This document shows, piece by piece, positions 1 through 64,000 of a DNA stretch of 64,000 bases. The DNA lies in assembly GCF_024721175.1 (NCBI RefSeq), contig NZ_CP099399.1, positions 2,790,001-2,854,000 on the forward strand, read 5' to 3'. The position numbers and the translations under genes are program-made. A model generated the notes under the pieces. It was given only the letters and a program-made list of their open reading frames with translations. It was not told where the DNA came from and made no database searches. Every line of letters begins with the position of its first letter. Within the stretch, counting starts at the first letter, position 1. The stretch is from Rhizobium sp. Pop5. GTDB taxonomy: Bacteria > Pseudomonadota > Alphaproteobacteria > Rhizobiales > Rhizobiaceae.

Positions 1-175
1 GGAGCGGCAGCTGGTTCAATTGCCGCACCGTTGCCCTGCCCTTCGCTTGGGCTCAGGGCGTTCGCCGCTGCAATCGATTCAGACCAATTCCAGAAAAAGC
101 GCGCAGCGGTTTTTCGTCCGGAATTGCGTTGAAGGAAAAGCTATCGATTGCTGCCGCCTTTGGCGGCACCGCAGC
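1..175. other. Left-edge region, no gene assigned
   Basis: All three forward frames are open for some distance from the edge, so the 3' end of a gene could lie here. None gives a protein I recognise. The stretch holds one copy of a short palindromic repeat (85-128), described separately. It lies downstream of queF. Confidence 0.4.
85..128. repeat. Short palindromic repeat, family D copy 1
   Basis: Arms CAATTCC and GGAATTG enclose a segment resembling the one at 41552-41595 and 57935-57978 (a GCGGTTTTGCGTCC-like core, here with TTTTTCG). Such intergenic palindromes are scattered through Rhizobium genomes. It lies just past the queF stop and could form an RNA hairpin there. Confidence 0.65.
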
Positions 176-643
176 TCACCCACGTCCACGATAGGTAGCA
201 ACCCCCTGCTCCGGCAGCCATACGCCTTCCGGCGGCTTGCCCGTCTGCCAGAAGACGTCGATCGGAATGCCGCCGCGCGGATACCAGTAGGCGCCGATCC
301 GAAGCCACTTGGGATCGAGCAGCTCGACGATGCGTTTGGCGATGTAGATCGAGCAATCCTCGTGGAACGCGCCGTGATTGCGGAAGGAATGCAGGAAGAG
401 CTTCAGCGACTTCGATTCCACCAGCCATTCGCCCGGGATATAGTCGATGACGATATGGGCGAAATCCGGCTGCCCGGTCATCGGGCAGAGTGAAGTGAAT
501 TCCGGGGCGGTGAAGCGCACCACATAGTCGGTTCCGGCATGGTTGGACGGCACCTTCTCCAGCACCGCCTCCTCAGGCGATTTGGCGGTTTCGGTCTGCT
601 GACCCAGCATCGACAGGCTGGAAACATCTGTATTCGGCATCAT
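176..643 (-). CDS. queF: NADPH-dependent 7-cyano-7-deazaguanine (preQ0) reductase
   Basis: QueF reduces the nitrile of preQ0 to the aminomethyl group of preQ1 in queuosine biosynthesis (tRNA wobble base), in the cytosol. The 155-residue product is the short unimodal type. The nucleophilic Cys is at about residue 53 in [10 protein letters not shown], the QueF signature ESKSLK follows at 76-81, and the substrate-binding HE pair is at 94-95. The gene overlaps the end of the upstream cation-efflux gene (ATGA type), so the two are probably translationally coupled. Two adjacent ATG codons follow an AGGAGG; the second has the better spacing, so the protein may be one residue shorter. Confidence 0.95.
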
Positions 644-1554
644 GCCTCCTTGACGACTTTGACGCGGATGCCGTGGGCTTTTTCGCCCTCCGGCTCCACA
701 TGAATGGCGATTTTAGCGCCCTCGTGAACCATCCTGATGGCATCCTCAAGGCGGTCGCATATATCATGCGCCTGCCGCACGGACATAGTGCCGGGCACCA
801 CCAGGTGAAAATCGATGAAAGTGACGGTGCCCGCCCGCCTCGTCTTCAGGTCATGCACTCCGATCGAACCTGCCGCATGGGTAGCGATTGCCTCCTTGAT
901 CGCCTCCTCTTCCTGCGGTTCAACCGCCTGGTCCATCAGCCCGCCGATTGACTGCGAGATCACCTTCCAGCCCTGATAGATGATGTTGACGGCAACGAGG
1001 ATGGCAAGCACGGGGTCGAAGATCGCGTAACCGGTCGCCAACGCCAGCAGCAGGCCGACGAGCACGCCGACCGAGGTGACGACGTCGGACATGATATGCT
1101 GCCCATCCGCCGTCAGCGCCGCCGACCGGTGTTTGCGCCCGCTCCGGATCAAAAGCCGCGCCCAGATCGCGTTGATGAGGCCGGCCGCGAAATTGATCGC
1201 AAGGCCGAGCACCGGCGCATCGAGCATGCGCGGCGCGGCGAGATAACCGATCGCCTCGTTGACGATCAGCAGTGCGGCAACGACGATCAGCACGCCCTCG
1301 GTGACGGCGGAGAGATACTCCGCCTTATGGTGGCCGAAGGGATGGTCGTGATCGGCCGGCTTCTGCGCATAGCGGATGACGAAGAAGGCGACGAAGGCGG
1401 CAACGACGTTGACCGTCGATTCGAGCCCATCCGAGAGCAGCGCCACCGAGCCGGTGACCCACCAGGCCACCATCTTCAGCCCCATGACGCCGAGCGACAG
1501 TGGAATCCCCCACATCGCCAGCTTCCGAACCGTGAGATCGCCGTTGTCGCTCAT
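640..1554 (-). CDS. Cation diffusion facilitator (CDF) family transporter
   Basis: Inner-membrane divalent metal/proton antiporter of the CDF family, about 304 residues. It has roughly six hydrophobic segments in residues 10-210 and a cytoplasmic C-terminal domain. Candidate metal-site residues are the Asp in LLSDGLEST (about 42) and the His/Asp pair in HIMSDVV (about 153 and 157); HHKAEY (75-80) is also conserved in the family. Start: an upstream in-frame ATG at 1608 exists, but AGGAGG sits six bases before the ATG at 1554. The substrate (Zn, Fe, Mn or Co) cannot be told from sequence. It overlaps queF by four bases, an unexpected partner. Confidence 0.9.
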
Positions 1555-1753
1555 ATCGTCCTCCTGCGGTTGCGAATGAATTGCAGGGTCTAAGCCATTG
1601 AAATGCAAAACCGCCCACGCGAATGTCGCGCAGGCGGCCCAGTTGAGGGTGATATGGGCGATGATGGAGGATTTGTCAAAGAGAATGACACGTCTCTCAC
1701 AGATGTTGTCGCCCCGGGAAACAGGCAGTGCAGGCGCAGGATACGCAATCCCG

Positions 1754-2434
1754 CTACAGCACCGAGGCGGCCGGATCGAGCTGGACGGACTGCGGCCATT
1801 GCAGAAGGGCGGCCTGCCCCGCCGGCGTCAGGGCATAGACGCCCTTTTCCTGGCGCTCGAACCATCCGTAGACGTTGTCGCGCAGGATCGGCCCGGCCTT
1901 TGGGGTCAGCGCCTTCATATCCCGCGGGCGCACGACACCCCGCTCGAGCGCGGCCGCGCAGAGCAGCGCCTGTTGGCGATAGGCCGTCATGATCGGTGCC
2001 CGCGAACCGCCGCCGATGGCGGGATCGCCGCGACGACGCTGATGCTCCTTGACGAGGCGAGAACGCCGCTTCGGATTGGTGCGCGGCATCGGTGACACGG
2101 AGCTGACGATGACGCTGACCTCGCCGCCATCCGAGACGCCGAGCATACCGATTCCGAGCCGCCGGCAAAGGTCGCGGTAGCGTTTGTCGCTCTCTCGCCC
2201 GCGCCCCTTGGCCGAAACGCGCGCAGCGATCCAGACCTCATCACTCATCGCAGCCCGGTCGACCGCCTGGAGAAGCAGTTCAAGATTGAAGGAGAGCTTC
2301 AGCTCGCAGATCACCACAATAGGCGGCTCGCCATCGCTCAAGCCGACGAGATCGCATCCTGCGACTTCACCCTTGACGACATAACCGGCCGTCTCCAGGA
2401 AGGCTTTGACCGGCAGGTAGAGCGACGTCTCCAT
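1754..2434 (-). CDS. DUF2161 family protein, PD-(D/E)XK nuclease-like
   Basis: 226 residues. The N-terminal half has a nuclease-like core: Asp near 28 (GCDLVG) and ELK at 44-46, matching the D...ExK active-site pattern of the PD-(D/E)XK superfamily. A basic linker follows (about 128-146), then a C-terminal part that resembles a winged helix (VYGWFERQEKGVYALTPAG). DUF2161 proteins are annotated as putative phosphodiesterases or nucleases; no substrate is known to me. It is followed closely by a small protein gene on the same strand. It is a single housekeeping-like copy with no sign of transfer. Confidence 0.8.
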   Translation of the reverse strand: METSLYLPVKAFLETAGYVVKGEVAGCDLVGLSDGEPPIVVICELKLSFNLELLLQAVDRAAMSDEVWIAARVSAKGRGRESDKRYRDLCRRLGIGMLGVSDGGEVSVIVSSVSPMPRTNPKRRSRLVKEHQRRRGDPAIGGGSRAPIMTAYRQQALLCAAALERGVVRPRDMKALTPKAGPILRDNVYGWFERQEKGVYALTPAGQAALLQWPQSVQLDPAASVL

Positions 2435-2446
2435 GGAAAAAGGCGC

Positions 2447-2686
2447 TCAGGCGGGGTTGAGATCGGCAATCTCGCCATGTTTTGCGAGCAACCGCGGCGA
2501 GGTCATGTCGCCGGTCTCCTCGTCGACGATCACGGCATAGGCCGCAACGCCGACGAAACGCTCGGCCATCGCCGAAGCGATCTTTTCCGCGCTGACGGCA
2601 TTCGAGGCCTGGCGCATTTCGCCGGGCACGAGGTTGCCGCGGTTCTTGCGGTAGGGAAGGATGATGAACTTCTCAGCATTGGCCAC
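2447..2686 (-). CDS. Small conserved hypothetical protein
   Basis: 79 residues from a GTG start (VANAEKFIILPYRKN...). The frame stays open upstream to 2791, but that part runs through the hairpin after trpE(G) and has non-protein-like composition, so the GTG at 2686 is preferred. The product is mixed alpha/beta with a central hydrophobic segment (FVGVAAYAVIVDEETG), has no signal peptide, and I do not recognise a named family. It lies between trpE(G) and the DUF2161 gene, all on the same strand. Confidence 0.65.
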   Translation of the reverse strand: MANAEKFIILPYRKNRGNLVPGEMRQASNAVSAEKIASAMAERFVGVAAYAVIVDEETGDMTSPRLLAKHGEIADLNPA

Positions 2687-2745
2687 GGCGATAGTTCCCG
2701 GTTGATCGTTCCGGAAATGTTCTGATTTGCCTGATAGAGTCAACC

Positions 2746-2775
2746 CTCGCCCCTTCCCACGCGGAAAGGGGCGAG
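2746..2775 (-). terminator. Hairpin downstream of trpE(G)
   Basis: Perfect 10-bp stem CTCGCCCCTT / AAGGGGCGAG with a 10-base loop, 13 bases past the trpE(G) stop. On the minus strand it is followed by GGTTGACTC rather than a clean U-run, so it may be a weak terminator or an mRNA 3'-end stabiliser. Confidence 0.5.
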
Positions 2776-2787
2776 GCAGAACTGACC

Positions 2788-4977
2788 TCAAGCTGCCTTG
2801 GTCTTCACCTTGCGTGCCAGATGCGCCACGACATTCTCGATCATCCGCATACCGGCGTCACCGCCGAGCGTCATGATCGATTCCGGATGGAACTGTACTG
2901 CGGCGATCGGCTCCTTGGCGTGTTCGATACCCATGATCGTGCCGTCCTCGCTTTCCGCCGTGATGATGAATTCACGCGGCAGGGTCGAGGGATCGGCGAA
3001 GATCGAATGGTAACGGCCGACCGTCACCTCCTTGGAAAGGCCGGAGAAGACAATGCCCGGCTCTAGCACGCGAATGCGCGACGGCTTGCCGTGCATCGGC
3101 AGCGCGAGATGGCGCAGTTCTCCGCCATAGGCCTCGGCAAGCGCCTGCAAGCCGAGGCAGACGCCGAAGATCGGCAGGTTGCGCGCCCGCGCCTTCTTGA
3201 TCGTCGCCTTGCAGTCGAAATCCTTGGGATTGCCGGGACCGGGAGACAAGACGACGAGATCCGGATTCAGCCGATCGAAAACTTCCTCCGGCACCGGCGT
3301 GCGTACGGTCGAAACCGTCGCACCCGTCTGGCGGAAATAATTTGCGAGCGTGTGGACGAAGCTGTCCTCATGGTCGACGAGCAGGATGCTGACGCCCTTG
3401 CCGACGCTTGCGACGTCGCGCTGAATCTTGCCGGAATTGCCGGTCTTGGCGTCTCGGATGGCGGAAAGCATGGCGGAGGCCTTCAATTCGGTTTCGGCTT
3501 CTTCTTCCTCTGGAATGGAATCGTTGAGCAGCGTCGCGCCGGCGCGCACCTCGGCGATGCCGTCCTTGATGCGCACGGTGCGCAACGTCAGGCCCGTGTT
3601 CATGTCGCCGTTGAAGCCGACCATGCCGATCGCCCCACCATACCATGCACGCGGGCTCTTTTCACGGCTCTCGATGAAGCGCATCGCCCAGAGCTTCGGC
3701 GCCCCTGTGACAGTGACGGCCCAGGCGTGGCTGAGGAATCCGTCGAAAGCGTCCATATCGTCGCGCAGCCGCCCCTCGATATGGTCGACCGTGTGGATGA
3801 GGCGCGAATACATCTCGATCTGCCGGCGGCCGATCACCTTGACAGAACCCGGTTCGCAGACGCGGCTCTTGTCGTTGCGGTCGACGTCCGAGCACATGGT
3901 AAGCTCGGATTCGTCCTTCTTGGAATTCAAGAGCTTCAGGATCTGCTCGCTGTCGGCGATCGGATCATCGCCGCGCTTGATCGTGCCCGAGATCGGGCAG
4001 GTCTCGATGCGGCGGCCGGATACGCGCACGAACATTTCGGGTGAAGCGCCGACCAGATATTCCTGATTGCCAAGATTGATGAAGAAGGAATAGGGCGACG
4101 GATTGATCGCCTTCAGCCGCTTGGAAATATCGGACGGCTTGCTTTCGCATCGCTCCATGAACTTCTGCCCGGGCACGACTTCGAAGAGATCGCCCTTGCG
4201 GAAGCTTTCCTTCGCCTTGACGACGAGCTCGGCATATTCGCCCGGCCGGTGGTCGCTCTTCGGCGGAATGGCATCCGTATGCTTGAAAGGCTCCGGCGCG
4301 ATATCGCCGGCCTTGCCTTCGGTCGTTACGCCGCCTTTCTCGAAATCATAACGGTCGATCCAGGCCTTGGCGGCGTAATTGTCGACGACGAGGATCTCGT
4401 CCGGCAGGTAGAGCACCATGTCGCGCTGGTCGGACGGCCGCGTCAGCTTCAGATCGATCGCATCGAACTGGAAGGCGATGTCGTAGCCGAAGGCGCCGTA
4501 GAGCCCGAGGCTCGCATCCGCCTGCGAATAGAAGAGGTCGGTGACGGCACGCAACACCGTGAAAACCGTCGGCATCTTCGAGCGCTCTTCCTCGGTGAAC
4601 ACCCGGTCCGGCGTCTTGACGGAAAGGTCGAGGCGACGGGCGGAGGAAGCGCCGAGCACGAGTTCGGGCACCATCTTCAGCCGCTCGGCCACAAAGCCGA
4701 GAATGACCTCGCCGCGCTCGTTATAGGCCTCGATCCAGACGTCGCGCCCGAAGGAGGAGATGCCGAGCGGCGGATCGACGACGGCAGTATCCCAACGTGT
4801 ATAACGGCCCGGATATTCGTAGTTCGACGAAAACACCGCGCCGCGGCGCTCGTCGAGCTTGTCGATATAAGAAGAGACCGCATCGGCATAGGGTATCGCC
4901 CGCCGCTGCCGGGTGACAGTGATGCCGCCCTTGGTCTCGTAGATTTCCGCACCATCATCCCGCAGGATCGTTACCAT
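2788..4977 (-). CDS. trpE(G): Anthranilate synthase, fused TrpE-TrpG
   Basis: Makes anthranilate from chorismate and glutamine, the first committed step to tryptophan. 729 residues: the TrpE chorismate-binding part is about 1-510 and the TrpG class-I glutamine amidotransferase part about 530-729, with nucleophile Cys607 in GVCLGLQ and the His697/Glu699 pair in FHPES. The fusion is the usual rhizobial form. The start is preceded by GGAGTGG. The gene is preceded by the trpL attenuator (5024-5174), so charged tRNA-Trp level should control read-through. It stands apart from the other trp genes, none of which is in this window. Confidence 0.96.
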
Positions 4978-5023
4978 TGTTCCACTCCGTTATCGGGGCC
5001 CGGACGACAGGCGGCGATAAAAC

Positions 5024-5053
5024 AAAAAAGCCGCCTCGAAGTTTCGGGCGGCT
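5024..5053 (-). terminator. trp attenuator terminator
   Basis: On the minus strand AGCCGCC and GGCGGCT pair (7 bp, 10-base loop) and are followed directly by TTTTTTG, a strong intrinsic terminator. It lies between the trpL stop and the trpE(G) start, where an attenuator terminator belongs. Upstream bases including the Trp codons can be expected to form the competing antiterminator. Confidence 0.85.
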
Positions 5054-5093
5054 CACTCGTCGTCGTCTTTGGACACGATTGGTCGAGGCCGCC

Positions 5094-5138
5094 TCAGCGA
5101 GCCCACCACCAAACAGCAATGTTCAAGGACGTGATCAT
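5094..5138 (-). CDS. trpL: trp leader peptide
   Basis: Reading the minus strand from the ATG at 5138 gives the 14-residue peptide MITSLNIAVWWWAR and a stop. Three successive Trp codons make it the sensor of tryptophanyl-tRNA supply. S. meliloti has a trpL of the same length ending in the same WWWAR. There the transcript starts at the AUG (leaderless), and both the released leader RNA (rnTrpL) and the peptide act in trans. The promoter here also places the transcript start at or very near the ATG. Confidence 0.93.
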   Translation of the reverse strand: MITSLNIAVWWWAR

Positions 5139-5145
5139 GGGAAAA

Positions 5146-5174
5146 TTGTTAGCCTGAGATCAGCCGTCGTGCAA
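5146..5174 (-). promoter_or_regulatory. trpL-trpE(G) promoter
   Basis: Minus strand: -35 TTGCAC (5174-5169), 17-base spacer, -10 TAACAA (5151-5146). The -10 ends seven bases before the trpL ATG, so initiation should fall on or next to the start codon, giving a leaderless trpL message. Confidence 0.7.
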
Positions 5175-5246
5175 GAGGCGATTGCGGGAATGAAAAGGGC
5201 GGCCCGAAGGCCGCCCTCCCCCCAGCCTTAAAGATATGATCGGCGC

Positions 5247-7481
5247 TCAGAAGGTCTTGGTGATCGAGATCTTGAATGTGCGGCCCGGCTCGGAATACCA
5301 CTCACGCGGCTGGGACGCGGTCAGCGAAGTCAGGTTGACGTCGCGCACGGCAAGCGCATTGAAATATTCCTGGTCGAAGATGTTGTACACACCACCTTGA
5401 ATGCGCAGGCCCTTCAACTGTTCCGGCGTCCACCATGCCGTCAGATCGACGATGCCGTAGCCAGGCGCATCGAATGTGTTCGCAGCATCGTCGTCAGGCA
5501 TACCTGCCGAGAGCGTGGAAGAAAGGTCGAAGCCGTAGCTATCGTTGCTCCAACCGCCGCCGACGATCGCCTTGAAGGGTGCAACCGATCGCAGGTACTT
5601 GCCCGTATCCTCGTTGCGGCCATAGGCATAGGCAAGCGAGGCATGCAGGTTGATGCCGTTGTTGAACGCCTTTGCGGCGCTGGCTTCAACGCCCGAGATC
5701 ACGGCTGACGACACGTTCGTGTAGTTGAACGTCGTGAAACCGGTCGCATCGACGCTCGTCACCGTCTCGATGAAATTCTGGTAGCGGGTGTGGAAAGCCG
5801 CGACCCGGCCGGTGAAATCGCCCGTGTCGAAATTGGCGCCGATTTCGACGCCGCGGCCGATTTCCGGCTCCAGATCCGGATTGCCGAGTTGGGCGTAGCG
5901 GCCCGTAGGGTTGTAGAAGCGGCTGTAGAGCTCGTCGACCGTCGGCGCACGGAAGCCGACGGCGAGCTGCGCATAGAGCTGCACGTCGGGTGTCAGATCG
6001 TATGTCGCCAGAATCTTCGGCGACAGGCCGGCTTCCGTCCGGTCGCGAAGGTCGCCGAAACGGGTAAGCCCGGTATTGTTTGCAAAGCCGCTGCCGGTCG
6101 AGGGATCGTAGTTGAACCAATCGAAGCGGAAGCCGGGCGTCAGGGCAAAGCCGGTATTGCCGATTTCGATCTTGTCTTCGAAGGTCAATGCCAGATTCTG
6201 GCTGTCGACATCGGGCACCTCAGCCTGGTTGTTCAGCGCCGGGCAGGTCGTCGGTGTCGGGCAAAGCGCCGAGCTAAACTGGCTCCAGCTCGAAACGCCG
6301 ACGTCGAGACCAACGCGAACGGAGTGGCTGAGACCGGAATATTCGAAGTCCTTCGTCGCCGTGCCGCTGAAGCCCCAGGTTTCGTTTTCGATCTTGTTGT
6401 TACGGCCATAGGCGACATTGGCGGTCGTACGACCCTTGCTGCCGGCTTCCTTCTTCAGATCCAGCCAGTAGAGCGTAGCGCGCGCACTGCTGAAAAAAGC
6501 GTCGGAAGACTGCGCCTCATAGTCATAGTCGAGCGAAACGCGATCGCGGTCGCGCTGCTCGCGGCCGTCATAATTGTTGGTCATGAAATTGCGGGGCGTC
6601 GTGCCGCCCTGGAGTTCGCGCAGGTCGGTATTCAGATCGCGGCGGAAGCGTTCAGCCGTGAGGCCGATACGATGGCCGCCTTCCAGGTCCTGGCGCAGCT
6701 TGAAAAGCAGGTTGTGCTGGTCGAAATCGGCGGGATCCGCCTCGGTGCGAGGACGGCCATAGCCGTCATTGTCGCCCATATTGTCGCGTTCATGCGCTTT
6801 GCGGTAGCCGCCCTGAAACAGGATCGACGTGTTGCCGATCTTCTTGGCAGCGGCGGCCGAGCCGGAAATGCTGCGATCTTCGCTGTCATAGGTCGACTTG
6901 ACGATCGCACCCCAATTGCGGCCTTCGGGAATGAGATCCTCCGGCTCCAGCGTATTGAGAACGATGGCACCCCCGAGCATGCCCGAACCACCCTTGCTCG
7001 AATCCGCGCCGCGCACGATATCGAGCGAGGAGAGCGAATCGAAATCGAAGGTATCGCCGCCGCCGTTGGCGTTAGCAGGCGCGAAAGCACCCTGGCGCGC
7101 GCTGTTCGAAATATAGGGGATCGGAATGCCGTCGATGGTGGTCAGGATCCGGGAACCGGAAAGACCGCGCAGGTTGAAGCCCGAGTCGGCGCGCGAATAG
7201 TTTACGCTCGCATCGACACTGCGCCCGATATCGTCGTAGCTCGTGACCTGCTTTTCTTCCAGCTGCTTCTTGGTGATTTCGGTCGCCAGCGGCGTATCGG
7301 CGACGCTGCCCGGCGCCACGCGTTTGCCCTTGACGACGATCTTCTGCAGGACGGTGCTATCATCCGCCGTCGCTTGCGGCGCGGTCGCCGAAGCGCTTTG
7401 CGCGAAAGACTGCGATACAGGAAGAACAACTGCGGCTGCCGTGCAGACCATTAATACCGAGCGCCAATGCCGGACGATCAT
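5247..7481 (-). CDS. TonB-dependent outer-membrane receptor, haem/haemoglobin type
   Basis: 744 residues, the usual size for the haemoglobin/transferrin/lactoferrin receptor family. A signal peptide (about 1-27, cleavage near SFAQS) is followed by a TonB box-like TVLQKIVVKG (about 44-53), a plug domain and a 22-strand barrel ending in KISITKTF with terminal Phe. Haem-receptor motifs FRAP and a variant of NPNL (NPDL) are present, but the segment between them contains no His, unlike classical haem receptors, so the ligand is not certain. Expression is probably iron-regulated through the two boxes at 7607-7657. No tonB or ABC haem genes are nearby. Confidence 0.88.
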   Translation of the reverse strand: MIVRHWRSVLMVCTAAAVVLPVSQSFAQSASATAPQATADDSTVLQKIVVKGKRVAPGSVADTPLATEITKKQLEEKQVTSYDDIGRSVDASVNYSRADSGFNLRGLSGSRILTTIDGIPIPYISNSARQGAFAPANANGGGDTFDFDSLSSLDIVRGADSSKGGSGMLGGAIVLNTLEPEDLIPEGRNWGAIVKSTYDSEDRSISGSAAAAKKIGNTSILFQGGYRKAHERDNMGDNDGYGRPRTEADPADFDQHNLLFKLRQDLEGGHRIGLTAERFRRDLNTDLRELQGGTTPRNFMTNNYDGREQRDRDRVSLDYDYEAQSSDAFFSSARATLYWLDLKKEAGSKGRTTANVAYGRNNKIENETWGFSGTATKDFEYSGLSHSVRVGLDVGVSSWSQFSSALCPTPTTCPALNNQAEVPDVDSQNLALTFEDKIEIGNTGFALTPGFRFDWFNYDPSTGSGFANNTGLTRFGDLRDRTEAGLSPKILATYDLTPDVQLYAQLAVGFRAPTVDELYSRFYNPTGRYAQLGNPDLEPEIGRGVEIGANFDTGDFTGRVAAFHTRYQNFIETVTSVDATGFTTFNYTNVSSAVISGVEASAAKAFNNGINLHASLAYAYGRNEDTGKYLRSVAPFKAIVGGGWSNDSYGFDLSSTLSAGMPDDDAANTFDAPGYGIVDLTAWWTPEQLKGLRIQGGVYNIFDQEYFNALAVRDVNLTSLTASQPREWYSEPGRTFKISITKTF

Positions 7482-7593
7482 AACCTACCCTCTGATGATG
7501 AATACCGGGCTGGCTGGTCGTGGCGTCGAACGCTCGAGGGGCTGGCTGGGCTTTTACGGATGAAGGCGAAGTGGAATTTCACCTTCTTTTCGC

Positions 7594-7622
7594 CGCATAA
7601 AAAACATGACTTACATTGTCAA
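7594..7622 (-). promoter_or_regulatory. Receptor gene promoter
   Basis: Minus strand -35 TTGACA (7622-7617), 17-base spacer, -10 TATGCG (7599-7594). The first iron box (7607-7621) overlaps the -35 and spacer, where a repressor would block RNA polymerase. Confidence 0.55.
7607..7621. promoter_or_regulatory. Iron-responsive operator 1 (TGA-N9-TCA)
   Basis: TGACTTACATTGTCA matches the rhizobial iron-responsive operator pattern TGA-N9-TCA recognised by RirA. It lies about 126 bases upstream of the receptor start and overlaps its putative -35 element. Confidence 0.65.
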
Positions 7623-7645
7623 CATAAGTCACGAACTTATGTTGA
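7619..7645. promoter_or_regulatory. 11-bp inverted repeat linking the two iron boxes
   Basis: TCAACATAAGT and ACTTATGTTGA are perfect inverted repeats separated by CACGA. The outer ends of the palindrome are the TCA of box 1 and the TGA of box 2, so the three elements interlock. It could be a second regulator's operator or a cooperative RirA site. Confidence 0.6.
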
Positions 7646-7657
7646 ATATTATAATCA
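7643..7657. promoter_or_regulatory. Iron-responsive operator 2 (TGA-N9-TCA)
   Basis: TGAATATTATAATCA is a second match to TGA-N9-TCA, AT-rich inside, 36 bases from the first box. It lies between the receptor and the divergent extensin-like gene, so it could serve either. Confidence 0.55.
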
Positions 7658-7750
7658 CGTTTAAGCGATCTTTCCGGACGTTGCACAATTGCAACGAAAC
7701 CCGCCCTCGCGCGTTATTCCTCTCCCATCGACATCAGGGAAGCGGATGCG

Positions 7751-8692
7751 TTGAGAAAACTTTCGATACTGGCGATCCTTTTCGCCGCAACCGCCTTTCT
7801 TACCGGCGCCCGCCTGCCACCGCACGGCCCAGTGCCTCAAGCTCGACCGGACACTGCGGATACGACGAAACCCACCCCGCTCCCCGATAAGGCCGAGCCA
7901 CCCGCGCCGGAAGATGTGCCGGCGCCCCAGCAGAAGCCTGACGTGAAGGAGCCCGGGGCACCGGCGCCGGAACACCCACCCGCGCCGCCGCCCGAACCGG
8001 CGAAGCCCGCAAAACCGATGCAAGGTCCGCCATTGCCGCCGGGAGGGCTCGAAAGCCCGCAGGCGCCGGAAGAAGCCAAGCCGCCCGGCGAGCAGACATT
8101 GGAAGAGCAGCATCTGACCATCGAGCCCGAAAGCGACAAAGAGCATGCCGAATGCACAGCGGCACTCCAGGCCTTGGGCGTCGTCTTCAAGGAAACGCCG
8201 CGCATCGACGACGGCAACGGCTGCGGCATCGACAAGCCGATCATCGTTTCCGAGGCCCTGCCCGGCATCAAACTGAAGCCGGAGGCGACGATCCGCTGCC
8301 CGGCCGCCCTCGCCCTAGCGCGCTGGATGAAGGAGAGCGTCATCCCCACCGCATCAGCCGCCCTGCCGGAACAGGGCCGCCTCACGACGGTCAACCAGGC
8401 GACCGCCTATATGTGCCGCCTGCGCAACGGCGCCGAAACCGGCAAGATCTCCGAACATGCCCGCGGCAACGCCATAGACATTGCGAGCTTCCATTTCGAA
8501 AAGGGCGACGACGTCGCCGTCCGCTCCCGCCGCGAGGACCCGACACTGACCGGCGCCTTCCAGCGCACCGTCAGCGCCGCCGGCTGCCTCTATTTCACCA
8601 CCGTCCTCGACCCCGAAAGCGACGCCGCCCACGAAACCCATTTCCACCTCGACGTGATCGAGAGAAAGGGCGGCTATCGTTACTGCCATTGA
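7751..8692 (+). CDS. Extensin-like family protein, secreted
   Basis: 313 residues from a TTG start preceded by GGGAAGCGG. It begins with a short basic region and a hydrophobic segment (about 5-19), a signal peptide or anchor. A low-complexity Pro/Ala/Glu-rich linker follows (about 22-112, with repeats such as PAPE and PAPPPE), then a C-terminal extensin-like domain (about 130-313) with four or more Cys and HARGNAIDIASF and HETHFHLDV, metal-binding-like motifs recalling D-Ala-D-Ala carboxypeptidases. The role is unknown; a periplasmic or cell-wall function is likely. It is divergent from the iron-regulated receptor. Confidence 0.82.
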   Translation: MRKLSILAILFAATAFLTGARLPPHGPVPQARPDTADTTKPTPLPDKAEPPAPEDVPAPQQKPDVKEPGAPAPEHPPAPPPEPAKPAKPMQGPPLPPGGLESPQAPEEAKPPGEQTLEEQHLTIEPESDKEHAECTAALQALGVVFKETPRIDDGNGCGIDKPIIVSEALPGIKLKPEATIRCPAALALARWMKESVIPTASAALPEQGRLTTVNQATAYMCRLRNGAETGKISEHARGNAIDIASFHFEKGDDVAVRSRREDPTLTGAFQRTVSAAGCLYFTTVLDPESDAAHETHFHLDVIERKGGYRYCH

Positions 8693-8824
8693 TGGTTTCA
8701 GCGCTTGAAACATGCCGTCGAGTGAGAGCTGACCAAGAACGGAGGCGGCGCGGCTTACCGTCTTCTCCCGTCGGTGAGAAGTGGAAATCGAAAGGTCGCG
8801 TCCTGTCCCTTCACCATCCCCGGA

Positions 8825-10504
8825 TCAGAACAACCCCTCGATATAACCTTGGTCGTTCAGGAAAATCCGCTCCGCCGACGGTGATCTCGGCAGGCCCGGC
8901 ATCGTCATGATCTCGCCGGTGATGGCCACGACGAAACCGGCGCCGGCTGAAAGCCGCACCTCCCGCACGGAAACGATATGCCCTTCCGGGGCGCCGCGCA
9001 GGTTCGGATCGGTCGAGAAGGAATATTGCGTCTTCGCCATGCAGACCGGCAGTTTGCCGTAACCCTGGTCCTCCCATGTCTGCAGCTGGTCGCGCACCGC
9101 CTTGTCGGCCGTCACCTCGCCGGCATGGTAGATCTTCGAGGCGACAATCTCGATCTTTTCGAAAAGAGAAAGATCGTCGCCATAGAGCGGCTGGAATTTC
9201 GCCTGGCCGGATTCGGCAAGCTCCACCACCTTGTGCGCCAGTTCCTCGATGCCGGCCGAACCTTTCGCCCAGTGCCGGCAGAGGATCGCTTCGGCGCCGA
9301 GCCGCGAGACGAATTCCTTGACCGCCGCGATCTCGGCATCGGTGTCCGAGGTGAAATGATTGATCGCGACGACCACGGGCACGCCGAAGCGGCGCACATT
9401 GGCGACGTGCCGGCCGAGATTGGCGCAGCCTTTCTTCAGCGCTGAGACGTCCTCCGTGCCGAGATCCTCCTTCTTCACCCCGCCATTCATCTTCAACGCT
9501 CTCACGGTGGCGACGATGACGGCCGCATCCGGCTTCAGCCCGGCTTTGCGGCATTTGATGTCGAAGAATTTTTCGGCGCCGAGATCGGCGCCGAAGCCTG
9601 CTTCGGTCACCACATAGTCGCCGAGCTTCAGCGCTGTCTTCGTCGCCGTCACCGAATTACAGCCATGGGCGATGTTGGCGAAAGGCCCGCCATGCACGAA
9701 AGCCGGATTGTTCTCCAGCGTCTGCACCAGGTTCGGCTGCATCGCGTCCTTCAGAAGCACCGCCATGGCGCCATCGGCTTTCAGGTCACGCGCATGCACC
9801 GGTGTCCTGTCGAAGCGGTAGCCGACAATGATGTCTCCGAGCCGCCGCTCCAGATCTTTAAGGTCGGTGGCAAGGCAAAGGATCGCCATCACTTCGGAGG
9901 CGACGGTGATGTCGAACCCGCCCTGGCGCGGAAAGCCGTTGGCGACACCGCCGAGCGAGCAGACCATGCTCCTCAGCGCCCGGTCGTTCATATCCATGAC
10001 ACGCCGCCAGGTGATGCGGCGGATGTCGATATTCTCCTCATTGCCCCAGTAAATATGGTTGTCGACCATCGCCGCCAGCAGATTGTGCGCAGAGGTGATC
10101 GCGTGGAAATCGCCGGTGAAATGCAGGTTGATGTCTTCCATCGGCACGACCTGCGCATAGCCGCCGCCAGCTGCCCCGCCCTTGACGCCGAAGCAGGGCC
10201 CGAGCGAAGCCTCGCGAATGCAGATGATGGCTTTCTTGCCGATCCGGTTCAGCCCGTCGCCGAGCCCGACGGTCGTCGTCGTCTTGCCCTCGCCCGCCGG
10301 CGTCGGATTGATCGCCGTGACGAGGATCAGTTTGCCGTCCTTCTTGCCCGCCTGCGCGGCGATGAATTCGGCGCTTACCTTCGCCTTGTCGTGACCGTAG
10401 GGGGCGAGCTGCTCAACCGGAATGCCGAGTTTCGCCCCGATCTCGGAGATCGGTTTCTTGGCCGCGGCGCGCGCGATTTCGATGTCGGACTTGATTGCTG
10501 GCAT
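8825..10504 (-). CDS. fhs: Formate-tetrahydrofolate ligase
   Basis: Cytosolic ATP-dependent ligase giving 10-formyl-THF from formate and THF, feeding one-carbon metabolism. The 559-residue length is standard. The nucleotide-binding loop [11 protein letters not shown] is at about 68-78. The start at 10504 ([14 protein letters not shown]) matches family N-termini and has GGGGA eight bases upstream; the frame is open further upstream but without family similarity. It stands alone, with a palindromic repeat on its 5' side. Confidence 0.96.
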
Positions 10505-10616
10505 GGATGTTCCCCGTCCCGACCTCCGCGGGAACGGAGGCTTTCCTTCTCCCTTCATCGGGATAGCGAAATATCGGCGAGGTGTGAATAGCGCCGCGCC
10601 TTGCGGGCGCCACACT

Positions 10617-10716
10617 TGCAGCGCCGCGCGTCTTTTCAGACGCCCAAAGGACGCGGTAACAATTTCAATCCGCGCATCGACTCGAAAATCGATTCCGATT
10701 TTCGAGTCGATGCGCT
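10617..10716. repeat. Palindromic mosaic repeat, family E copy 1
   Basis: A GC-rich left part (CAGCGCCGCGCGTC...AAAGGACGC) is followed by a perfect 20-bp stem (10672-10691 with 10696-10715) closed by an ATTC loop. The copy at 14971-15073 has the same two-part layout and the same ATTC loop with a different stem. It lies between divergent fhs and the UPF0114 gene. Confidence 0.75.
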
Positions 10717-10762
10717 AGGCGTTTATGTGGCATTCAACCTCATGGTTTGACAGGGTGAAGAT

Positions 10763-11293
10763 ATGAAATCACTGGAACTCATCATCGAGCGCATCATCCT
10801 GTCGAGCCGCTGGCTGCTTGTCGTCTTCTATATCGGCTTGGTGGCGGCACTCGCCGTCTATGGCGTTTCCTTCGGCTACAAGTTCCTGAAGATTGCCGCC
10901 GGCGTCTTCGAACTCGACGAGGCGGAGATGATCCTTGCCATGCTAGGCCTGATCGACGCAGCCCTCGTCGCCAGCCTGATCGTCATGGTGATGATTTCGG
11001 GCTACGAGAATTTCGTCAGCCGCTTCGACGAGGCCAGCGATGCCGACAACGAGGTCTCTTTCCTCGGCAAGCTCGATTCAGGCAGCCTGAAGATCAAGGT
11101 CGCCTCCTCGATCGTCGCCATCTCCTCCATCCACCTGCTGCAGGTCTTCCTCAACGCCGACAAATATGCCGACGCCAAGATCATGTGGCTGACCTTCATG
11201 CACCTCGCCTTCGTCGCCTCCGCCGTTATGCTCGGCTTCCTCGAGAAGCTGATGAGCGTGACGTCGAAGAATGATCTGAAAGATAAGGGCTAG
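10763..11293 (+). CDS. UPF0114 (YqhA/TIGR00645) family membrane protein
   Basis: 176 residues with about four hydrophobic segments (near 18-38, 56-80, 112-128, 145-160) and a short basic C-terminus. It matches the UPF0114 family of small inner-membrane proteins of unknown function; the N-terminal ELIIERIILSSRWLLV is typical. The start is preceded by GGTGAAG. Its stop overlaps by four bases the stop of the convergent secreted-protein gene. Confidence 0.85.
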   Translation: MKSLELIIERIILSSRWLLVVFYIGLVAALAVYGVSFGYKFLKIAAGVFELDEAEMILAMLGLIDAALVASLIVMVMISGYENFVSRFDEASDADNEVSFLGKLDSGSLKIKVASSIVAISSIHLLQVFLNADKYADAKIMWLTFMHLAFVASAVMLGFLEKLMSVTSKNDLKDKG

Positions 11294-12240
11294 CCGCCCG
11301 AGGGCGTCGCTAAGGCTGGCGCGGGCGTCTCGATCGCGCGATGGCCATGGCAGACAGCCTCGGCTGCGGCATCCGGCGCGCAGAGCGGCATGCCGGGCCA
11401 CTCGTTGTAAGCCAGCATAGCCGTGGTGAGACCTGTTCGAAGAGCATCCGCAGCTGGCGCGATATGGATGTTGTCGGGCGTGGCACTCATCATCATGTCG
11501 ATCAGGTCACTGCTGACGCCCATTTCCTTCAGATAGGCTGTGAGAGCGGCATTGGCTTTCTTGCCGAGCTTGGTGGAACTGCTCTGGCCGGCCACCTTCC
11601 GTCCGACCTCCTTGCGGGAGATTTCCTTCTTCTTGCCGTTCACGATCTTGTATTCGATGCGGTAGGAGACATGCACCCTGTTGTAGATGGTCGTGATCTG
11701 ATGGACGCCGATGAAGGACCATTGCGACGCGACCCGCGACGTACCGCCGGCGAACGCCAGCGGACAGGCGGAAAAGCAGTATGCGCCGGCCGAATAGGTA
11801 TATCCGACTGCGCTTCCGTCCTTTGCGATGGCGGCCTCGCAGAGCGTGTCCTGAACCGGACAGCCCTTCAGCCGCGAACCGCCGACTGCCGTTTCCAGCC
11901 CGGCCTTGCGGATCATCCGGCCGATCACATAGGCGGCTTCGACGTCGCCGCCTTCCGAACGAAAAACGACCGGCAATTTCCTGTCGCCGAGCTTCTTGAG
12001 CATCTTTCTCAAGCGAGCGGGCGTCTCGGCGGTTATGCGTCCCTCCGCCGATATCCATTCCGGACAGTTTTCCTGGCAGAGGGAGCTACGCACGACGATG
12101 AAACGCATCGGGGCCTGTTCAGCCTGCTTCTTTTGTTCCGCGGCCAGCGAAGTTGCAGCGATCGGCAAGTTAAAAAGGAACAAAGAAAGTAACGTCAGGA
12201 AAAATAAATACTTCTGGAAAACAGAACCTGCAAAGCGCAC
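11290..12240 (-). CDS. Secreted ClpP/crotonase-fold-like protein (COG3904 type)
   Basis: 316 residues with a clear signal sequence (about 8-34, LFLTLLSLFLFNLPIAATSLAA). The body resembles periplasmic proteins of the COG3904 type: FRSEGGDVEAAYVIGRMIR (about 113-131) like the ClpP oxyanion region, then TYSAGAYCFSACPLAFAGG (about 168-186) where a ClpP-type nucleophilic Ser would sit. Several Cys suggest disulphides. Function is unknown. It could be a periplasmic serine protease-like enzyme, but a full catalytic triad is not provable by eye. Confidence 0.7.
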   Translation of the reverse strand: MRFAGSVFQKYLFFLTLLSLFLFNLPIAATSLAAEQKKQAEQAPMRFIVVRSSLCQENCPEWISAEGRITAETPARLRKMLKKLGDRKLPVVFRSEGGDVEAAYVIGRMIRKAGLETAVGGSRLKGCPVQDTLCEAAIAKDGSAVGYTYSAGAYCFSACPLAFAGGTSRVASQWSFIGVHQITTIYNRVHVSYRIEYKIVNGKKKEISRKEVGRKVAGQSSSTKLGKKANAALTAYLKEMGVSSDLIDMMMSATPDNIHIAPAADALRTGLTTAMLAYNEWPGMPLCAPDAAAEAVCHGHRAIETPAPALATPSGG

Positions 12241-12572
12241 GATTAGATCGCCTCAGTTATACATGGCAATACGCTTAGCAATTGCATTGAATCGCGGCAA
12301 GCCAGATTTCGATGGCGGTTGCCGCCGAGGCTCTCCCCGAAGTGATTCCCTTCCGGTCCGGCACAGGCAAAACTGGCAGTTACCGAACCAATAGCTCGTC
12401 AGCGATACCGTAGCGCTACTTACGTCAGCGTCAGCTCAACCGAGACGCGCGCAGTTGTGACTATTTCTTCACAATTTGAATTAATCGGCTTGTATGAAGT
12501 GGGGTAGGACTAGCCTATGGCCGAGTTTCTGTATTTGATAGCGGTAACATGAGGGCTGCCGGGGGCGTATAA
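12241..12572. other. Divergent intergenic region, no gene seen
   Basis: 332 bases between the secreted protein (minus) and the LuxR-type regulator (plus). Composition turns AT-rich from about 12450, consistent with promoters. I see no convincing ORF, RNA gene or strong palindrome. Confidence 0.5.
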
Positions 12573-13298
12573 ATGTCGTACATGACCACCTCTGAAAGAC
12601 AGTCACTGCTTTCGGCGGAACTTGCGGCTGCAAGAACGCGCGGTTTGTTTGCACAGGCGCTCAACAGAGTATCCGCGGCCTTCGGACTGTCGCATGCGAC
12701 GGTGATGCATGCCCCCTCCCCGGAAGACCTGCTCCTGAAACCGCTGCTGATCGAGAGCTCGCTTCCCTCCGCCTATATCAGGGATTTCGACCGTGCGCAT
12801 ATGATGCGTGGCTGCCCTTTCGGCTTGCGGCTGAGGGAATCGGCCGTGCCGCCGGTGTGGCATCTGAACGATGCCGTCAACGGCCAGGCCTTTCCCGCTG
12901 AACTGCGCGCCCTGATGCTGCGCCATGCCATTCCGGCGGGTGTCGCCATGCCGACCATCGCAGCCGACGGCCAGCGCCTGGTCTTCTGGTTCTGCGGCGA
13001 GCGTGCGGCGCTTGGCCAGAGCGAAGTCAACGAGCTGGCGATGATCATCCTGCATGCGCTCGACGCGTATAATGCGGTCAAGCGAAACGAGGAAAGCGCG
13101 CATAACGCGCTCTCGGCTCGCGAGCTGGAAGTCGTCCGCTGGACGGCGCAGGGCAAGACCTCGATCGAGATCGGCCAGATCCTGGCGCTGTCAGACCATA
13201 CGGTGAATGCCTACATGACCAACGCGATCAAAAAACTCGATTGCGTCAACCGGACCCAGTTGGTAGCTAAAGCCATTCGATTGAAGCTGATCAACTGA
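12573..13298 (+). CDS. LuxR-family transcriptional regulator
   Basis: 241 residues. The C-terminal part (about 175-241) is a LuxR/GerE helix-turn-helix: LSARELEVVRWTAQGKTSIE then SDHTVNAYMTNAIKKLDCVN. The N-terminal 160 residues look like an autoinducer-binding-type sensory domain, but I cannot confirm the conserved Trp/Tyr/Asp ligand residues. No acyl-homoserine-lactone synthase gene is present, so it is an orphan (solo) regulator. GGGGGCG precedes the ATG. A PAS-domain gene follows 48 bases downstream on the same strand. Confidence 0.85.
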   Translation: MSYMTTSERQSLLSAELAAARTRGLFAQALNRVSAAFGLSHATVMHAPSPEDLLLKPLLIESSLPSAYIRDFDRAHMMRGCPFGLRLRESAVPPVWHLNDAVNGQAFPAELRALMLRHAIPAGVAMPTIAADGQRLVFWFCGERAALGQSEVNELAMIILHALDAYNAVKRNEESAHNALSARELEVVRWTAQGKTSIEIGQILALSDHTVNAYMTNAIKKLDCVNRTQLVAKAIRLKLIN

Positions 13299-13346
13299 GG
13301 ATTCAGAAGAGAGTCAGCGGGTCGTCCCGTGACCTGGGGGAACCCC

Positions 13347-13814
13347 GTGCCTCTTCGCTTCGAACAGCCCTTTGTCGACAAGATCGAACAATCTCGCGCC
13401 CATATCGGCATCACCGATACGGAAATCATCCAGATGCTTGCCGCCTATCGCCTTTTTGGCTTCTGGCGCATCGACATCGAAACGGGACATTTCTTCGCAA
13501 GCGAGGATGTCCACACGATCTTCGACCTTCCCTACAGCGACGGCCCGGTCAATCTGGCCGAGCTGATGTCGCGCATCCACGAGGAAGATCGCAGCCTGAT
13601 CGCCGAAACCTTCGAACAGGCGAGCCTTCACCGAGTTGGCTTCCATTTCGTCTATCGCGTCGATAACCGGCTCGGCGGTTACAAGCTGGTGCGCAGCGTC
13701 GGCCGCTTTCGCGACGACGAAAGCGGCGGCGGCATCGTCGGCGTCACCTATGAATTCGTCGAGAAACTGCGCATCGTCGGCATCGAAGACAACACGCCGC
13801 GCGATGAAGTTTAG
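13347..13814 (+). CDS. PAS-domain protein
   Basis: 155 residues from GTG at 13347, preceded by GGGGGA at good spacing; an in-frame GTG at 13329 lacks a clear site. About residues 25-140 form a single PAS fold: YRLFGFWRIDIETGHFFASE, then VNLAELMSRIHEEDRSLI, then FHFVYRV and GGYKLVRSVGRF. No output domain is attached, so it must work through a partner; the LuxR regulator just upstream is the obvious candidate. It overlaps the convergent DUF2333 gene by four bases. Confidence 0.75.
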   Translation: MPLRFEQPFVDKIEQSRAHIGITDTEIIQMLAAYRLFGFWRIDIETGHFFASEDVHTIFDLPYSDGPVNLAELMSRIHEEDRSLIAETFEQASLHRVGFHFVYRVDNRLGGYKLVRSVGRFRDDESGGGIVGVTYEFVEKLRIVGIEDNTPRDEV

Positions 13815-14941
13815 CGGTCGAGCACAGATCTGATCTCGACGAGGTTCGAACGCACCCTCAAGATATAGAAGCCCATGGTGGCGAGGTGGCTCGGCATGAG
13901 CCAGCCGTCCTCGCGCCCGTTCGAGATAATCGCCGGCTGGATGCGCAGCGCTGCCTGGAACTGCCGCGTCGTGCCGCCCCAGATCGCGCCGAGATTGCGT
14001 TCCTGCACAACTTGCGAGAAATCGGCCTGTGCGGCGGTCAGGATGGCATAATAGGCGTAGAGCTGACCGTAGGCGAACCAGAACCGGTCGTCGGCGCGCG
14101 TATCGAACCAGCCGCGATTATGGTGCTCCGAGCGTTCCGCAAGCATGTCGGAGGTGCTGCCGAGATCGTTGGCGATGCGGTCGATGAACTGCATCAGATT
14201 GTCGGCGCGGCCGTCGAAAATGGCATTGCAGGCGGCGAGATCGGTGTTGAATTTGCGCAGGTCTCCGATCGCCGTGCGATAGAAAGAAGGCGTCGGCGTC
14301 TTCGGGCCGAAGGGATTGAGTCCGAAATACCAGCTGTATTCGTCGAACTGCAGATTGCCGCGCGCGCGCTGCAAATCGTTGTTGATGCCCGAGGTGCCTC
14401 GCACGCGCCCGAGCGTATCGACAAGCTCCGCCGACGTCCGGCGAACCGCCTGGTTGATGCCGCGCTGGAACGACGCCTTGTTGTCGAGGAAGGGCGTATG
14501 GTCCCAGTCGATGCCGAAGAAGCCCATCTTGTAGAGCAGCATGGAGGAAATCCATGCGTTCTGATTGACGTTGAAATCGGTCAGATCGGCCGTCACGTCG
14601 ACGATGGCCGAGCGCTGGCAGGTCTTTGCGGTCGTCGTCCCAGTTCCCTCGGCGGCCGGCAGCTCCTGCCCGGCGGCAACCTTGCGTTCGGAAAGCCTGT
14701 ACTGATCGACGAAGGCGGTGTTGAAATTCGTCCAGACCTGCGTCTGCCAGAAGAAATAGCCGTAGAGCACGACGAAGAGTGCCACGAACGCGATGACCGG
14801 CAGCCGGATCATCCAGCTTCGGCGCTGATACCAACCATGTGCGGCAAGGAAGGGCCAGAAGGCCCAGGCGAAAAACAGGCGGGCCCAGCGGCCGATCGTC
14901 TGGCCGATCAGCCTGAAAAAACCGGCTATCCGGTCAAGCAT
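13811..14941 (-). CDS. DUF2333 family membrane-anchored protein
   Basis: 376 residues. A short N-terminal amphipathic region precedes one strong transmembrane segment (about 46-67, LPVIAFVALFVVLYGYFFW), then a large soluble part, probably periplasmic and mainly helical. It matches DUF2333, an uncharacterised alpha- and gamma-proteobacterial family; no enzymatic motif is visible. It is convergent with the PAS gene and separated from the coiled-coil gene by a palindromic repeat. Confidence 0.8.
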   Translation of the reverse strand: MLDRIAGFFRLIGQTIGRWARLFFAWAFWPFLAAHGWYQRRSWMIRLPVIAFVALFVVLYGYFFWQTQVWTNFNTAFVDQYRLSERKVAAGQELPAAEGTGTTTAKTCQRSAIVDVTADLTDFNVNQNAWISSMLLYKMGFFGIDWDHTPFLDNKASFQRGINQAVRRTSAELVDTLGRVRGTSGINNDLQRARGNLQFDEYSWYFGLNPFGPKTPTPSFYRTAIGDLRKFNTDLAACNAIFDGRADNLMQFIDRIANDLGSTSDMLAERSEHHNRGWFDTRADDRFWFAYGQLYAYYAILTAAQADFSQVVQERNLGAIWGGTTRQFQAALRIQPAIISNGREDGWLMPSHLATMGFYILRVRSNLVEIRSVLDR

Positions 14942-14970
14942 CGTCGTCTCCTGTCAGGCGAGGCGAACAC

Positions 14971-15073
14971 TACAGCGCCGCGCATCCTTTCAGAAGCGCA
15001 AAGGACGCTGTAGCACTTTAAATTGCTGCATAATTTTATCCTTAAATCGATTCCGATTTAAGGAATTATGCAG
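14971..15073. repeat. Palindromic mosaic repeat, family E copy 2
   Basis: The left hairpin TACAGCG ... CGCTGTA (14971-15012), which contains TCCTTT/AAAGGA pairing, is followed by a right hairpin CTGCATAA ... TTATGCAG (15026-15073) with inner CTTAAATCG-ATTC-CGATTTAAG. It shares layout and ATTC loop with the copy at 10617-10716. Located upstream of the DUF2333 gene. Confidence 0.75.
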
Positions 15074-15182
15074 TGGGGCATCGCCGCCCCGTTGCATCCA
15101 CATATGCGCTCGGTGGACCGAGCACAACACGAGGCCTTCGATTTTTAGAAATGAAAGCAGCGCGAACCACGCGCCCGACGGA

Positions 15183-16256
15183 TCAGGAACGCAGGAATGG
15201 CAGACTGAAGCGGAAGGACCTGCGCGCCGTGTCGATCAGCGGCGCTCCCGATGCTTCCGGCGACGGTTCGGCATAGGCCGGGAACCTCCCCGCAGCTTCG
15301 AGATCGGCGCGGCTCTTGCGTCGCTCCAGATCCTGGGCGACCAGCATACCCTTCTCGAACAGCCTGATCGGTGTGGCGATATCGGGAAAGAACTCCGGCT
15401 TGATCCGCATCTTCGTGCCCGGGCGGTCGGTATCGACCTGCGCCTGGTAGATGATCAGCCGCTCCTCGACATCGATCATCAGCTTGCGCAACAGCACGTT
15501 GCAGACGGCGATCCTGCCGTTCAGCGAATCGACGAACGACTGGAATAACCCGATGAAGTGCTCGCGCCGCTGGCTGTCGTCGCGCATCTCGTGCTCCTCG
15601 GCGGAAATGCGCTCGGCCTCTGCCTTCAGCGCCCGTCGCTCCGCCTCCATCTGCTCCCAGTGCGCCCTGTTGCCGTAAACGCCGATACGGCCCTGCGTCG
15701 TCAGCGCCTTGGCGTTGAGTTCCTTCATCTTGAGGCGGGCGATATCGATGGAGTCGACCAGCCGGCGCCGCTGCTCGACGATGTCGACGAGGCCGCGTTC
15801 GGCCGCCTTGTGCCGTTCAGTCAACGAGACGCGCTGGCTTGCGATCAGCCTGGCGAGCACGTCTGACTTTGTCAGAAGATCGAGCAACCGCTCGACGACC
15901 GGCGCCTCGCGCACGCGCTCGGTATACATGCGCCACATCCGTTGGCGTGATGTCCAGCCTGCCATCTTCTCGCGCAAAGTCAGCCCTCGGAAACTGTCGA
16001 GATCGGCCGAAACTTCGGCCGTCAGCCGGTCGAGCGAAAAGACCAGTTCGGCCAGCAGCGCGTCGAGCGCGACGCCATCGGCAATATGGGCCTGGAAGCG
16101 GGCATTCTGATCAACGAATACCTCGTCGGCCGACCGTGTTTCGTCGCTGCTGAAGGCGTTGATCGCGGCCACGCAATAGGCGCCCTCCGCCGCAATCTTC
16201 TCGGCAAGGCCGCCTGCGGCTTCATACTGGCTGTCGAATGGCGGGGGGTTGCGCAC
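15183..16256 (-). CDS. Hypothetical coiled-coil protein
   Basis: 357 residues from a GTG start with GGAGAG eight bases upstream. It is almost wholly helical and highly charged, with predicted coiled-coil stretches about 140-260 (ERHKAAERGLVDIVEQRRRL; MEAERRALKAEAERISAEEH). No signal peptide or membrane segment. I recognise no family and no catalytic motif. It sits 77 bases upstream of... and on the same strand as tdk, so it may be co-transcribed after it. Confidence 0.65.
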   Translation of the reverse strand: MRNPPPFDSQYEAAGGLAEKIAAEGAYCVAAINAFSSDETRSADEVFVDQNARFQAHIADGVALDALLAELVFSLDRLTAEVSADLDSFRGLTLREKMAGWTSRQRMWRMYTERVREAPVVERLLDLLTKSDVLARLIASQRVSLTERHKAAERGLVDIVEQRRRLVDSIDIARLKMKELNAKALTTQGRIGVYGNRAHWEQMEAERRALKAEAERISAEEHEMRDDSQRREHFIGLFQSFVDSLNGRIAVCNVLLRKLMIDVEERLIIYQAQVDTDRPGTKMRIKPEFFPDIATPIRLFEKGMLVAQDLERRKSRADLEAAGRFPAYAEPSPEASGAPLIDTARRSFRFSLPFLRS

Positions 16257-16333
16257 CTGATCTCTCCAGGGAATCTCCTGCGCCCCAAGCTAGTCTCTTG
16301 CGACGTCAAAGAAAACAGGCGGCATCATCAGCC

Positions 16334-16936
16334 TCAGACCGGCTCGGCGATCCAGGCTCCGTTCATTTCGTCGTCCCAGTGCCTGCGGCAGAGCGAGACA
16401 TATTTCTCGTTGCCGCCGACATCGATCTGCGCGCCTTCGTGCAGCACCTTTCCCTGCGCATCGAGCCGCACCACCATCGTCGCCTTGCGCCCGCAATGGC
16501 AGATCGTGCGCACTTCGCGCATTTCGTCGGCGATCGCCAGGAGCTCTTGCGAGGCCGGAAACAGCTTGCCCTGGAAATCGGTTCTAAGCCCGTAGACCAT
16601 GACCGGGATGCCGAGCCTGTCGACGACGCGGGCGAGCTGCCAGACATGGGCTGAGGTCATGAAATGCGCCTCATCGACGAAAACGCAGGAAATCGGCGCA
16701 CCTTCTCCGCGCAAACCCGTGATCAGCCCGAACAGATCTTCGTGCGGCTCGAAGGGAATGGCATCGGCCTCCAGCCCGATCCGCGAACCGATGATGCCGC
16801 GGCCGGCGCGCTCGTCGAAGGCTGCGATCAGCTGAACCGTGCGCATGCCGCGCTCCTGATAATTGTAGGAGGCCTGCAGCAGCATCGTCGACTTGCCGGC
16901 ATTCATCGTCGAGTAGTTGAAATAGAGTTTTGCCAT
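16334..16936 (-). CDS. tdk: Thymidine kinase
   Basis: Salvage enzyme phosphorylating thymidine to dTMP. 200 residues, the type II size. P-loop NAGKST is at about 12-17, DEAHF at 88-92, and the C-terminal zinc ribbon has CHCGR (147-151) and a later Cys/His pair in SLCRRHW (181-187). The frame stays open upstream opposite choX, but similarity starts at MAKLYFNYST and AAGGAG lies just before that ATG. It is divergent from choX. Confidence 0.95.
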   Translation of the reverse strand: MAKLYFNYSTMNAGKSTMLLQASYNYQERGMRTVQLIAAFDERAGRGIIGSRIGLEADAIPFEPHEDLFGLITGLRGEGAPISCVFVDEAHFMTSAHVWQLARVVDRLGIPVMVYGLRTDFQGKLFPASQELLAIADEMREVRTICHCGRKATMVVRLDAQGKVLHEGAQIDVGGNEKYVSLCRRHWDDEMNGAWIAEPV

Positions 16937-17173
16937 CCGATTTCTCCTTAATCGGCTTATTGGAAGCTCGGGATGGCAAAGAAAAGCCCCGTAACGGCGA
17001 TAATCACAGGAATCCATGCGCGGAAATCGCCAAAACCCTTGAAAACAGAGGGGCAGGAGAAAAATCCTCAACGTCGCAATCGCACCCGTTGATACGGCGC
17101 AAACGCACTGAGGTCGCTTGTCAAACTCGGCTATTGGTGATTGGCTTGGGGACTTAAAGACTGGGAGTCTAAA

Positions 17174-18130
17174 ATGAAAACAACAAGCGCATTCAAACTT
17201 GTCACTGCAACTGCCGTCGCCGCCCTCTCCGTTGCGACTGCCGCCTTCGCCGCCGATCCTGACAGCTGCTCCACCGTCCACTTCTCGGATGTCGGCTGGA
17301 CTGATATTACCGCCACCACGGCCACGGCCTCCGTCGTCCTGAAAAGCATCGGCTATCAGACGGACATCAAGGTTCTCTCCGTGCCGGTTACCTACACCTC
17401 GCTGAAGAACAAGGACATCGACATCTTCCTCGGCAACTGGATGCCGACGCAGGAAAAGGACGTCCGTCCCTATATCGACGATAAGTCGGTCGAATCCTTC
17501 GGCCCCAACCTCGTCGGCGCCAAGTACACGCTCGCCACCAATGCCAAGGGTGCCGAGCTCGGCATCAAGGACTTCAAGGATGTCGCCGCCCACAAGGACG
17601 ATCTCGACGGCAAGATCTATGGCATCGAGCCCGGCAATGACGGCAACCGCCTGATCATGGACATGATCGAAAAGAACACCTTCGGCATGAAGGAGATGGA
17701 AGTCGTCGAATCCTCCGAACAGGGCATGCTCGCCCAGGTCGCCCGCGCTGAAAAGGCTGGCAAGCCCGTTGTTTTCCTCGGCTGGGAACCCCATCCGATG
17801 AACACCAACTTCAAGCTGACCTACCTCACCGGCGGTGACGATATCTTCGGACCCGATTTCGGCGGCGCCAAGGTCTACACCAACGTCCGCGCCGGCTATC
17901 TCAACGATTGCCCGAATGTCGGGGCGATGCTGAAGAACATGACGTTCTCCCTCGAGATGGAGAACCAGATCATGGGCAAGATCCTCGACGACGGCAAGGA
18001 GCCGGAAGCTGCGGCCACCGAATGGCTTAAGGCCAATCCTTCCGCCCTCGGGCCCTGGCTCGCCGGCGTCAAGACCCGCGACGGCAAGGGCGACGCACTG
18101 GCGGCTGCCAAGACCGGCCTCGGCCTTTGA
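17174..18130 (+). CDS. choX: Choline ABC transporter, periplasmic binding protein
   Basis: Captures choline (weakly betaine) in the periplasm for ChoWV; choline then feeds glycine betaine synthesis and catabolism. 318 residues with signal peptide about 1-26 (cleavage at AFAAD), then an OpuAC-type binding fold containing DVGWTDI and FLGNWMPTQ, the aromatic-lined ligand site. GGGAG precedes the ATG. A terminator-like hairpin separates it from choW, which would give more binding protein than permease, as is usual for such operons. Confidence 0.93.
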   Translation: MKTTSAFKLVTATAVAALSVATAAFAADPDSCSTVHFSDVGWTDITATTATASVVLKSIGYQTDIKVLSVPVTYTSLKNKDIDIFLGNWMPTQEKDVRPYIDDKSVESFGPNLVGAKYTLATNAKGAELGIKDFKDVAAHKDDLDGKIYGIEPGNDGNRLIMDMIEKNTFGMKEMEVVESSEQGMLAQVARAEKAGKPVVFLGWEPHPMNTNFKLTYLTGGDDIFGPDFGGAKVYTNVRAGYLNDCPNVGAMLKNMTFSLEMENQIMGKILDDGKEPEAAATEWLKANPSALGPWLAGVKTRDGKGDALAAAKTGLGL

Positions 18131-18137
18131 TGACATG

Positions 18138-18161
18138 AACGGGGTGGTTTGCCGCCCCGTT
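18138..18161 (+). terminator. Intercistronic hairpin choX-choW
   Basis: AACGGGGTGG and CCGCCCCGTT pair (10 bp, one G-T) around TTTG, followed by TCATTTTTG. A partial terminator or 3'-end protector after choX, expected to lower choWV relative to choX. Confidence 0.7.
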
Positions 18162-18204
18162 TCATTTTTGTCCGATTGATGATTTTTTTGGATAGGCGCC
18201 CCCC

Positions 18205-19050
18205 TTGAATTGGATCACCGACTTTAAAATTCCCATCGGCTCGTGGGCCAAATCCTTCGTGGACTGGCTGACATCGAACGGCGAGTGGTTCTTCAACCAG
18301 CTCGCTTTCCTGCTGTCGCATGTCATCGACGGCCTGCTCTTCGTGTTGCAGAAGCCTCACCCGCTGATCGTCATCGCCGTCGTCGCGGCGCTCGCCTTCT
18401 GGCTGCGCCGGTCGATCGCCATCACCCTCTTCACCTTTCTCGGGCTGCTGCTCATCATGAACCAGGGCTACTGGAAGGAAACGACGGAGACGCTTGCCCT
18501 CGTGCTCGCCTCCACCTTCGTCAGCATGGTGATCGGCATTCCTCTCGGCATCGCGGCCGCCCGCCGCGCCTGGGTCTATGCGGCCATGCGCCCGGTGCTC
18601 GATCTCATGCAGACGATCCCGACATTCGTCTACCTGATCCCGGCCCTCATCCTCTTCGGTCTCGGCATGGTGCCGGGCCTGATCGCGACCGTCATCTTCG
18701 CGATCCCCGCACCGATCCGGCTGACGCGCCTCGGCATCATCTCGACGCCGCCTTCGCTCGTCGAAGCCGCCGTCGCCTTCGGGGCAAGGCCGATGCAGGT
18801 GCTGCGCAAGGTCGAGCTTCCTTTCGCCACGCCGCAGATCATGGCGGGCCTCACCCAGACCATCATGCTGTCGCTGTCGATGGTCGTCATCGCCGCCCTC
18901 GTCGGCGCCGATGGTCTCGGCGTGCCCGTGGTGCGCGCGTTGAACACCGTCAATGTCGCGAAAGGCTTTGAAGCCGGTCTCTGCATCGTCATCCTGGCGA
19001 TCATTCTCGACCGCATGTTCCGCACGGCGGGTGAAGGAGACGGCGCATGA
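18205..19050 (+). CDS. choW: Choline ABC transporter, permease
   Basis: 281 residues from a TTG start. Five to six membrane segments; the BPD permease EAA-type loop is near LVEAAVAFGARPMQVLRKVELP (about 191-212). It is the ProW/OpuAB-like partner of ChoX. Its last four bases (ATGA) overlap the start of choV, indicating coupled translation. No strong Shine-Dalgarno precedes the TTG, consistent with lower expression than choX. Confidence 0.93.
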   Translation: MNWITDFKIPIGSWAKSFVDWLTSNGEWFFNQLAFLLSHVIDGLLFVLQKPHPLIVIAVVAALAFWLRRSIAITLFTFLGLLLIMNQGYWKETTETLALVLASTFVSMVIGIPLGIAAARRAWVYAAMRPVLDLMQTIPTFVYLIPALILFGLGMVPGLIATVIFAIPAPIRLTRLGIISTPPSLVEAAVAFGARPMQVLRKVELPFATPQIMAGLTQTIMLSLSMVVIAALVGADGLGVPVVRALNTVNVAKGFEAGLCIVILAIILDRMFRTAGEGDGA

Positions 19051-20099
19051 CCGCGGTAAGCTTCAAGGATGTCAGCATCATCTTCGGCGATCGGCCAGAG
19101 ACAGCCCTTGCCATGGTCGACCAGGGCAAAACACGCGACGAAATCGGCGCCGCCACCGGCCTGGTGCTCGGCGTCGCCAACGCCTCGCTGACGATCGAGG
19201 AAGGCGAGATCCTGGTACTGATGGGCCTTTCCGGCTCGGGCAAGTCGACCCTTCTGCGCGCCGTCAACGGGCTTGCTCCCGTGGTGCGCGGTGATGTCTC
19301 GGTTTCCACGACGACCGGTTCCGTCAATCCCTACAAGTGCAGTTCCAGGGCGCTGCGCGACCTGCGCACCCACACCGTTTCGATGGTGTTCCAGCAGTTC
19401 GCTCTCCTGCCCTGGCGCACTGTCGCCGAGAATGTCGGCTTCGGCCTCGAGCTGGCCGGCATGCCGGAGGCCGAGCGCAAGGTCCGCGTCGGCGAACAGC
19501 TCGAACTCGTCAACCTGACGAAATGGGCGGGCCGCAAGGTCAACGAACTGTCAGGCGGCATGCAGCAGCGTGTCGGCCTTGCCCGCGCCTTTGCGACAGG
19601 CGCCCCGATCCTGCTCATGGACGAGCCTTTCTCCGCGCTCGATCCGCTGATCCGCACCCGTCTGCAGGACGAACTCCTGGAGTTCCAGCGGCGGCTGAAG
19701 AAGACCATTCTCTTCGTCAGTCACGATCTCGACGAAGCCTTCCGTATCGGCAACCGTATCGCCATCATGGAAGGGGGCCGCATCATCCAGTGCGGAACGC
19801 CGCATGACATCGTCAAGAATCCCGCCGATCAGTATGTCGCCGATTTCGTGCAGCACCTCAATCCGATCAACATGCTGACCGCAGCCGACGTCATGCAGCC
19901 CGGCCTCGGCCAGACCGCCGCCGGCATGAGCGTCAGCGCCACAGCCCGCGCCGCAACCCCGCTTATCGATATCCTCGACGTGCTCGCCCGCCAGCCGGGC
20001 AGCATCGGCATCGTCGAAAACGGCTCGGTCGTCGGCACGATCACGGCGCAGGACATCATCGCCGGCCTGACCCGCCATCGCCGAAAGGAGGATGCTTGA
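19047..20099 (+). CDS. choV: Choline ABC transporter, ATP-binding protein
   Basis: 350 residues. Walker A GLSGSGKST is at about 59-67, signature LSGGMQQR at about 169-176, and Walker B LLMDEPFSALD at about 190-200. The C-terminal extension (about 285-345) carries a CBS-like tail as in ProV/OpuAA proteins. It energises ChoXWV uptake. A HugZ-like gene follows immediately on the same strand and is probably part of the transcript. Confidence 0.94.
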   Translation: MTAVSFKDVSIIFGDRPETALAMVDQGKTRDEIGAATGLVLGVANASLTIEEGEILVLMGLSGSGKSTLLRAVNGLAPVVRGDVSVSTTTGSVNPYKCSSRALRDLRTHTVSMVFQQFALLPWRTVAENVGFGLELAGMPEAERKVRVGEQLELVNLTKWAGRKVNELSGGMQQRVGLARAFATGAPILLMDEPFSALDPLIRTRLQDELLEFQRRLKKTILFVSHDLDEAFRIGNRIAIMEGGRIIQCGTPHDIVKNPADQYVADFVQHLNPINMLTAADVMQPGLGQTAAGMSVSATARAATPLIDILDVLARQPGSIGIVENGSVVGTITAQDIIAGLTRHRRKEDA

Positions 20100-20130
20100 T
20101 GTTTTCAATCCGCTTTGCCACAAAGCGGAT

Positions 20131-20880
20131 ATGAAAGATCAGCCTTCCCCCTTACGCGAAACCGACGACGAGGCCCGAAAACTCGCCCGCGTACTTCTGC
20201 GTTCAGCAAGGTACGCGGCGATTGCCGTTATCGACCCCGAGACCGGCTTTCCCTTTGCAAGCCGCGTCCTGCTCGCCACGGATATCGACGGCGCGCCCGT
20301 CATTCTCGTTTCCAGGCTGTCGGCCCACACGAAGGCGCTTGCGAAAGATCCGCGCGCATCGTTGCTCACCGGTGAGCCCGGCAAGGGCGATCCCCTCGCT
20401 CATCCCCGCCTGACGACCCAATGCATGGCGGAGCCGGTAGAGCGCGGCAGCGCGGTCCACGAGCGCATCCGCAGGCGTTTTCTCGATCGCCACGTCAAGG
20501 CAAAGCTCTATATCGACTTTCCCGATTTCCTTTTCTTTTGTCTCAAACCCGTACAGGCCAGCCTCAACGGCGGCTTCGGCCGCGCCTACCTGCTCGAAGG
20601 CGACGATCTCATCATCCCGTCGCCGGCAAATGAGGAGGTTGCCGCAAAAGCTGACGAGACAGTGCAAGATTTAGTAGGACGCCACCCCGATATAGCCGAA
20701 GCCCTCGCAGCGCGGCTGAAGGCGCCGGAATCGGGTTCCTGGCGCATCTGCGGTATCGATCCCGCGGGCTTTGATATCATTTCCGGTGATTTTTTGCTGC
20801 GATACGAATTCGAAACCCTCGCTGTGGATTCCGATCACATTTGTTCAAACATATCTAAAATAGCATACTCGATACCTTAA
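20131..20880 (+). CDS. HugZ-like / pyridoxamine-5'-phosphate oxidase-fold protein
   Basis: 249 residues. The N-terminal half is an FMN-binding split barrel (SARYAAIAVIDPETGFPFAS, then DGAPVILVSRLSAHTKAL and RASLLTG), the C-terminal half a DUF2470-like domain (WRICGIDPAGFDII). Related proteins include HugZ/HutZ haem-iron utilisation proteins. An in-frame ATG at 20092 would overlap choV but has AGGAGG touching it, so 20131 is preferred. Function is uncertain: haem-related or general flavoprotein. Its place behind choXWV suggests co-expression with choline uptake. Confidence 0.75.
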   Translation: MKDQPSPLRETDDEARKLARVLLRSARYAAIAVIDPETGFPFASRVLLATDIDGAPVILVSRLSAHTKALAKDPRASLLTGEPGKGDPLAHPRLTTQCMAEPVERGSAVHERIRRRFLDRHVKAKLYIDFPDFLFFCLKPVQASLNGGFGRAYLLEGDDLIIPSPANEEVAAKADETVQDLVGRHPDIAEALAARLKAPESGSWRICGIDPAGFDIISGDFLLRYEFETLAVDSDHICSNISKIAYSIP

Positions 20881-20995
20881 ATTTAGGTATATACAATCTT
20901 CGAGCCTAATTGCTAATTTTTGCCGCCCAGTCGAAACCGGCTGGCGGCCTGTGCCAACACGGATGATGTACGTTTCGCATTAGGAAGATAACAAT

Positions 20996-21313
20996 ATGGA
21001 AACCTCTGATTTGGCCGACCACACGAACGTGGCGGCAGCTTTATTGTCGGCCATGGCCAACCCGAAGAGATTGCTGATCTTGTGCAGCCTCGTGAAAGGC
21101 GAAGTCGCCGTCGGCGTGCTCGCGACACAGGTTGGCCTCAGCCAGTCGGCTCTCTCCCAGCACCTGTCGAAATTGCGTGCTCAAAAGCTCGTCAAAACCC
21201 GCCGGGATGCGCAGACCATCTATTATTCCAGCAGCTCCGAGCCGGTCATGAAGATCCTGGCGACGCTGGAGGACATCTATCTGACAAAAAGCAGGAGCAG
21301 ATCCGCAGCCTGA
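20996..21313 (+). CDS. nolR: ArsR-family regulator, NolR type
   Basis: 105 residues, a single winged helix. The core (AMANPKRLLIL, VGLSQSALSQHLSKLRAQ, RRDAQTIYYSSSS) strongly resembles NolR, the dimeric repressor of nodulation and other genes in Sinorhizobium and Rhizobium. No metal-binding ArsR Cys motif (ELCVC) is present, as in NolR. The flanking N- and C-terminal tails are shorter than I recall for S. meliloti NolR, so a paralogue is possible. It has its own AT-rich upstream region (20881-20995) and ends at a strong terminator. Confidence 0.72.
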   Translation: METSDLADHTNVAAALLSAMANPKRLLILCSLVKGEVAVGVLATQVGLSQSALSQHLSKLRAQKLVKTRRDAQTIYYSSSSEPVMKILATLEDIYLTKSRSRSAA

Positions 21314-21405
21314 TGATAGCGCTGACATGAACGTCGGCCGATGTTGTGCCGGAAGGGGATGTTCCCGGAGGCGCGACAACGATATTTCAGCACCAGAACC
21401 TTAAT

Positions 21406-21447
21406 GGCACGACCGGCAGATTTCGCAATCTGCCGGTCGTGCCTTTT
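21406..21447. terminator. Bidirectional terminator
   Basis: A perfect 17-bp stem (21406-21422 with 21427-21443), TCGC loop and TTTT on the plus strand. The minus strand lacks an equal U-run (CATTAAGG) but the stem can still act. It separates the nolR-type gene from the convergent phoX-type gene. Confidence 0.85.
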
Positions 21448-21461
21448 AAAGCATGTCGCAT

Positions 21462-23435
21462 TTAACTGCCGACAACACCGTTGTTGGCGCGGCTCAGCAC
21501 CACCAGCGATGGGCGGGCGGGAATGCCGGGCTTGAAATCGGGCCAGTTGGTGCCGGCATCCTCCATCGAGGTCGCATCCTCGTTGTCGGCCATTCTGAGT
21601 TCACCCGGATGCTGGATCGAGAGGAAGACGCTGCTGCCGTCCGAGGTGAAGGTCGGCGAACAGGTTTCCGAGCCGACGGGCGCGATATAGAACAGCTTCG
21701 GCAGCGCCCGGCCCGGGCCCTCGGTATCCATCACATAGACGGAATCGGCGATGCCTTCCGGCGGCGGCCCATCGGTCGTGACCCAGAGGCGGCCGGCCGG
21801 ATCGACGGCGAGATTGTCGGGGTCAGTGAACCAGCCGGCGGAGGTCGTGGCCGGATGGAACATCGCCTGGTCCTCAGGTTTGGCAGGATCGCCGCAGAGA
21901 ATGAAGACGTCCCACTTGAAGCTCGCAGCCGCATAGTCCGGCTTTTCAGGGCCGCCGGGTGCGGCAAGCTCCAGCAGATGACCATGCGGATTGGGGCCGC
22001 ACGGATTGGCGATATTGACCGCCTCCTTCTTGTCGCCGCCCTCGCCCTTCGGCAAGCGATCCTCATTCTCCGTCATGGCGACATAAAGTTTGCCGGTGCC
22101 GAGATGCGGGATGAAGCCTTCCGGCCCGTCCATCGGTGTGGCGCCGACGAGGTCGGCTGCGGCGCGCGTCGCCAGCACGACATCGGCCTGGCTCTTGAAG
22201 CCGGCTTCCGCCGTCAGCGGCCCCTCGCCCGCAACGAGCGGGATCCAGGCCATCGTGCCGTCGCTTTCGAACTTGGCGACAGCAAGCGTGCCATGGTCGA
22301 GCAGGTCCTTGTTGGCGGCGCGATCATTCGGGTTCCAGGGATCGCGGGTGACGAAGCGATAGATATATTCGAAATCGTCGTCATCGCCCATGAAGACCAC
22401 CACGCGGCCGTCGGGGGCGACGCAGCACTGCGCGCCCTCATGCGTCATGCGGCCGAGCGAGGTGCGCTTGACCGGCCTTGCCGTCGGATCGAACGGATCG
22501 ATCTCGACCACCCAGTCGAAACGCATCCATTCGTTCGGCTCTTCCTCGAACTTGAAGCGCGGCTCGACGCGGCTCACGGCGTAGATATCGTTCTCATCCT
22601 CATCCCAACCCTGACGCTCGACCAGTTCCTGGTTTGCCAGCGTCTTGTAGTCGCCGGCGAAGGCATCCATCGCGCCTTCCTCGCCCGAGAGCATCGTGCC
22701 CCAGGGGGTGATGCCGCCATTGCAGTTCGAGACCGTGCCGAACACGACCGTTCCGCTCGGATCGGCCTTGGTCTTCAGGCGGTCGTCGCCCGCGGCCGGA
22801 CCCGAGATGCCGATCTCCGTGCTCATATGGATGCGGCGATTGTATTTGCCGTCCTTGACGATCGCCCATTGGCCGTCCGTCTTTCTCACTTCGAAGATCG
22901 AGACGCCGAGAGCGGCCATGACGGCGCGGATCTGATTGTCCGAGAGCTTCTCGCGATAGTCCTCCTTCGTCAGCCCGGCAAACATCAGGAAGGGCGTCGC
23001 ATATTCATGGCTGACGACCATCAGCCCATGATCGGAGCTCTTCTCGCCCCAGGGCAGCGGCAGGAACTGCGTGAAGTCGTTGTTGTAGCCGAACTGCCGC
23101 TCAGCGGCCTTGCCATCAAGCGTTGCGATGTCGAATTCCGGGCTGTCGGGAAAAAGCGCGTCACCCCAACGCGCCAGAATCTGGCGCTCATATCCGTCCG
23201 GCCAGTGGTCGGCGGTATCGCGGACACGCTTGAGTTCGGGAAATGTCAGGCTGGATACAGCAGCCTCCGCGCGCGATGCTCCGAGCGCTGGCGCAAAGGC
23301 CGCAACACCCATTGCGGCGAGGAAACCCTTGAGAACGCTGCGGCGGCGAACGCCCTCTTCGAGGATGGCGCCATAGCTCGGCGCGAATGCGCGGCGCCGG
23401 GTGGGCCGCGCTCTTGTCTTCTGACGGTCAGACAT
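21462..23435 (-). CDS. PhoX family phosphatase (DUF839), Tat-exported
   Basis: 657 residues. A twin-arginine signal (RRRSVLKGFLAAMG, about 30-43) precedes the mature domain, so the folded enzyme is exported with its metals. The body has the DUF839/PhoX signatures, including the CNGGITPWGTMLSGEE segment. PhoX enzymes are calcium/iron alkaline phosphatases acting on phosphate esters in the periplasm; some DUF839 members have no proven activity. No pho box is obvious upstream (23436-23500). It stands alone. Confidence 0.85.
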   Translation of the reverse strand: MSDRQKTRARPTRRRAFAPSYGAILEEGVRRRSVLKGFLAAMGVAAFAPALGASRAEAAVSSLTFPELKRVRDTADHWPDGYERQILARWGDALFPDSPEFDIATLDGKAAERQFGYNNDFTQFLPLPWGEKSSDHGLMVVSHEYATPFLMFAGLTKEDYREKLSDNQIRAVMAALGVSIFEVRKTDGQWAIVKDGKYNRRIHMSTEIGISGPAAGDDRLKTKADPSGTVVFGTVSNCNGGITPWGTMLSGEEGAMDAFAGDYKTLANQELVERQGWDEDENDIYAVSRVEPRFKFEEEPNEWMRFDWVVEIDPFDPTARPVKRTSLGRMTHEGAQCCVAPDGRVVVFMGDDDDFEYIYRFVTRDPWNPNDRAANKDLLDHGTLAVAKFESDGTMAWIPLVAGEGPLTAEAGFKSQADVVLATRAAADLVGATPMDGPEGFIPHLGTGKLYVAMTENEDRLPKGEGGDKKEAVNIANPCGPNPHGHLLELAAPGGPEKPDYAAASFKWDVFILCGDPAKPEDQAMFHPATTSAGWFTDPDNLAVDPAGRLWVTTDGPPPEGIADSVYVMDTEGPGRALPKLFYIAPVGSETCSPTFTSDGSSVFLSIQHPGELRMADNEDATSMEDAGTNWPDFKPGIPARPSLVVLSRANNGVVGS

Positions 23436-23683
23436 GAGGATCTCCGGTCGAAATATCGTTTGATTTCAGTGAATTAATCAAAATGCCATCGCGCCCGCGG
23501 GCCATCGCCTTTTCTAGCAAGCGGAGGCGAAGGAATGATGACGGCCGCCTGCGGCAGCGCGCCGACGAAGCGGCTTTCGAGACTTTCCCGTTGACGCCTC
23601 GGGAAGCGCTGATAATTTGACCGGGCAGTAAAAATTTGGGCGTAAAGCCCCGGGAACGGGCCGTCAGCGGCCAGGAGAACAGC

Positions 23684-25009
23684 ATGTCCAACCGCCTCAA
23701 TACACCGAACGATCTTCGCGCCTTCTGGATGCCGTTTACGGCAAACCGTCAGTTCAAGAAGGAGCCGCGTTTGTTCGTCGGCGCCAAGGACATGTATTAC
23801 ACCACCCATGACGGTCGCCAGGTGCTGGACGGCACGGCGGGCCTCTGGTGCGTCAATGCCGGCCACTGCCGCCCGAAAATCACCGAGGCGATCCGCGAGC
23901 AGGCCGGTGAACTCGACTACGCGCCGGCTTTCCAGCTCGGCCATCCCAAGGCCTTCGAACTGGCGAACCGCCTGGTCGACATCGCGCCGGAAGGCATGAA
24001 CCACGTTCTCTACACCAATTCCGGCTCCGAATCCGTGGAGACGGCGCTCAAGGTGGCGCTCGCCTATCATCGCGTGAAGGGCAATGGTTCACGCTTCCGC
24101 CTGATCGGCCGCGAGCGCGGCTATCATGGCGTCAATTTTGGCGGCATCTCCGTCGGCGGCATCGTCTCCAACCGCAAGATGTTCGGCACGCTTCTAACCG
24201 GCGTTGATCACATGCCGCACACCCACCTGCCCGGCAAAAACAAGTTCACGCGCGGCGAGCCCGAGCATGGCGGAGATATCGCGACCGAACTCGAGCGCAT
24301 CGTCACGCTGCATGACGCCTCCACCATCGCCGCCGTCATCGTTGAGCCGGTGGCCGGCTCCACCGGCGTCCTGATCCCGCCGAAGGGCTACCTGCAGAAG
24401 CTGCGCGAAATCTGCACCAAGCACGGCATCCTTCTGATCTTCGACGAGGTCATCACCGGTTTCGGCCGCTTGGGCGCTCCCTTCGCCGCGCAATATTACG
24501 ACGTCAAGCCCGACATGATCACCACCGCTAAGGGCCTGACCAACGGCGTCATCCCGATGGGCGCCGTTTTCGTCACCTCCGAGATCCATGATGCCTTCAT
24601 GAGCGGTCCGGAGCACATGATCGAGTTCTTCCACGGCTACACCTATTCCGGCAACCCGATCGCTTCCGCAGCCGCCCTCGCCACGCTCGACACCTACAAG
24701 GAAGAGGGCCTGCTCACCCGCGCGGCCGAGCTTTCCGACTACTGGGCCGATGCACTGCACTCCCTGAAGGATTGCCCCAATGTCATCGACATCAGAAATA
24801 CCGGCCTGATCGGCGCGATCGAGCTCGACCCGATTGCCGGCGAACCGACAAAGCGCGCCTTCACGGCCTTCTTGAAAGCCTATGAAAGCGGCCTGTTGAT
24901 CCGCACCACCGGCGATATCATCGCGCTGTCCCCGCCGCTGATCATCGAGAAGCACCATATCGATGAACTCTTCGGCAAGCTGCGCACCATCCTGCAGAAC
25001 AACATCTGA
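23684..25009 (+). CDS. Omega-amino acid:pyruvate aminotransferase (class III)
   Basis: 441 residues. PLP-dependent fold-type I class III aminotransferase. FDEVITGFGRLG is at about 255-266 and the Schiff-base Lys in TTAKGLTNG at about 285. N-terminal FWMPFTANRQFK and the overall length fit beta-alanine/omega-amino-acid:pyruvate transaminases. AGGAGA precedes the chosen ATG. It probably degrades beta-alanine or related omega-amines to the semialdehyde plus alanine. It stands alone with a terminator after it. Confidence 0.9.
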   Translation: MSNRLNTPNDLRAFWMPFTANRQFKKEPRLFVGAKDMYYTTHDGRQVLDGTAGLWCVNAGHCRPKITEAIREQAGELDYAPAFQLGHPKAFELANRLVDIAPEGMNHVLYTNSGSESVETALKVALAYHRVKGNGSRFRLIGRERGYHGVNFGGISVGGIVSNRKMFGTLLTGVDHMPHTHLPGKNKFTRGEPEHGGDIATELERIVTLHDASTIAAVIVEPVAGSTGVLIPPKGYLQKLREICTKHGILLIFDEVITGFGRLGAPFAAQYYDVKPDMITTAKGLTNGVIPMGAVFVTSEIHDAFMSGPEHMIEFFHGYTYSGNPIASAAALATLDTYKEEGLLTRAAELSDYWADALHSLKDCPNVIDIRNTGLIGAIELDPIAGEPTKRAFTAFLKAYESGLLIRTTGDIIALSPPLIIEKHHIDELFGKLRTILQNNI

Positions 25010-25037
25010 AGACGTCCTGAAGGCGTCCGGCATCGAT

Positions 25038-25067
25038 AGCCCGCGGAGAACATTCTTCGCGGGCTTT
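25038..25067 (+). terminator. Terminator after the aminotransferase
   Basis: AGCCCGCG and CGCGGGCT form a perfect 8-bp stem around a 12-base loop, followed by TT and a pyrimidine-rich CGTTTCC. Confidence 0.75.
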
Positions 25068-25089
25068 CGTTTCCGCAATCGACGAAAAT

Positions 25090-26004
25090 TCAAGTCACCG
25101 AGGCGATGGAAAGGCAGAGGGCGAATCTCTTCAGGAGCCGTCGATCGAAATGTCCCTCCACGCCCAGCATCCATTTCAGCGCATCGCTCGCGCTCCATGG
25201 CGCCTTGTATGGCCGCACGGAGGTGAGCGCGTCATAGACATCGCAGATCGCCGCAATACGTGCGTGCAGGCTCACCGCCCTGCCCGACAAGCGGTTCGGA
25301 TAACCCTTTCCGTCGATGCGCTCATGGTGATTGAGGCAGACGTCGAGAATGATCTCCGACATGCCCTCCTGCCGCGACAGGATTTCGTGCCCCTTCTCCG
25401 GATGCCCCCGGAGCAGGTTGATCTCATCTTCGTCCAGGCGCCCTTCCTTGGTGAGCACTTCAAGCGGAATGTCGAGCTTGCCGACGTCGTGCAGCAATCC
25501 GGCGGTGCCGAGCACCTGAACCGTGTGCTCGTCGAAAGCGAGATGGCGGCTGAAAAGGATCATCAGCGCGCTCACCGAAATGGAATGCAGGAAGGTCACT
25601 TCGTCCTTTGATTTCAGGCGTGTGACGCTCATGAAGACGGAAGGATTCTGATCCAGCGACTTGGAGACGGAGGAAATCACGGGCGCAACGTGATCGACGG
25701 TCATACCATCGCCAATCCGCAGCTTGCCGAAAACCTCCTCCAACACCTGCACGGATTTCTGAATGGTCTCGCGCGCTGCCCTGACGTCGATCTCGATGTC
25801 ACGGCCCGGCAGGCCGTTGGTATCGAAACCCCTGCTCGTATTGATGACGACGGTGGCGGTGCCGCATTTGCGGATTTTCGCGGCATCGATCTCGCGTTGC
25901 AGGGAAAATCTACGCTTGGATAAAAGGGGATCCTGCCAAAGGCCTTCGATGACCTCAACAAACATTCCGATACGCACCTGGCTGGCGTCGATACGCTTGA
26001 GCAT
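25090..26004 (-). CDS. HD-GYP domain protein with DUF3391 N-terminus, shortened
   Basis: 304 residues. The N-terminal DUF3391 part is about 1-125; the HD-GYP domain follows with HDVGK (about 171-175), NHHERIDGKGYP (about 226-237, carrying the GYP motif) and DVYDALTS (about 254-261). HD-GYP proteins hydrolyse cyclic-di-GMP, and the visible metal residues look intact. The reading frame ends at KRFALCLSIASVT, where homologues I know usually continue with a YPVG-type tail of many residues, so the 3' end looks lost. It is divergent from the Liv-type gene across an AT-rich region. Confidence 0.8.
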   Translation of the reverse strand: MLKRIDASQVRIGMFVEVIEGLWQDPLLSKRRFSLQREIDAAKIRKCGTATVVINTSRGFDTNGLPGRDIEIDVRAARETIQKSVQVLEEVFGKLRIGDGMTVDHVAPVISSVSKSLDQNPSVFMSVTRLKSKDEVTFLHSISVSALMILFSRHLAFDEHTVQVLGTAGLLHDVGKLDIPLEVLTKEGRLDEDEINLLRGHPEKGHEILSRQEGMSEIILDVCLNHHERIDGKGYPNRLSGRAVSLHARIAAICDVYDALTSVRPYKAPWSASDALKWMLGVEGHFDRRLLKRFALCLSIASVT

Positions 26005-26461
26005 CCAGAACTCTATTTCCTGATATGTCTATGTAATCTTTGTATAGTTCTTTTTCATTTCACTCATTTGGGTATCGAATGCTTCTACTACACGCAGCCA
26101 AATTAACGGTTAATGGGAACGATAAAGTCGCCTGCAAGAACGAAGGCTCGACCTCGACAAAAGTTTACGGCCTCGCGCCCGGCTTGAAAAAGCGACGGAA
26201 ACGCAAGAAAACTGACCAATTCGAGCGCATTTTCAGCCAAATCGACCTGATTTTCAGTCCGTTTTGTTATGAACTTGCGAAATCCCGCCAAAATTCCTAA
26301 AAATCTCCTCATGAGCCTCCCCGAGTCAAATATGGCCGGCGGCTCGCTGATCGCGCCGCTATCGATCGTCCTTGGCACGGCCCGGAGGCCGTTGAATGAT
26401 CGGGAAAGCCGGCGCGGCATCTCATCGTGGGTCGGAACGACCCCATCCAAGGAGACAGACA
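26005..26461. other. Divergent intergenic region, no gene seen
   Basis: 457 bases between the HD-GYP gene and the Liv-type binding protein gene. The part 26020-26130 is AT-rich and promoter-like; the rest has normal composition with no coding signal I trust and no tRNA or riboswitch fold that I recognise. Confidence 0.5.
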
Positions 26462-27565
26462 ATGACCCTCAAGACATTGACGGCGACCCTCATCGCGTCG
26501 CTCGCCTTTGCTCCGCTTGCCCATGCCGATATCACCATCGGCCTGATCGCACCGCTGACCGGCCCCGTCGCCGCCTATGGCGACCAGGTGAAGAACGGCG
26601 CCCAGACCGCCGTCGACGAGATCAATAAGAAGGGCGGCATTCTCGGCGAGAAGGTCGTCCTCGAACTGACCGACGATGCCGGCGAACCGAAGCAGGGCGT
26701 TTCCGCCGCCAACAAGGTCGTCGGCGACGGCATCCGTTTCGTCGTCGGCCCGGTCACGTCGGGCGTCGCGATCCCCGTTTCGGACGTACTGGCTGAAAAC
26801 GGCGTGCTGATGGTCACTCCGACGGCGACGGCCCCCGATCTCACCAAGCGCGGCCTTACCAACATACTGCGCACCTGCGGGCGCGACGACCAGCAGGCCG
26901 AAGTGGCCGCGAAATACGTGCTGAAGAATTTCAAGGACAAGCGCATCGCCATCGTCAACGACAAGGGCGCTTACGGCAAGGGCCTCGCCGATGCCTTCAA
27001 GGCGACGCTGAATGCCGGCGGCATCACCGAAGTCGTCAACGATGCGATCACACCCGGCGACAAGGATTTCAGCGCGCTCACCACCCGCATCAAGTCCGAG
27101 AAGGTCGACGTGGTCTATTTCGGCGGCTATCATCCGGAAGGCGGCCTCCTCGCCCGCCAGCTGCATGACCTCTCCGCCAACGCGATGATCATCGGCGGCG
27201 ACGGCCTCTCCAATACCGAATTCTGGGCAATCGGCACGGATGCGGCAGCAGGCACGCTGTTCACCAATGCTTCCGACGCCACCAAGAGCCCGGACTCCAA
27301 GACTGCCGCCGATGCGCTCACCGCCAAGAATATCCCGGCCGAAGCCTTTACTCTGAACGCCTATGCCGCCGTCGAAGTTCTGAAGGCCGGCATCGAGAAG
27401 GCCGGCAGCGCCGAGGATGCGGAAGCCGTCGCGGCCGCGCTAAAGGGCGGCATGGAAATCCCGACCGCCATCGGCAAGCTTACCTATGGCGAAACCGGCG
27501 ACCTCACCTCGCAGAGCTTCTCGCTCTACAAGTGGGAAGGCGGCAAGATCGTCGCCGCTGAGTAA
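26462..27565 (+). CDS. Branched-chain amino acid ABC transporter, binding protein (LivJ/LivK type)
   Basis: 367 residues with signal peptide about 1-21 (LAHAD), then a type I periplasmic binding fold ([20 protein letters not shown]). It matches Leu/Ile/Val-binding proteins. AAGGAG lies eight bases before the ATG; no family similarity lies upstream. No permease or ATPase genes adjoin, so it must feed a Liv system encoded elsewhere. The terminator at 27587-27612 ends the transcript. Confidence 0.9.
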
Positions 27566-27586
27566 GCTACGACGCAAAACAGTGAT

Positions 27587-27612
27587 CGGGCGCCGTAAGG
27601 CGCCCGGTTTCG
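27587..27612 (+). terminator. Terminator after the Liv-type gene
   Basis: CGGGCGCC and GGCGCCCG, a perfect 8-bp stem with GTAA loop, followed by GTTTCGTTT. Confidence 0.8.
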
Positions 27613-27680
27613 TTTGTGGGCATCGCATGTCGCCTGAGATCGGCTATAACGTCGGAATCGGTTGCAATGTGAGCGAAGCC

Positions 27681-29378
27681 ATGACCAGCAAACTCGAACG
27701 TCTCATAGACCAGGGTGTGGGCCGAATCCCCGCCGATATCGTGCTGAAGGGCGGCAGCTTCTTCGATCTCGTCACCGGTGAGCTCGTACGCTCCGACATC
27801 GCCATCGGCGCCGACCGCATCGTCGGCACGTCGGGCGATTATGAGGGCGAGACCGAAATCGACATTTCGGGCCGGATCGTCGTGCCCGGCTTCATCGACA
27901 CGCACCTGCACATCGAATCCTCGCTCGTCACGCCGCATGAATTCGACCGCTGCGTCCTGCCCTACGGCGTCACCACCGCGATCTGCGATCCGCACGAAAT
28001 CGCCAATGTGCTTGGCAAGGAAGGTATCGAATTCTTCCTCGCTTCCGCGCTGGAAACGATCATGGACATCCGCGTCCAGCTCTCCTCCTGCGTACCGGCC
28101 ACACATCTCGAAACTGCGGGCGCAGACCTGCCGATCGAGAGCCTCCTGCCCTACCGCGACCATCCCAAGGTCATCGGCCTTGCCGAATTCATGAATTTTC
28201 CCGGGGTAATCCATAAGGATCCCGTCTGTATGGCAAAGCTCGACGCCTTTCAGGGCAGCCATATCGACGGTCACGCGCCGCTTCTCTCCGGCAACAACCT
28301 CAACGGCTATCTCGCAGCCGGAATCCGCACCGAGCATGAATGCACGACCGCGGCCGAAGCGCTGGAAAAGATCCGCAAGGGCATGCATATCCTCGTGCGC
28401 GAGGGCTCGGTCTCCAAGGATCTCGCAGCGCTGATCCCCATCATCACCGAGCGGCTTTCGCCTTACATCGCGCTCTGCACCGATGACCGCAATCCGCTCG
28501 ACATCGCCGAACAGGGCCATCTTGATCATATGATCCGCACGGCGATCGCCAACGGCGTCGAGCCTTTGGCGATCTACCGCGCCGCCTCGATCTCAGCCGC
28601 CCGTGCTTTTGGTCTGAGGGACCGCGGCCTCGTGGCGCCGGGATGGCGCGCCGATCTGGTGGTTCTCGACAGCCTGGAAAACTGCCGCGCCGAAATGGTC
28701 TTCTCGGCCGGCCGCCGCGTCACCGACACGCTCTTTGCCACGCGCAAGCCGGTTGCCCCGATCGGCCTCGACAGCGTCAAGGCCCGGCCCGTCAACGCCG
28801 CCCATTTCGGCGTGCCTGCCAGAGAGGGCGAAACATCCGTGATCGGCGTCATGCCGGGCAAGATCATCACCGAGCACCGCCGCTACCGCCTGCCCGTCAG
28901 AGGCAATGAAACGACGGTCGATCTCACCAAGGACATCATCAAGGTCGCCGTCATCGAACGCCACGGCAAGAACGGCAATCACGCCAACGGCTTCGTCCAG
29001 GGCTTCGGCCTGAAGAAAGGCGCGATCGCCTCCACCGTCGGTCATGACAGCCACAATATCTGCGTCGTCGGCGTCAGCGAGGACGACATGGCGCGCGCCG
29101 CAAACCGCCTCGGCGAGATCAAGGGCGGCTTCGTCGTCGTCGAAGACGGCAAGGTCACCGGCGAAATCGCCCTGCCCGTCGCCGGCCTGATGAGCCTCGA
29201 ACCCTACGAGACCGTCCGCGACACGCTGCACCATCTGCGCAAAGCCGCCTTCGCGCTCGGCGCCACGCTGGAGGAACCTTTCCTCCAGCTCGCCTTCCTG
29301 CCACTGCCTGTCATCCCGCACCTGAAGATTTCGGACAAGGGGATGGTGGACGTCGATCGCTTCGCGCTGATCAGCTGA
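27681..29378 (+). CDS. ade: Adenine deaminase
   Basis: Converts adenine to hypoxanthine plus ammonia in purine salvage and breakdown. 565 residues, the typical size of the Ade amidohydrolase type. Metal-binding motifs: DTHLHIESS (about 72-80), DPHEIAN (about 102-108), [15 protein letters not shown] and CTDDRNPLD. Upstream in-frame starts exist, but [12 protein letters not shown] fits the family N-terminus. It ends eight bases from the convergent alpha-glucosidase gene. Together with xdhAB further on it would feed purine oxidation, though the genes are 30 kb apart. Confidence 0.93.
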
Positions 29379-29386
29379 CGACCGAG

Positions 29387-31036
29387 TTAGCTGATCCGAG
29401 CGCAGAAGGCGTCAAGCGCGTCGAGTTGCACTGTCTTGATGCCGGCGACAGCTTTGAACCCGGGCATGGACAAAGGAGCGCCCAGCACCATGCCGGCAGG
29501 AAGTTGAAACTCCGCAGGCTCGCGCGTCAGGTTGAAGACGAAGAGCAGTTTTTCGCCGCCCTTTTCGCGGATGAAGGCGAGGAGGTCCTGGTTGGTGTCG
29601 ATGAACGTCATCTCGCCGTCGACAAGCGCCGGGTGGCTTTTCCGGAAGGCGAGCGTCCGGCGATAGTGATGCAGCACCGAACTGTCGCTGTTCTGCTGCG
29701 TATCGACGGAAAGTGCGGCCTGCTCATAGGGTACAGGCAGCCAGCTCTTTTCGGCCGAGGTAAAGCCGGCATGCGCCTTGCCGGCTTCCCAGGGCATCGG
29801 CGTGCGGCATCCGTCACGGCCCTTGAAGGCCGGCCAGAAGCGGATGCCGTAGGGATCGCGCAGATCCTCGAAGGCGAGTTCCGCCTCCGGCAGGCCGAGC
29901 TCCTCGCCCTGGTAGAGGCAGATCGAGCCGCGCAGCGCCGCCAGCACCGAGATCGCGAGCTTGGCGATGACAGGCCGCTCCTCCTCGCTCAGCGCGAAGC
30001 GGCTGACATGGCGCATGACGTCGTGATTGGAGAAGGCCCAGCAGACCCAGCCGTCGGTCACTGCTTTCTGGAAAGCCTCGACGCAACCGCGAATATGGGC
30101 GGCCGTGAAATCCGGTCCGAGCAGGTCGAACGTGTAGCACATATGCAGTTTGTCGTCGCCGCTCGTATAGGCGGCCACCGTCTTCAGCGAGCGCGCGCCA
30201 TCGCCGACCTCGCCGACGGTCGCGCGATCCTCATACCGATCGAGCAGTGCCCGGAAACGTTTGAGGAAGCCGATATTCTCCGGCTGCGTCTTGTCGTAGA
30301 GATGGTTCTGCATGCCGTAGGGGTTGGAGTCGGGCGCATCGAGGCCCCCGTCACTGGTATCGGGCTCGTGCGGCGGATTGCTTCTCAGCTGCTTGTCGCA
30401 GAAATAATAATTGACCGTATCCAGCCGGAAGCCGTCGACACCGCGGTCGAGCCAGAACTTCACGGTCTCCAGTACCGCGTCCTGCACTTCGCTGCTGTGG
30501 AAGTTGAGATCCGGCTGCGAGGTTAGGAAATTGTGCTGGTAATATTGCCGGCGCACGCCGTCCCATTCCCAGCCCGGCCCGCCGAAGATCGAGAGCCAGT
30601 TGTTCGGCGCCGTACCGTCGGGCTTCGGATCGGCCCAGACATACCAGTCCGCCTTCGGATTGGTGCGGCTCGCCCGGCTCTCGACGAACCAGGGGTGCCG
30701 GTCTGATGTGTGCGAGATCACCTGGTCGATGACGACCTTGATGCCGAGCCTGTGCGCTTCCGCCATCATCTCATCGAAATCGGCGAGCGTCCCGAAGATC
30801 GGGTCGACATCGCAATAGTCGGAAACGTCGTAGCCCATGTCGGCCATCGGCGACTTGAAGAAAGGTGAGAGCCAGATCGCGTCGACGCCGAGGCTGGCGA
30901 TATGCGGCAGCCGGCGGGTAATTCCCTTGAGATCACCGAGCCCGTCGCTGTTGGTGTCCTGAAACGAGCGCGGATAGACCTGATAGATCACTGCACCCCG
31001 CCACCAGTCCGCATTCCCGCCTGCCTGCAATGCCAT
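29387..31036 (-). CDS. aglA: Alpha-glucosidase (GH13)
   Basis: 549 residues. Cytosolic GH13 enzyme of the AglA/oligo-1,6-glucosidase group, hydrolysing sucrose, trehalose, maltose or related alpha-glucosides. N-terminal WWRGAVIYQVYPRSFQDTN; nucleophile Asp in DGFRLDTVNYYF (about 201-212); acid/base Glu in TVGEVGDG; transition-state Asp in FSNHDVMRH. The start at 31036 matches homologues; AGGAGA lies upstream. In S. meliloti aglA belongs to an aglEFGAK uptake cluster; here it stands alone next to opp genes. Confidence 0.87.
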   Translation of the reverse strand: MALQAGGNADWWRGAVIYQVYPRSFQDTNSDGLGDLKGITRRLPHIASLGVDAIWLSPFFKSPMADMGYDVSDYCDVDPIFGTLADFDEMMAEAHRLGIKVVIDQVISHTSDRHPWFVESRASRTNPKADWYVWADPKPDGTAPNNWLSIFGGPGWEWDGVRRQYYQHNFLTSQPDLNFHSSEVQDAVLETVKFWLDRGVDGFRLDTVNYYFCDKQLRSNPPHEPDTSDGGLDAPDSNPYGMQNHLYDKTQPENIGFLKRFRALLDRYEDRATVGEVGDGARSLKTVAAYTSGDDKLHMCYTFDLLGPDFTAAHIRGCVEAFQKAVTDGWVCWAFSNHDVMRHVSRFALSEEERPVIAKLAISVLAALRGSICLYQGEELGLPEAELAFEDLRDPYGIRFWPAFKGRDGCRTPMPWEAGKAHAGFTSAEKSWLPVPYEQAALSVDTQQNSDSSVLHHYRRTLAFRKSHPALVDGEMTFIDTNQDLLAFIREKGGEKLLFVFNLTREPAEFQLPAGMVLGAPLSMPGFKAVAGIKTVQLDALDAFCARIS

Positions 31037-31218
31037 CGGCCATGTCTCCTGCCCTATTCGCGCCCGCCACACTAAAGCGGATGCAACAAAAGACAACCAT
31101 GTGAAGCCGTCATGAATGGCCTGACAGGCGCCGCAACGTCTCGTCGCGAACCGGCAAGGGGGAGACGTATATAGGCTTGTCCACAACCCAGATCCACCCT
31201 CCGGATTTGGGGTTGCAA

Positions 31219-31233
31219 CGCAAAGCCTTTGCG
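31219..31233. promoter_or_regulatory. CGCAAAG palindrome upstream of opp
   Basis: CGCAAAG-C-CTTTGCG is a perfect 15-bp palindrome in the 285-base gap between aglA and oppA. The half-site GGCGCAAAGCC recurs about 75 bases nearer oppA. It is a candidate operator for oppA or aglA; no regulator can be named. Confidence 0.35.
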
Positions 31234-31321
31234 ATAAGGTGCGCGCTGACCTGCACGTAAAAGGTCAAACTCGGGAACAAATGTCTAATAAAGGCGCAAA
31301 GCCTAGAAAGGTGGACCCACC

Positions 31322-32902
31322 ATGAACCAATTCACGAAAAAATTTCTTGCCTCTGCGATGCTTGGCACATTGCTGGCTTTTTCGGCGCACGCGGCCACGC
31401 TCAACATTCATAATGGTGGCGACCCGCAGTCGCTCGATCCGCAGAAACTTTCAGGCGACTGGGAGAATCGTATCGCCGGTGACATTTTCGAAGGCCTCGT
31501 CACCGAGGACGCCAAGGACAACCCGGTCCCCGGCCAGGCCGAAAGCTGGACCATTTCGCCGGATGGCAAGGTCTATACCTTCAAGCTTCGTGACGGCATC
31601 AAGTGGTCCGATGGCCAGCCGGTAACGGCAGGAGACTTCGTCTTCGCCTTCCAGCGCCTCGTCGACCCGAAGAACGCCGCCGACTATGCCTATCTGCAGT
31701 TCACCATCAAGAACGCCGAAAAGATCAACAAGGGCGAGATCACCGACTTCAACCAGCTCGGCGTCAAGGCGATCGACGACAAGACGCTCGAAATCACCCT
31801 TGAGAACCCGACACCCTATTTCCTCAATGCCCTGATGCATTACACGGCCTATCCGCTGCCGAAGCATGTCGTCGAAGCGAAGGGCCAGGATTGGGTCAAG
31901 ATCGGCAATATCGTCACCAACGGCCCCTATAAGCCGGTCGAGTGGGTTCCGGGCTCGCATGTTACGACTGTCAAGAACGATCAGTGGTACGGCACCAAGG
32001 ATCTGAAGATCGACGGCGCCAAGTTCTTCGTGCTGGAAGATCAGGAAGCGGCACTGAAACGTTACCGCGCCGGTGAATTCGATATCATGACCGACTTCCC
32101 GACCGACCAGTACGAGTGGATGAAGAAGAACCTGCCGGGCCAGGCGCATGTCGCCCCCTTCTCCGGCCTTTATTATTATGTCGTCAACTCGCAGAAGCCG
32201 CCCTTCAGCGACAAGCGCGTCCGCCAGGCTCTCTCGATGGCGATCAACCGCGAAGTGATCGGTCCGCAGATCCTCGGCACCGGCGAATTGCCGGCCTATT
32301 CCTGGGTTCCGCCGGGCACGGCGAATTACGGCGAACCGGCCTATGTCAGCTGGAAGGACCTGCCCTATAAGGATAAGGTCGCAGAGGCCAAGAAGCTTCT
32401 GGCAGAAGCCGGCTTCGGACCGGACAAGCCGCTCCACGCCGTCCTCAGCTACAACACCAACGACAACCATAAGCGCATCGCCGTCGCGATCGCGTCCATG
32501 TGGAAGCCGCTCGGCGTCGATGTCGAACTCGTCAATGCCGAAACCAAGGTGCATTACGACCAGATGCAGCGCGGCCAGGTGGAGATCGGCCGCGCCGGCT
32601 GGCTCGCCGACTACAACGACCCGGACAACTTCCTGAACCTGCTCGTCACAGGTGTGCAGATGAATTACGGCCGCTGGTCCAATCCTGATTACGACAAGAT
32701 GATCAAGGAAGGCAACGCCGAGACGGACCTCAAGAAGCGCGCCGAAATCTTCAAGAAGGCCGAGCAGCTTGCGCTGGATGAATCCGCCGCCCTGCCGATC
32801 TACTATTATGTCTCGAAGAATGTCGTTTCGCCGAAGATCGAAGGCTTCGTCGATAACATTCAGGACATCCACCGCACCCGCTGGCTGTCGATGAAAGAGT
32901 AA
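31322..32902 (+). CDS. oppA: Oligopeptide ABC transporter, binding protein
   Basis: 526 residues with signal peptide about 1-24 (SAHAATL), then an SBP family 5 fold; NIHNGGDPQSLDPQKLSGDW and the long open reading are typical of OppA/MppA. It delivers oligopeptides to OppBCDF. AAAGGTGG precedes the ATG. A strong hairpin at 32910-32940 separates it from oppB and probably keeps OppA in excess. Confidence 0.93.
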   Translation: MNQFTKKFLASAMLGTLLAFSAHAATLNIHNGGDPQSLDPQKLSGDWENRIAGDIFEGLVTEDAKDNPVPGQAESWTISPDGKVYTFKLRDGIKWSDGQPVTAGDFVFAFQRLVDPKNAADYAYLQFTIKNAEKINKGEITDFNQLGVKAIDDKTLEITLENPTPYFLNALMHYTAYPLPKHVVEAKGQDWVKIGNIVTNGPYKPVEWVPGSHVTTVKNDQWYGTKDLKIDGAKFFVLEDQEAALKRYRAGEFDIMTDFPTDQYEWMKKNLPGQAHVAPFSGLYYYVVNSQKPPFSDKRVRQALSMAINREVIGPQILGTGELPAYSWVPPGTANYGEPAYVSWKDLPYKDKVAEAKKLLAEAGFGPDKPLHAVLSYNTNDNHKRIAVAIASMWKPLGVDVELVNAETKVHYDQMQRGQVEIGRAGWLADYNDPDNFLNLLVTGVQMNYGRWSNPDYDKMIKEGNAETDLKKRAEIFKKAEQLALDESAALPIYYYVSKNVVSPKIEGFVDNIQDIHRTRWLSMKE

Positions 32903-32909
32903 GGGAAAA

Positions 32910-32940
32910 CGGTCCTTTCCGCGCGTAGCGGAAAGGACCG
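32910..32940 (+). terminator. Intercistronic hairpin oppA-oppB
   Basis: CGGTCCTTTCCGC and GCGGAAAGGACCG, a perfect 13-bp stem with a five-base loop and no U-run. More likely an mRNA-stabilising 3' structure for the oppA message than a full terminator. Confidence 0.75.
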
Positions 32941-32950
32941 GCCCACGACC

Positions 32951-33874
32951 ATGATCAAATACGCCCTCCGTCGCCTTCTGTCGACGATCCCCGTCATGTG
33001 GATCGCCGTAACAGCCTCGTTTTTTGTTTTGCGCCTTGCCCCCGGCGGCCCTTTCGATGGCGAAAGGCCATTGCCGCCGGTCATCCTCAAAAACCTCGCT
33101 AGCCACTACAATCTGGATAAGCCGCTGATCCAGCAGTACCTGATCTATGTCGGCGATCTGCTCAGGGGCGATCTCGGCCCGTCCTTCGCCAGCGAGGACT
33201 TCACCGTCGCCCAGCAGATCATGATCGGCCTGCCCTATACCTTCACCATCGGCACGGCCGCCTTCCTGATTGCCATCATCGTCGGCGTGGCCGTCGGCTG
33301 TCTTGGCGCCCTCTATCAGAACAAGGCGCCGGATTATATTCTGGGCGCGCTCATCCTGGTCGGCGTCGTGCTGCCGAACTTCTTGATCGCGCCGATCCTG
33401 CAATTGATCTTCGGCATCCATCTCGCCTGGTTTCCGGTCGGCGGCTGGGGTGACGGCTCGATCAAATACCTCATTCTGCCGATCGTCGTTCTGGCCTTGC
33501 CGCATGCCGGTCGCATCTCGCGCATCACCCGCGGCTCGATGATCGAGGTGATGAACCAGAACTTCATCCGCACCGCCAAGGCCAAGGGCATCGGCCCGCG
33601 CCTGACGGTCATGCGCCACGCGCTGAAGCCTGCGCTGATGCCTGTTGTTTCCTATCTGGGTCCGGCGGCAAGCTACCTTCTCACCGGCTCGCTGGTTGTC
33701 GAAAGCATCTTCGGATTGCCCGGCATCGGCCGCTACTTCGTCAACGCGGCGCTGAACCGCGATTACGGCATGGTTCTCGGCACGGTCATCTTCTACATGG
33801 TGCTGATCGTCTTCCTGAACCTTCTGGTCGATATCGCCTATGCCTGGCTGGACCCGAAAGTGAGAAACCGATGA
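32951..33874 (+). CDS. oppB: Oligopeptide ABC transporter, permease
   Basis: 307 residues; six hydrophobic segments, the first at about 8-30. The EAA-type coupling loop is near NFIRTAKAKGIGPRLTVMRHALKP (about 205-228). Typical DppB/OppB permease. Its end overlaps oppC by ATGA. Confidence 0.95.
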   Translation: MIKYALRRLLSTIPVMWIAVTASFFVLRLAPGGPFDGERPLPPVILKNLASHYNLDKPLIQQYLIYVGDLLRGDLGPSFASEDFTVAQQIMIGLPYTFTIGTAAFLIAIIVGVAVGCLGALYQNKAPDYILGALILVGVVLPNFLIAPILQLIFGIHLAWFPVGGWGDGSIKYLILPIVVLALPHAGRISRITRGSMIEVMNQNFIRTAKAKGIGPRLTVMRHALKPALMPVVSYLGPAASYLLTGSLVVESIFGLPGIGRYFVNAALNRDYGMVLGTVIFYMVLIVFLNLLVDIAYAWLDPKVRNR

Positions 33875-34788
33875 TCCTCAATCCCGCAAAACGCGAGCTT
33901 CTTGCCCAGGAGCTTCTGGAGGCGGAAGGTCTCGCGCCCGAAGGCCGTTCGCTCACCAAGGATGCGCTGCGCCGCCTCGGGCGCAACAAGGCGGCCGTGC
34001 TCTCGATCGCCGTCCTGGGCCTCTTGATCCTCGCCGCCTTCCTCGGCCCGTGGTTCATTCCCTTCAACTACGAGGACCCGGATTGGGCGGCTTTCCGCAT
34101 CCCGCCCTCAATCGAGACCGGCCATTATTTCGGCACCGACCCGAATGGCCGCGATCTTCTCGCACGCGTCCTCTACGGCACCCGCGTCTCGCTTGCCGTG
34201 GCGCTGACGGCGACCGTCGTCTCCGTCGTCATCGGCGTGCTCTATGGGGCGATCTCCGGCTATATCGGCGGCAGGCTGGATGCGATCATGATGCGTTTCG
34301 TCGATATCATGTACGCGCTTCCCTACATCCTCTTCGTCATCCTGCTGATGGTGATCTTCGGCCGCAACGTCTACCTGCTCTTTGCCGCGATCGGCGCGCT
34401 GGAGTGGCTGACAATGGCCCGTATCGTGCGCGGCCAGACGCTCTCGATCAAACACCGGGAATTCATCGAGGCGGCGCGCGCATCCGGGCAGCGGCCGTTC
34501 AAGATCATCGTCAAGCACATCATTCCGAACCTCGTCGGCCCCGTCGTCATCTTCGCGGCGCTGACCGTGCCTGAAATCATCGCAACGGAAAGCTTCCTCT
34601 CCTATCTCGGCTTCGGCGTGCAGGAACCGCTGACCTCGCTCGGCACGCTGATCGCCGAGGGAACCGACGCCATGGAAAGCATGCCCTGGCTGCTGATCTT
34701 CCCGGCAAGTTTCCTCGTCGCCCTGCTGCTCAGCCTGCTCTTCATCGGCGACGGCCTGCGCGACGCGTTCGACCCGAAGGATCGATAG
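33871..34788 (+). CDS. oppC: Oligopeptide ABC transporter, permease
   Basis: 305 residues. Longer cytoplasmic N-terminus (about 1-40) than OppB, then six membrane segments; coupling loop at about FIEAARASGQRPFKIIVKHIIPN. Contains the DppC/OppC signature YFGTDPNGRDLLARVLYGTR (about 89-108). Two bases separate its stop from the oppD start. Confidence 0.95.
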   Translation: MILNPAKRELLAQELLEAEGLAPEGRSLTKDALRRLGRNKAAVLSIAVLGLLILAAFLGPWFIPFNYEDPDWAAFRIPPSIETGHYFGTDPNGRDLLARVLYGTRVSLAVALTATVVSVVIGVLYGAISGYIGGRLDAIMMRFVDIMYALPYILFVILLMVIFGRNVYLLFAAIGALEWLTMARIVRGQTLSIKHREFIEAARASGQRPFKIIVKHIIPNLVGPVVIFAALTVPEIIATESFLSYLGFGVQEPLTSLGTLIAEGTDAMESMPWLLIFPASFLVALLLSLLFIGDGLRDAFDPKDR

Positions 34789-34789
34789 A

Positions 34790-35791
34790 ATGCCTCAGGA
34801 AAAAGACATCCTCCTCGAACTCGAGAATTACTCGATCACTTTCGCCACGCCCGACGGCGAGGTGAAGGCGGTCTCGAACATGAACCTCACCGTCCGGCGC
34901 GGCGAGCGCATCGCCATCGTCGGCGAGTCCGGCTCCGGCAAGAGCCAGACCTTCCTCGGCATCATGGGCCTGCTCGCCAAGAACGGCAGGACGACGGGAC
35001 AGGCGCGGCTTGAAGGCAAGGACGTGCTGTCGCTGAAACCGCGCGAACTCGACCAGATCCGCGGCAAGGACATGGCCATGGTCTTTCAGGACCCGATGAC
35101 CGCCCTGAACCCGTCTCTGAAGATTTCCCGGCAGTTGACGGAACAGCTGGAGGTTCACCGCGGTCTGACGGCGCGGGCCGCATCTGCCGCCGCCCTCGAC
35201 ATGCTGAAGCGCGTCGGCATCCCCGACCCGACGCGACGCTTCCATCTCTATCCGCACGAACTGTCAGGCGGCATGCGCCAGCGCATCGTCATCGCCATGG
35301 CGCTGCTGACGAAGCCGAAGCTCCTGATCGCCGACGAGCCGACGACCGCCCTCGATGTCACCATCCAGGCGCAGATCCTCGATCTCTTCAACGATCTGAC
35401 GGCGGAGATGAACACGGCGCTCATCATGATCACCCATGATCTTGGCGTCGTCGCCGGCCTCGCCGACCGCGTCGCCGTCATGTATGCCGGCCGCATCGTC
35501 GAGGAGGCGCCCGTCGACGAGCTCTTCGACAATCCGGCCCATCCTTATACGGCGGCATTGCATGCCTCGATCCCGCGCCCGGACCAGGATGTCGACGACC
35601 TTGTCGTCATTCCCGGCCGTCCGCCGAACCTGCAGCATCTGCCGAAGGGCTGCAATTTCTCGCCGCGCTGTTCGCAAGTGCAGAACGATTGCATCGACCG
35701 TCCGCCCTCCCTCGAAACGCTGGCGCCGCGCCATTGTGCGGCCTGCTACCATCCGTTCCCCCGTCGCGAGGAGTTGCTGAACCATGGCTGA
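34790..35791 (+). CDS. oppD: Oligopeptide ABC transporter, ATPase
   Basis: 333 residues. Walker A GESGSGKSQ (about 44-52; Gln in place of the usual T after the Ser), signature LSGGMRQR, Walker B LLIADEPTTALD. The C-terminal oligopeptide extension has Cys residues (NFSPRCSQVQNDC, later HCAACYHP) of the kind that bind an iron-sulphur cluster in some homologues. It overlaps oppF by eight bases. Confidence 0.94.
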   Translation: MPQEKDILLELENYSITFATPDGEVKAVSNMNLTVRRGERIAIVGESGSGKSQTFLGIMGLLAKNGRTTGQARLEGKDVLSLKPRELDQIRGKDMAMVFQDPMTALNPSLKISRQLTEQLEVHRGLTARAASAAALDMLKRVGIPDPTRRFHLYPHELSGGMRQRIVIAMALLTKPKLLIADEPTTALDVTIQAQILDLFNDLTAEMNTALIMITHDLGVVAGLADRVAVMYAGRIVEEAPVDELFDNPAHPYTAALHASIPRPDQDVDDLVVIPGRPPNLQHLPKGCNFSPRCSQVQNDCIDRPPSLETLAPRHCAACYHPFPRREELLNHG

Positions 35792-36770
35792 TCGATCGCT
35801 ACTGAGGGTCGAGAACCTGACGACCCAGTTCGAACTGCCGGCAAAAGGCCTCTTCAAGCCGCCGGTTTTCCTCACCGCCGTCAACAATGTCAGCTTCGAT
35901 CTCGCCGAAGGCCGCACGCTCGGCATCGTCGGCGAATCTGGCTGCGGCAAATCCACGCTCGGCCGCTCCATCCTGCGCCTCCTGAAATCGCAGAAAGGCC
36001 GCATCCTCTGGCAGGGCCGCAATCTTCTCGACCTCACGGACGAGGAAATGCGCGCCGCGCGCCGCGACATGCAGATCATCTTCCAGGATCCGATCGCTTC
36101 ACTCGACCCGCGCATGACGGTCGGCGACATCATCGCCGAGCCCCTCACCGTCTTCGAGCCCAAGCTTTCGAAGGCCGCGCGCACCCAGCGCGTGCGCGAG
36201 ATCATGAGTGCCGTCGGCCTCGTGCCGGAGATGATCAACCGCTATCCGCACGAATTCTCGGGCGGCCAGGCGCAGCGCATCGGTATTGCCCGCGCCGTCG
36301 TCACCAAGCCGAAGCTCATCGTCTGCGACGAACCGGTTTCGGCGCTCGACGTCTCGATCCAGGGGCAGGTGATCACGCTCCTGCGCAAGCTGCGCAAGGA
36401 ATTCGGCCTGACGCTGATCTTCATCAGCCACGACCTCTCGGTCGTGCGCCTGATCTCGGACGACGTGCTGGTGCTCTATCTCGGCCGCGTGGTTGAATCA
36501 GGCGACTGTGCCACCGTCTTCGATCATCCGGCTCACCCCTATACGCAGGCGCTGTTTTCCGCAGCACCGATTCCGGATCCGAAGCTCGCGCGGCTGCGCA
36601 CCCGCATCCGTCTGCAGGGCGATCCGCCCTCGCCGCTCAATCCACCGAAAGGCTGCGTCTTCTCGCCGCGCTGCTGGAAAGCGACCGACATCTGTCGCAC
36701 TGAAATGCCGCCGACCGAAGAAGTCCGCCTCGGCCAGAAGGCCGCCTGCTATCATATGGACAGGCCGTGA
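35784..36770 (+). CDS. oppF: Oligopeptide ABC transporter, ATPase
   Basis: 328 residues. Walker A GESGCGKST (about 50-58), signature FSGGQAQR, Walker B LIVCDEPVSALD. C-terminal extension with CVFSPRCWKATDIC and a final CYHM, the same Cys-rich pattern as OppD. Last gene of the operon; followed by a hairpin. Confidence 0.94.
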   Translation: MADRSLLRVENLTTQFELPAKGLFKPPVFLTAVNNVSFDLAEGRTLGIVGESGCGKSTLGRSILRLLKSQKGRILWQGRNLLDLTDEEMRAARRDMQIIFQDPIASLDPRMTVGDIIAEPLTVFEPKLSKAARTQRVREIMSAVGLVPEMINRYPHEFSGGQAQRIGIARAVVTKPKLIVCDEPVSALDVSIQGQVITLLRKLRKEFGLTLIFISHDLSVVRLISDDVLVLYLGRVVESGDCATVFDHPAHPYTQALFSAAPIPDPKLARLRTRIRLQGDPPSPLNPPKGCVFSPRCWKATDICRTEMPPTEEVRLGQKAACYHMDRP

Positions 36771-36776
36771 ATGGAA

Positions 36777-36801
36777 CGAAGGCCGCCTGAAGTGGCCTTC
36801 G
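36777..36801 (+). terminator. Terminator-like hairpin after oppF
   Basis: CGAAGGCC and GGCCTTCG pair (8 bp, nine-base loop), followed by CCCTTTCC; a weak U-run. Confidence 0.55.
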
Positions 36802-36947
36802 CCCTTTCCGAACATTTGCCTGTTCATCGCCAGGACCAAGTGTTCCGAAAACAGACTTATCTCGGAATCTATAGTCTATGATAACGAAGATTTAGCTGCG
36901 GATATGCTATCGCGTTCGGGCCTAATCATGGGCCAGGGGAACGATAC

Positions 36948-37289
36948 ATGAAATCGAAACTATCTGGATTGATCGCGCTGGCAGCCGCGATCGTCGCCTG
37001 CTCAGCCGTATCATCGCATGCCGAAGATCTGAAGTTCCAGCTCACCAACGGCACCAATTCCGTCCTGACACGCTTCTACAGCTCGCCGACGGGCGTCAAC
37101 AGCTGGGAAGAAGACGTCTTCGGCGAAAACGTTCTCAATCCGGGTGAGACCGTGAACATCACCATCGCCGATGGCCGCACCGTCTGCAAATATGACATGC
37201 GCTTCGAATTCGACGAAAACTCGGATCTCGACACCACCGAAGACACGCAGGACCTTTGCGAACTCGGCAGCTATACCATCCACGAATAA
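36948..37289 (+). CDS. Small secreted protein of unknown function
   Basis: 113 residues. Signal peptide about 1-25 (SSHAED), mature part about 88 residues, acidic, with two Cys (CKYDM and DLCEL) that could form one disulphide. Motifs FQLTNGTNSVLTRFYSSPTG and LNPGETVNITIADGRTVCKY suggest a small beta-sandwich. I have seen similar rhizobial proteins, sometimes mislabelled as argininosuccinate lyase, but know no function. Single gene with a terminator downstream. Confidence 0.78.
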   Translation: MKSKLSGLIALAAAIVACSAVSSHAEDLKFQLTNGTNSVLTRFYSSPTGVNSWEEDVFGENVLNPGETVNITIADGRTVCKYDMRFEFDENSDLDTTEDTQDLCELGSYTIHE

Positions 37290-37303
37290 CCATCCGTCGC
37301 CTG

Positions 37304-37338
37304 CGCCTCCTTCGCTTCGTCCGTGGAGGCGGGCTTTT
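37304..37338 (+). terminator. Terminator after the small secreted protein
   Basis: CGCCTCC (37304-37310) pairs with GGAGGCG (37325-37331), followed by GGCTTTTC. Confidence 0.6.
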
Positions 37339-37461
37339 CATTCCTCGTAAGATCGGATCGGCGCTTGTCACTCCGCCCGGCTCCGCGTATCAGCGGATGA
37401 AACGTCAATCAAACGATGGAGCTGCCTGTTGAATCAGCGGCGCTCATGACGGGAGGACAAG

Positions 37462-38379
37462 GTGAGCAGACGGTTTCTATCGATCGGTGAATGCATGGTG
37501 GAGCTCTCGCAGGCAGGCGACGGTCTGCTGCGCAAGGGTTTTGCCGGCGATACCTTCAATACCGCCTGGTATGCCCGCGCCTGCCTTGGCCCCGACTGGT
37601 CCGTCGATTATTTCACCGCCCTCGGAGACGACGCCATGTCGGATGAGATGGTGGCCTTTATCGACAAGGCGGGGATCGGCACGAGCCTCATCCGCCGCAT
37701 CAGGGGCAAGACGCCCGGCCTCTATATGATCAGCCTGAAGGACGGCGAGCGCTCGTTCAGCTACTGGCGCGACAATTCGGCTGCCCGCAGCCTCGCCGCC
37801 GATCCTGATCGCCTACGCGAGGCGGTGGAAAGCGCCGACGTCGTCTATTTCTCAGGCATCACCCTCGCCATCCTTCCGCAGGAGGACGCCGCGACGCTGC
37901 TGGCCGAAGTCCGCCGCGCCAAGGCCGCCGGCAAACTCGTGGTCTTCGATCCCAACATCCGTCCCCGCCTCTGGGCGAGCTACGACGTGATGCACGCGAC
38001 GATCAGCGAAGGCGCCCGCTCCGCCGTACTCGTCATGCCGAGCTTCGACGACGAAGCGGCCCATTTCGGCGACGATTCCATCGAAGCGACCATCCACCGC
38101 TATCGCGCGCTCGGCGCCGCCAATATCGTCGTCAAGAACGGCGCAGAAGGCGTCAGGTTGAATTTTGCCGGCGAGGAGAGCTTCGTTCCGGCCGAGAAGG
38201 TGAAGAAGGTGGTCGATACGACAAGCGCCGGCGACAGTTTCAACGGCGCCTTCCTCTCCCGATATCTGGAAACCGGCGATGCGCCCGCCGCCGCCCGCTT
38301 CGCCGCCGGCGTCGCAGCCCGGGTCGTCAGTGAACACGGCGCATTGGTCGTAAAGGAAAAGCTTGGTTTGGGCGCCTGA
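37462..38379 (+). CDS. kdgK: 2-dehydro-3-deoxygluconokinase (PfkB family)
   Basis: 305 residues from a GTG start with GGGAGG upstream. PfkB fold: N-terminal SIGECMVELSQ, substrate lid region, then the catalytic anion-hole DTTSAGDSFNGAF (about 252-264) with the base Asp. Best fit is KDG kinase, which makes KDPG in the Entner-Doudoroff and uronate pathways; another sugar kinase specificity is possible. It stands alone. Confidence 0.85.
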   Translation: MSRRFLSIGECMVELSQAGDGLLRKGFAGDTFNTAWYARACLGPDWSVDYFTALGDDAMSDEMVAFIDKAGIGTSLIRRIRGKTPGLYMISLKDGERSFSYWRDNSAARSLAADPDRLREAVESADVVYFSGITLAILPQEDAATLLAEVRRAKAAGKLVVFDPNIRPRLWASYDVMHATISEGARSAVLVMPSFDDEAAHFGDDSIEATIHRYRALGAANIVVKNGAEGVRLNFAGEESFVPAEKVKKVVDTTSAGDSFNGAFLSRYLETGDAPAAARFAAGVAARVVSEHGALVVKEKLGLGA

Positions 38380-38464
38380 GCCCGCGCATGACGACATCAT
38401 AAGAACGCCACGCGCGGGCACTCCCCGCCTTAGGGCATTTCTGCTCCCCAGGTGAAACGGGAAA

Positions 38465-38656
38465 TCAGGATTTCGTCGGCCGATCGGTCTCGCGAACCGC
38501 CTCGTCGTGATACCAGCAGCTATCGAGGGCCGCATCGCAGACTTCGGCTGCCTCGCGCTCCATCACCCGGGCGCGTTCGAACCGGCTGGCGGTTCGCGGC
38601 GGCCTGACGGGAAACTGGTAGATCGTTGCGGATTCACGATGGAAACCGGTGGGCAT
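38465..38656 (-). CDS. gstI: GstI-like glutamine synthetase II translational inhibitor (DUF2735)
   Basis: 63 residues from the ATG at 38656, with GGAGG seven bases upstream. DUF2735-type sequence: HRESATIYQFP near the N-terminus and CWYHDEAVRET near the C-terminus. In R. leguminosarum a 63-residue product, GstI, is encoded upstream of and divergent from glnII and inhibits GlnII synthesis at the translational level. Position, orientation and exact length match here. The intergenic region carries NtrC-like dyads close to its own start, fitting opposite nitrogen control of the two genes. Confidence 0.85.
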   Translation of the reverse strand: MPTGFHRESATIYQFPVRPPRTASRFERARVMEREAAEVCDAALDSCWYHDEAVRETDRPTKS

Positions 38657-38712
38657 CAGATCGCCTCCATTCAGCTCGCGCATCAACATTTGGCACCAAA
38701 ACCATAGCACAA

Positions 38713-38749
38713 TGCACATAGTTTATGCAAATTGCACAAAATATGCGCA
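38713..38749. promoter_or_regulatory. Two NtrC-like dyads
   Basis: Two 17-base imperfect dyads, TGCACA-N5-TATGCA (38713-38729) and TGCACA-N5-TGCGCA (38733-38749), resemble the NtrC site TGCACC-N5-GGTGCA. Their centres are 20 bases apart (two helical turns), as for paired enhancer sites. They lie 57 bases upstream of gstI and about 240 upstream of the glnII -24 element, so bound NtrC could activate glnII and block gstI. Confidence 0.55.
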
Positions 38750-38982
38750 CAACTGCCGCAATGATTGATCGCTGTGCTGTCTACGGCGGAAGCTTCCGCC
38801 TATTTGTTCAACACTTCATCACTTCCAGCTAACGCCCAATTTTTCATCCGGTTCCAAGGCCGAAATTTCTGGTCTTCCTTGATGATTCAGCCCTCGGCCG
38901 TGAACCCGGGCTGCTTTCGGGGGAAGCGAAAAAAGCGTCGCGGCCGGCTGATTCGCGATTTTTCTTTCGCAAGGCATCAAAC

Positions 38983-38998
38983 TGGCACGCTACATGCT
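38983..38998 (+). promoter_or_regulatory. Sigma-54 promoter of glnII
   Basis: TGGCACGCTACATGCT has GG (38984-38985) and GC (38996-38997) ten bases apart and one mismatch to TGGCACG-N4-TTGC. It lies about 90 bases upstream of the glnII ATG, leaving an 80-base leader for translational control. The remainder of the 433-base gstI-glnII gap shows no other gene. Confidence 0.8.
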
Positions 38999-39089
38999 TC
39001 AATAGATGCATCCCCTGGCGGTCGGATGCGTTTGCGCGCCGAGATCGTCTCCGGATTTGCTCACCTTCGTAGCATTTGAGAGAGTCACG

Positions 39090-40130
39090 ATGACAAAATA
39101 TAAGCTCGAGTATATTTGGCTCGATGGGTACACTCCGGTACCGAACCTGCGTGGCAAGACGCAGATCAAGGAATTCGACGCATTCCCGACGCTGGAACAG
39201 CTTCCGCTCTGGGGCTTCGACGGTTCGTCGACCATGCAGGCCGAAGGCCGCAGCTCCGATTGCGTGCTGAAGCCCGTCGCCATCTATCCCGACCCGGCCC
39301 GCACCAACGGCGCGCTCGTCATGTGCGAAGTCATGATGCCCGATGGCGTCACGCCGCACCCGAGCAACGCTCGTGCGACCATCCTCGACGATGAAGATGC
39401 CTGGTTCGGCTTCGAGCAGGAATACTTCTTCTACCAGAACGGCCGTCCGCTCGGCTTCCCCGAGCAGGGCTACCCGGCTCCGCAGGGCCCCTACTACACC
39501 GGCGTCGGCTATTCGAACGTCGGCGACGTGGCCCGCGAAATCGTCGAAGAACATCTCGATCTCTGCCTGGCTGCCGGCATCAACCACGAAGGCATCAACG
39601 CCGAAGTGGCCAAGGGTCAGTGGGAATTCCAGATTTTCGGCAAGGGCTCCAAAAAGGCTGCCGACCAGATCTGGATGGCACGCTACCTGCTGCAGCGCCT
39701 GACCGAAAAATACGGCATCGACATCGAGTATCACTGCAAGCCGCTCGGCGACACCGACTGGAACGGTTCGGGCATGCACTGCAACTTCTCGACCAAGTAC
39801 ATGCGCGAAGTCGGCGGCAAGGCCTATTTCGAAGCGCTGATGGCGCAGTTCGAAAAGAACCTGATGGACCACATCAACGTCTACGGTCCTGACAACGACA
39901 AGCGCCTGACCGGCAAGCACGAGACGGCTCCGTGGAACAAGTTCTCCTACGGCGTTGCCGACCGTGGCGCTTCGATCCGCGTTCCGCACTCCTTCGTCAA
40001 GAACGACTACAAGGGCTATCTGGAAGATCGCCGCCCGAACTCGCAGGGCTGCCCCTACCAGATCGCTTCGCAGGTTCTGAAGACGATTTCGGAAGTTCCG
40101 CTCGCCGGTTCTGCTTCCGCTGCCGCCTAA
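39090..40130 (+). CDS. glnII: Glutamine synthetase II (eukaryotic type)
   Basis: 346 residues; the octameric, heat-labile GSII of rhizobia, making glutamine from glutamate, ammonia and ATP under nitrogen limitation. N-terminal KLEYIWLDGYTPVPNLRGKT and LWGFDGSSTMQAEGRSSDC are typical of eukaryote-like GSII, as is the GSGMHCNFSTKY substrate-site segment. The start is chosen by family length; upstream frame is leader. Driven by the sigma-54 promoter above and probably restrained by GstI. Confidence 0.97.
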   Translation: MTKYKLEYIWLDGYTPVPNLRGKTQIKEFDAFPTLEQLPLWGFDGSSTMQAEGRSSDCVLKPVAIYPDPARTNGALVMCEVMMPDGVTPHPSNARATILDDEDAWFGFEQEYFFYQNGRPLGFPEQGYPAPQGPYYTGVGYSNVGDVAREIVEEHLDLCLAAGINHEGINAEVAKGQWEFQIFGKGSKKAADQIWMARYLLQRLTEKYGIDIEYHCKPLGDTDWNGSGMHCNFSTKYMREVGGKAYFEALMAQFEKNLMDHINVYGPDNDKRLTGKHETAPWNKFSYGVADRGASIRVPHSFVKNDYKGYLEDRRPNSQGCPYQIASQVLKTISEVPLAGSASAAA

Positions 40131-40140
40131 CCTCCCAAGC

Positions 40141-40178
40141 GGCGCCGGTCCTCGACCGGCGCCGTCATTCTTTTTGCC
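40141..40178 (+). terminator. glnII terminator
   Basis: GGCGCCGGTC and GACCGGCGCC, a perfect 10-bp stem with CTC loop, followed shortly by ATTCTTTTT. Confidence 0.88.
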
Positions 40179-40368
40179 TGAAAAACATGGTCGGCCGCTG
40201 ACATATTCGCGGCGATCGAGCCGCTAGATGCCTGAAAGCATTGGCAAGCGGCTGTAATATTTCCATCATGGTCATGCCTCAAAATAGGCAAGCGGGAATC
40301 GCCGTTCCGGAACCCCGCTTTGGGGTTGAGCGTTGACAGATCACTGCAACGCGGATGGAAATCACGAC

Positions 40369-41550
40369 ATGCTGCAACGTCCGGCAAACACTTACAGCGG
40401 CGAGAGCTGGGCCAATGCCGCCTCCGCCGGCAAACTGCCGGAACGGCTGGTGATCGTCACCGATGCCTGGCATCCGCAGGTCAATGGCGTGGTGCGCTCG
40501 ATCGAAAACACCAATCGCGAGCTGGCAAAGATGGGCGTCGAAGTTTCGATGGTCACGCCGGAGCGCTTCAACAGCATCCCCTGCCCCACCTATCCCGAGA
40601 TCCGCCTGTCGATCGCCAGTTACCGCCGCATCGCCCGCGAGATCGCAAAGCACAATCCCTCTTATGTGCATATCGCCACTGAAGGGCCGCTGGGGCTGAC
40701 CGCCCGCCGCTGGTGCCTGAAGAACCGCATGCCGTTTTCGACGAGCTACCACACCCGCTTTCCGGAATATGTCGCGGCCCGCCTGCCGATCCCGAAGAGC
40801 TGGCTCTATTCCTTCGTCCGCTGGTTCCACAATGGCGGCGCCGGCTGCATGGTGGCGACACCGAGCCTTGCGCACGAGCTGTCAGAAAAGGGCATCCGCA
40901 ATCTCATGCCCTGGAGCCGCGGCATCGACGCCACACAGTTCCGTCCGATGGCACTCGAGGAAAAACCCTTCAGCCTGCCGCGCCCGATCTTCATGACCGT
41001 CGGCCGCGTGGCGCTCGAAAAGAACCTGCCGGCTTTCCTCGATCTTGATCTGCCGGGCTCAAAGGTCGTCGTCGGCGACGGCCCGGCGCGCGCCGAGCTC
41101 GAGAAGCAATATCCTGATGTTTTCTTCGCCGGCGTGAAATTCGGCGAGGAGCTGGCGCAGGCCTATGCCCAGGCTGACGTCTTTGTCTTCCCCTCGCTCA
41201 CCGACACCTTCGGCAACACCATCTTGGAAGCGCTGGCCTCGGGCGTCCCGGTCGCCGCCTATCCGGTCACCGGCCCGCTCGACATTATCGGCGAAGACAG
41301 CGAGGTCGGCGCACTCAATACGGACCTGCGCGCCGCCTGCCTTGCCGCCCTCTCCGCTTCACGGGAGAAGGCGCATGCGCTCGCCATGCAATATTCCTGG
41401 GAAGCGGCGACGCTGCAATTCATCAACAACATCCGCGCCGCCAACGGCGTGATCACGCCGAAATGGAAGAAGGCCTGGCAGTTCGCCAAGTCGCTTCCAA
41501 GAAGCCGAAAGCCCGGCGAAACCGCCGGGCCTCTCCCGTCCTCGGACTAA
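40369..41550 (+). CDS. Glycosyltransferase family 4 (GT1-type annotation)
   Basis: 393 residues from ATG at 40369; an in-frame TTG lies 36 bases upstream. GT-B fold: N-terminal acceptor domain with VTDAWHPQVNGVVRSIENTN, C-terminal nucleotide-sugar domain with VGRVALEKNLPAFL and the EX7E-like segment around DTFGNTILEALASG. Most like mannosyl- or glucosyl-transferases acting on lipids or polysaccharides (MgtA-like); the acceptor is unknown. No membrane segment; probably peripheral. It stands alone between glnII and the esterase gene. Confidence 0.85.
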   Translation: MLQRPANTYSGESWANAASAGKLPERLVIVTDAWHPQVNGVVRSIENTNRELAKMGVEVSMVTPERFNSIPCPTYPEIRLSIASYRRIAREIAKHNPSYVHIATEGPLGLTARRWCLKNRMPFSTSYHTRFPEYVAARLPIPKSWLYSFVRWFHNGGAGCMVATPSLAHELSEKGIRNLMPWSRGIDATQFRPMALEEKPFSLPRPIFMTVGRVALEKNLPAFLDLDLPGSKVVVGDGPARAELEKQYPDVFFAGVKFGEELAQAYAQADVFVFPSLTDTFGNTILEALASGVPVAAYPVTGPLDIIGEDSEVGALNTDLRAACLAALSASREKAHALAMQYSWEAATLQFINNIRAANGVITPKWKKAWQFAKSLPRSRKPGETAGPLPSSD

Positions 41551-41551
41551 A

Positions 41552-41595
41552 GCAATTCCAGCAAAAGGGTGAAGCGGTTTTGCGTCCGGAATTGC
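41552..41595. repeat. Short palindromic repeat, family D copy 2
   Basis: GCAATTCC ... GGAATTGC arms (8 bp) around a core shared with 57935-57978. Lies between the convergent glycosyltransferase and esterase genes, where it may serve as a terminator structure. Confidence 0.7.
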
Positions 41596-41620
41596 GTGAA
41601 GACAAAGAACTCTGATCGCC

Positions 41621-42634
41621 TTACTTGTGCAAAGCGTTGCGAAGCGTGTCGTTCGCGACGGCAATCGCGCTGCGCGTGGCAGGCGTTTCGGCAATAGCGT
41701 TCAAGAGCACGAAGTCGTGGATCGTGCCGTTGTAACGCATTGACGTGACTTTGACGCCGGCCTGGCTGAGCTTGCGGCCATAGGCTTCGCCTTCGTCGCG
41801 CAGAACGTCATTTTCATCGGTGATGATGAAAGCCGGCGGCAGGCCGTTCAGTTGCTCCAGCGACGCCTGCAGCGGCGAAGCCGTAGGCTCCTTGCGCTTG
41901 GCCTCGTCAGGCAGGTAGGCGTTCCAGAACCACTTCATCGCTTCCTTCGTCAGCCAAGGACCATTGGCGAACTGGTTATAGGAGCCATTATCGAAATTGG
42001 CGTCGGTGACGGGATAGAACAATACCTGCTGATCGATCGCAGGACCGCCGCGCTCCTTGGCAAGCAGCGTGACCACCGCCGCCATGTTACCGCCGACGCT
42101 GTCGCCCGCAACCGCCAGCCTGCTGGCGTCGATCTTGAACTCCTTGGCATGCTCGGCGACATATTTGGTCGCGGCATAGGCCTGCTCGATGGCAACGGGA
42201 TAACGGGCTTCCGGCGAGCGTTCATAATCGACGAAGACGACGGCGGCATCGGTGCCATTGGCGATCTCGCGCACCAGCCGGTCGTGCGTATCCGCATCGC
42301 CGAGCACCCAGCCGCCGCCATGGAAATAGAGAATGACCGGCAGCGTGCCCTTGGCATGTTCCGGGCGGACGATGCGCAGCTTGATGCTGCCGGTCGGACC
42401 AGCCTTGATGACCTTATCTTCTTCCTTTGCAGCGAGCTTTTTGACGTCGCCCTTCTGCGCGCCGGCCAGAACATTGCGGGCATCGGCCGGCGACAGCGTG
42501 TAGATCGGCTTGCCGCCGGCAAGACGGTCGATGAATTTCTGCGTCGTCGGTTCGAGGACTGGATCGGCCAGCGCGCCGACGGCGGAGGCTGCCAGGAGTG
42601 CTGCTGCGGAAACTGCGGTCTTGACGGTCGACAT
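41621..42634 (-). CDS. Secreted alpha/beta-hydrolase, HSL-type esterase/lipase
   Basis: 337 residues with signal peptide about 1-23 (VGALADP). Hormone-sensitive lipase type: oxyanion HGGGW (about 114-118), nucleophile elbow GDSVGG (about 181-186), acid Asp in ITDENDVLRDEGEAYG, His in GTIHDFVLLN. It should hydrolyse short acyl esters in the periplasm. Divergent from an OhrR-type regulator with paired operator-like boxes between, so probably controlled by it. Confidence 0.88.
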   Translation of the reverse strand: MSTVKTAVSAAALLAASAVGALADPVLEPTTQKFIDRLAGGKPIYTLSPADARNVLAGAQKGDVKKLAAKEEDKVIKAGPTGSIKLRIVRPEHAKGTLPVILYFHGGGWVLGDADTHDRLVREIANGTDAAVVFVDYERSPEARYPVAIEQAYAATKYVAEHAKEFKIDASRLAVAGDSVGGNMAAVVTLLAKERGGPAIDQQVLFYPVTDANFDNGSYNQFANGPWLTKEAMKWFWNAYLPDEAKRKEPTASPLQASLEQLNGLPPAFIITDENDVLRDEGEAYGRKLSQAGVKVTSMRYNGTIHDFVLLNAIAETPATRSAIAVANDTLRNALHK

Positions 42635-42675
42635 TGTCTTGTCCTCTCGGGTTCGGTGTCCGTACTGAACACATC

Positions 42676-42698
42676 TTTATATCGCGCACGATTATTTA
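42676..42698. promoter_or_regulatory. Operator-like box 1 (esterase side)
   Basis: TTTATATCGCGCACGATTA-type box; its reverse complement shares ATCG-N2/4-CGATATAAA with box 2 at 42749-42772, in opposite orientation. Lies 42 bases from the esterase start. Likely site of the adjacent OhrR-type repressor. Confidence 0.5.
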
Positions 42699-42748
42699 TC
42701 GAGCAATTCGAATTTCGACATGCCTGCCATGCATAAAAATCGCTTCCA

Positions 42749-42772
42749 ATTATTTATCGCACGATATAAATT
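42749..42772. promoter_or_regulatory. Operator-like box 2 (regulator side)
   Basis: ATTTATCGCACGATATAAAT, a near-palindrome (one two-base insertion), just upstream of the OhrR-type gene; partner of box 1 and probably the autoregulatory site. Confidence 0.5.
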
Positions 42773-42793
42773 CGCTCAGTTCTGGAGGTGACC

Positions 42794-43231
42794 ATGCAGG
42801 ATCAGCTGAAGCTCGACAATTTCATCTGCTTCGCCGTCTATACGGCAAGCCATGCCCTGAACCGCGTCTACAAGCCGCTTCTCGACACGCTCGGCCTCAC
42901 CTACCCGCAATATCTTGCCATGGTCGCGCTATGGGAACAGGACGGCCAGACCGTCGGCGGCCTCGGCGAAAAGCTCTCCCTGGAATCGAGCACGCTGACC
43001 CCTCTGCTCAAACGCCTGGAAAGCGCAGGCTACATCAGGCGCGAGCGTAGCACCGAGGACGAACGCGTCGTCGTCATCCGCTTGAGCGAGGAAGGCATGC
43101 GCCTGAAGGAAAAAGCGATCGGCATTCCCGGCTGTATCGTGGAAGCGAGCGGCCGTGATGCGGCGGATCTAACTCGGCTACAGGCCGAGATCGTGGCCTT
43201 GCGCGAGGCGTTGAATAAGAGCGTGGCTTAG
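42794..43231 (+). CDS. ohrR: MarR-family regulator, OhrR type
   Basis: 145 residues from ATG at 42794 with GGAGG six bases upstream. Winged-helix MarR fold; DNA-recognition region LSLESSTLTPLLKRLESAGY (about 63-82), wing RSTEDERVVVIRL. The N-terminal NFICFAVYTAS carries a Cys at about residue 12-13 equivalent to the peroxide-sensing Cys of OhrR. OhrR represses organic-peroxide resistance genes (ohr), but no ohr gene is here; a secreted esterase is divergent instead. Symbol is by similarity; function inferred. Confidence 0.75.
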   Translation: MQDQLKLDNFICFAVYTASHALNRVYKPLLDTLGLTYPQYLAMVALWEQDGQTVGGLGEKLSLESSTLTPLLKRLESAGYIRRERSTEDERVVVIRLSEEGMRLKEKAIGIPGCIVEASGRDAADLTRLQAEIVALREALNKSVA

Positions 43232-43267
43232 GTTCAGGGCGATCATATAGACGCCGTGCCTTGGACA

Positions 43268-43410
43268 CCCCCTCTGCCCTGCCGGGCATCTCCCCCACAG
43301 GTGGGGAGGTCGGCTGGGCCGCCCGCTCCAACATCAATTGTTTGGGGAGATGCAATCCGCGAGTCGATCTCCCCCCTTGTGGGAGAGATGCCCGGCAGGG
43401 CAGAGTGGGG
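43268..43410. repeat. Inverted-repeat element, family C
   Basis: Perfect 20-bp outer arms: CTCTGCCCTGCCGGGCATCT (43272-43291) and its complement (43386-43405), each followed inward by a second small hairpin (CCCCAC/GTGGGG-like). About 140 bp between convergent ohrR and der. A MITE-like or REP-pair arrangement; single copy in this window. Confidence 0.7.
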
Positions 43411-43461
43411 CAACCCCAAGCACAACACAAACGGATATTCCACAAGGCGCCAACGGGCGCC

Positions 43462-44883
43462 CTACGTCCGCCTCTTCTTGCCTTCGAACGGATTATCCGG
43501 CGAGCGGAAATGGATACGGATCGGCACGCTCGGCATGTCGAAATCGTTGCGCAGCCCGTTGATCAGATAGCGCGTATAGGATTCCGGCAGCGCGTCCGAG
43601 CGGGTGCAGGAGATCATAAAGGCCGGCGGGCGGGCCTTGACCTGCGTCATGTATTTCAGCTTGATCCGGCGACCGGAAACAGCCGGTGGCGGATGCTGGA
43701 TCTGCTGCGTCTCCAGCCAGCGGTTGAGCCGCGCCGTCGAAATGCGCTTGTTCCAAACCCTATCCGTGTCGATGATCGACTGCATCAGCTTGTCGAGACC
43801 CCAGCCGGTCTGGCCGGAGATCGGCACGGCGCGGATGCCGCGTGCCTGAGGCAGAAGCCGGTCGGTCTTTTCGCGGAGATCCGCCAGCACCGCCTGCCGG
43901 TCCTCGATCATATCCCACTTGTTGAAGGCGAGAACCGCCGCGCGGCCTTCGCGCAGCACGAGGTCGACAATCTGCAGATCCTGCTTCTCGAAAGGGATCG
44001 TCGCATCGAAGACGATGACGACGGTTTCGGCGAAGCGGATGGCGCGCAGCGCATCCGCGACGGAAAGCTTCTCCAGCTTCTCGGTCACCCGCGCCTTGCG
44101 GCGCATGCCTGCGGTGTCGAACATCTTGATGGTTCGGCCGCGCCAGTCCCACTCGACCGAGATGGAATCGCGGGTAATGCCCGCTTCAGGCCCGGTCAGC
44201 AGCCGGTCTTCACCGAGGAACCGGTTGATCAGCGTGGATTTGCCGGCATTCGGACGACCGACGATCGCCACCCGGAGCGGCTTGGTGTCGTCATAGACGG
44301 GCTCTTCGTCCTCGTCATCGCCCTCATCCGCGCCCTGGGGAATATCGACGTCCGTGACGGCAACATCCTCCTTGGCATAGGCCCGGTCCTTGCCGATCGC
44401 CTCGACGATCGCGTCGCGCAGATCAAGCATGCCCTGCCCGTGTTCGGCCGAAATCGGCGTCGGCTCGCCGAGGCCAAGCGTATAGGCATCGTAAAAGCCG
44501 CTGTCGGAGCCGCGCGCCTCGGACTTGTTGGCGACGAGCACCACCGGCTTGCCGCGCCGGCGCAGCATTTCGGCAAGGGCGGTGTCGACAGGCGTCAGGC
44601 CATTCTTGGCGTCGACAACGAAGAGTGAGAGATCGGCCTCATCAATCGCCGCTTCCGTCTGGGCGCGCATGCGGCCCTGCAGGCTTTCCTCGTCGGCCTC
44701 TTCGAGACCGGCCGTGTCGATGATCGTGAAGGTGAGGCCCATCAGCCGCGCATCGCCGGGCCGGCGGTCGCGGGTCACACCCGGCGTATCGTCGACCAGC
44801 GCCAGCTTCTTGCCGACCAGCCGGTTGAAAAGCGTCGATTTGCCGACATTCGGACGACCGACGATCGCGACCGTGAAACTCAT
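43462..44883 (-). CDS. der: Ribosome-assembly GTPase Der (EngA)
   Basis: 473 residues, two tandem G domains and a KH-like C-terminus. G domain 1: GRPNVGKST (about 8-16), DTPGVT, NKSE; G domain 2: GRPNAGKST (about 211-219), [12 protein letters not shown]. Essential in 50S subunit maturation. The acidic linker ([13 protein letters not shown], about 190-202) is normal for alpha-proteobacteria. The TPR gene lies 16 bases upstream on the same strand, the usual arrangement. Confidence 0.97.
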
Positions 44884-44899
44884 TCTTTTTCCTTAAAAC

Positions 44900-45583
44900 T
44901 CAGCCCTGCGCGGCGGGCGCCTTGCCGGATGCGGTAATGAGATCAAGCATCATATGGGCGCGATTGGCAACATTGCGCGGGCTGTCGGTATCATCGACGA
45001 TCGACTGGAACCATTGGCGCGCCTGCGCCATATTGCCGGCCTTGTAGGCGGCAAGGCCGAGCGCTTCGCGCGCCGAATGACGGAAGGCGTTGCCCGGCAC
45101 GGCCATTTCCTCGATCGCAGCCGAAACCTGCTCATAGGTGCCATTCTCGATCTGCAGCCAGCCGGAGCGCATTTTCGCGGCATCGCGCACCGCAGCCGGA
45201 ACGCCATTGTCCTTGCCGATCTCGTTGAAGGCGGCGATCGCAGCAGCAGCATCGCCCTTCTGCGCCTGGACGGTCGCGGCCCGCATGCGCGCCAGCACCG
45301 GATAGGCGCCATGGCCCTCCTTCTCCAGCTTGTCGAGCGCGGCCAGCGCTTCGTCGTTCTTGTTCTCGTCGGCGAGCTTCATCGCCGCCAGGAACTGGTC
45401 GCCGGCGCTGGAGGAGCGGTTGTCGTCCCAATATTCATAGACAACCTTGCCGGCGGTGCCGACGACGATCAGGATGGCGACGACGATGATATAGCGGCCG
45501 AAGCGGCGCCAGGCACCCTTCATCTGGTCGGATCGCAATTCCTCATTGACTTCACGGATGAAGCTGTCGTCGTTGAATGCCAT
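44900..45583 (-). CDS. TPR-domain membrane-anchored protein (YfgM-like)
   Basis: 227 residues. One transmembrane segment at about 31-52 (YIIVVAILIVVGTAGKVVYEY) after a short cytoplasmic N-terminus (FNDDSFIREVNEELRSD), then an Ala-rich TPR-like periplasmic part. Matches the YfgM/DUF2133 family linked to the SecYEG-PpiD chaperone interface. Upstream of der in one transcript, as in E. coli where yfgM lies near der. Confidence 0.85.
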   Translation of the reverse strand: MAFNDDSFIREVNEELRSDQMKGAWRRFGRYIIVVAILIVVGTAGKVVYEYWDDNRSSSAGDQFLAAMKLADENKNDEALAALDKLEKEGHGAYPVLARMRAATVQAQKGDAAAAIAAFNEIGKDNGVPAAVRDAAKMRSGWLQIENGTYEQVSAAIEEMAVPGNAFRHSAREALGLAAYKAGNMAQARQWFQSIVDDTDSPRNVANRAHMMLDLITASGKAPAAQG

Positions 45584-45754
45584 TCTCGTCTCCGGCCGCG
45601 GAAATACCCATACTATGCAAGATGCATATTGCCGGGCCTTCTACCCCATTTTGCCGCCGTTGTAAGGGGGATGTGAAAGATTCGTTACATCCAATGCATG
45701 TCGCCGGGAAGGGTGCAGCGGTTCCCGGATAACGACATGCATAAAAACAAAGAG

Positions 45755-45798
45755 CTAAAGCGCGTCGCGTGAATCAAGTTAACCGCGACGCGCTTTAG
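45755..45798. repeat. 15-bp perfect palindrome, family F
   Basis: CTAAAGCGCGTCGCG and CGCGACGCGCTTTAG around a 14-base loop. The last codon of the NnrU gene (TAA at 45797-45795) lies inside the right arm, so the repeat supplies the stop. It can also act as terminator for both neighbours. Confidence 0.7.
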
Positions 45799-46373
45799 AG
45801 CGGCGAAACCCCGATCAACCATTCGTGCAGCTTCCAGATGATCAGCGCCCAGGCGACGATGCCGATGACGACGGCATAGAGGTCGTATTTCGCCGAGACG
45901 AAGGGCCGGAGCGTGATCTCGCCCGCCCGCTGCCGCCGTTTGAGCGAAATGCGCACGATCACGCCCCAGGCGAGGAAGGCCGCGAACAGCAACACCGACG
46001 ACGTTTCGCCATTGGCCAGCAGATGCGCCAGCGCCCAGATCTTCACCGAGAGCACCATCGGATGTTTGGTCTTAGTCGCAATATGCCCCGCCGGCAGCAG
46101 CGAGGCGACGAGACAGATGATCGCGATCAGCATCAGCGTGATTGTGATATGCGCCATCCAGACCGGCGGATTGTAGAGCATGCCGGTCACCTGCCGGGCC
46201 TGGCCGAAACCGTAGATCAGCAGGATCAGCGTGAGAATACTCGCAAGCGAATAGCCGGCCCGCCAGCCATTTTCGCCGAGCCTTGCGATCATCGAGCGGC
46301 GCAGATCCGGAGCCACCACCCGCACCAGATGCACTCCAAGAAAAAGTATGATTCCGACGATAAGCAGCGTCAT
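45795..46373 (-). CDS. NnrU family membrane protein
   Basis: 192 residues with six hydrophobic segments. N-terminal MTLLIVGIILFLGVHLVRVV and GHIATKTKHPMVLSVKIWALAHLLANGETSS-type core match NnrU, a family linked to nitrite/nitric-oxide reduction in denitrifiers and distantly to methyltransferase-like membrane proteins. No denitrification genes are nearby, so the role here is open. GGAAGGG precedes the ATG. Confidence 0.85.
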   Translation of the reverse strand: MTLLIVGIILFLGVHLVRVVAPDLRRSMIARLGENGWRAGYSLASILTLILLIYGFGQARQVTGMLYNPPVWMAHITITLMLIAIICLVASLLPAGHIATKTKHPMVLSVKIWALAHLLANGETSSVLLFAAFLAWGVIVRISLKRRQRAGEITLRPFVSAKYDLYAVVIGIVAWALIIWKLHEWLIGVSPL

Positions 46374-46494
46374 TGCGCATCCCTTCCGTGCCGTTTGTCA
46401 TGGCTTAGCGGTTGGCGGGAAAAAATGCCAGCAAGACCGCAGCTTCGCCGCAATTCTATCGGAGGGAAACCGCGAACAAATTGTCGCGGTGCCC

Positions 46495-47484
46495 ATGTCT
46501 CGTCTTATTCTCGCCACCTGTCTGGCTGCCTCGTTCGTTCTTCCCGCGATGGCGGAAGCGACCGACCGGCCGAAACAGCTCGTCATCATCTCCTTCGACG
46601 GCGCCCACGACAATGCGCTCTGGCTGAAGAGCCGCGAGATGGCGGCGAAGAACGGCGCCCACTTCACCTATTTCCTCTCCTGCACCTTCCTGATGAACGA
46701 GGCGGCGAAGAAGGCGTATCAGGCGCCGCATCAGAAACGCGGAAAATCCAATGTCGGCTTCGCACAGAGCGATGACGAAATCCGCGAGCGCCTCGGCAAT
46801 ATCTGGCACGCCCATCTCGAAGGCCACGACATATCGAGCCATGCCTGCGGTCATTTCGACGGCCGCCAGTGGAGCGAAGCCGACTGGTCGGCCGAATACG
46901 CCACCTTTCATGCGACGCTGAAGAATGCCTGGAAGGGCGTCGGCCTTGCGGAGCCGACCGGCTGGCAGGATCTCGTCAATCACGGCATCAAGGGATTTCG
47001 CGCGCCCTATCTCTCGGCAACGGCGGGCGCCGACATGATCGCCGCCGAAAAGAAGGCGGGCTTTTCCTATGATGCCAGCCTCGTCACCAAGGGCCCGGCC
47101 ATGCCTGTCGAGGAAGACGGCATCATCCGCTTCGGCCTGCCGCTGATCCCCGAAGGCCCGAGCGAAAAGCCGATCATCGGCATGGACTACAATCTCTTCG
47201 TCCGCCATTCCAAGGGCGAGGAAGACAGCGCCGATTCGAAGGAATTCGAGGATCGCGCCTACGCCGCCTTCTCCCAGGCCTTCGACCGCCAGTACAATGG
47301 CAACCGCATCCCCCTCCAGCTCGGCTTCCACTTCGTCGAAATGAACGGTGGCGCCTATTGGCGCGCGCTAGACCGACTGGTCAGCGACGTCTGCCACCGC
47401 GCGGACGTGGCCTGCGTCAGCTATTCGGAAGCGATCCCGATGATCGAGGCGCGCGGAAAGCTGGAGCGGACTTCAGGGCTCTGA
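46495..47484 (+). CDS. Secreted polysaccharide deacetylase family protein
   Basis: 329 residues; signal peptide about 1-20 (LPAMAEA). NodB-homology fold: IISFDGAHDN (about 30-39, in place of the usual TFDD), SSHACGHFDG with a metal-type His, and GFRAPYLS. The Asp pair of the first motif is changed to DGAHD, so catalysis is plausible but not certain. A GTG two codons upstream is an alternative start; the clear GGAGGG is 28 bases off. It lacks nod-gene neighbours, so it is not NodB. Confidence 0.75.
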   Translation: MSRLILATCLAASFVLPAMAEATDRPKQLVIISFDGAHDNALWLKSREMAAKNGAHFTYFLSCTFLMNEAAKKAYQAPHQKRGKSNVGFAQSDDEIRERLGNIWHAHLEGHDISSHACGHFDGRQWSEADWSAEYATFHATLKNAWKGVGLAEPTGWQDLVNHGIKGFRAPYLSATAGADMIAAEKKAGFSYDASLVTKGPAMPVEEDGIIRFGLPLIPEGPSEKPIIGMDYNLFVRHSKGEEDSADSKEFEDRAYAAFSQAFDRQYNGNRIPLQLGFHFVEMNGGAYWRALDRLVSDVCHRADVACVSYSEAIPMIEARGKLERTSGL

Positions 47485-47516
47485 CGGGAAGCTTTTTGAA
47501 CGAGGGGTGGTGCCGT

Positions 47517-47647
47517 GCGGCCCCCTCATCCGCCCTAACGGGCACCTTCTCCCCGCTGGGGCGAAGGGGGAACCGCGACCCCGCCACTTGCAGCCCCTTC
47601 TCCCCAGCGGGGAGAAGGTGGCCCGAAGGGTCGGATGAGGGGGCCGC
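47517..47647. repeat. Inverted-repeat element, family B copy 1
   Basis: Outer arms GCGGCCCCCTCATCCG and its complement (16 bp), then a small variable hairpin (GCCC-TAAC-GGGC on the left, ACCC-TTC-GGG on the right) and a conserved CTTCTCCCC-GCT-GGGGAGAAG hairpin. Related to the element at 63504-63662. Located between the convergent deacetylase and bacA genes. Confidence 0.75.
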
Positions 47648-47691
47648 TCGGCACAGCAGGCATTGAAGCCCCACTCATCCAGTCTCACCCA

Positions 47692-48957
47692 TCACCCATC
47701 GACATGCACGACGCCGGCTTCCCGCTCGAGATAATGCCGGTCGATCGCCGGCAGCGGCGCGTCTTCGATGGCCGCCTCGAAGGCCTTGAGGCGCTTGTGG
47801 ATGGAGAGCAGCTCGATGATCGTCGTCCAGGAATTGACCAGATACTGGAACGAGTTACTGACCTGGCCGAAGGCGGTCGAAATCTGCTGGAAGATACCGT
47901 AGGTGATCGTGCCCGCCACGATCGTCGGCACCAGCATAAAGATCACGAAGAGTGCGTCCGCCTGGATGTAGAAATAACGGGCGACGTTGAAATACATATA
48001 GTGGAAATACATTCGGTAGTAGTTGCGCCGAACATTGTTGAAGAGCTCTCTGACCGTCAGTGGCTGGGCTCTTTCCGCATGGTCCTCACCGTAAACGAGT
48101 TCCTTGCGATAGGCCGCTTCGACGCGCTGATTGCGGAAGTTCAGGCCCGGCAGCTTGATACCGGCCACCGCGAGCAGCAGCGTGCCGAACGCCGACCAGA
48201 AAAGCGCCAGCCAGAAGAGCGAATTCGCCAGCGGGCCGATGACCGGCAGTTCGGTCACGTAATGCGACAGCGCCAGCAGGATCGGAAGGAAGACCACGAG
48301 TGTCATGACCGAGTTGATAAGGCTGATGCCGAGACCCTCGAGGGTGCTCGAAAAGCGCATCGTGTCTTCCTGAACGCGCTGCGAAGCACCTTCGATGTGA
48401 CGCAGCTTTTCCCACTTGGACATGTAGAAATTGTTCATCGCCGTGCGCCAGCGGAAGATGTAGTGGCTCGTGAAGAAGTCGGTCATGATCGACACGAACA
48501 TGCTGAGGAAGGCGATCTGACAGAAAACCCACATCAGGCTGTAGAAATTGTCGACAGAAATGCCCGGCTGCTTCGACAAGGCATTTTGGAGAAGGTCACC
48601 GAACGGGCGGCGCCAATTGTTGATCACGACGGTGATCTGGACGCCGAAATAGGTCACGAAGATAATCAGCGCCGAACCCCAGATCGACCACAGCTTCCAG
48701 GGATGGTTCCGCGCTATCAGATGCCACGAGCCGCAGAAGATCAGCGCCGACAGAAAGAAATAGCTGTAGAACCAGATATTTTCCGGCAGCAGGAAGAAGG
48801 AGAGATCGATCGGCTGCTGCTCTTCCGGAACCGGTGCAAAGCCAAACGACGCGCCGAGACCGGCCGCGAGGAAATACCAGCCCAATATTGAAATTAGTGT
48901 CCAGACGACAAGCGAAATGAAGAAAGATTTCGGCTGGGGAAAGAAGGAATGAAACAC
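47692..48957 (-). CDS. bacA: BacA/SbmA family peptide transporter
   Basis: 421 residues from a GTG start (VFHSFFPQPKSFFISLVVW), matching the N-terminus and length of rhizobial BacA; the frame is open 16 codons further. Seven or so membrane segments. SbmA_BacA family: imports Pro-rich and Cys-rich peptides and affects very-long-chain-fatty-acid-modified lipid A. In rhizobia entering IRLC legumes BacA is needed for bacteroid survival against NCR peptides. The gene stands alone. Confidence 0.92.
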   Translation of the reverse strand: MFHSFFPQPKSFFISLVVWTLISILGWYFLAAGLGASFGFAPVPEEQQPIDLSFFLLPENIWFYSYFFLSALIFCGSWHLIARNHPWKLWSIWGSALIIFVTYFGVQITVVINNWRRPFGDLLQNALSKQPGISVDNFYSLMWVFCQIAFLSMFVSIMTDFFTSHYIFRWRTAMNNFYMSKWEKLRHIEGASQRVQEDTMRFSSTLEGLGISLINSVMTLVVFLPILLALSHYVTELPVIGPLANSLFWLALFWSAFGTLLLAVAGIKLPGLNFRNQRVEAAYRKELVYGEDHAERAQPLTVRELFNNVRRNYYRMYFHYMYFNVARYFYIQADALFVIFMLVPTIVAGTITYGIFQQISTAFGQVSNSFQYLVNSWTTIIELLSIHKRLKAFEAAIEDAPLPAIDRHYLEREAGVVHVDG

Positions 48958-49080
48958 GGGAGGCTTTGCTTTCCTGAACTGTGAGTCTCGGGAGTGTCGG
49001 AACACTGATTGTGCCGGAAACTAAGGCAGTTCGAAGGAAGCAGCAATGGGTTCGGCCGATTGTTACGCAGATGTAACGGG

Positions 49081-50265
49081 CTAAACGATTTTCTTGATGA
49101 TGGGCATGACAAGCGCCGCGCAGACAAGGAGTGCCGCGGCGGCGATCACCGTCGGCACGGTGAAATTGCCTGAACGTTCGGCGATCCAGCCGGCGACGAT
49201 CGGCCCGACGATCTGGCCGACGCCGAAGGCCGCCGTCATCATCGCGAGAATCCGCCGCGGGCTTTCGGGGGCAAGCTTGCGGCCGATCTGCAGCCCGTAA
49301 GCGGTGATCGCGAGGAACGTCGCCCCGAACAGCGCCCCGCCGATCAGCGGCGCGACCGACGGCGGCAACGCCACGGTCGCAAGCACGCCGGCAGCCTCGA
49401 CCACAAGGGCGGCGACATACACGCCACCCAGCCCGAGCGGCCTCACCAGCGGCTTCCAGGCGAAGAGCGCGACCGCCGATGTCAGCCCGGCGATGAACCA
49501 GCAGAGAAACTCGACGAAGGGTCCCGTCGCAGACAGCCGCGCGATGGTGACGAGAAACGTTGCCGTAATGACGTAGCCGAAGCCGAACAGCCCGTAGGAC
49601 AGCGTCACGAGCACCATCGGCCGGCCCCAGACGAGCGCCGGCTCCTTGCCCGCCCCTGCCGATTGCGCAGGTTCCGATGGCAAGAGCCACCAGACCACGA
49701 CGAGGCTTGCCGCGCAGTAGAGAGCCCCGCCGATCCAGTCGGCGCGCCAGCCGTCCGGCCCGTCGTGAAAACCGAAGCCGATCAAGAGCACCATCACCGA
49801 GGAAAGCGCGATCCCTGCCCCCGGCCCGCCGAAATGCGCCGCCTGCACATGGTCGTTGCCGGCGGCCGCCCCATGGCTGAGCACGATCGACGAGGTGAAG
49901 ACCATCGCAAAGGCGCTCGCAAGCCCGGCGAGGAAGCGGATCACGGCAAAGACCACGACGGAATCGGTGGCCGCCATGGCCGCAAGCAGGATCGCCGTGG
50001 CAAAGAGCGCCAGCAGCGCCACCATCCGTTCGCGTCCTGCCGCCCAGCCATAGGCGGCCAGTACGGCCCCGACGAGATAACCGACGAAATTCGCCGAGGC
50101 GATGAGGCCGGCATCGGCCGCCGAAATCGGCACGCCGCTCATCATGCCGGGCAGGATCGGCGTGTAGGAGAAGCGCCCGAAGCCCATGGCCGCCGCCATC
50201 GCGACGGCGCCGGCAGCGGCAGTGGAAACGAGATTGGGCGCGGAGCGAGGAGGACGGGAAAGCAT
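49081..50265 (-). CDS. YbfB/YjiJ family MFS transporter
   Basis: 394 residues from ATG at 50265; an in-frame GTG at 50298 adds 11 basic residues unlike family N-termini. Twelve hydrophobic segments; GFGRFSYTPILPGM (about 28-41) is the YbfB/YjiJ signature. Substrate unknown. Divergent from a PadR-type regulator, with direct and inverted repeats in the shared upstream region, so probably under its control. Confidence 0.83.
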   Translation of the reverse strand: MLSRPPRSAPNLVSTAAAGAVAMAAAMGFGRFSYTPILPGMMSGVPISAADAGLIASANFVGYLVGAVLAAYGWAAGRERMVALLALFATAILLAAMAATDSVVVFAVIRFLAGLASAFAMVFTSSIVLSHGAAAGNDHVQAAHFGGPGAGIALSSVMVLLIGFGFHDGPDGWRADWIGGALYCAASLVVVWWLLPSEPAQSAGAGKEPALVWGRPMVLVTLSYGLFGFGYVITATFLVTIARLSATGPFVEFLCWFIAGLTSAVALFAWKPLVRPLGLGGVYVAALVVEAAGVLATVALPPSVAPLIGGALFGATFLAITAYGLQIGRKLAPESPRRILAMMTAAFGVGQIVGPIVAGWIAERSGNFTVPTVIAAAALLVCAALVMPIIKKIV

Positions 50266-50375
50266 GCAGCGCTTATCGCGCCGCAGCGCATTCGCCACAA
50301 ACGAGTAATTCTGATCGATCGATCAATTCCGCGAAAGATCGGATTTCCACCACCGCCCTTGAAATGAGTTATCTT

Positions 50376-50410
50376 ACGATATATGTTTTACGACATAGTC
50401 AACGATATAT
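50376..50410. promoter_or_regulatory. Putative PadR operator region
   Basis: TATGT-N6-ACATA (50382-50397) sits between two direct repeats ACGATATAT (50376-50384 and 50402-50410). PadR-type proteins bind ATGT/ACAT dyads. It is just upstream of the padR-type start and 110 bases from the MFS gene. Confidence 0.5.
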
Positions 50411-50431
50411 CCAACGATGAAAGGAAAAACC

Positions 50432-51007
50432 ATGAGAGGTTTTAAAGGCGGCATGTTCGGCGGTGGTTTCCGCATGGGCCGCAAGTTCGCAGCGGGCGAC
50501 CTGCAGCTCGTCATCCTGGCTCTGCTCGATGAGCGGCCATGCCATGGCTATGAACTGATCAAGATCCTGGAGGAGCGCTCCGGCGGCTTCTACGTACCGA
50601 GCCCGGGCGTCATCTATCCCGCGCTCACCTATCTCGAAGAGACCGGCCTTGCCGAAGTGGAGAATGAGGGCGCCAAGAAGCTCTATCGCATCACCGAGGC
50701 CGGCCGCCGCCGCGTCGCCGAAAACCGCGAGATGATTCTGCATACGCTCGCCAAGCTCGAACGCATCGGCGAAAAGATGGCCTATGTGAAGCGCGTCTTC
50801 GAAAGCGACCGTCACGGCGCCGACGAGGGCGACGATGGCGACTTCATGCAGGACGGCGGCGATATCCGCGCGGCCCGCATGCTGCTGCGCTCAGCGCTTC
50901 GGATGCGCTATCCCTGGTCCAAACCCGAAGCCGCCCGCATCGCCGGCATCCTGGAACGCGCCGCCACGGAGATCCTGCAGGGCGGCAGGCCTGAGACGCG
51001 GGGGTGA
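50432..51007 (+). CDS. PadR-family transcriptional regulator
   Basis: 191 residues. Winged helix: LQLVILALLDERPCHGYELIKILEERS (about 22-48), GVIYPALTYLEETGL, wing KKLYRITEAGRR. Long C-terminal helical part for dimerisation. The Gly/Phe/Arg-rich leader (RGFKGGMFGGGFRMGRKF) is seen in many alpha-proteobacterial PadR proteins. Chosen start has AAAGGA upstream; an ATG at 50417 is the alternative. Divergent from the MFS gene. Confidence 0.86.
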   Translation: MRGFKGGMFGGGFRMGRKFAAGDLQLVILALLDERPCHGYELIKILEERSGGFYVPSPGVIYPALTYLEETGLAEVENEGAKKLYRITEAGRRRVAENREMILHTLAKLERIGEKMAYVKRVFESDRHGADEGDDGDFMQDGGDIRAARMLLRSALRMRYPWSKPEAARIAGILERAATEILQGGRPETRG

Positions 51008-51063
51008 GCACGAAGGTTGGCCACCAAAGCTGAGTGAGTTAATGGATGAGCCGACCTCCCCCT

Positions 51064-51200
51064 CCTCATTCCTGTGCATGTCACAGGAATCCAGTGCGCC
51101 CAAGTCCTTGGGCGCAGGAGACTCTTTTCAACTGCTCATGGCGTCATTCACCGCGCAGACGCGCGGTGGCTGGATTCCTGTGACAAGCACAGGAATGAGG
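51064..51200. repeat. Inverted-repeat element, family A copy 1
   Basis: Two units face inward. Each has a conserved hairpin (ATTCCTGTG paired with CACAGGAAT) ending in CCAG, then a variable stem with GTCC/GTCT loop: GCGCCCAA stem at 51096-51115 and CACCGCGC stem at 51149-51168. Outer arms 31 bp, one mismatch. Lies between padR and map; very similar to 60515-60657. Confidence 0.85.
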
Positions 51201-51301
51201 GAGGAGAAGTGAGCGCCCGACGAAGTGCCAGGGAGACGCGGCTGATCGCGACAACCATCGGAATCCCCAAAGGGCGCGGCCTCCCCAATACGGTTTCAGC
51301 C

Positions 51302-52060
51302 CTACCCCCGCTCATCCGGCAGCGTCAAAATCATCGGCCCATTCCGCGTTGCAACCACCGTATGCTCGTATTGCACGGTCGGCGCCTTCGGATCGGCATA
51401 GAGCGTCCAGGCATCGTCGCCGCCTTCGGCCCAAGTCGCGCCGAGCGAAAGGAAGGGCTCGACGGTGAAGACGAGACCATCAGTCATCACGCGCTTTTCC
51501 GAAGGGTCCGGCCAGGTCGAAAGCTCGGCCGGCTCCTCGTGCAGCGAGCGGCCGACGCCGTGGCTCGCGAGGTTCGCGACCAGCGTATAGCGGTTCTTCT
51601 GCGCGAAAGCGCCGACGGCAGTGCCGATCTTTGCCAGCGGTTCGCCCGATTTCACCTGATTGAGACCGACCCAGAGCGCCCGCCTGCCATCGCGGCAGAG
51701 CCGTTCGATCTTCGGCTTGACCGGCGGCACGGCAAAGGAAGCGCCGGTATCGGCGAAGAAGCCGTCCTTCTCAGCCGAGACGTCGATATTGATGAGATCG
51801 CCGGCGCGGATGACGCGCGGGCCTGGAATGCCGTGGGCGATTTCCTCGTTGATGCTGATGCAGGTCGCACCCGGAAATTGGTAGCAGAACTCCGGTGCCG
51901 AGCGCGCACCCGCATCCTCGAGCACCTTGCGGCCGATCTGGTCGAGCTCCAGCGTCGTCATGCCGGGCTCCATCGCCGCGGCCATCACCTGAATGGCGTT
52001 GGCGCAGATGCGGCCGATTTCCTTGAGCTTCACCAGTTCGTCGTCGTCTACGATGACCAT
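51302..52060 (-). CDS. map: Type I methionine aminopeptidase
   Basis: 252 residues; removes N-terminal Met from nascent proteins. Metal ligands recognisable in NIDVSAEKDGFFADTG (two Asp), ASHGVGRSLHEEP (His), FTVEP (Glu) and the C-terminal QYEHTVV (Glu). HGIPGPR carries the substrate-side His. Rhizobia usually carry more than one map; this is probably an additional copy. It precedes, on the same strand, only repeat sequence. Confidence 0.93.
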   Translation of the reverse strand: MVIVDDDELVKLKEIGRICANAIQVMAAAMEPGMTTLELDQIGRKVLEDAGARSAPEFCYQFPGATCISINEEIAHGIPGPRVIRAGDLINIDVSAEKDGFFADTGASFAVPPVKPKIERLCRDGRRALWVGLNQVKSGEPLAKIGTAVGAFAQKNRYTLVANLASHGVGRSLHEEPAELSTWPDPSEKRVMTDGLVFTVEPFLSLGATWAEGGDDAWTLYADPKAPTVQYEHTVVATRNGPMILTLPDERG

Positions 52061-52099
52061 TCGTCTTTTCCGGGCTGGTAGAGGGCAGCCGCGGCCACC

Positions 52100-53170
52100 T
52101 CAAGCTGTGGCTTTCGCCCCTTCGTCCTTTTCAGTCAATGCCTTTCTGACGATCGGCGCCACTTTCGTTCCGTAGAGCTCGATGCCGCGCATGATCTGAT
52201 CATGCGGCATCAGGCCGATCGCCATCTGCAGCAGGAAACGATCGTTCTTGAAAAGCGCGTGATGGGCGATGATCTTTTCGGCGACCACCTCGGGATCGCC
52301 GAGGAAGAGCGCGCCGTTCGGCCCGCGCGACATGTCGAAATGCGCCCGGCTGGTCGGTCCCCAGCCGCGCTCGCGGCCGATGCGGTTCATCACTTCGGCC
52401 TGCGGCCCGTAGAATTGCTCGGCCGCCTTTTCCGTCGTGTCGGCGATGAAACCGTGAACGTTGATGCTGGTCTTCAGCTTCGCCTGGTCCTGCCCAGCCC
52501 GACGCGCCGCCTCACGATAGAGATCGAAGAGCGGCGCAAAACGGCGCGGCTCACCGCCGATGATCGCCAGCGCCACCGGCAGGCCGAGAGCACCGGCGCG
52601 CGCCACCGACTGCGGTGTGCCGCCGACGGCGACCCAGAGCGGCAACGGATCCTGCAGCGGCCGGGGATAGACGCCGCGACCGCGGATCGGCGCGCGAAGC
52701 TCACCGCTCCAGTCGACCGTCTCGCTGTCACGCAGCGCCAACAGCAGATCGAGCTTCTCTTCGAAAAGCTGGTCGTAATCTTCGAGATTGTAGCCGAACA
52801 GCGGGAAGGACTCGATGAAGGAGCCGCGCCCCGCCATGATCTCAGCCCGGCCGTTGGAGATCAGGTCGAGGGTCGAGAATTGCTGAAAGACACGCACCGG
52901 ATCATCCGAGGAAAGCACGGTGACTGCGCTCGTCAGCCGAATGTTCTTCGTTTTGACGGCCGCCGCTGCCAACGCCACCGCGGGAGCTGACGCCGCATAG
53001 TCCGGCCGATGATGTTCGCCGAGCCCGAAGACGTCGAGCCCCACCTGATCGGCAAGCTCGATCTCCTCGATCAGATGCTTCAGCCGCTCTGCCCCTTCCG
53101 CTCCCTTGGCGCGGGAGGGATTAGGATTGACGTCCGCGAAGGTATAAAGCCCCAATTCCATTGTCGGCAT
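52100..53170 (-). CDS. LLM-class (luciferase-like) flavin-dependent oxidoreductase
   Basis: 356 residues, bacterial-luciferase TIM barrel using FMNH2 or F420. N-terminal [25 protein letters not shown] (about 48-62), [18 protein letters not shown] (about 97-114). The substrate is unknown; related proteins include alkanal monooxygenase-like enzymes. MetAP gene lies 40 bases downstream on the same strand. The start could also be three codons later. Confidence 0.87.
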
Positions 53171-53294
53171 CCCGTTGAACTCGACCCGCAGATAAGGATC
53201 GCCAAGAGCGAACGCAAATACAAACTATGGAACGGAATGTTCGAGAATCTTGATAGCGGTTGGATGGTTCGACGATGTCGCTCAGGCTTGGCCG

Positions 53295-53368
53295 GCAGCT
53301 CGCTAGAAGTCTTTGCGCCGTAGACACGGCGCTGCTGGATTCCTGTGACAAGCACAGGAATGAGGGAG
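53295..53368. repeat. Family A unit, reverse orientation
   Basis: Conserved hairpin arm at 53335-53368 (34 bases, identical to the right arm of the 60515-60657 copy), then CAG and a variable stem GCGCCGT closed by AGAC (GTCT on the other strand) at 53315-53332, then AGACTT on the complementary strand. Faces the unit at 53474-53537. Confidence 0.8.
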
Positions 53369-53473
53369 CAAGAAGTGCGCACCCCGCCACTCATATCCAT
53401 TATCATTCAAAGCATTAGTATCAGATGCTAATTGGGTGAAGCAGTTGTTGTTGAACACTTTGAGTGCCAAGAA
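53369..53473. other. Spacer between two family A units
   Basis: 105 bases, more AT-rich than the surroundings (ATCATTCAAAGCATTAG-like sequence). No gene visible; it may be remnant or host sequence enclosed by the two units. Confidence 0.5.
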
Positions 53474-53537
53474 CTCCCTCATTCCTGTGCTCGTCACAGG
53501 AATCCAGCAGTCGCGCGTCCGCGCGACGAGAGACTTT
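53474..53537. repeat. Family A unit, forward orientation
   Basis: 34-base conserved arm (53474-53507, one mismatch), then a variable stem GTCGCGC closed by GTCC (53510-53527) and GAGAGACTTT. It ends exactly at the stop codon of the GIY-YIG gene. Confidence 0.8.
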
Positions 53538-53828
53538 TCACAGCCCCAGCAGATGAAACGAAATATCCTCCCACTGAGGATTTTCCCGCTCGATCAGATT
53601 GAGCTTCCATTGCCTCGGCCACTTCTTGATCGTCTTCTCCCGCGTGATCGCGGTCGTCAGCAAATCATGCTCCTCGAACCAGACCAGCGTCTTGACTCCA
53701 TACTTCGACGTAAAGCCTGGCGTCAGTTCATTCTGGTGCTCGTATAGTCGCCCGGCCAGGTCGCGTGTCACACCGGTGTAGAGTGTGCCGTTACGTGCGG
53801 ATGCAAGAATGTAGACATAACCCTTCAT
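53538..53828 (-). CDS. Stand-alone GIY-YIG nuclease domain protein
   Basis: 96 residues, one GIY-YIG domain (UvrC/Slx1-like small type). YVYILA (about 4-9) and LYTGVTRDLAGRLYEHQ (about 16-32) hold the two Tyr motifs and the catalytic Arg; the Glu is in REKTIKKWPRQWK-type segment. Such short proteins are common in bacteria with no settled role. Its stop codon abuts a family A repeat unit, an association worth testing. Confidence 0.85.
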   Translation of the reverse strand: MKGYVYILASARNGTLYTGVTRDLAGRLYEHQNELTPGFTSKYGVKTLVWFEEHDLLTTAITREKTIKKWPRQWKLNLIERENPQWEDISFHLLGL

Positions 53829-54004
53829 GCCGGCAGATTGGCACAGGACGCATTCCGCGTCGACAGAGGCGCGAACGCGACCAAATTACCAATTCCAGCT
53901 AGTTTCAACGACTTCCAGGTATCGGCGGAATCACCTCCCAAGCTGCCTCACACCGCGCTTGAAGCGTCGGGACGGCGCGGCCTTCACCGCGCCGTCTCCA
54001 CTGC

Positions 54005-54472
54005 TCACATCTTCGCCAGCAGTTCCGCCAGCTGGTCCGCAGCCTTACCCCAGCCTTCATGGAAGCCCATCTTCTCGTGCGCTTCCTTGTCCTCGGCGCG
54101 CCAGTGCAGCGCCTTGGCGGTGTATTTCGTCCTGCCGTTGCCGAGTTCTTCGAGCAGGATGACGCCCGTGAAGAAGGGTTTTTCGGCCGGCACCCAGGCG
54201 CTGGTATAGGCATCGGTGAAGACGATCTTTTCGTTCTCGATGATTTCGAGATAGACGCCGCGGTTCGGGTATTGATTGCCCTCGGGATCCTGCATCACGA
54301 TGACATTGGCGCCGCCGGGGCGGACGTCGAGTTTTGCTTCCGCCACGCCCCAGGGGCGCGGTACGAACCACTGTTTCAGCAGCTCCGGATCGGTCCATGC
54401 CCGGTAGATCTTCTCGCGCGGGGCATCGAATTCGCGAACGAGGACAAGTTCATGCTGCGTGCTGGCGGTCAT
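54005..54472 (-). CDS. AHSA1/SRPBCC domain protein
   Basis: 155 residues, a single START-like hydrophobic-pocket fold (AHSA1 type): REFDAPREKIYRAWTDPELLKQWF (about 13-36), PGGANVIVMQDPEGNQYPNRGVY, then C-terminal HEGWGKAADQLAELLAKM. GGAGAG lies before the ATG. AHSA1 proteins are frequent partners of YCII/DGPF proteins and ECF sigma factors; here the ECF42 gene ends 90 bases upstream on the same strand. Confidence 0.87.
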   Translation of the reverse strand: MTASTQHELVLVREFDAPREKIYRAWTDPELLKQWFVPRPWGVAEAKLDVRPGGANVIVMQDPEGNQYPNRGVYLEIIENEKIVFTDAYTSAWVPAEKPFFTGVILLEELGNGRTKYTAKALHWRAEDKEAHEKMGFHEGWGKAADQLAELLAKM

Positions 54473-54562
54473 TTCAACATCTCTCCGTTTGAATGAAACC
54501 TGTTTCGTCTCAGGTTGTTACAAGGACGTGTCGAAGTTCGGCATTGCGACAGCATGCTTGAA

Positions 54563-55822
54563 TTATTTTGCGACCGGCTGCGCCGCCTCTTCCTGCATCT
54601 TGTCGATCTGGTGGCGGATATGAGCAGCCTCCGCCGCAGACTGGGCAAGCGCGATGGCGCGGTCGAAGGCTTCGCGCGCCTGGCCGTTGCGGCCGAGTTG
54701 CTTCAACAGATTGCCGCGCAGACCATGATAGTAGAAATAGCCGTCGAGCTTCTCGCCGAGCGGTTCCACGACATCGAGCGCGGCCTGCGCCCCCTGCAAT
54801 TTGGAAATCACCACCGCCCGATTGAGCATGACGACGGGCGACGGCTGGATACGCTCCAGCGCGCGATAAAGCAGATCGATCTCGACCCAGTCTGTATCTT
54901 CAGCGCGTTTTGCCCGGGAATGAATCGCGGCGATCGCCGCCTGGATCTGGAAGGGCCCAGGCCGGCGATGACGCAGCGCCTTGTCGAGCAGCGCCAGCGC
55001 CTCGTTGATGAAGAGCTGGTTCCAGAGCGAGCGGTCCTGATCCTCAAGCAGCACGATCTCCCCCTCGGCACTGAAGCGCGCCGGCCGGCGCGAGATCTGC
55101 AGAAGCATCAGCGCAAGCAGCCCCATCATCTCCGGCTCGGAGGGAAAAATGCGCAGCATGAGGCGCGCAAGCCGGATCGCCTCGTCGCTGAAGGCGGTCG
55201 CATCATGTTTGGGATCGGCCTGGCTGTAGCCCTCGTTGAAGATGAGATAGATCATGGTGCTGACGATCGAAAGCCGCTCCGCCCGCTCCTCGGGGCTCGG
55301 CGTCTCGAAAGGCACCCCCGCCTTGGCGACGCGTGCCTTGGCGCGGGTGATGCGCTGCTCCATGGCACTTTCGGACACCAGGAAGGCGCGGGCGATCTGT
55401 GTCACCGAAAGGCCGGAGACGATGCGCAGCGCCAGCGCGATCTGCTGGGTCGCGGGCAGATCGGGATGGCAGCAGATGAAGAGAAGCCGCAGGATGTCGT
55501 CGCGATAGTTGGAATCATCAAGCCGCTCGGCGATATCGCTTTCGGCATCCTCCGTATCGGAGATCGTATCTTCATCCGGCAGGGCCTGCAGCTTCGAGCG
55601 CTTGCGCACGGCATCGATGCCGCTGTTGCGCCCGACGAAGATCAGCCAGGCCGTTGGATCGCGCGGCGGCCCTTTCTCCGGCCAGGTCCGGATCGCCCTC
55701 AGGCATGCCTCCTGGAACGCCTCTTCCGCGGTATCGAGATTGCGGAAATAGCGCAGCAGCGCGCCGAGCGCCTTGGGGCGGGCAGAAGCAAGCGCGAGGT
55801 CGATCCAGGCAATGTCGGTCAT
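54563..55822 (-). CDS. ECF-type RNA polymerase sigma factor, ECF42 group
   Basis: 419 residues, about twice the size of a normal ECF factor. N-terminal sigma2 (ALLRYFRNLDTAEEAFQEACLRAI, about 20-43) and sigma4 (QQIALALRIVSGLSVTQIAR, about 126-145) are followed by a long C-terminal part (about 190-419) with TPR-like helices, the ECF42 hallmark. No anti-sigma factor is present; in this group the extension replaces it. The gene overlaps the DGPF gene by ATGA. The target promoters are unknown here, though the downstream AHSA1 gene is a candidate. Confidence 0.88.
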   Translation of the reverse strand: MTDIAWIDLALASARPKALGALLRYFRNLDTAEEAFQEACLRAIRTWPEKGPPRDPTAWLIFVGRNSGIDAVRKRSKLQALPDEDTISDTEDAESDIAERLDDSNYRDDILRLLFICCHPDLPATQQIALALRIVSGLSVTQIARAFLVSESAMEQRITRAKARVAKAGVPFETPSPEERAERLSIVSTMIYLIFNEGYSQADPKHDATAFSDEAIRLARLMLRIFPSEPEMMGLLALMLLQISRRPARFSAEGEIVLLEDQDRSLWNQLFINEALALLDKALRHRRPGPFQIQAAIAAIHSRAKRAEDTDWVEIDLLYRALERIQPSPVVMLNRAVVISKLQGAQAALDVVEPLGEKLDGYFYYHGLRGNLLKQLGRNGQAREAFDRAIALAQSAAEAAHIRHQIDKMQEEAAQPVAK

Positions 55823-56193
55823 GATGCAGCATCTCCCGGCCTGAACACGTAGAAAGGCCGAATTTCGTAAGAGGTGGAACCGGGATTGACCGAAGAAAGC
55901 TGCTTCGAGAAGGCGACCGCCTCATCGAGCGTATCGAAGTCAACCACGTAGAAGCCGAGAAGCGCCTCCTTCGTTTCCGCAAAAGGCCCGTCGATGACGA
56001 GAGCCTCGTCCTTGCCCTTGCGCACGGTCGTCGCCGCCGTCGTCGGCATCAGCCGGCCGACAGGCCCCAGCTTGCCGGCTTTGGCGAGCGGCTCCTGCAC
56101 GGCGTAGAGCTTTTCCATGACGGCAGCCTCTTCCTCCTTGCTCCAGGCGAAGACGGTTTCCTCATGGGCGTAACACAGGATTGCGTAAAGCAT
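55819..56193 (-). CDS. YCII-related DGPF-domain protein
   Basis: 124 residues. The DGPF motif is present as DGPFAETKE (about 73-81); ferredoxin-like fold. Such proteins are the constant partner of ECF42 sigma factors; whether they are sensors or targets is not settled. GAGGAG lies before the ATG. First gene of the DGPF-ECF42-(AHSA1) cluster. Confidence 0.9.
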   Translation of the reverse strand: MLYAILCYAHEETVFAWSKEEEAAVMEKLYAVQEPLAKAGKLGPVGRLMPTTAATTVRKGKDEALVIDGPFAETKEALLGFYVVDFDTLDEAVAFSKQLSSVNPGSTSYEIRPFYVFRPGDAAS

Positions 56194-56285
56194 CGATCAC
56201 TCCTCTTTCCGAATGACGAAGGAGTAACCGCTTACCCGACAGGCCGCATTAAAAAATTATCGATGAAGCGGGAGCGCCATCTTGA

Positions 56286-56402
56286 ACATCGCGCCTTCTC
56301 ATTGAAGGGCGCTATATCGCGATCTACGAACCCATGCCTGACGGCATCTTCGTCGTCGCAGTGGCCTATGGTGTCCGCGATGTCGAGAACTGGCTGAGTT
56401 GA
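56286..56402 (+). pseudogene. C-terminal remnant of a RelE/ParE-type toxin
   Basis: After an in-frame stop at 56283-56285 the frame reads SRLLIEGRYIAIYEPMPDGI and continues to a GVRDVENWLS end. This is the typical C-terminal pattern of RelE/ParE toxins (R-L-hydrophobic-G-Y ... Y-P-G ... V-x-GxRDxxxxL). No start or N-terminal half and no antitoxin gene are present, so it is a dead fragment, perhaps left by a lost toxin-antitoxin module. Confidence 0.55.
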
Positions 56403-56422
56403 CAGGAATACCTGTCCTTTCG

Positions 56423-57916
<1,494 letters not shown>

Positions 57917-57934
57917 GAAGTCCCTCCCGCTAGA

Positions 57935-58032
57935 GCAATTCCAGCAAAAGTGCACCGCGGTTTTGCGTCCGGAATTGCGTGAAACAAAGAGATAGAGCAT
58001 TTCCGTGATTCGGAGAAAAACGGAAATGCTCT
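57935..58032. repeat. Palindromic repeat, family D copy 3 plus second hairpin
   Basis: First hairpin GCAATTCC ... GGAATTGC (57935-57978) as at 41552-41595. It is followed by AGAGCATTTCCG ... CGGAAATGCTCT (12-bp arms, 57994-58005 and 58021-58032). The composite sits between divergent glpK and bdhA, so it may affect their promoters. Confidence 0.75.
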
Positions 58033-58176
58033 GGCACGTTGATTATCGTGACAAATCAATAGGACACGGATGCGGGCGAGAAAAGCGAATAAAGCGGAAT
58101 TGCCAGGCCGCCGGCTTTGGGCATAACCTCGCCCGTAACGTTGCAACGCAGCATCGCGATGTCAGGAGAAAACAGC

Positions 58177-58953
58177 ATGAGCAGATCAGTCGTCGTCACC
58201 GGCTCCACCAGCGGCATCGGCCTTGCGATCGCCACGGCCTTTGCCGAAACGGGCGACAATGTCGTCATCAACGGCTTCGGAAATGCTGAAGACATCAAGA
58301 CGATCGTCGCACGGCTTGAATCATTGTCGAAGGGACGGGCAATCTATCATCCGGCCGACATGACCAAGCCCGCCGAAATTGCCGACCTGATCGAAACGAC
58401 GGCGAAGACTTTCGGCACCGTCGATGTCCTCGTCAACAATGCCGGCATCCAGCATGTCGAAAAGATCGAGGATTTCCCGATCGAGAAATGGGATCAGATC
58501 ATCGCGATCAATCTCTCCAGTTCCTTTCACACCATGCGCGCCGCGATCCCGTTGATGAAGGAAAGGAAGCATGGCCGCATCATCAACATCGCCTCGGCGC
58601 ACGGGCTCGTCGCCTCTCCGTTCAAATCCGCCTATGTAGCGGCAAAACATGGTATATTAGGCTTGACGAAGACGGCAGCGTTGGAGCTTGCCGAGTTTGG
58701 CGTCACCGTGAATGCCATCTGCCCCGGCTATGTGCTGACGCCGCTTGTGGAAAAGCAGATACCCGATACCGCCAAAGCCCGCGGCATGACCGAGGAGCAG
58801 GTGAAGAGCGAGGTCATCCTCAAGGCGCAGCCGACCCGGGAATTCGTCAAGGCCGAGGAGATCGGCGCGCTGTCGCTCTATCTCGCGAGCGACGCTGCCC
58901 GCCAGGTGACGGGAACGCATATCTCGATTGACGGTGGCTGGACGGCGGCTTAA
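58177..58953 (+). CDS. bdhA: D-beta-hydroxybutyrate dehydrogenase
   Basis: 258 residues, SDR family; oxidises 3-hydroxybutyrate to acetoacetate with NAD, the PHB-degradation step. Rossmann TGSTSGIG (about 7-14), NNAG, catalytic Ser/Tyr/Lys in NIASAHGLVASPFKSAYVAAK. CAGGAG precedes the ATG. In S. meliloti bdhA heads an operon with xdhA2-xdhB2; the same order occurs here with xdhA 28 bases downstream. Confidence 0.93.
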   Translation: MSRSVVVTGSTSGIGLAIATAFAETGDNVVINGFGNAEDIKTIVARLESLSKGRAIYHPADMTKPAEIADLIETTAKTFGTVDVLVNNAGIQHVEKIEDFPIEKWDQIIAINLSSSFHTMRAAIPLMKERKHGRIINIASAHGLVASPFKSAYVAAKHGILGLTKTAALELAEFGVTVNAICPGYVLTPLVEKQIPDTAKARGMTEEQVKSEVILKAQPTREFVKAEEIGALSLYLASDAARQVTGTHISIDGGWTAA

Positions 58954-58981
58954 CCATTTGGAAAAAACAACCGGGAATATC

Positions 58982-60448
58982 ATGAACGACAGCATCCGCT
59001 TCATCCTGAATGGCGAGGACATCGCCCTCTCCGATGTCAGGCCGACCGAGACGCTTCTCGATTTCCTGCGGTTGAATCGGCGCCTGACCGGCACCAAGGA
59101 AGGATGCGCGGAAGGCGATTGCGGCGCCTGCACCGTGCTTGTCGGGCGGCTCGCCGACGGCAAACTCACCTATGAATCCGTCAATGCCTGCATCCGTTTC
59201 TTAGGATCGCTGCACGCCACCCATGTGGTGACGGTCGAGCATCTGGCCGGCAGGGACGGCGCACTGCATCCGGTGCAGCAGGCGCTTGTCGATTGCCACG
59301 GTTCGCAATGCGGCTTCTGCACGCCGGGCTTCGTCATGTCGCTTTATGGGCTTTGGCTCACGACGGAGAAGCCCGGCCGCCGAGAGATCGAAAAGGCATT
59401 GCAAGGCAATCTCTGTCGCTGCACCGGCTATGAGCCGATCGTCAAGGCCGCTGAGCAGGTGAGCCTGATGCGGCCAAGCGCCCTCTTCGACCCGCTGGAA
59501 CGGACGCGCTCGGAAATCATCGCGCGGCTCTGGGCGATGCAGGCGAACGGCACCATCAGGATCGGGAAGGATGAAGACCGGCTGATCGTACCGGCCTCGA
59601 TCCAGGCGCTGGCGGAAATCCTCTCGCAGGAGCCCGACGCGACCGTCGTCGCCGGCTCGACCGATGTCGGCCTCTGGGTGACGAAGCAGATGCGCCGGCT
59701 GAGCCCCGTCGTGTTCATCAATCACCTGAGCGAACTGCAATCGGTGACGCAGAGCGAGGATGGCATCACCATCGGCGCCGGCGTCAGCTATACCGGCGCC
59801 TTTACGGCCATCTCCAAAAGGATCCCGGCGCTCGGGCGGCTGATCGACCGCATCGGCGGCGAACAGGTGCGCAATATGGGCACGATCGGCGGCAACATCG
59901 CCAACGGCTCGCCGATCGGCGACAGCCCGCCGCCGTTGATCGCGCTCGGCGCGACGCTGACGCTGCGCTCCCTCGAAGGCCAGCGAAAAATGCCGCTCGA
60001 GGATTTCTTCATCGCCTACGGCAGGCAGGACCGCAGGCCCGGCGAATTCGTCGAGAGCGTCTTCGTGCCCACCCCCAAGGGAACCAGCCGCTTTGCCGCC
60101 TACAAGATCACCAAGCGCCGCGATGAGGACATCACCGCCGTCCTCGGCGCCTTCCTGCTCACCCGCGACGAGGCCGAAATGGTCACCGACATCCGCATCG
60201 CCTTCGGCGGCATGGCGGCAACGCCGAAGCGCGCCCGCACGGTGGAGGCTGCACTGATCGGAAAGCCCTGGACGGAAGCAACGATCGAGGTCGCCCGCCC
60301 CGCCTTCGACGCCGACTACCAGCCGCTGACCGACTGGCGCGCCACGGCGGAGTACCGGCAGCTGACCGCGAAGAACCTGCTGACCCGGTTCTATCTCGAG
60401 ACGGTGGGCGCGCCAGCGGAACTGAAACGGTTTGAGGAGGTGGCGTGA
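58982..60448 (+). CDS. xdhA: Xanthine dehydrogenase, small subunit (FeS/FAD)
   Basis: 488 residues. N-terminal plant-type 2Fe-2S (CAEGDCGAC, about 41-49), then the alpha-helical 2Fe-2S domain (CGFCTPG and NLCRCTGY), then an FAD domain (about 190-480; NMGTIGGNIANGSPIGDSPP). Oxidises xanthine to urate with XdhB. Family length and MNDSIRFILNGED N-terminus set the start. Confidence 0.95.
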   Translation: MNDSIRFILNGEDIALSDVRPTETLLDFLRLNRRLTGTKEGCAEGDCGACTVLVGRLADGKLTYESVNACIRFLGSLHATHVVTVEHLAGRDGALHPVQQALVDCHGSQCGFCTPGFVMSLYGLWLTTEKPGRREIEKALQGNLCRCTGYEPIVKAAEQVSLMRPSALFDPLERTRSEIIARLWAMQANGTIRIGKDEDRLIVPASIQALAEILSQEPDATVVAGSTDVGLWVTKQMRRLSPVVFINHLSELQSVTQSEDGITIGAGVSYTGAFTAISKRIPALGRLIDRIGGEQVRNMGTIGGNIANGSPIGDSPPPLIALGATLTLRSLEGQRKMPLEDFFIAYGRQDRRPGEFVESVFVPTPKGTSRFAAYKITKRRDEDITAVLGAFLLTRDEAEMVTDIRIAFGGMAATPKRARTVEAALIGKPWTEATIEVARPAFDADYQPLTDWRATAEYRQLTAKNLLTRFYLETVGAPAELKRFEEVA

Positions 60449-60514
60449 TGAAGACGGTAGTCAGCACGCCCGGAATGCAAGCCTTGATGAGAGGAGCAGC
60501 CGCGGTCTCCTCCC

Positions 60515-60657
60515 CTCCCTCATTCCTGTGCTTGTCACAGGAATCCAGTGCGCCCAAGTCCTTGGGCGCGGAAGACCCTTTTATCAGCTTCAGCGAGTCA
60601 TTCACCGCGCGGACGCGCGGTGGCTGGATTCCTGTGACAAGCACAGGAATGAGGGAG
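60515..60657. repeat. Inverted-repeat element, family A copy 2
   Basis: Perfect 34-bp terminal arms (60515-60548, 60624-60657) around 75 bases. Variable hairpins GCGCCCAA-GTCC (60550-60569) and CACCGCGC-GGAC (60603-60622). It lies between xdhA and xdhB and lengthens the gap to 256 bases. Nearly the same as the copy at 51064-51200. Short open frames running through it are spurious. Confidence 0.87.
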
Positions 60658-60704
60658 TGCGGAGTAGCCGCATTCCCTAACTCCCTTCGCGGAGGACTGA
60701 TCTA

Positions 60705-63044
60705 ATGGACAAGTCCACCTTCGAAGACCCCAAAGTCGTCATCTCAGGCCCCATGCACGGCTCGCTGCACCATGATTCCGCGCACAAACACGTCAGCGGA
60801 ACCGCCGACTACATCGACGACATCCCCGAACCCGCAGGCCTTCTGCACGGCGCCCTCGGCCTCTCCGATCGAGCGCACGCCGAAATCCTCAGCATCGACC
60901 TTTCCGCCGTTGCCGCCCATCCCGGCGTTGTCTGGGTCTTCACCGGCAAGAACGTGCCCGGCGTCAACGACGTCAGTTCCAACGGCAGCCACGACGAGCC
61001 GCTGCTCGCCGAAACTTTGGTTCAGTTCCACGGCCAGCCGATCTTTGCCGTCATCGCCGAAACGCGCGACGCCGCCCGCCGCGCCGCGCGCCTCGCAAAG
61101 ATCGAATACCGCGACCTTCCGCACTGGAGCGATATTGACGGCGCGCTCGCCAATGGCAGCCCACTCGTCATCACTCCCATGACGCTGCACCGCGGCGAGC
61201 CGGAAACGGAAATGCCGAACGCCGCCATGCGGCTGAAGGGCCAGATGCGCATCGGCGGACAGGAGCATTTCTATCTCGAAGGCCATATCGCCGTGGCGAT
61301 CCCCGGCGAGGACGATGAGGTCACCGTCTGGTCTTCGACGCAGCATCCGAGCGAGATCCAGCACATCGTCGGCCATGTGCTCGATATCCCCTCCAACGCC
61401 GTGACAGTCAACGTGCGCCGCATGGGCGGCGGCTTCGGCGGCAAGGAAACCCAGGGCAATCAGTTCGCAGCACTTGCGGCGATCGCAGCCAAGAAGCTCG
61501 GCCGCGCCGTCAAGTTCCGACCCGATCGCGACGAGGATATGAGCGCCACCGGCAAGCGTCACGACTTTCTGGTCGATTACGAAGTCGGCTTCGATGCGGA
61601 GGGCCGCATCCACGCGGTCGACGCGACTTACGCGGCGCGCTGCGGCTTCTCCTCGGATCTCTCGGGGCCGGTGACCGACCGCGCCCTCTTCCATGCCGAT
61701 TCCAGCTATTTCTATCCGCATGTACATCTGCAGTCGAAGCCGCTGAAGACGCACACGGTCTCCAACACGGCTTTCCGCGGCTTCGGCGGCCCACAGGGCA
61801 TGCTCGGCGCCGAGCGCGTCATCGAAGAGATCGCCTATGCCCTCGGCAAGGACCCGCTCGATATCCGCAAGCTGAATTTTTACGGCCAGCCGGGTTCCGG
61901 GCGCACGCTGACGCCTTACCATCAGGAGGTCGAGGACAATATCATCGCCCGTGTCGTCGAAGAACTGGAGGAAACGGCCGAATACCGGGCGCGGCGCAAC
62001 GCCATCATCGCCTTCAACCGCGATAGCCGCTATATCAGAAAGGGCATCGCGCTGACGCCGGTCAAGTTCGGCATCTCCTTCACCATGACCGCCTTCAACC
62101 AGGCCGGCGCCCTCGTCCACATCTATCAGGACGGCTCGATCCACCTGAACCATGGCGGCACCGAAATGGGCCAGGGCCTCTACACCAAGGTGGCGCAGGT
62201 GCTGGCCGACAGCTTCCAGGTCGATATCTCTAGGGTGAAAATCACCGCGACGACGACGGCCAAGGTGCCGAACACCTCGGCCACCGCCGCCTCCTCCGGC
62301 TCGGACCTAAACGGCATGGCCGCCTATGACGCCGCCCGCCAGATCAAGGAACGGCTGGTGGCGTTTGCCGCCGAGAAATGGGATGTGGCGCCCTCCGAGG
62401 TCGTCTTCCTGCCGAACCGGGTGCGCGTCGGCGAGACCGAGATCGCCTTCCCCGATTTCATCAAGCAGGCCTATTTCGCCCGCGTCCAGCTTTCGGCCGC
62501 CGGCTTCTACAAGACGCCGAAGATCCACTGGGACCGCAAGGCGGGTCGCGGCACGCCCTTCTATTATTTCGCCTATGGCGCTGCCTGCACCGAGGTCTCG
62601 ATCGACACGCTGACCGGCGAATATCTGATCGACCGCACCGACATCCTCCACGATGTCGGCCGCTCGCTGAACCCGGCGATCGACCTCGGACAGGTCGAGG
62701 GCGCTTTCGTGCAGGGCATGGGCTGGCTGACGACGGAAGAACTCTGGTGGGACGACAAGGGGCGACTGCGCACCCACGCGCCGTCGACCTACAAGATCCC
62801 GCTCGCCTCCGACCGCCCGAAGATCTTCAACGTGCGGCTTGCCGAATGGTCCGAGAATACTGAGGCTACCATCGGCCGCTCCAAGGCCGTCGGCGAACCC
62901 CCCTTCATGCTGGCGATCTCGGTGCTGGAAGCGCTGTCGATGGCGGTGGCAAGCGTGGCGGATTACAGGGTCTGCCCGAGGCTCGATGCGCCGGCGACAC
63001 CGGAACGGGTGCTGATGGCGGTGGAGCGGATGAAGCGGGTGTAG
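60705..63044 (+). CDS. xdhB: Xanthine dehydrogenase, large subunit (molybdopterin)
   Basis: 779 residues, Moco-binding catalytic subunit. Motifs GGGFGGKET (about 243-251), FRGFGGPQG, HGGTEMGQGLYTK (Moco contact), and the catalytic Glu in GEPPFML (about 727-733). GCGGAGGA precedes the ATG. Separated from xdhA by a family A repeat but otherwise intact. Requires XdhC for sulphuration and insertion. Confidence 0.96.
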   Translation: MDKSTFEDPKVVISGPMHGSLHHDSAHKHVSGTADYIDDIPEPAGLLHGALGLSDRAHAEILSIDLSAVAAHPGVVWVFTGKNVPGVNDVSSNGSHDEPLLAETLVQFHGQPIFAVIAETRDAARRAARLAKIEYRDLPHWSDIDGALANGSPLVITPMTLHRGEPETEMPNAAMRLKGQMRIGGQEHFYLEGHIAVAIPGEDDEVTVWSSTQHPSEIQHIVGHVLDIPSNAVTVNVRRMGGGFGGKETQGNQFAALAAIAAKKLGRAVKFRPDRDEDMSATGKRHDFLVDYEVGFDAEGRIHAVDATYAARCGFSSDLSGPVTDRALFHADSSYFYPHVHLQSKPLKTHTVSNTAFRGFGGPQGMLGAERVIEEIAYALGKDPLDIRKLNFYGQPGSGRTLTPYHQEVEDNIIARVVEELEETAEYRARRNAIIAFNRDSRYIRKGIALTPVKFGISFTMTAFNQAGALVHIYQDGSIHLNHGGTEMGQGLYTKVAQVLADSFQVDISRVKITATTTAKVPNTSATAASSGSDLNGMAAYDAARQIKERLVAFAAEKWDVAPSEVVFLPNRVRVGETEIAFPDFIKQAYFARVQLSAAGFYKTPKIHWDRKAGRGTPFYYFAYGAACTEVSIDTLTGEYLIDRTDILHDVGRSLNPAIDLGQVEGAFVQGMGWLTTEELWWDDKGRLRTHAPSTYKIPLASDRPKIFNVRLAEWSENTEATIGRSKAVGEPPFMLAISVLEALSMAVASVADYRVCPRLDAPATPERVLMAVERMKRV

Positions 63045-63056
63045 AAGATCGCTCGG

Positions 63057-63488
63057 ATGCCTGATCCCGAAGACATTAGGAAGAGACGTCCCGGCAAAAC
63101 TCTCCAAGCTCGCAAGTTGCGCCGAACCGAAACCGAGGAAGAATATCGGCTTTGGGGTGATCTGCGAAATCGGCAGTTGAATGGGTATAAGTTTGCACGA
63201 CAGGTTCCACTTGGAGCCTTCATCGCCGACTTTCTATGCCGGGAAGAGCGACTGATTATCGAAATCGATGGATTTCAACACGCCGACAATATGTCTGACA
63301 TGGCTCGGACCTGGTGGCTAAACCAGGCTGGATATTCAATCCTCCGATTTTGGAATCATGAAATAACCCAGGAGCGAAGAGCAGTCCTCGAGACGATCCT
63401 TGCCGCACTTGAAAGGCGGATATTCCAGCGCGATGATATCCTTCGCTTCTATCCTGCGATCGTTCGTACGGAGAAATTGAAAACATAA
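63057..63488 (+). CDS. DUF559 (VSR-like) endonuclease-domain protein
   Basis: 143 residues. PD-(D/E)XK/Vsr-like fold: LRRTETEEEYRLWGDLRNRQ (about 20-39), FARQVPLGAFIADFLC (catalytic Asp), LIIEIDGFQHA (Glu and His). Stand-alone DUF559 proteins are widespread with no known function. It starts 12 bases past xdhB and is followed by a family B repeat, between xdhB and xdhC, so it looks like an insertion into the operon. Confidence 0.85.
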   Translation: MPDPEDIRKRRPGKTLQARKLRRTETEEEYRLWGDLRNRQLNGYKFARQVPLGAFIADFLCREERLIIEIDGFQHADNMSDMARTWWLNQAGYSILRFWNHEITQERRAVLETILAALERRIFQRDDILRFYPAIVRTEKLKT

Positions 63489-63503
63489 TGCGCTTGAACC
63501 AAG

Positions 63504-63662
63504 CCCCCTCATCCGACCCTTCGGGCCACCTTCTCCCCGTTGGGGAGAAGAGGGGAGCAAGCATATCGCGCCACCGTCCCATTGCAGGTGCTGAGGAGTG
63601 GGACGTCGCCACATACCTCTTCTCCCCAGCGGGGAGAAGGTGCCGGCAGGCGGATGAGGGGG
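63504..63662. repeat. Inverted-repeat element, family B copy 2
   Basis: Outer CCCCCTCATCCG and CGGATGAGGGGG (12 bp), variable inner hairpins (ACCCTTCGGG left, GCCGGCAGGC right), and conserved CTTCTCCCC/GGGGAGAAG hairpins. Lies between the DUF559 gene and xdhC. Confidence 0.75.
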
Positions 63663-63699
63663 TCTTCGCGGCATACTCCGTAGGTTACGAGGCCGCTCT

Positions 63700-64000
63700 A
63701 TGACCGACCTCCCCACCTTCCTCGCCGCCCACCCCGACAGCATCCTCGTCGACATAACAGCCACGCAGGGTTCCACTCCACGCGAAGCTGGCGCCTTCAT
63801 GCTTGTCTCGCCAACCGCCCTATGGGGCACGATCGGTGGTGGACAATTCGAGTTCATGGCGATCGCCAATGCGCGGGAAATGCTGGCCGGAACCGGCGGG
63901 GCACGGACCATGGACATCCCCCTCGGCCCCGAGATCGGCCAGTGCTGCGGCGGACGTACCCAGTTGCGGTTTCGCCGGCTGACAAGCACTCTGAAAGACG
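63700..64000 (+). CDS. xdhC: Xanthine dehydrogenase accessory protein XdhC (5' part)
   Basis: First 100 residues, running off the window. N-terminal TDLPTFLAAHPDSILVDITA, ATQGSTPREAGAFM (about 22-35), GTIGGGQFE (about 43-51) and IGQCCGG are the XdhC/CoxI signature. XdhC carries Moco to XdhB and supports its sulphuration. It closes the bdhA-xdhAB-xdhC cluster. Confidence 0.93.
   Translation, partial: MTDLPTFLAAHPDSILVDITATQGSTPREAGAFMLVSPTALWGTIGGGQFEFMAIANAREMLAGTGGARTMDIPLGPEIGQCCGGRTQLRFRRLTSTLKD

Follow-up and report, generated by a model that had tools for sequence, protein, structure and literature searches.

The six two-hairpin units found in the window, the 64,000-nucleotide stretch of Rhizobium sp. 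Pop5 DNA analysed here, belong to a known kind of rhizobial repeat, small, palindromic and intergenic: the head-to-head dimers of CGTC-type REPs (PMC3733652). Across the family the inner hairpin (H2) has a fixed loop and stays paired although its stem sequence is free; the outer hairpins (H1) of an element resemble each other, whereas its two H2 are never alike, and the interior may be found inverted in place. We found no published report of the constant GTC loop, of ends that are never alike in H2 or of in-situ inversion of the interior. Our best account of the whole, to which we assign a probability of roughly 40%, is that the copies are RIME1-like REP dimers whose units carry a two-hairpin signal running from outside to inside, that the elements would take a two-eared fold, and that a factor would read them as a polar DNA hairpin.

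A sequence-only reading had described six units in four places, each made of a hairpin ending in CCAG followed by a second hairpin, and we located all six at the positions it gave. Two inward-facing pairs occupy 51061-51203 and 60515-60657, the latter (element 3) between xdhA and xdhB, and two outward-facing units lie at 53315-53368 (minus strand) and 53474-53535 (plus strand). The full complementarity claimed for the second stem was borne out in 6/6 units. In the direction from the outer to the inner end of a unit, the H2 loop reads GTCC at 51104, 53517 and 60558 on the plus strand and at 60611-60614 on the minus strand, and GTCT at 51157-51160 and 53322-53325, both on the minus strand. In the list below, H2 hairpins were assigned from sequence and predicted fold, the element 1 tail from sequence and the family-wide GANTC enrichment, the two left H1 hairpins from the complementarity given, and the other parts from sequence.

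51061..51094, plus strand: element 1, left H1 hairpin with CCAG tail, a CGTC-type REP unit with tag CCTC, 97% complementary to the right-hand units
51096..51115, plus strand: element 1, H2 of class A, GCGCCCAA-GTCC-TTGGGCGC
51116..51128, plus strand: element 1, tail AGGAGACTCTTTT, with a GANTC site at 51120-51124
51149..51168, minus strand: element 1, H2 of class B, CACCGCGC-GTCT-GCGCGGTG
51170..51203, minus strand: element 1, right H1 hairpin
53315..53332, minus strand: outward pair, H2 of the minus unit, GCGCCGT-GTCT-ACGGCGC
53335..53368, minus strand: outward pair, H1 of the minus unit
53474..53507, plus strand: outward pair, H1 of the plus unit
53510..53527, plus strand: outward pair, H2 of the plus unit, GTCGCGC-GTCC-GCGCGAC, then GAGAGACTTTT
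60515..60548, plus strand: element 3, left H1 hairpin, 100% complementary to 60624-60657
60550..60569, plus strand: element 3, H2 of class A, GCGCCCAA-GTCC-TTGGGCGC
60570..60602, no strand: element 3, spacer, with its GANTC site as GAGTC at 60595-60599
60603..60622, minus strand: element 3, H2 of class B, CACCGCGC-GTCC-GCGCGGTG
60624..60657, minus strand: element 3, right H1 hairpin

Aligned over many copies, as the sequence-only reading had proposed, the paired H2 columns covary and the GTC loop is kept, and across 312 Rhizobiaceae units we find neither an often unpaired H2 stem nor a variable loop. H2 was called by pairing alone, with the loop letters unused, in 286/312 units, and 268 of these 286 have a loop of GTC plus C, T or G, a count that leaves out the 26/312 units with fewer than 5/7 pairs (including fused palindromes, IS-adjacent units, and Aliihoeflea and MAG units that continue with GCCTC). 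In a larger set, 439/465 units called by pairing carry the GTC loop. All eight H2 pairs (8/8) rank within the top 11 column pairs by covariation, counted, like the GANTC tails below, in units already past the H2 pairing filter, for which a fixed-register test serves as the unfiltered control. In that test, 300 correctly oriented units gave 142 distinct H2 windows, in which 77% of stem cells are Watson-Crick, compared with a mean of 39% and a maximum of 47% over 500 shuffles of the 3' arms among copies, and with 26% and 36% when the partner is slid by 1 and 2 bases. The loop letters at fixed register in the 300 units are GTCC in 136, GTCT in 90 and GTCG in 26, and the reverse complements GGAC, AGAC, CGAC and TGAC occur in 0/300. 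The earlier restriction of the loop to GTCC or GTCT thus describes all six window units, but the family also uses GTCG in about a tenth.

The stems themselves are not four unrelated sequences, as had been thought, but two main classes with many variants: class A is ..CCAA/TTGG.. and class B mostly ..GCGC/GCGC... There are 33 distinct fully paired 7-bp H2 arms in the 286-unit set, and the commonest types vary from genus to genus. The window stem CACCGCGC differs from the commoner CACGGCGC by a C-G/G-C swap, and one orthologous site shows the two of them (L211, which is the copy in the window, versus L212). Besides these classes, the sequence-only reading had missed the head-to-head REP dimers and the unlike H2 at the two ends.

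We observed 27 two-sided H2 changes in 82 pairwise ortholog comparisons, where 3.2 were expected, with 0 unpaired; the two-sided count from a set that includes hits in the wrong orientation (tag CTGG in 34) was not used. When changes that agree in site, end, position and pair type are merged, 13 two-sided ones remain at 8/22 orthologous sites, all paired and three of them derived from one length change, alongside 18 one-sided changes. One site shows a single-pair swap, CGCCCAA/TTGGGCG versus CGCTCAA/TTGAGCG. At 5/24 sites the interior is inverted in situ between species with both flanks kept. These same-site counts, and the comparison of the two ends below, cover elements with both flanks and both called stems.

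Selection on folded structure, as the sequence-only reading had concluded from paired but changing stems, is favoured by the family-wide covariation and by the paired two-sided changes at the same sites. Because the GTC loop is constant and H2 stays paired while the stems are rewritten, we regard it as the best reading of the paired changes, but not the only one, since ectopic gene conversion or template switching may carry part of them. Many same-site swaps exchange one common stem type of the family for another, the outcome expected of gene conversion. An alternative that we consider unlikely is mutational upkeep without function, in which template switching in hairpins and ectopic gene conversion keep the arms complementary and spread common stems. 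The genus-dependence of the commonest types would suit it, as would the fused H1 palindromes, internal deletions and interior inversion seen among the copies, which reveal active palindrome-mediated rearrangement. However, neutral upkeep of the arms is inadequate because it leaves unexplained the fixed loop, held in one polarity while the stems change, and the single-pair swap above is not a simple copy of a common type.

The excerpted account of CGTC-type REPs in PMC3733652 defines them by an unpaired CGTC tag, often TGTC or CCTC, a stem of 8-9 bp whose first pairs are A-T and T-A, a loop of 4-5 nt and a CCA tail; they occur predominantly as head-to-head dimers, between convergent and co-directional ORFs, and without a dedicated transposase. 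The units described here have the tag CCTC (388), CGTC (48) or TGTC (2 of 465 units), a 9-bp stem opening with A-T and T-A, a 5-nt loop and a CCA tail. H1 columns 1-2, 22-23 and 24-26 read A,T, A,T and C,C,A in 147-150/151 distinct-H2 units, a conservation that is partly by construction, the units having been found with an H1 pattern, and the window units show the features directly. Inward pairs with the tags outside make up 191/277 elements, and 137/146 placed sites are convergent or co-directional. Several A. tumefaciens CGTC-3 dimers likewise have two stem-loops at the spacer ends, 20-23 bp apart in the excerpted text (Di Nocera et al. 2013, PMC3733652), whereas the spacing between 7-bp H2 arms here has modes of 14-15 and about 31-36 nt. 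The constant GTC loop, covariation of spacer stems, the rule of unlike ears and interior inversion do not figure in the excerpted account.

The copies are also very probably RIME1. Osteras, Stanley and Finan reportedly described RIME1 of Rhizobium and S. meliloti in 1995 as an intergenic element of ~108 bp with two large palindromes; the compact elements of our set measure 108-113 bp from H1 to H1', a match in size. Near pckA/chvI, which we take to be the RIME1 type region, no unit within 8 mismatches was found in stretches of four genomes other than the original strain. An Rfam scan gave nothing at the gathering cut-off; three sub-threshold matches, MIR847 (37.1 bits, cut-off 184, E 5.8e-5) and MIR1883 twice, are to plant microRNA precursors, which long hairpins tend to yield.

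The repeats resemble E. coli-type REP/BIME and GTAG REPINs in being paired inverted hairpin units at the 3' sides of genes, a likely place for effects on mRNA, but differ from GTAG REP/REPINs with a RAYT in their CCTC/CGTC tags. It is very unlikely that they are REPIN-like mobile units whose hairpins are read by a resident Y1 (RAYT) transposase that continues to move them. Such movement would fit dispersed copies, a head-to-head dimer with tag, hairpin and tail, and a presence that varies among species of the genus (64/100 genomes). Our survey, which covered transposases of the Y1_Tnp kind, found one in 17/100 genus genomes and 0 in this genome, and in 7/64 repeat-bearing versus 10/36 repeat-free genomes (Fisher P 0.05, in the opposite direction); the excerpted PMC3733652 account, too, gives CGTC REPs no dedicated transposase. 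Neither a clean empty site nor a target duplication was found in the few sites examined, where relatives were too diverged or internally deleted; L186 and L283 are internal deletions rather than empty sites.

Both ends carry H2 arms within one base of each other in 0/117 elements, against 27.2 on random re-pairing, a null that leaves room for an ancestral asymmetry of the two ends, which the unlike-ears rule could reflect. In our model, H1 and H1' would pair as a long stem from which the two H2 would protrude as separate ears, because they are unable to pair with each other; alike ears would form one giant, deletion-prone palindrome. A long stem with two ears is predicted in 110/117 elements with RNA parameters and 105/117 with DNA parameters, and the predicted RNA fold of the two full window elements is about -100 to -107 kcal/mol. 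A loop-loop contact of the two ears was not supported: the fourth loop base does not covary between the ends, being the same at both in 34/106 elements (34.2 expected), and 0/11 elements with a departing loop show a matching change in the partner.

The recurring GAGACTTTT-like tail noted by the sequence-only reading is real, but its GANTC is present in half of the units only, and in some window tails only. GANTC, mostly GACTC, follows H2 within 16 nt in 143/283 units and is found in 77/117 element spacers, mostly as fixed GACTC, versus 9.9% of shuffled ones. Chen and Shapiro are said to have described, in 2003, Caulobacter intergenic inverted repeats with a GANTC (CcrM) site near the centre; the GANTC of the spacers may liken our elements to these. 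Pairing of loop and tail (GTC with GAC) was discarded, since the base preceding the tail GAC does not track the fourth loop base, and we set aside a CsrA-type GGA loop on the opposite strand, as many loops are GTCT or GTCG.

We examined gene context with gene calls from our own codon-usage script, which was also used around element 3. With one element counted per site (n=146), the gaps they occupy are co-directional in 73 cases, convergent in 64 and divergent in 9, compared with 261, 49 and 165 background gaps (n=475); divergent gene pairs are avoided (9/146 vs 165/475). Three different sites account for the five annotated plasmid copies, each of which is flanked by co-directional, operon-like genes. 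Such placement, like that of element 3, suits an RNA-level 3'-end element, transcribed past gene ends, whose two-eared fold would protect, process or attenuate mRNA in operons and at convergent ends. We hold this possible, if somewhat improbable. Avoidance of divergent pairs suits an RNA role as well as or better than our preferred account, though it could simply reflect promoter damage. Transcription in either direction would put GUCN in the loop of the 5' ear and NGAC in that of the 3' ear, the predicted RNA fold is very stable, transcripts from S. meliloti REP regions are reported in an excerpt of PMC2873474, and an RNA role is proposed for REPs in general in that of PMC3733652. In co-directional gaps the GTC loop is kept in 100/104 sense and 100/105 antisense units, which is also compatible with an RNA needing both ears. 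Along transcripts, the two possible arrangements of A and B ends split 29:11 prior to clustering; with one element per site the split is 32:22 and not significant (P 0.22), which speaks against the RNA role.

Mismatches within H2 bear on the strand that is read. In unit polarity G.T:A.C is 45:22 (P 0.007); sense units give 12:5 and antisense units 9:3, whereas in the latter selection on mRNA predicts A.C (G.U in RNA). These proportions weakly favour a strand-polar DNA hairpin; the test is small and the same-site orthologs give only 14:11, both of which count against our preferred account. In that account, a unit would present, from outside to inside, the tag CCTC/CGTC, H1, CCAG, the GTC-loop H2 and often GACTC. 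Because loop, stem and the kind of mismatch tolerated track unit polarity and not transcription direction, the thing read may be the hairpin of the GTCN-showing strand, as single-stranded or extruded DNA, by a putative hairpin-binding factor; this is its least certain step. A protein reading the GTC loop, suggested already from the sequence, is a possible candidate reader. Extended to RIME1 as such, the proposal is rather doubtful: RIME1 would be a strand-polar, structure-read signal in which a candidate host factor recognises the GTC-loop H2 beside H1 on single-stranded or extruded DNA, with the two-eared fold kept by unlike H2 and an interior that flips freely.

The function of REP-like repeats is unsettled, above all for the CGTC type without a known transposase. 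A fixed loop on rewritten, paired stems, together with paired changes at the same sites, points to repeats that are maintained as structures, and the GTC-loop H2 offers a short, defined probe for seeking their reader. The excerpted PMC3733652 account suggests that heterodimers escape palindrome clearance, and the unlike inner hairpins at the two ends supply a concrete example for this idea.

The six hairpin units described in the sequence-only reading were all found where it had placed them. From the outside inwards, each consists of the tag CCTC, a first hairpin H1 (ATTCCTGTG, a 5-nt loop and CACAGGAAT), CCAG and a second hairpin H2 with a GTC loop; two units make an element, whose two H2s we call its ears. 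The units are arranged as follows:

51061-51203: element 1, inward-facing units, head-to-head dimer of 143 bp; flanked by two convergent genes, PadR-like regulator and methionyl aminopeptidase
53315-53368 (-) and 53474-53535 (+): outward-facing units; flanked by two same-strand genes, luciferase-like monooxygenase and GIY-YIG
60515-60657: element 3, inward-facing units, head-to-head dimer of 143 bp; xdhA-xdhB gap

The outward arrangement (tags inside, about 105-150 bp) contrasts with the usual inward dimer, and was seen at 53315-53535, elsewhere in this genome (G000:C2:2456070-2456208) and in another (G007:C1:2957281-2957441).

With up to three mismatches, the H1 pattern gives 23 matches per strand in this genome, where one H1 can match both strands, and its reversed control gives none. 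H2 apparently follows H1 in 21 of 23 units, minus-strand units being judged from the final 10 bases of H2 alone; the two exceptions adjoin an inserted IS. All chromosomal matches lie within G000:C2:1997695-3248109, 1.25 Mb of the 4.43-Mb contig C2; beyond these there are just two units, both on contig C3.

To judge from papers citing it, the window repeats are very probably RIME1 (1995). The tag is CCTC, CGTC or TGTC in 438 of 465 units, and H1 has the features of CGTC-type REPs as given in PMC3733652; the copies are very probably CGTC-type REP dimers. The same paper describes several A. tumefaciens CGTC-3 dimers with two stem-loops at the spacer ends, and suggests that heterodimers may escape SbcCD.

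The repeat is present in 64 of 100 genomes of the genus. The REP-associated transposase domain Y1_Tnp was not found in this genome and occurs in 17 of the 100, namely 7 of the 64 with the repeat versus 10 of the 36 without it (P 0.05). Among the few sites examined no clean empty site was found; relatives carry internal deletions instead. Single H1 palindromes (L186, G000:C2:2344588-2344618, L283) resemble the left half of one H1 fused to the right half of the other, and look like central deletions of an element. Two RIME1 copies of this genome (G000:C2:2042136-2043371 and G000:C2:2240635-2241868; L387, L388) have a ~1.1-kb insertion at the foot of H1 with a 315-aa reading frame, and a Pfam scan of one of the two matched PF01548 and PF02371, both transposase domains of the IS110 family. 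This agrees with the report that IS110, IS4 and IS256 elements target the REPs of S. meliloti (PMC1525189). On S. meliloti pSymB, GR4 and its allied strains have H1 beside the end of an IS256-family element (ISRm5); in another copy the right-hand H1 is interrupted in some strains (loci L279, L262-L263, L284-L285).

Across the family we collected 312 distinct units from 180 loci: 30 in this genome, 30 in other genomes of the genus and at least 120 in GTDB stretches taken with an H1-only pattern, among the matches listed. Since the search patterns held no H2 letters, H2 was not selected for, while H1 conservation partly was. Among the matches listed, H2 could be called from pairing alone in 286 units, its loop starting 9 nt past CCAG in 272 of them and reading GTCC (147), GTCT (93) or GTCG (28); all 7 pairs form in 206, six in 63 and five in 17. 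At least 33 distinct 7-bp arms occur with full pairing. Background-corrected covariation over 151 distinct H2s, all of which had passed the pairing filter, placed the eight stem pairs within the 11 top column pairs, and the loop GTC carries 1.6-1.7 bits versus 0.3-1.3 in the columns of the inner seven pairs. In unfiltered windows 77% of stem cells pair, compared with 39% (maximum 47%) when the 3' arms are shuffled and 26-36% when the register is slid.

The commonest stems vary by genus while the loop is constant: in class B (mostly ..GCGC/GCGC..; class A is ..CCAA/TTGG..), for example, they are GACGCGC in Agrobacterium, GCGCCGC in Sinorhizobium, and ACGGCGC and ACCGCGC in Rhizobium. Most H1 units of Aliihoeflea and of one Rhizobiaceae MAG lack H2 and run on into GCCTC instead (L067, L071, L077, L132, L148, L152), so that H2 may have been added in only part of the family.

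At 24 sites with both flanks conserved and orthologous A/B elements in at least two records each (70 elements), 82 same-orientation comparisons of distinct H2s, pairwise and hence not independent, gave 27 two-sided stem-pair changes, all Watson-Crick, where 3.2 are expected from the per-base rate, and 29 one-sided changes. With a single count for each combination of site, end, position and pair type, the two-sided changes number 13 and fall at 8 of 22 sites, three of the 13 coming from a single symmetrical change of length; the one-sided changes number 18. Some stem swaps may be gene conversion, as swaps run between common stem types, although single-pair swaps fit this less easily. We put the probability that selection acts on the H2 hairpin at about 0.8. 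Five of the 24 sites show an interior that has opposite orientations in different species, with flanks that do not, which would be the expected outcome of recombination between inverted H1s.

The two ears of an element are unlike. In none of 117 full elements (one per site) do the H2 arms agree within one base, the smallest difference being 3 of 7, versus 27.2 alike elements expected under random re-pairing of ends (minimum 13 in 1000). The H1s of an element differ at a mean of 2.9 of 28 positions (2.7 under random pairing). Where neither end scored as class A (13 elements, several resembling degraded A types), none is alike versus 4.4 expected (P 0.006). RNAfold folds 110 of the 117 into a long H1:H1' stem from which the two H2s project as ears (all-local 1, other 6), and with DNA parameters 105 take this shape (all-local 7, other 5); this predicted fold would need unlike ears. 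The rule could also stem from an ancestral asymmetry of the two ends, as the re-pairing null covers chance only. The spacer between the H2s holds GANTC in 77 of 117 elements versus 9.9% of shuffled spacers; of six other N-centred palindromes, five occur in 3-6 and AGNCT, overlapping the AGACTC motif, in 56. In unit polarity the site is mostly GACTC, so the enrichment need not mean that a methylation site is what is conserved.

Codon-usage gene calls were used to place the elements of 160 sites, one per site; 12 lying at the edge of a record and 2 within predicted ORFs were set aside. Of the rest, 73 fall between co-directional genes, 64 between convergent and 9 between divergent ones, versus 261, 49 and 165 for the background, which comprises gaps of 100-1200 bp from the same set of records; divergent gaps are avoided (Fisher P 2e-13, divergent versus rest). 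Five annotated plasmid copies, at three different sites, each lie between co-directional genes. Relatives that lack the repeat carry another palindromic repeat, CCTCATCCGGCTGCCGCCACCTTCTCCCC-like, between xdhA and xdhB (L219, L220, L221, L222, L224, L226, L230, L234), so that one gap holds different repeats by species; in the xdhA-xdhB copy at L217 one H1 loop is enlarged by a small inserted hairpin.

In co-directional gaps, 100 of 104 sense-transcribed and 100 of 105 antisense units retain GTC. As any transcript, whichever its direction, would show GUCN in its 5' ear and NGAC in its 3' ear, this equality is compatible with RNA. In unit polarity, G.T outnumbers A.C mismatches 45:22 (each once per site), 12:5 in sense and 9:3 in antisense units, and only 14:11 among same-site orthologs. 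If selection acted on mRNA, antisense units should favour A.C (G.U in RNA), but the G.T excess is seen there instead; the mismatches, in small numbers, lean towards DNA, with the GTCN strand forming the hairpin. A strand-polar reading of the DNA is our tentative suggestion, at somewhat less than even odds; an RNA-level role at 3' ends is somewhat less likely, and mutational upkeep less likely still. A maintained contact between the two ear loops was not supported by our test.

Neither the sections consulted of PMC3733652 nor the literature searched, which covered few subscription papers, states the constant loop, the H2 covariation or the unlike-ears rule. Undescribed as far as we searched, the structural rule of this known kind of repeat is real and strong.
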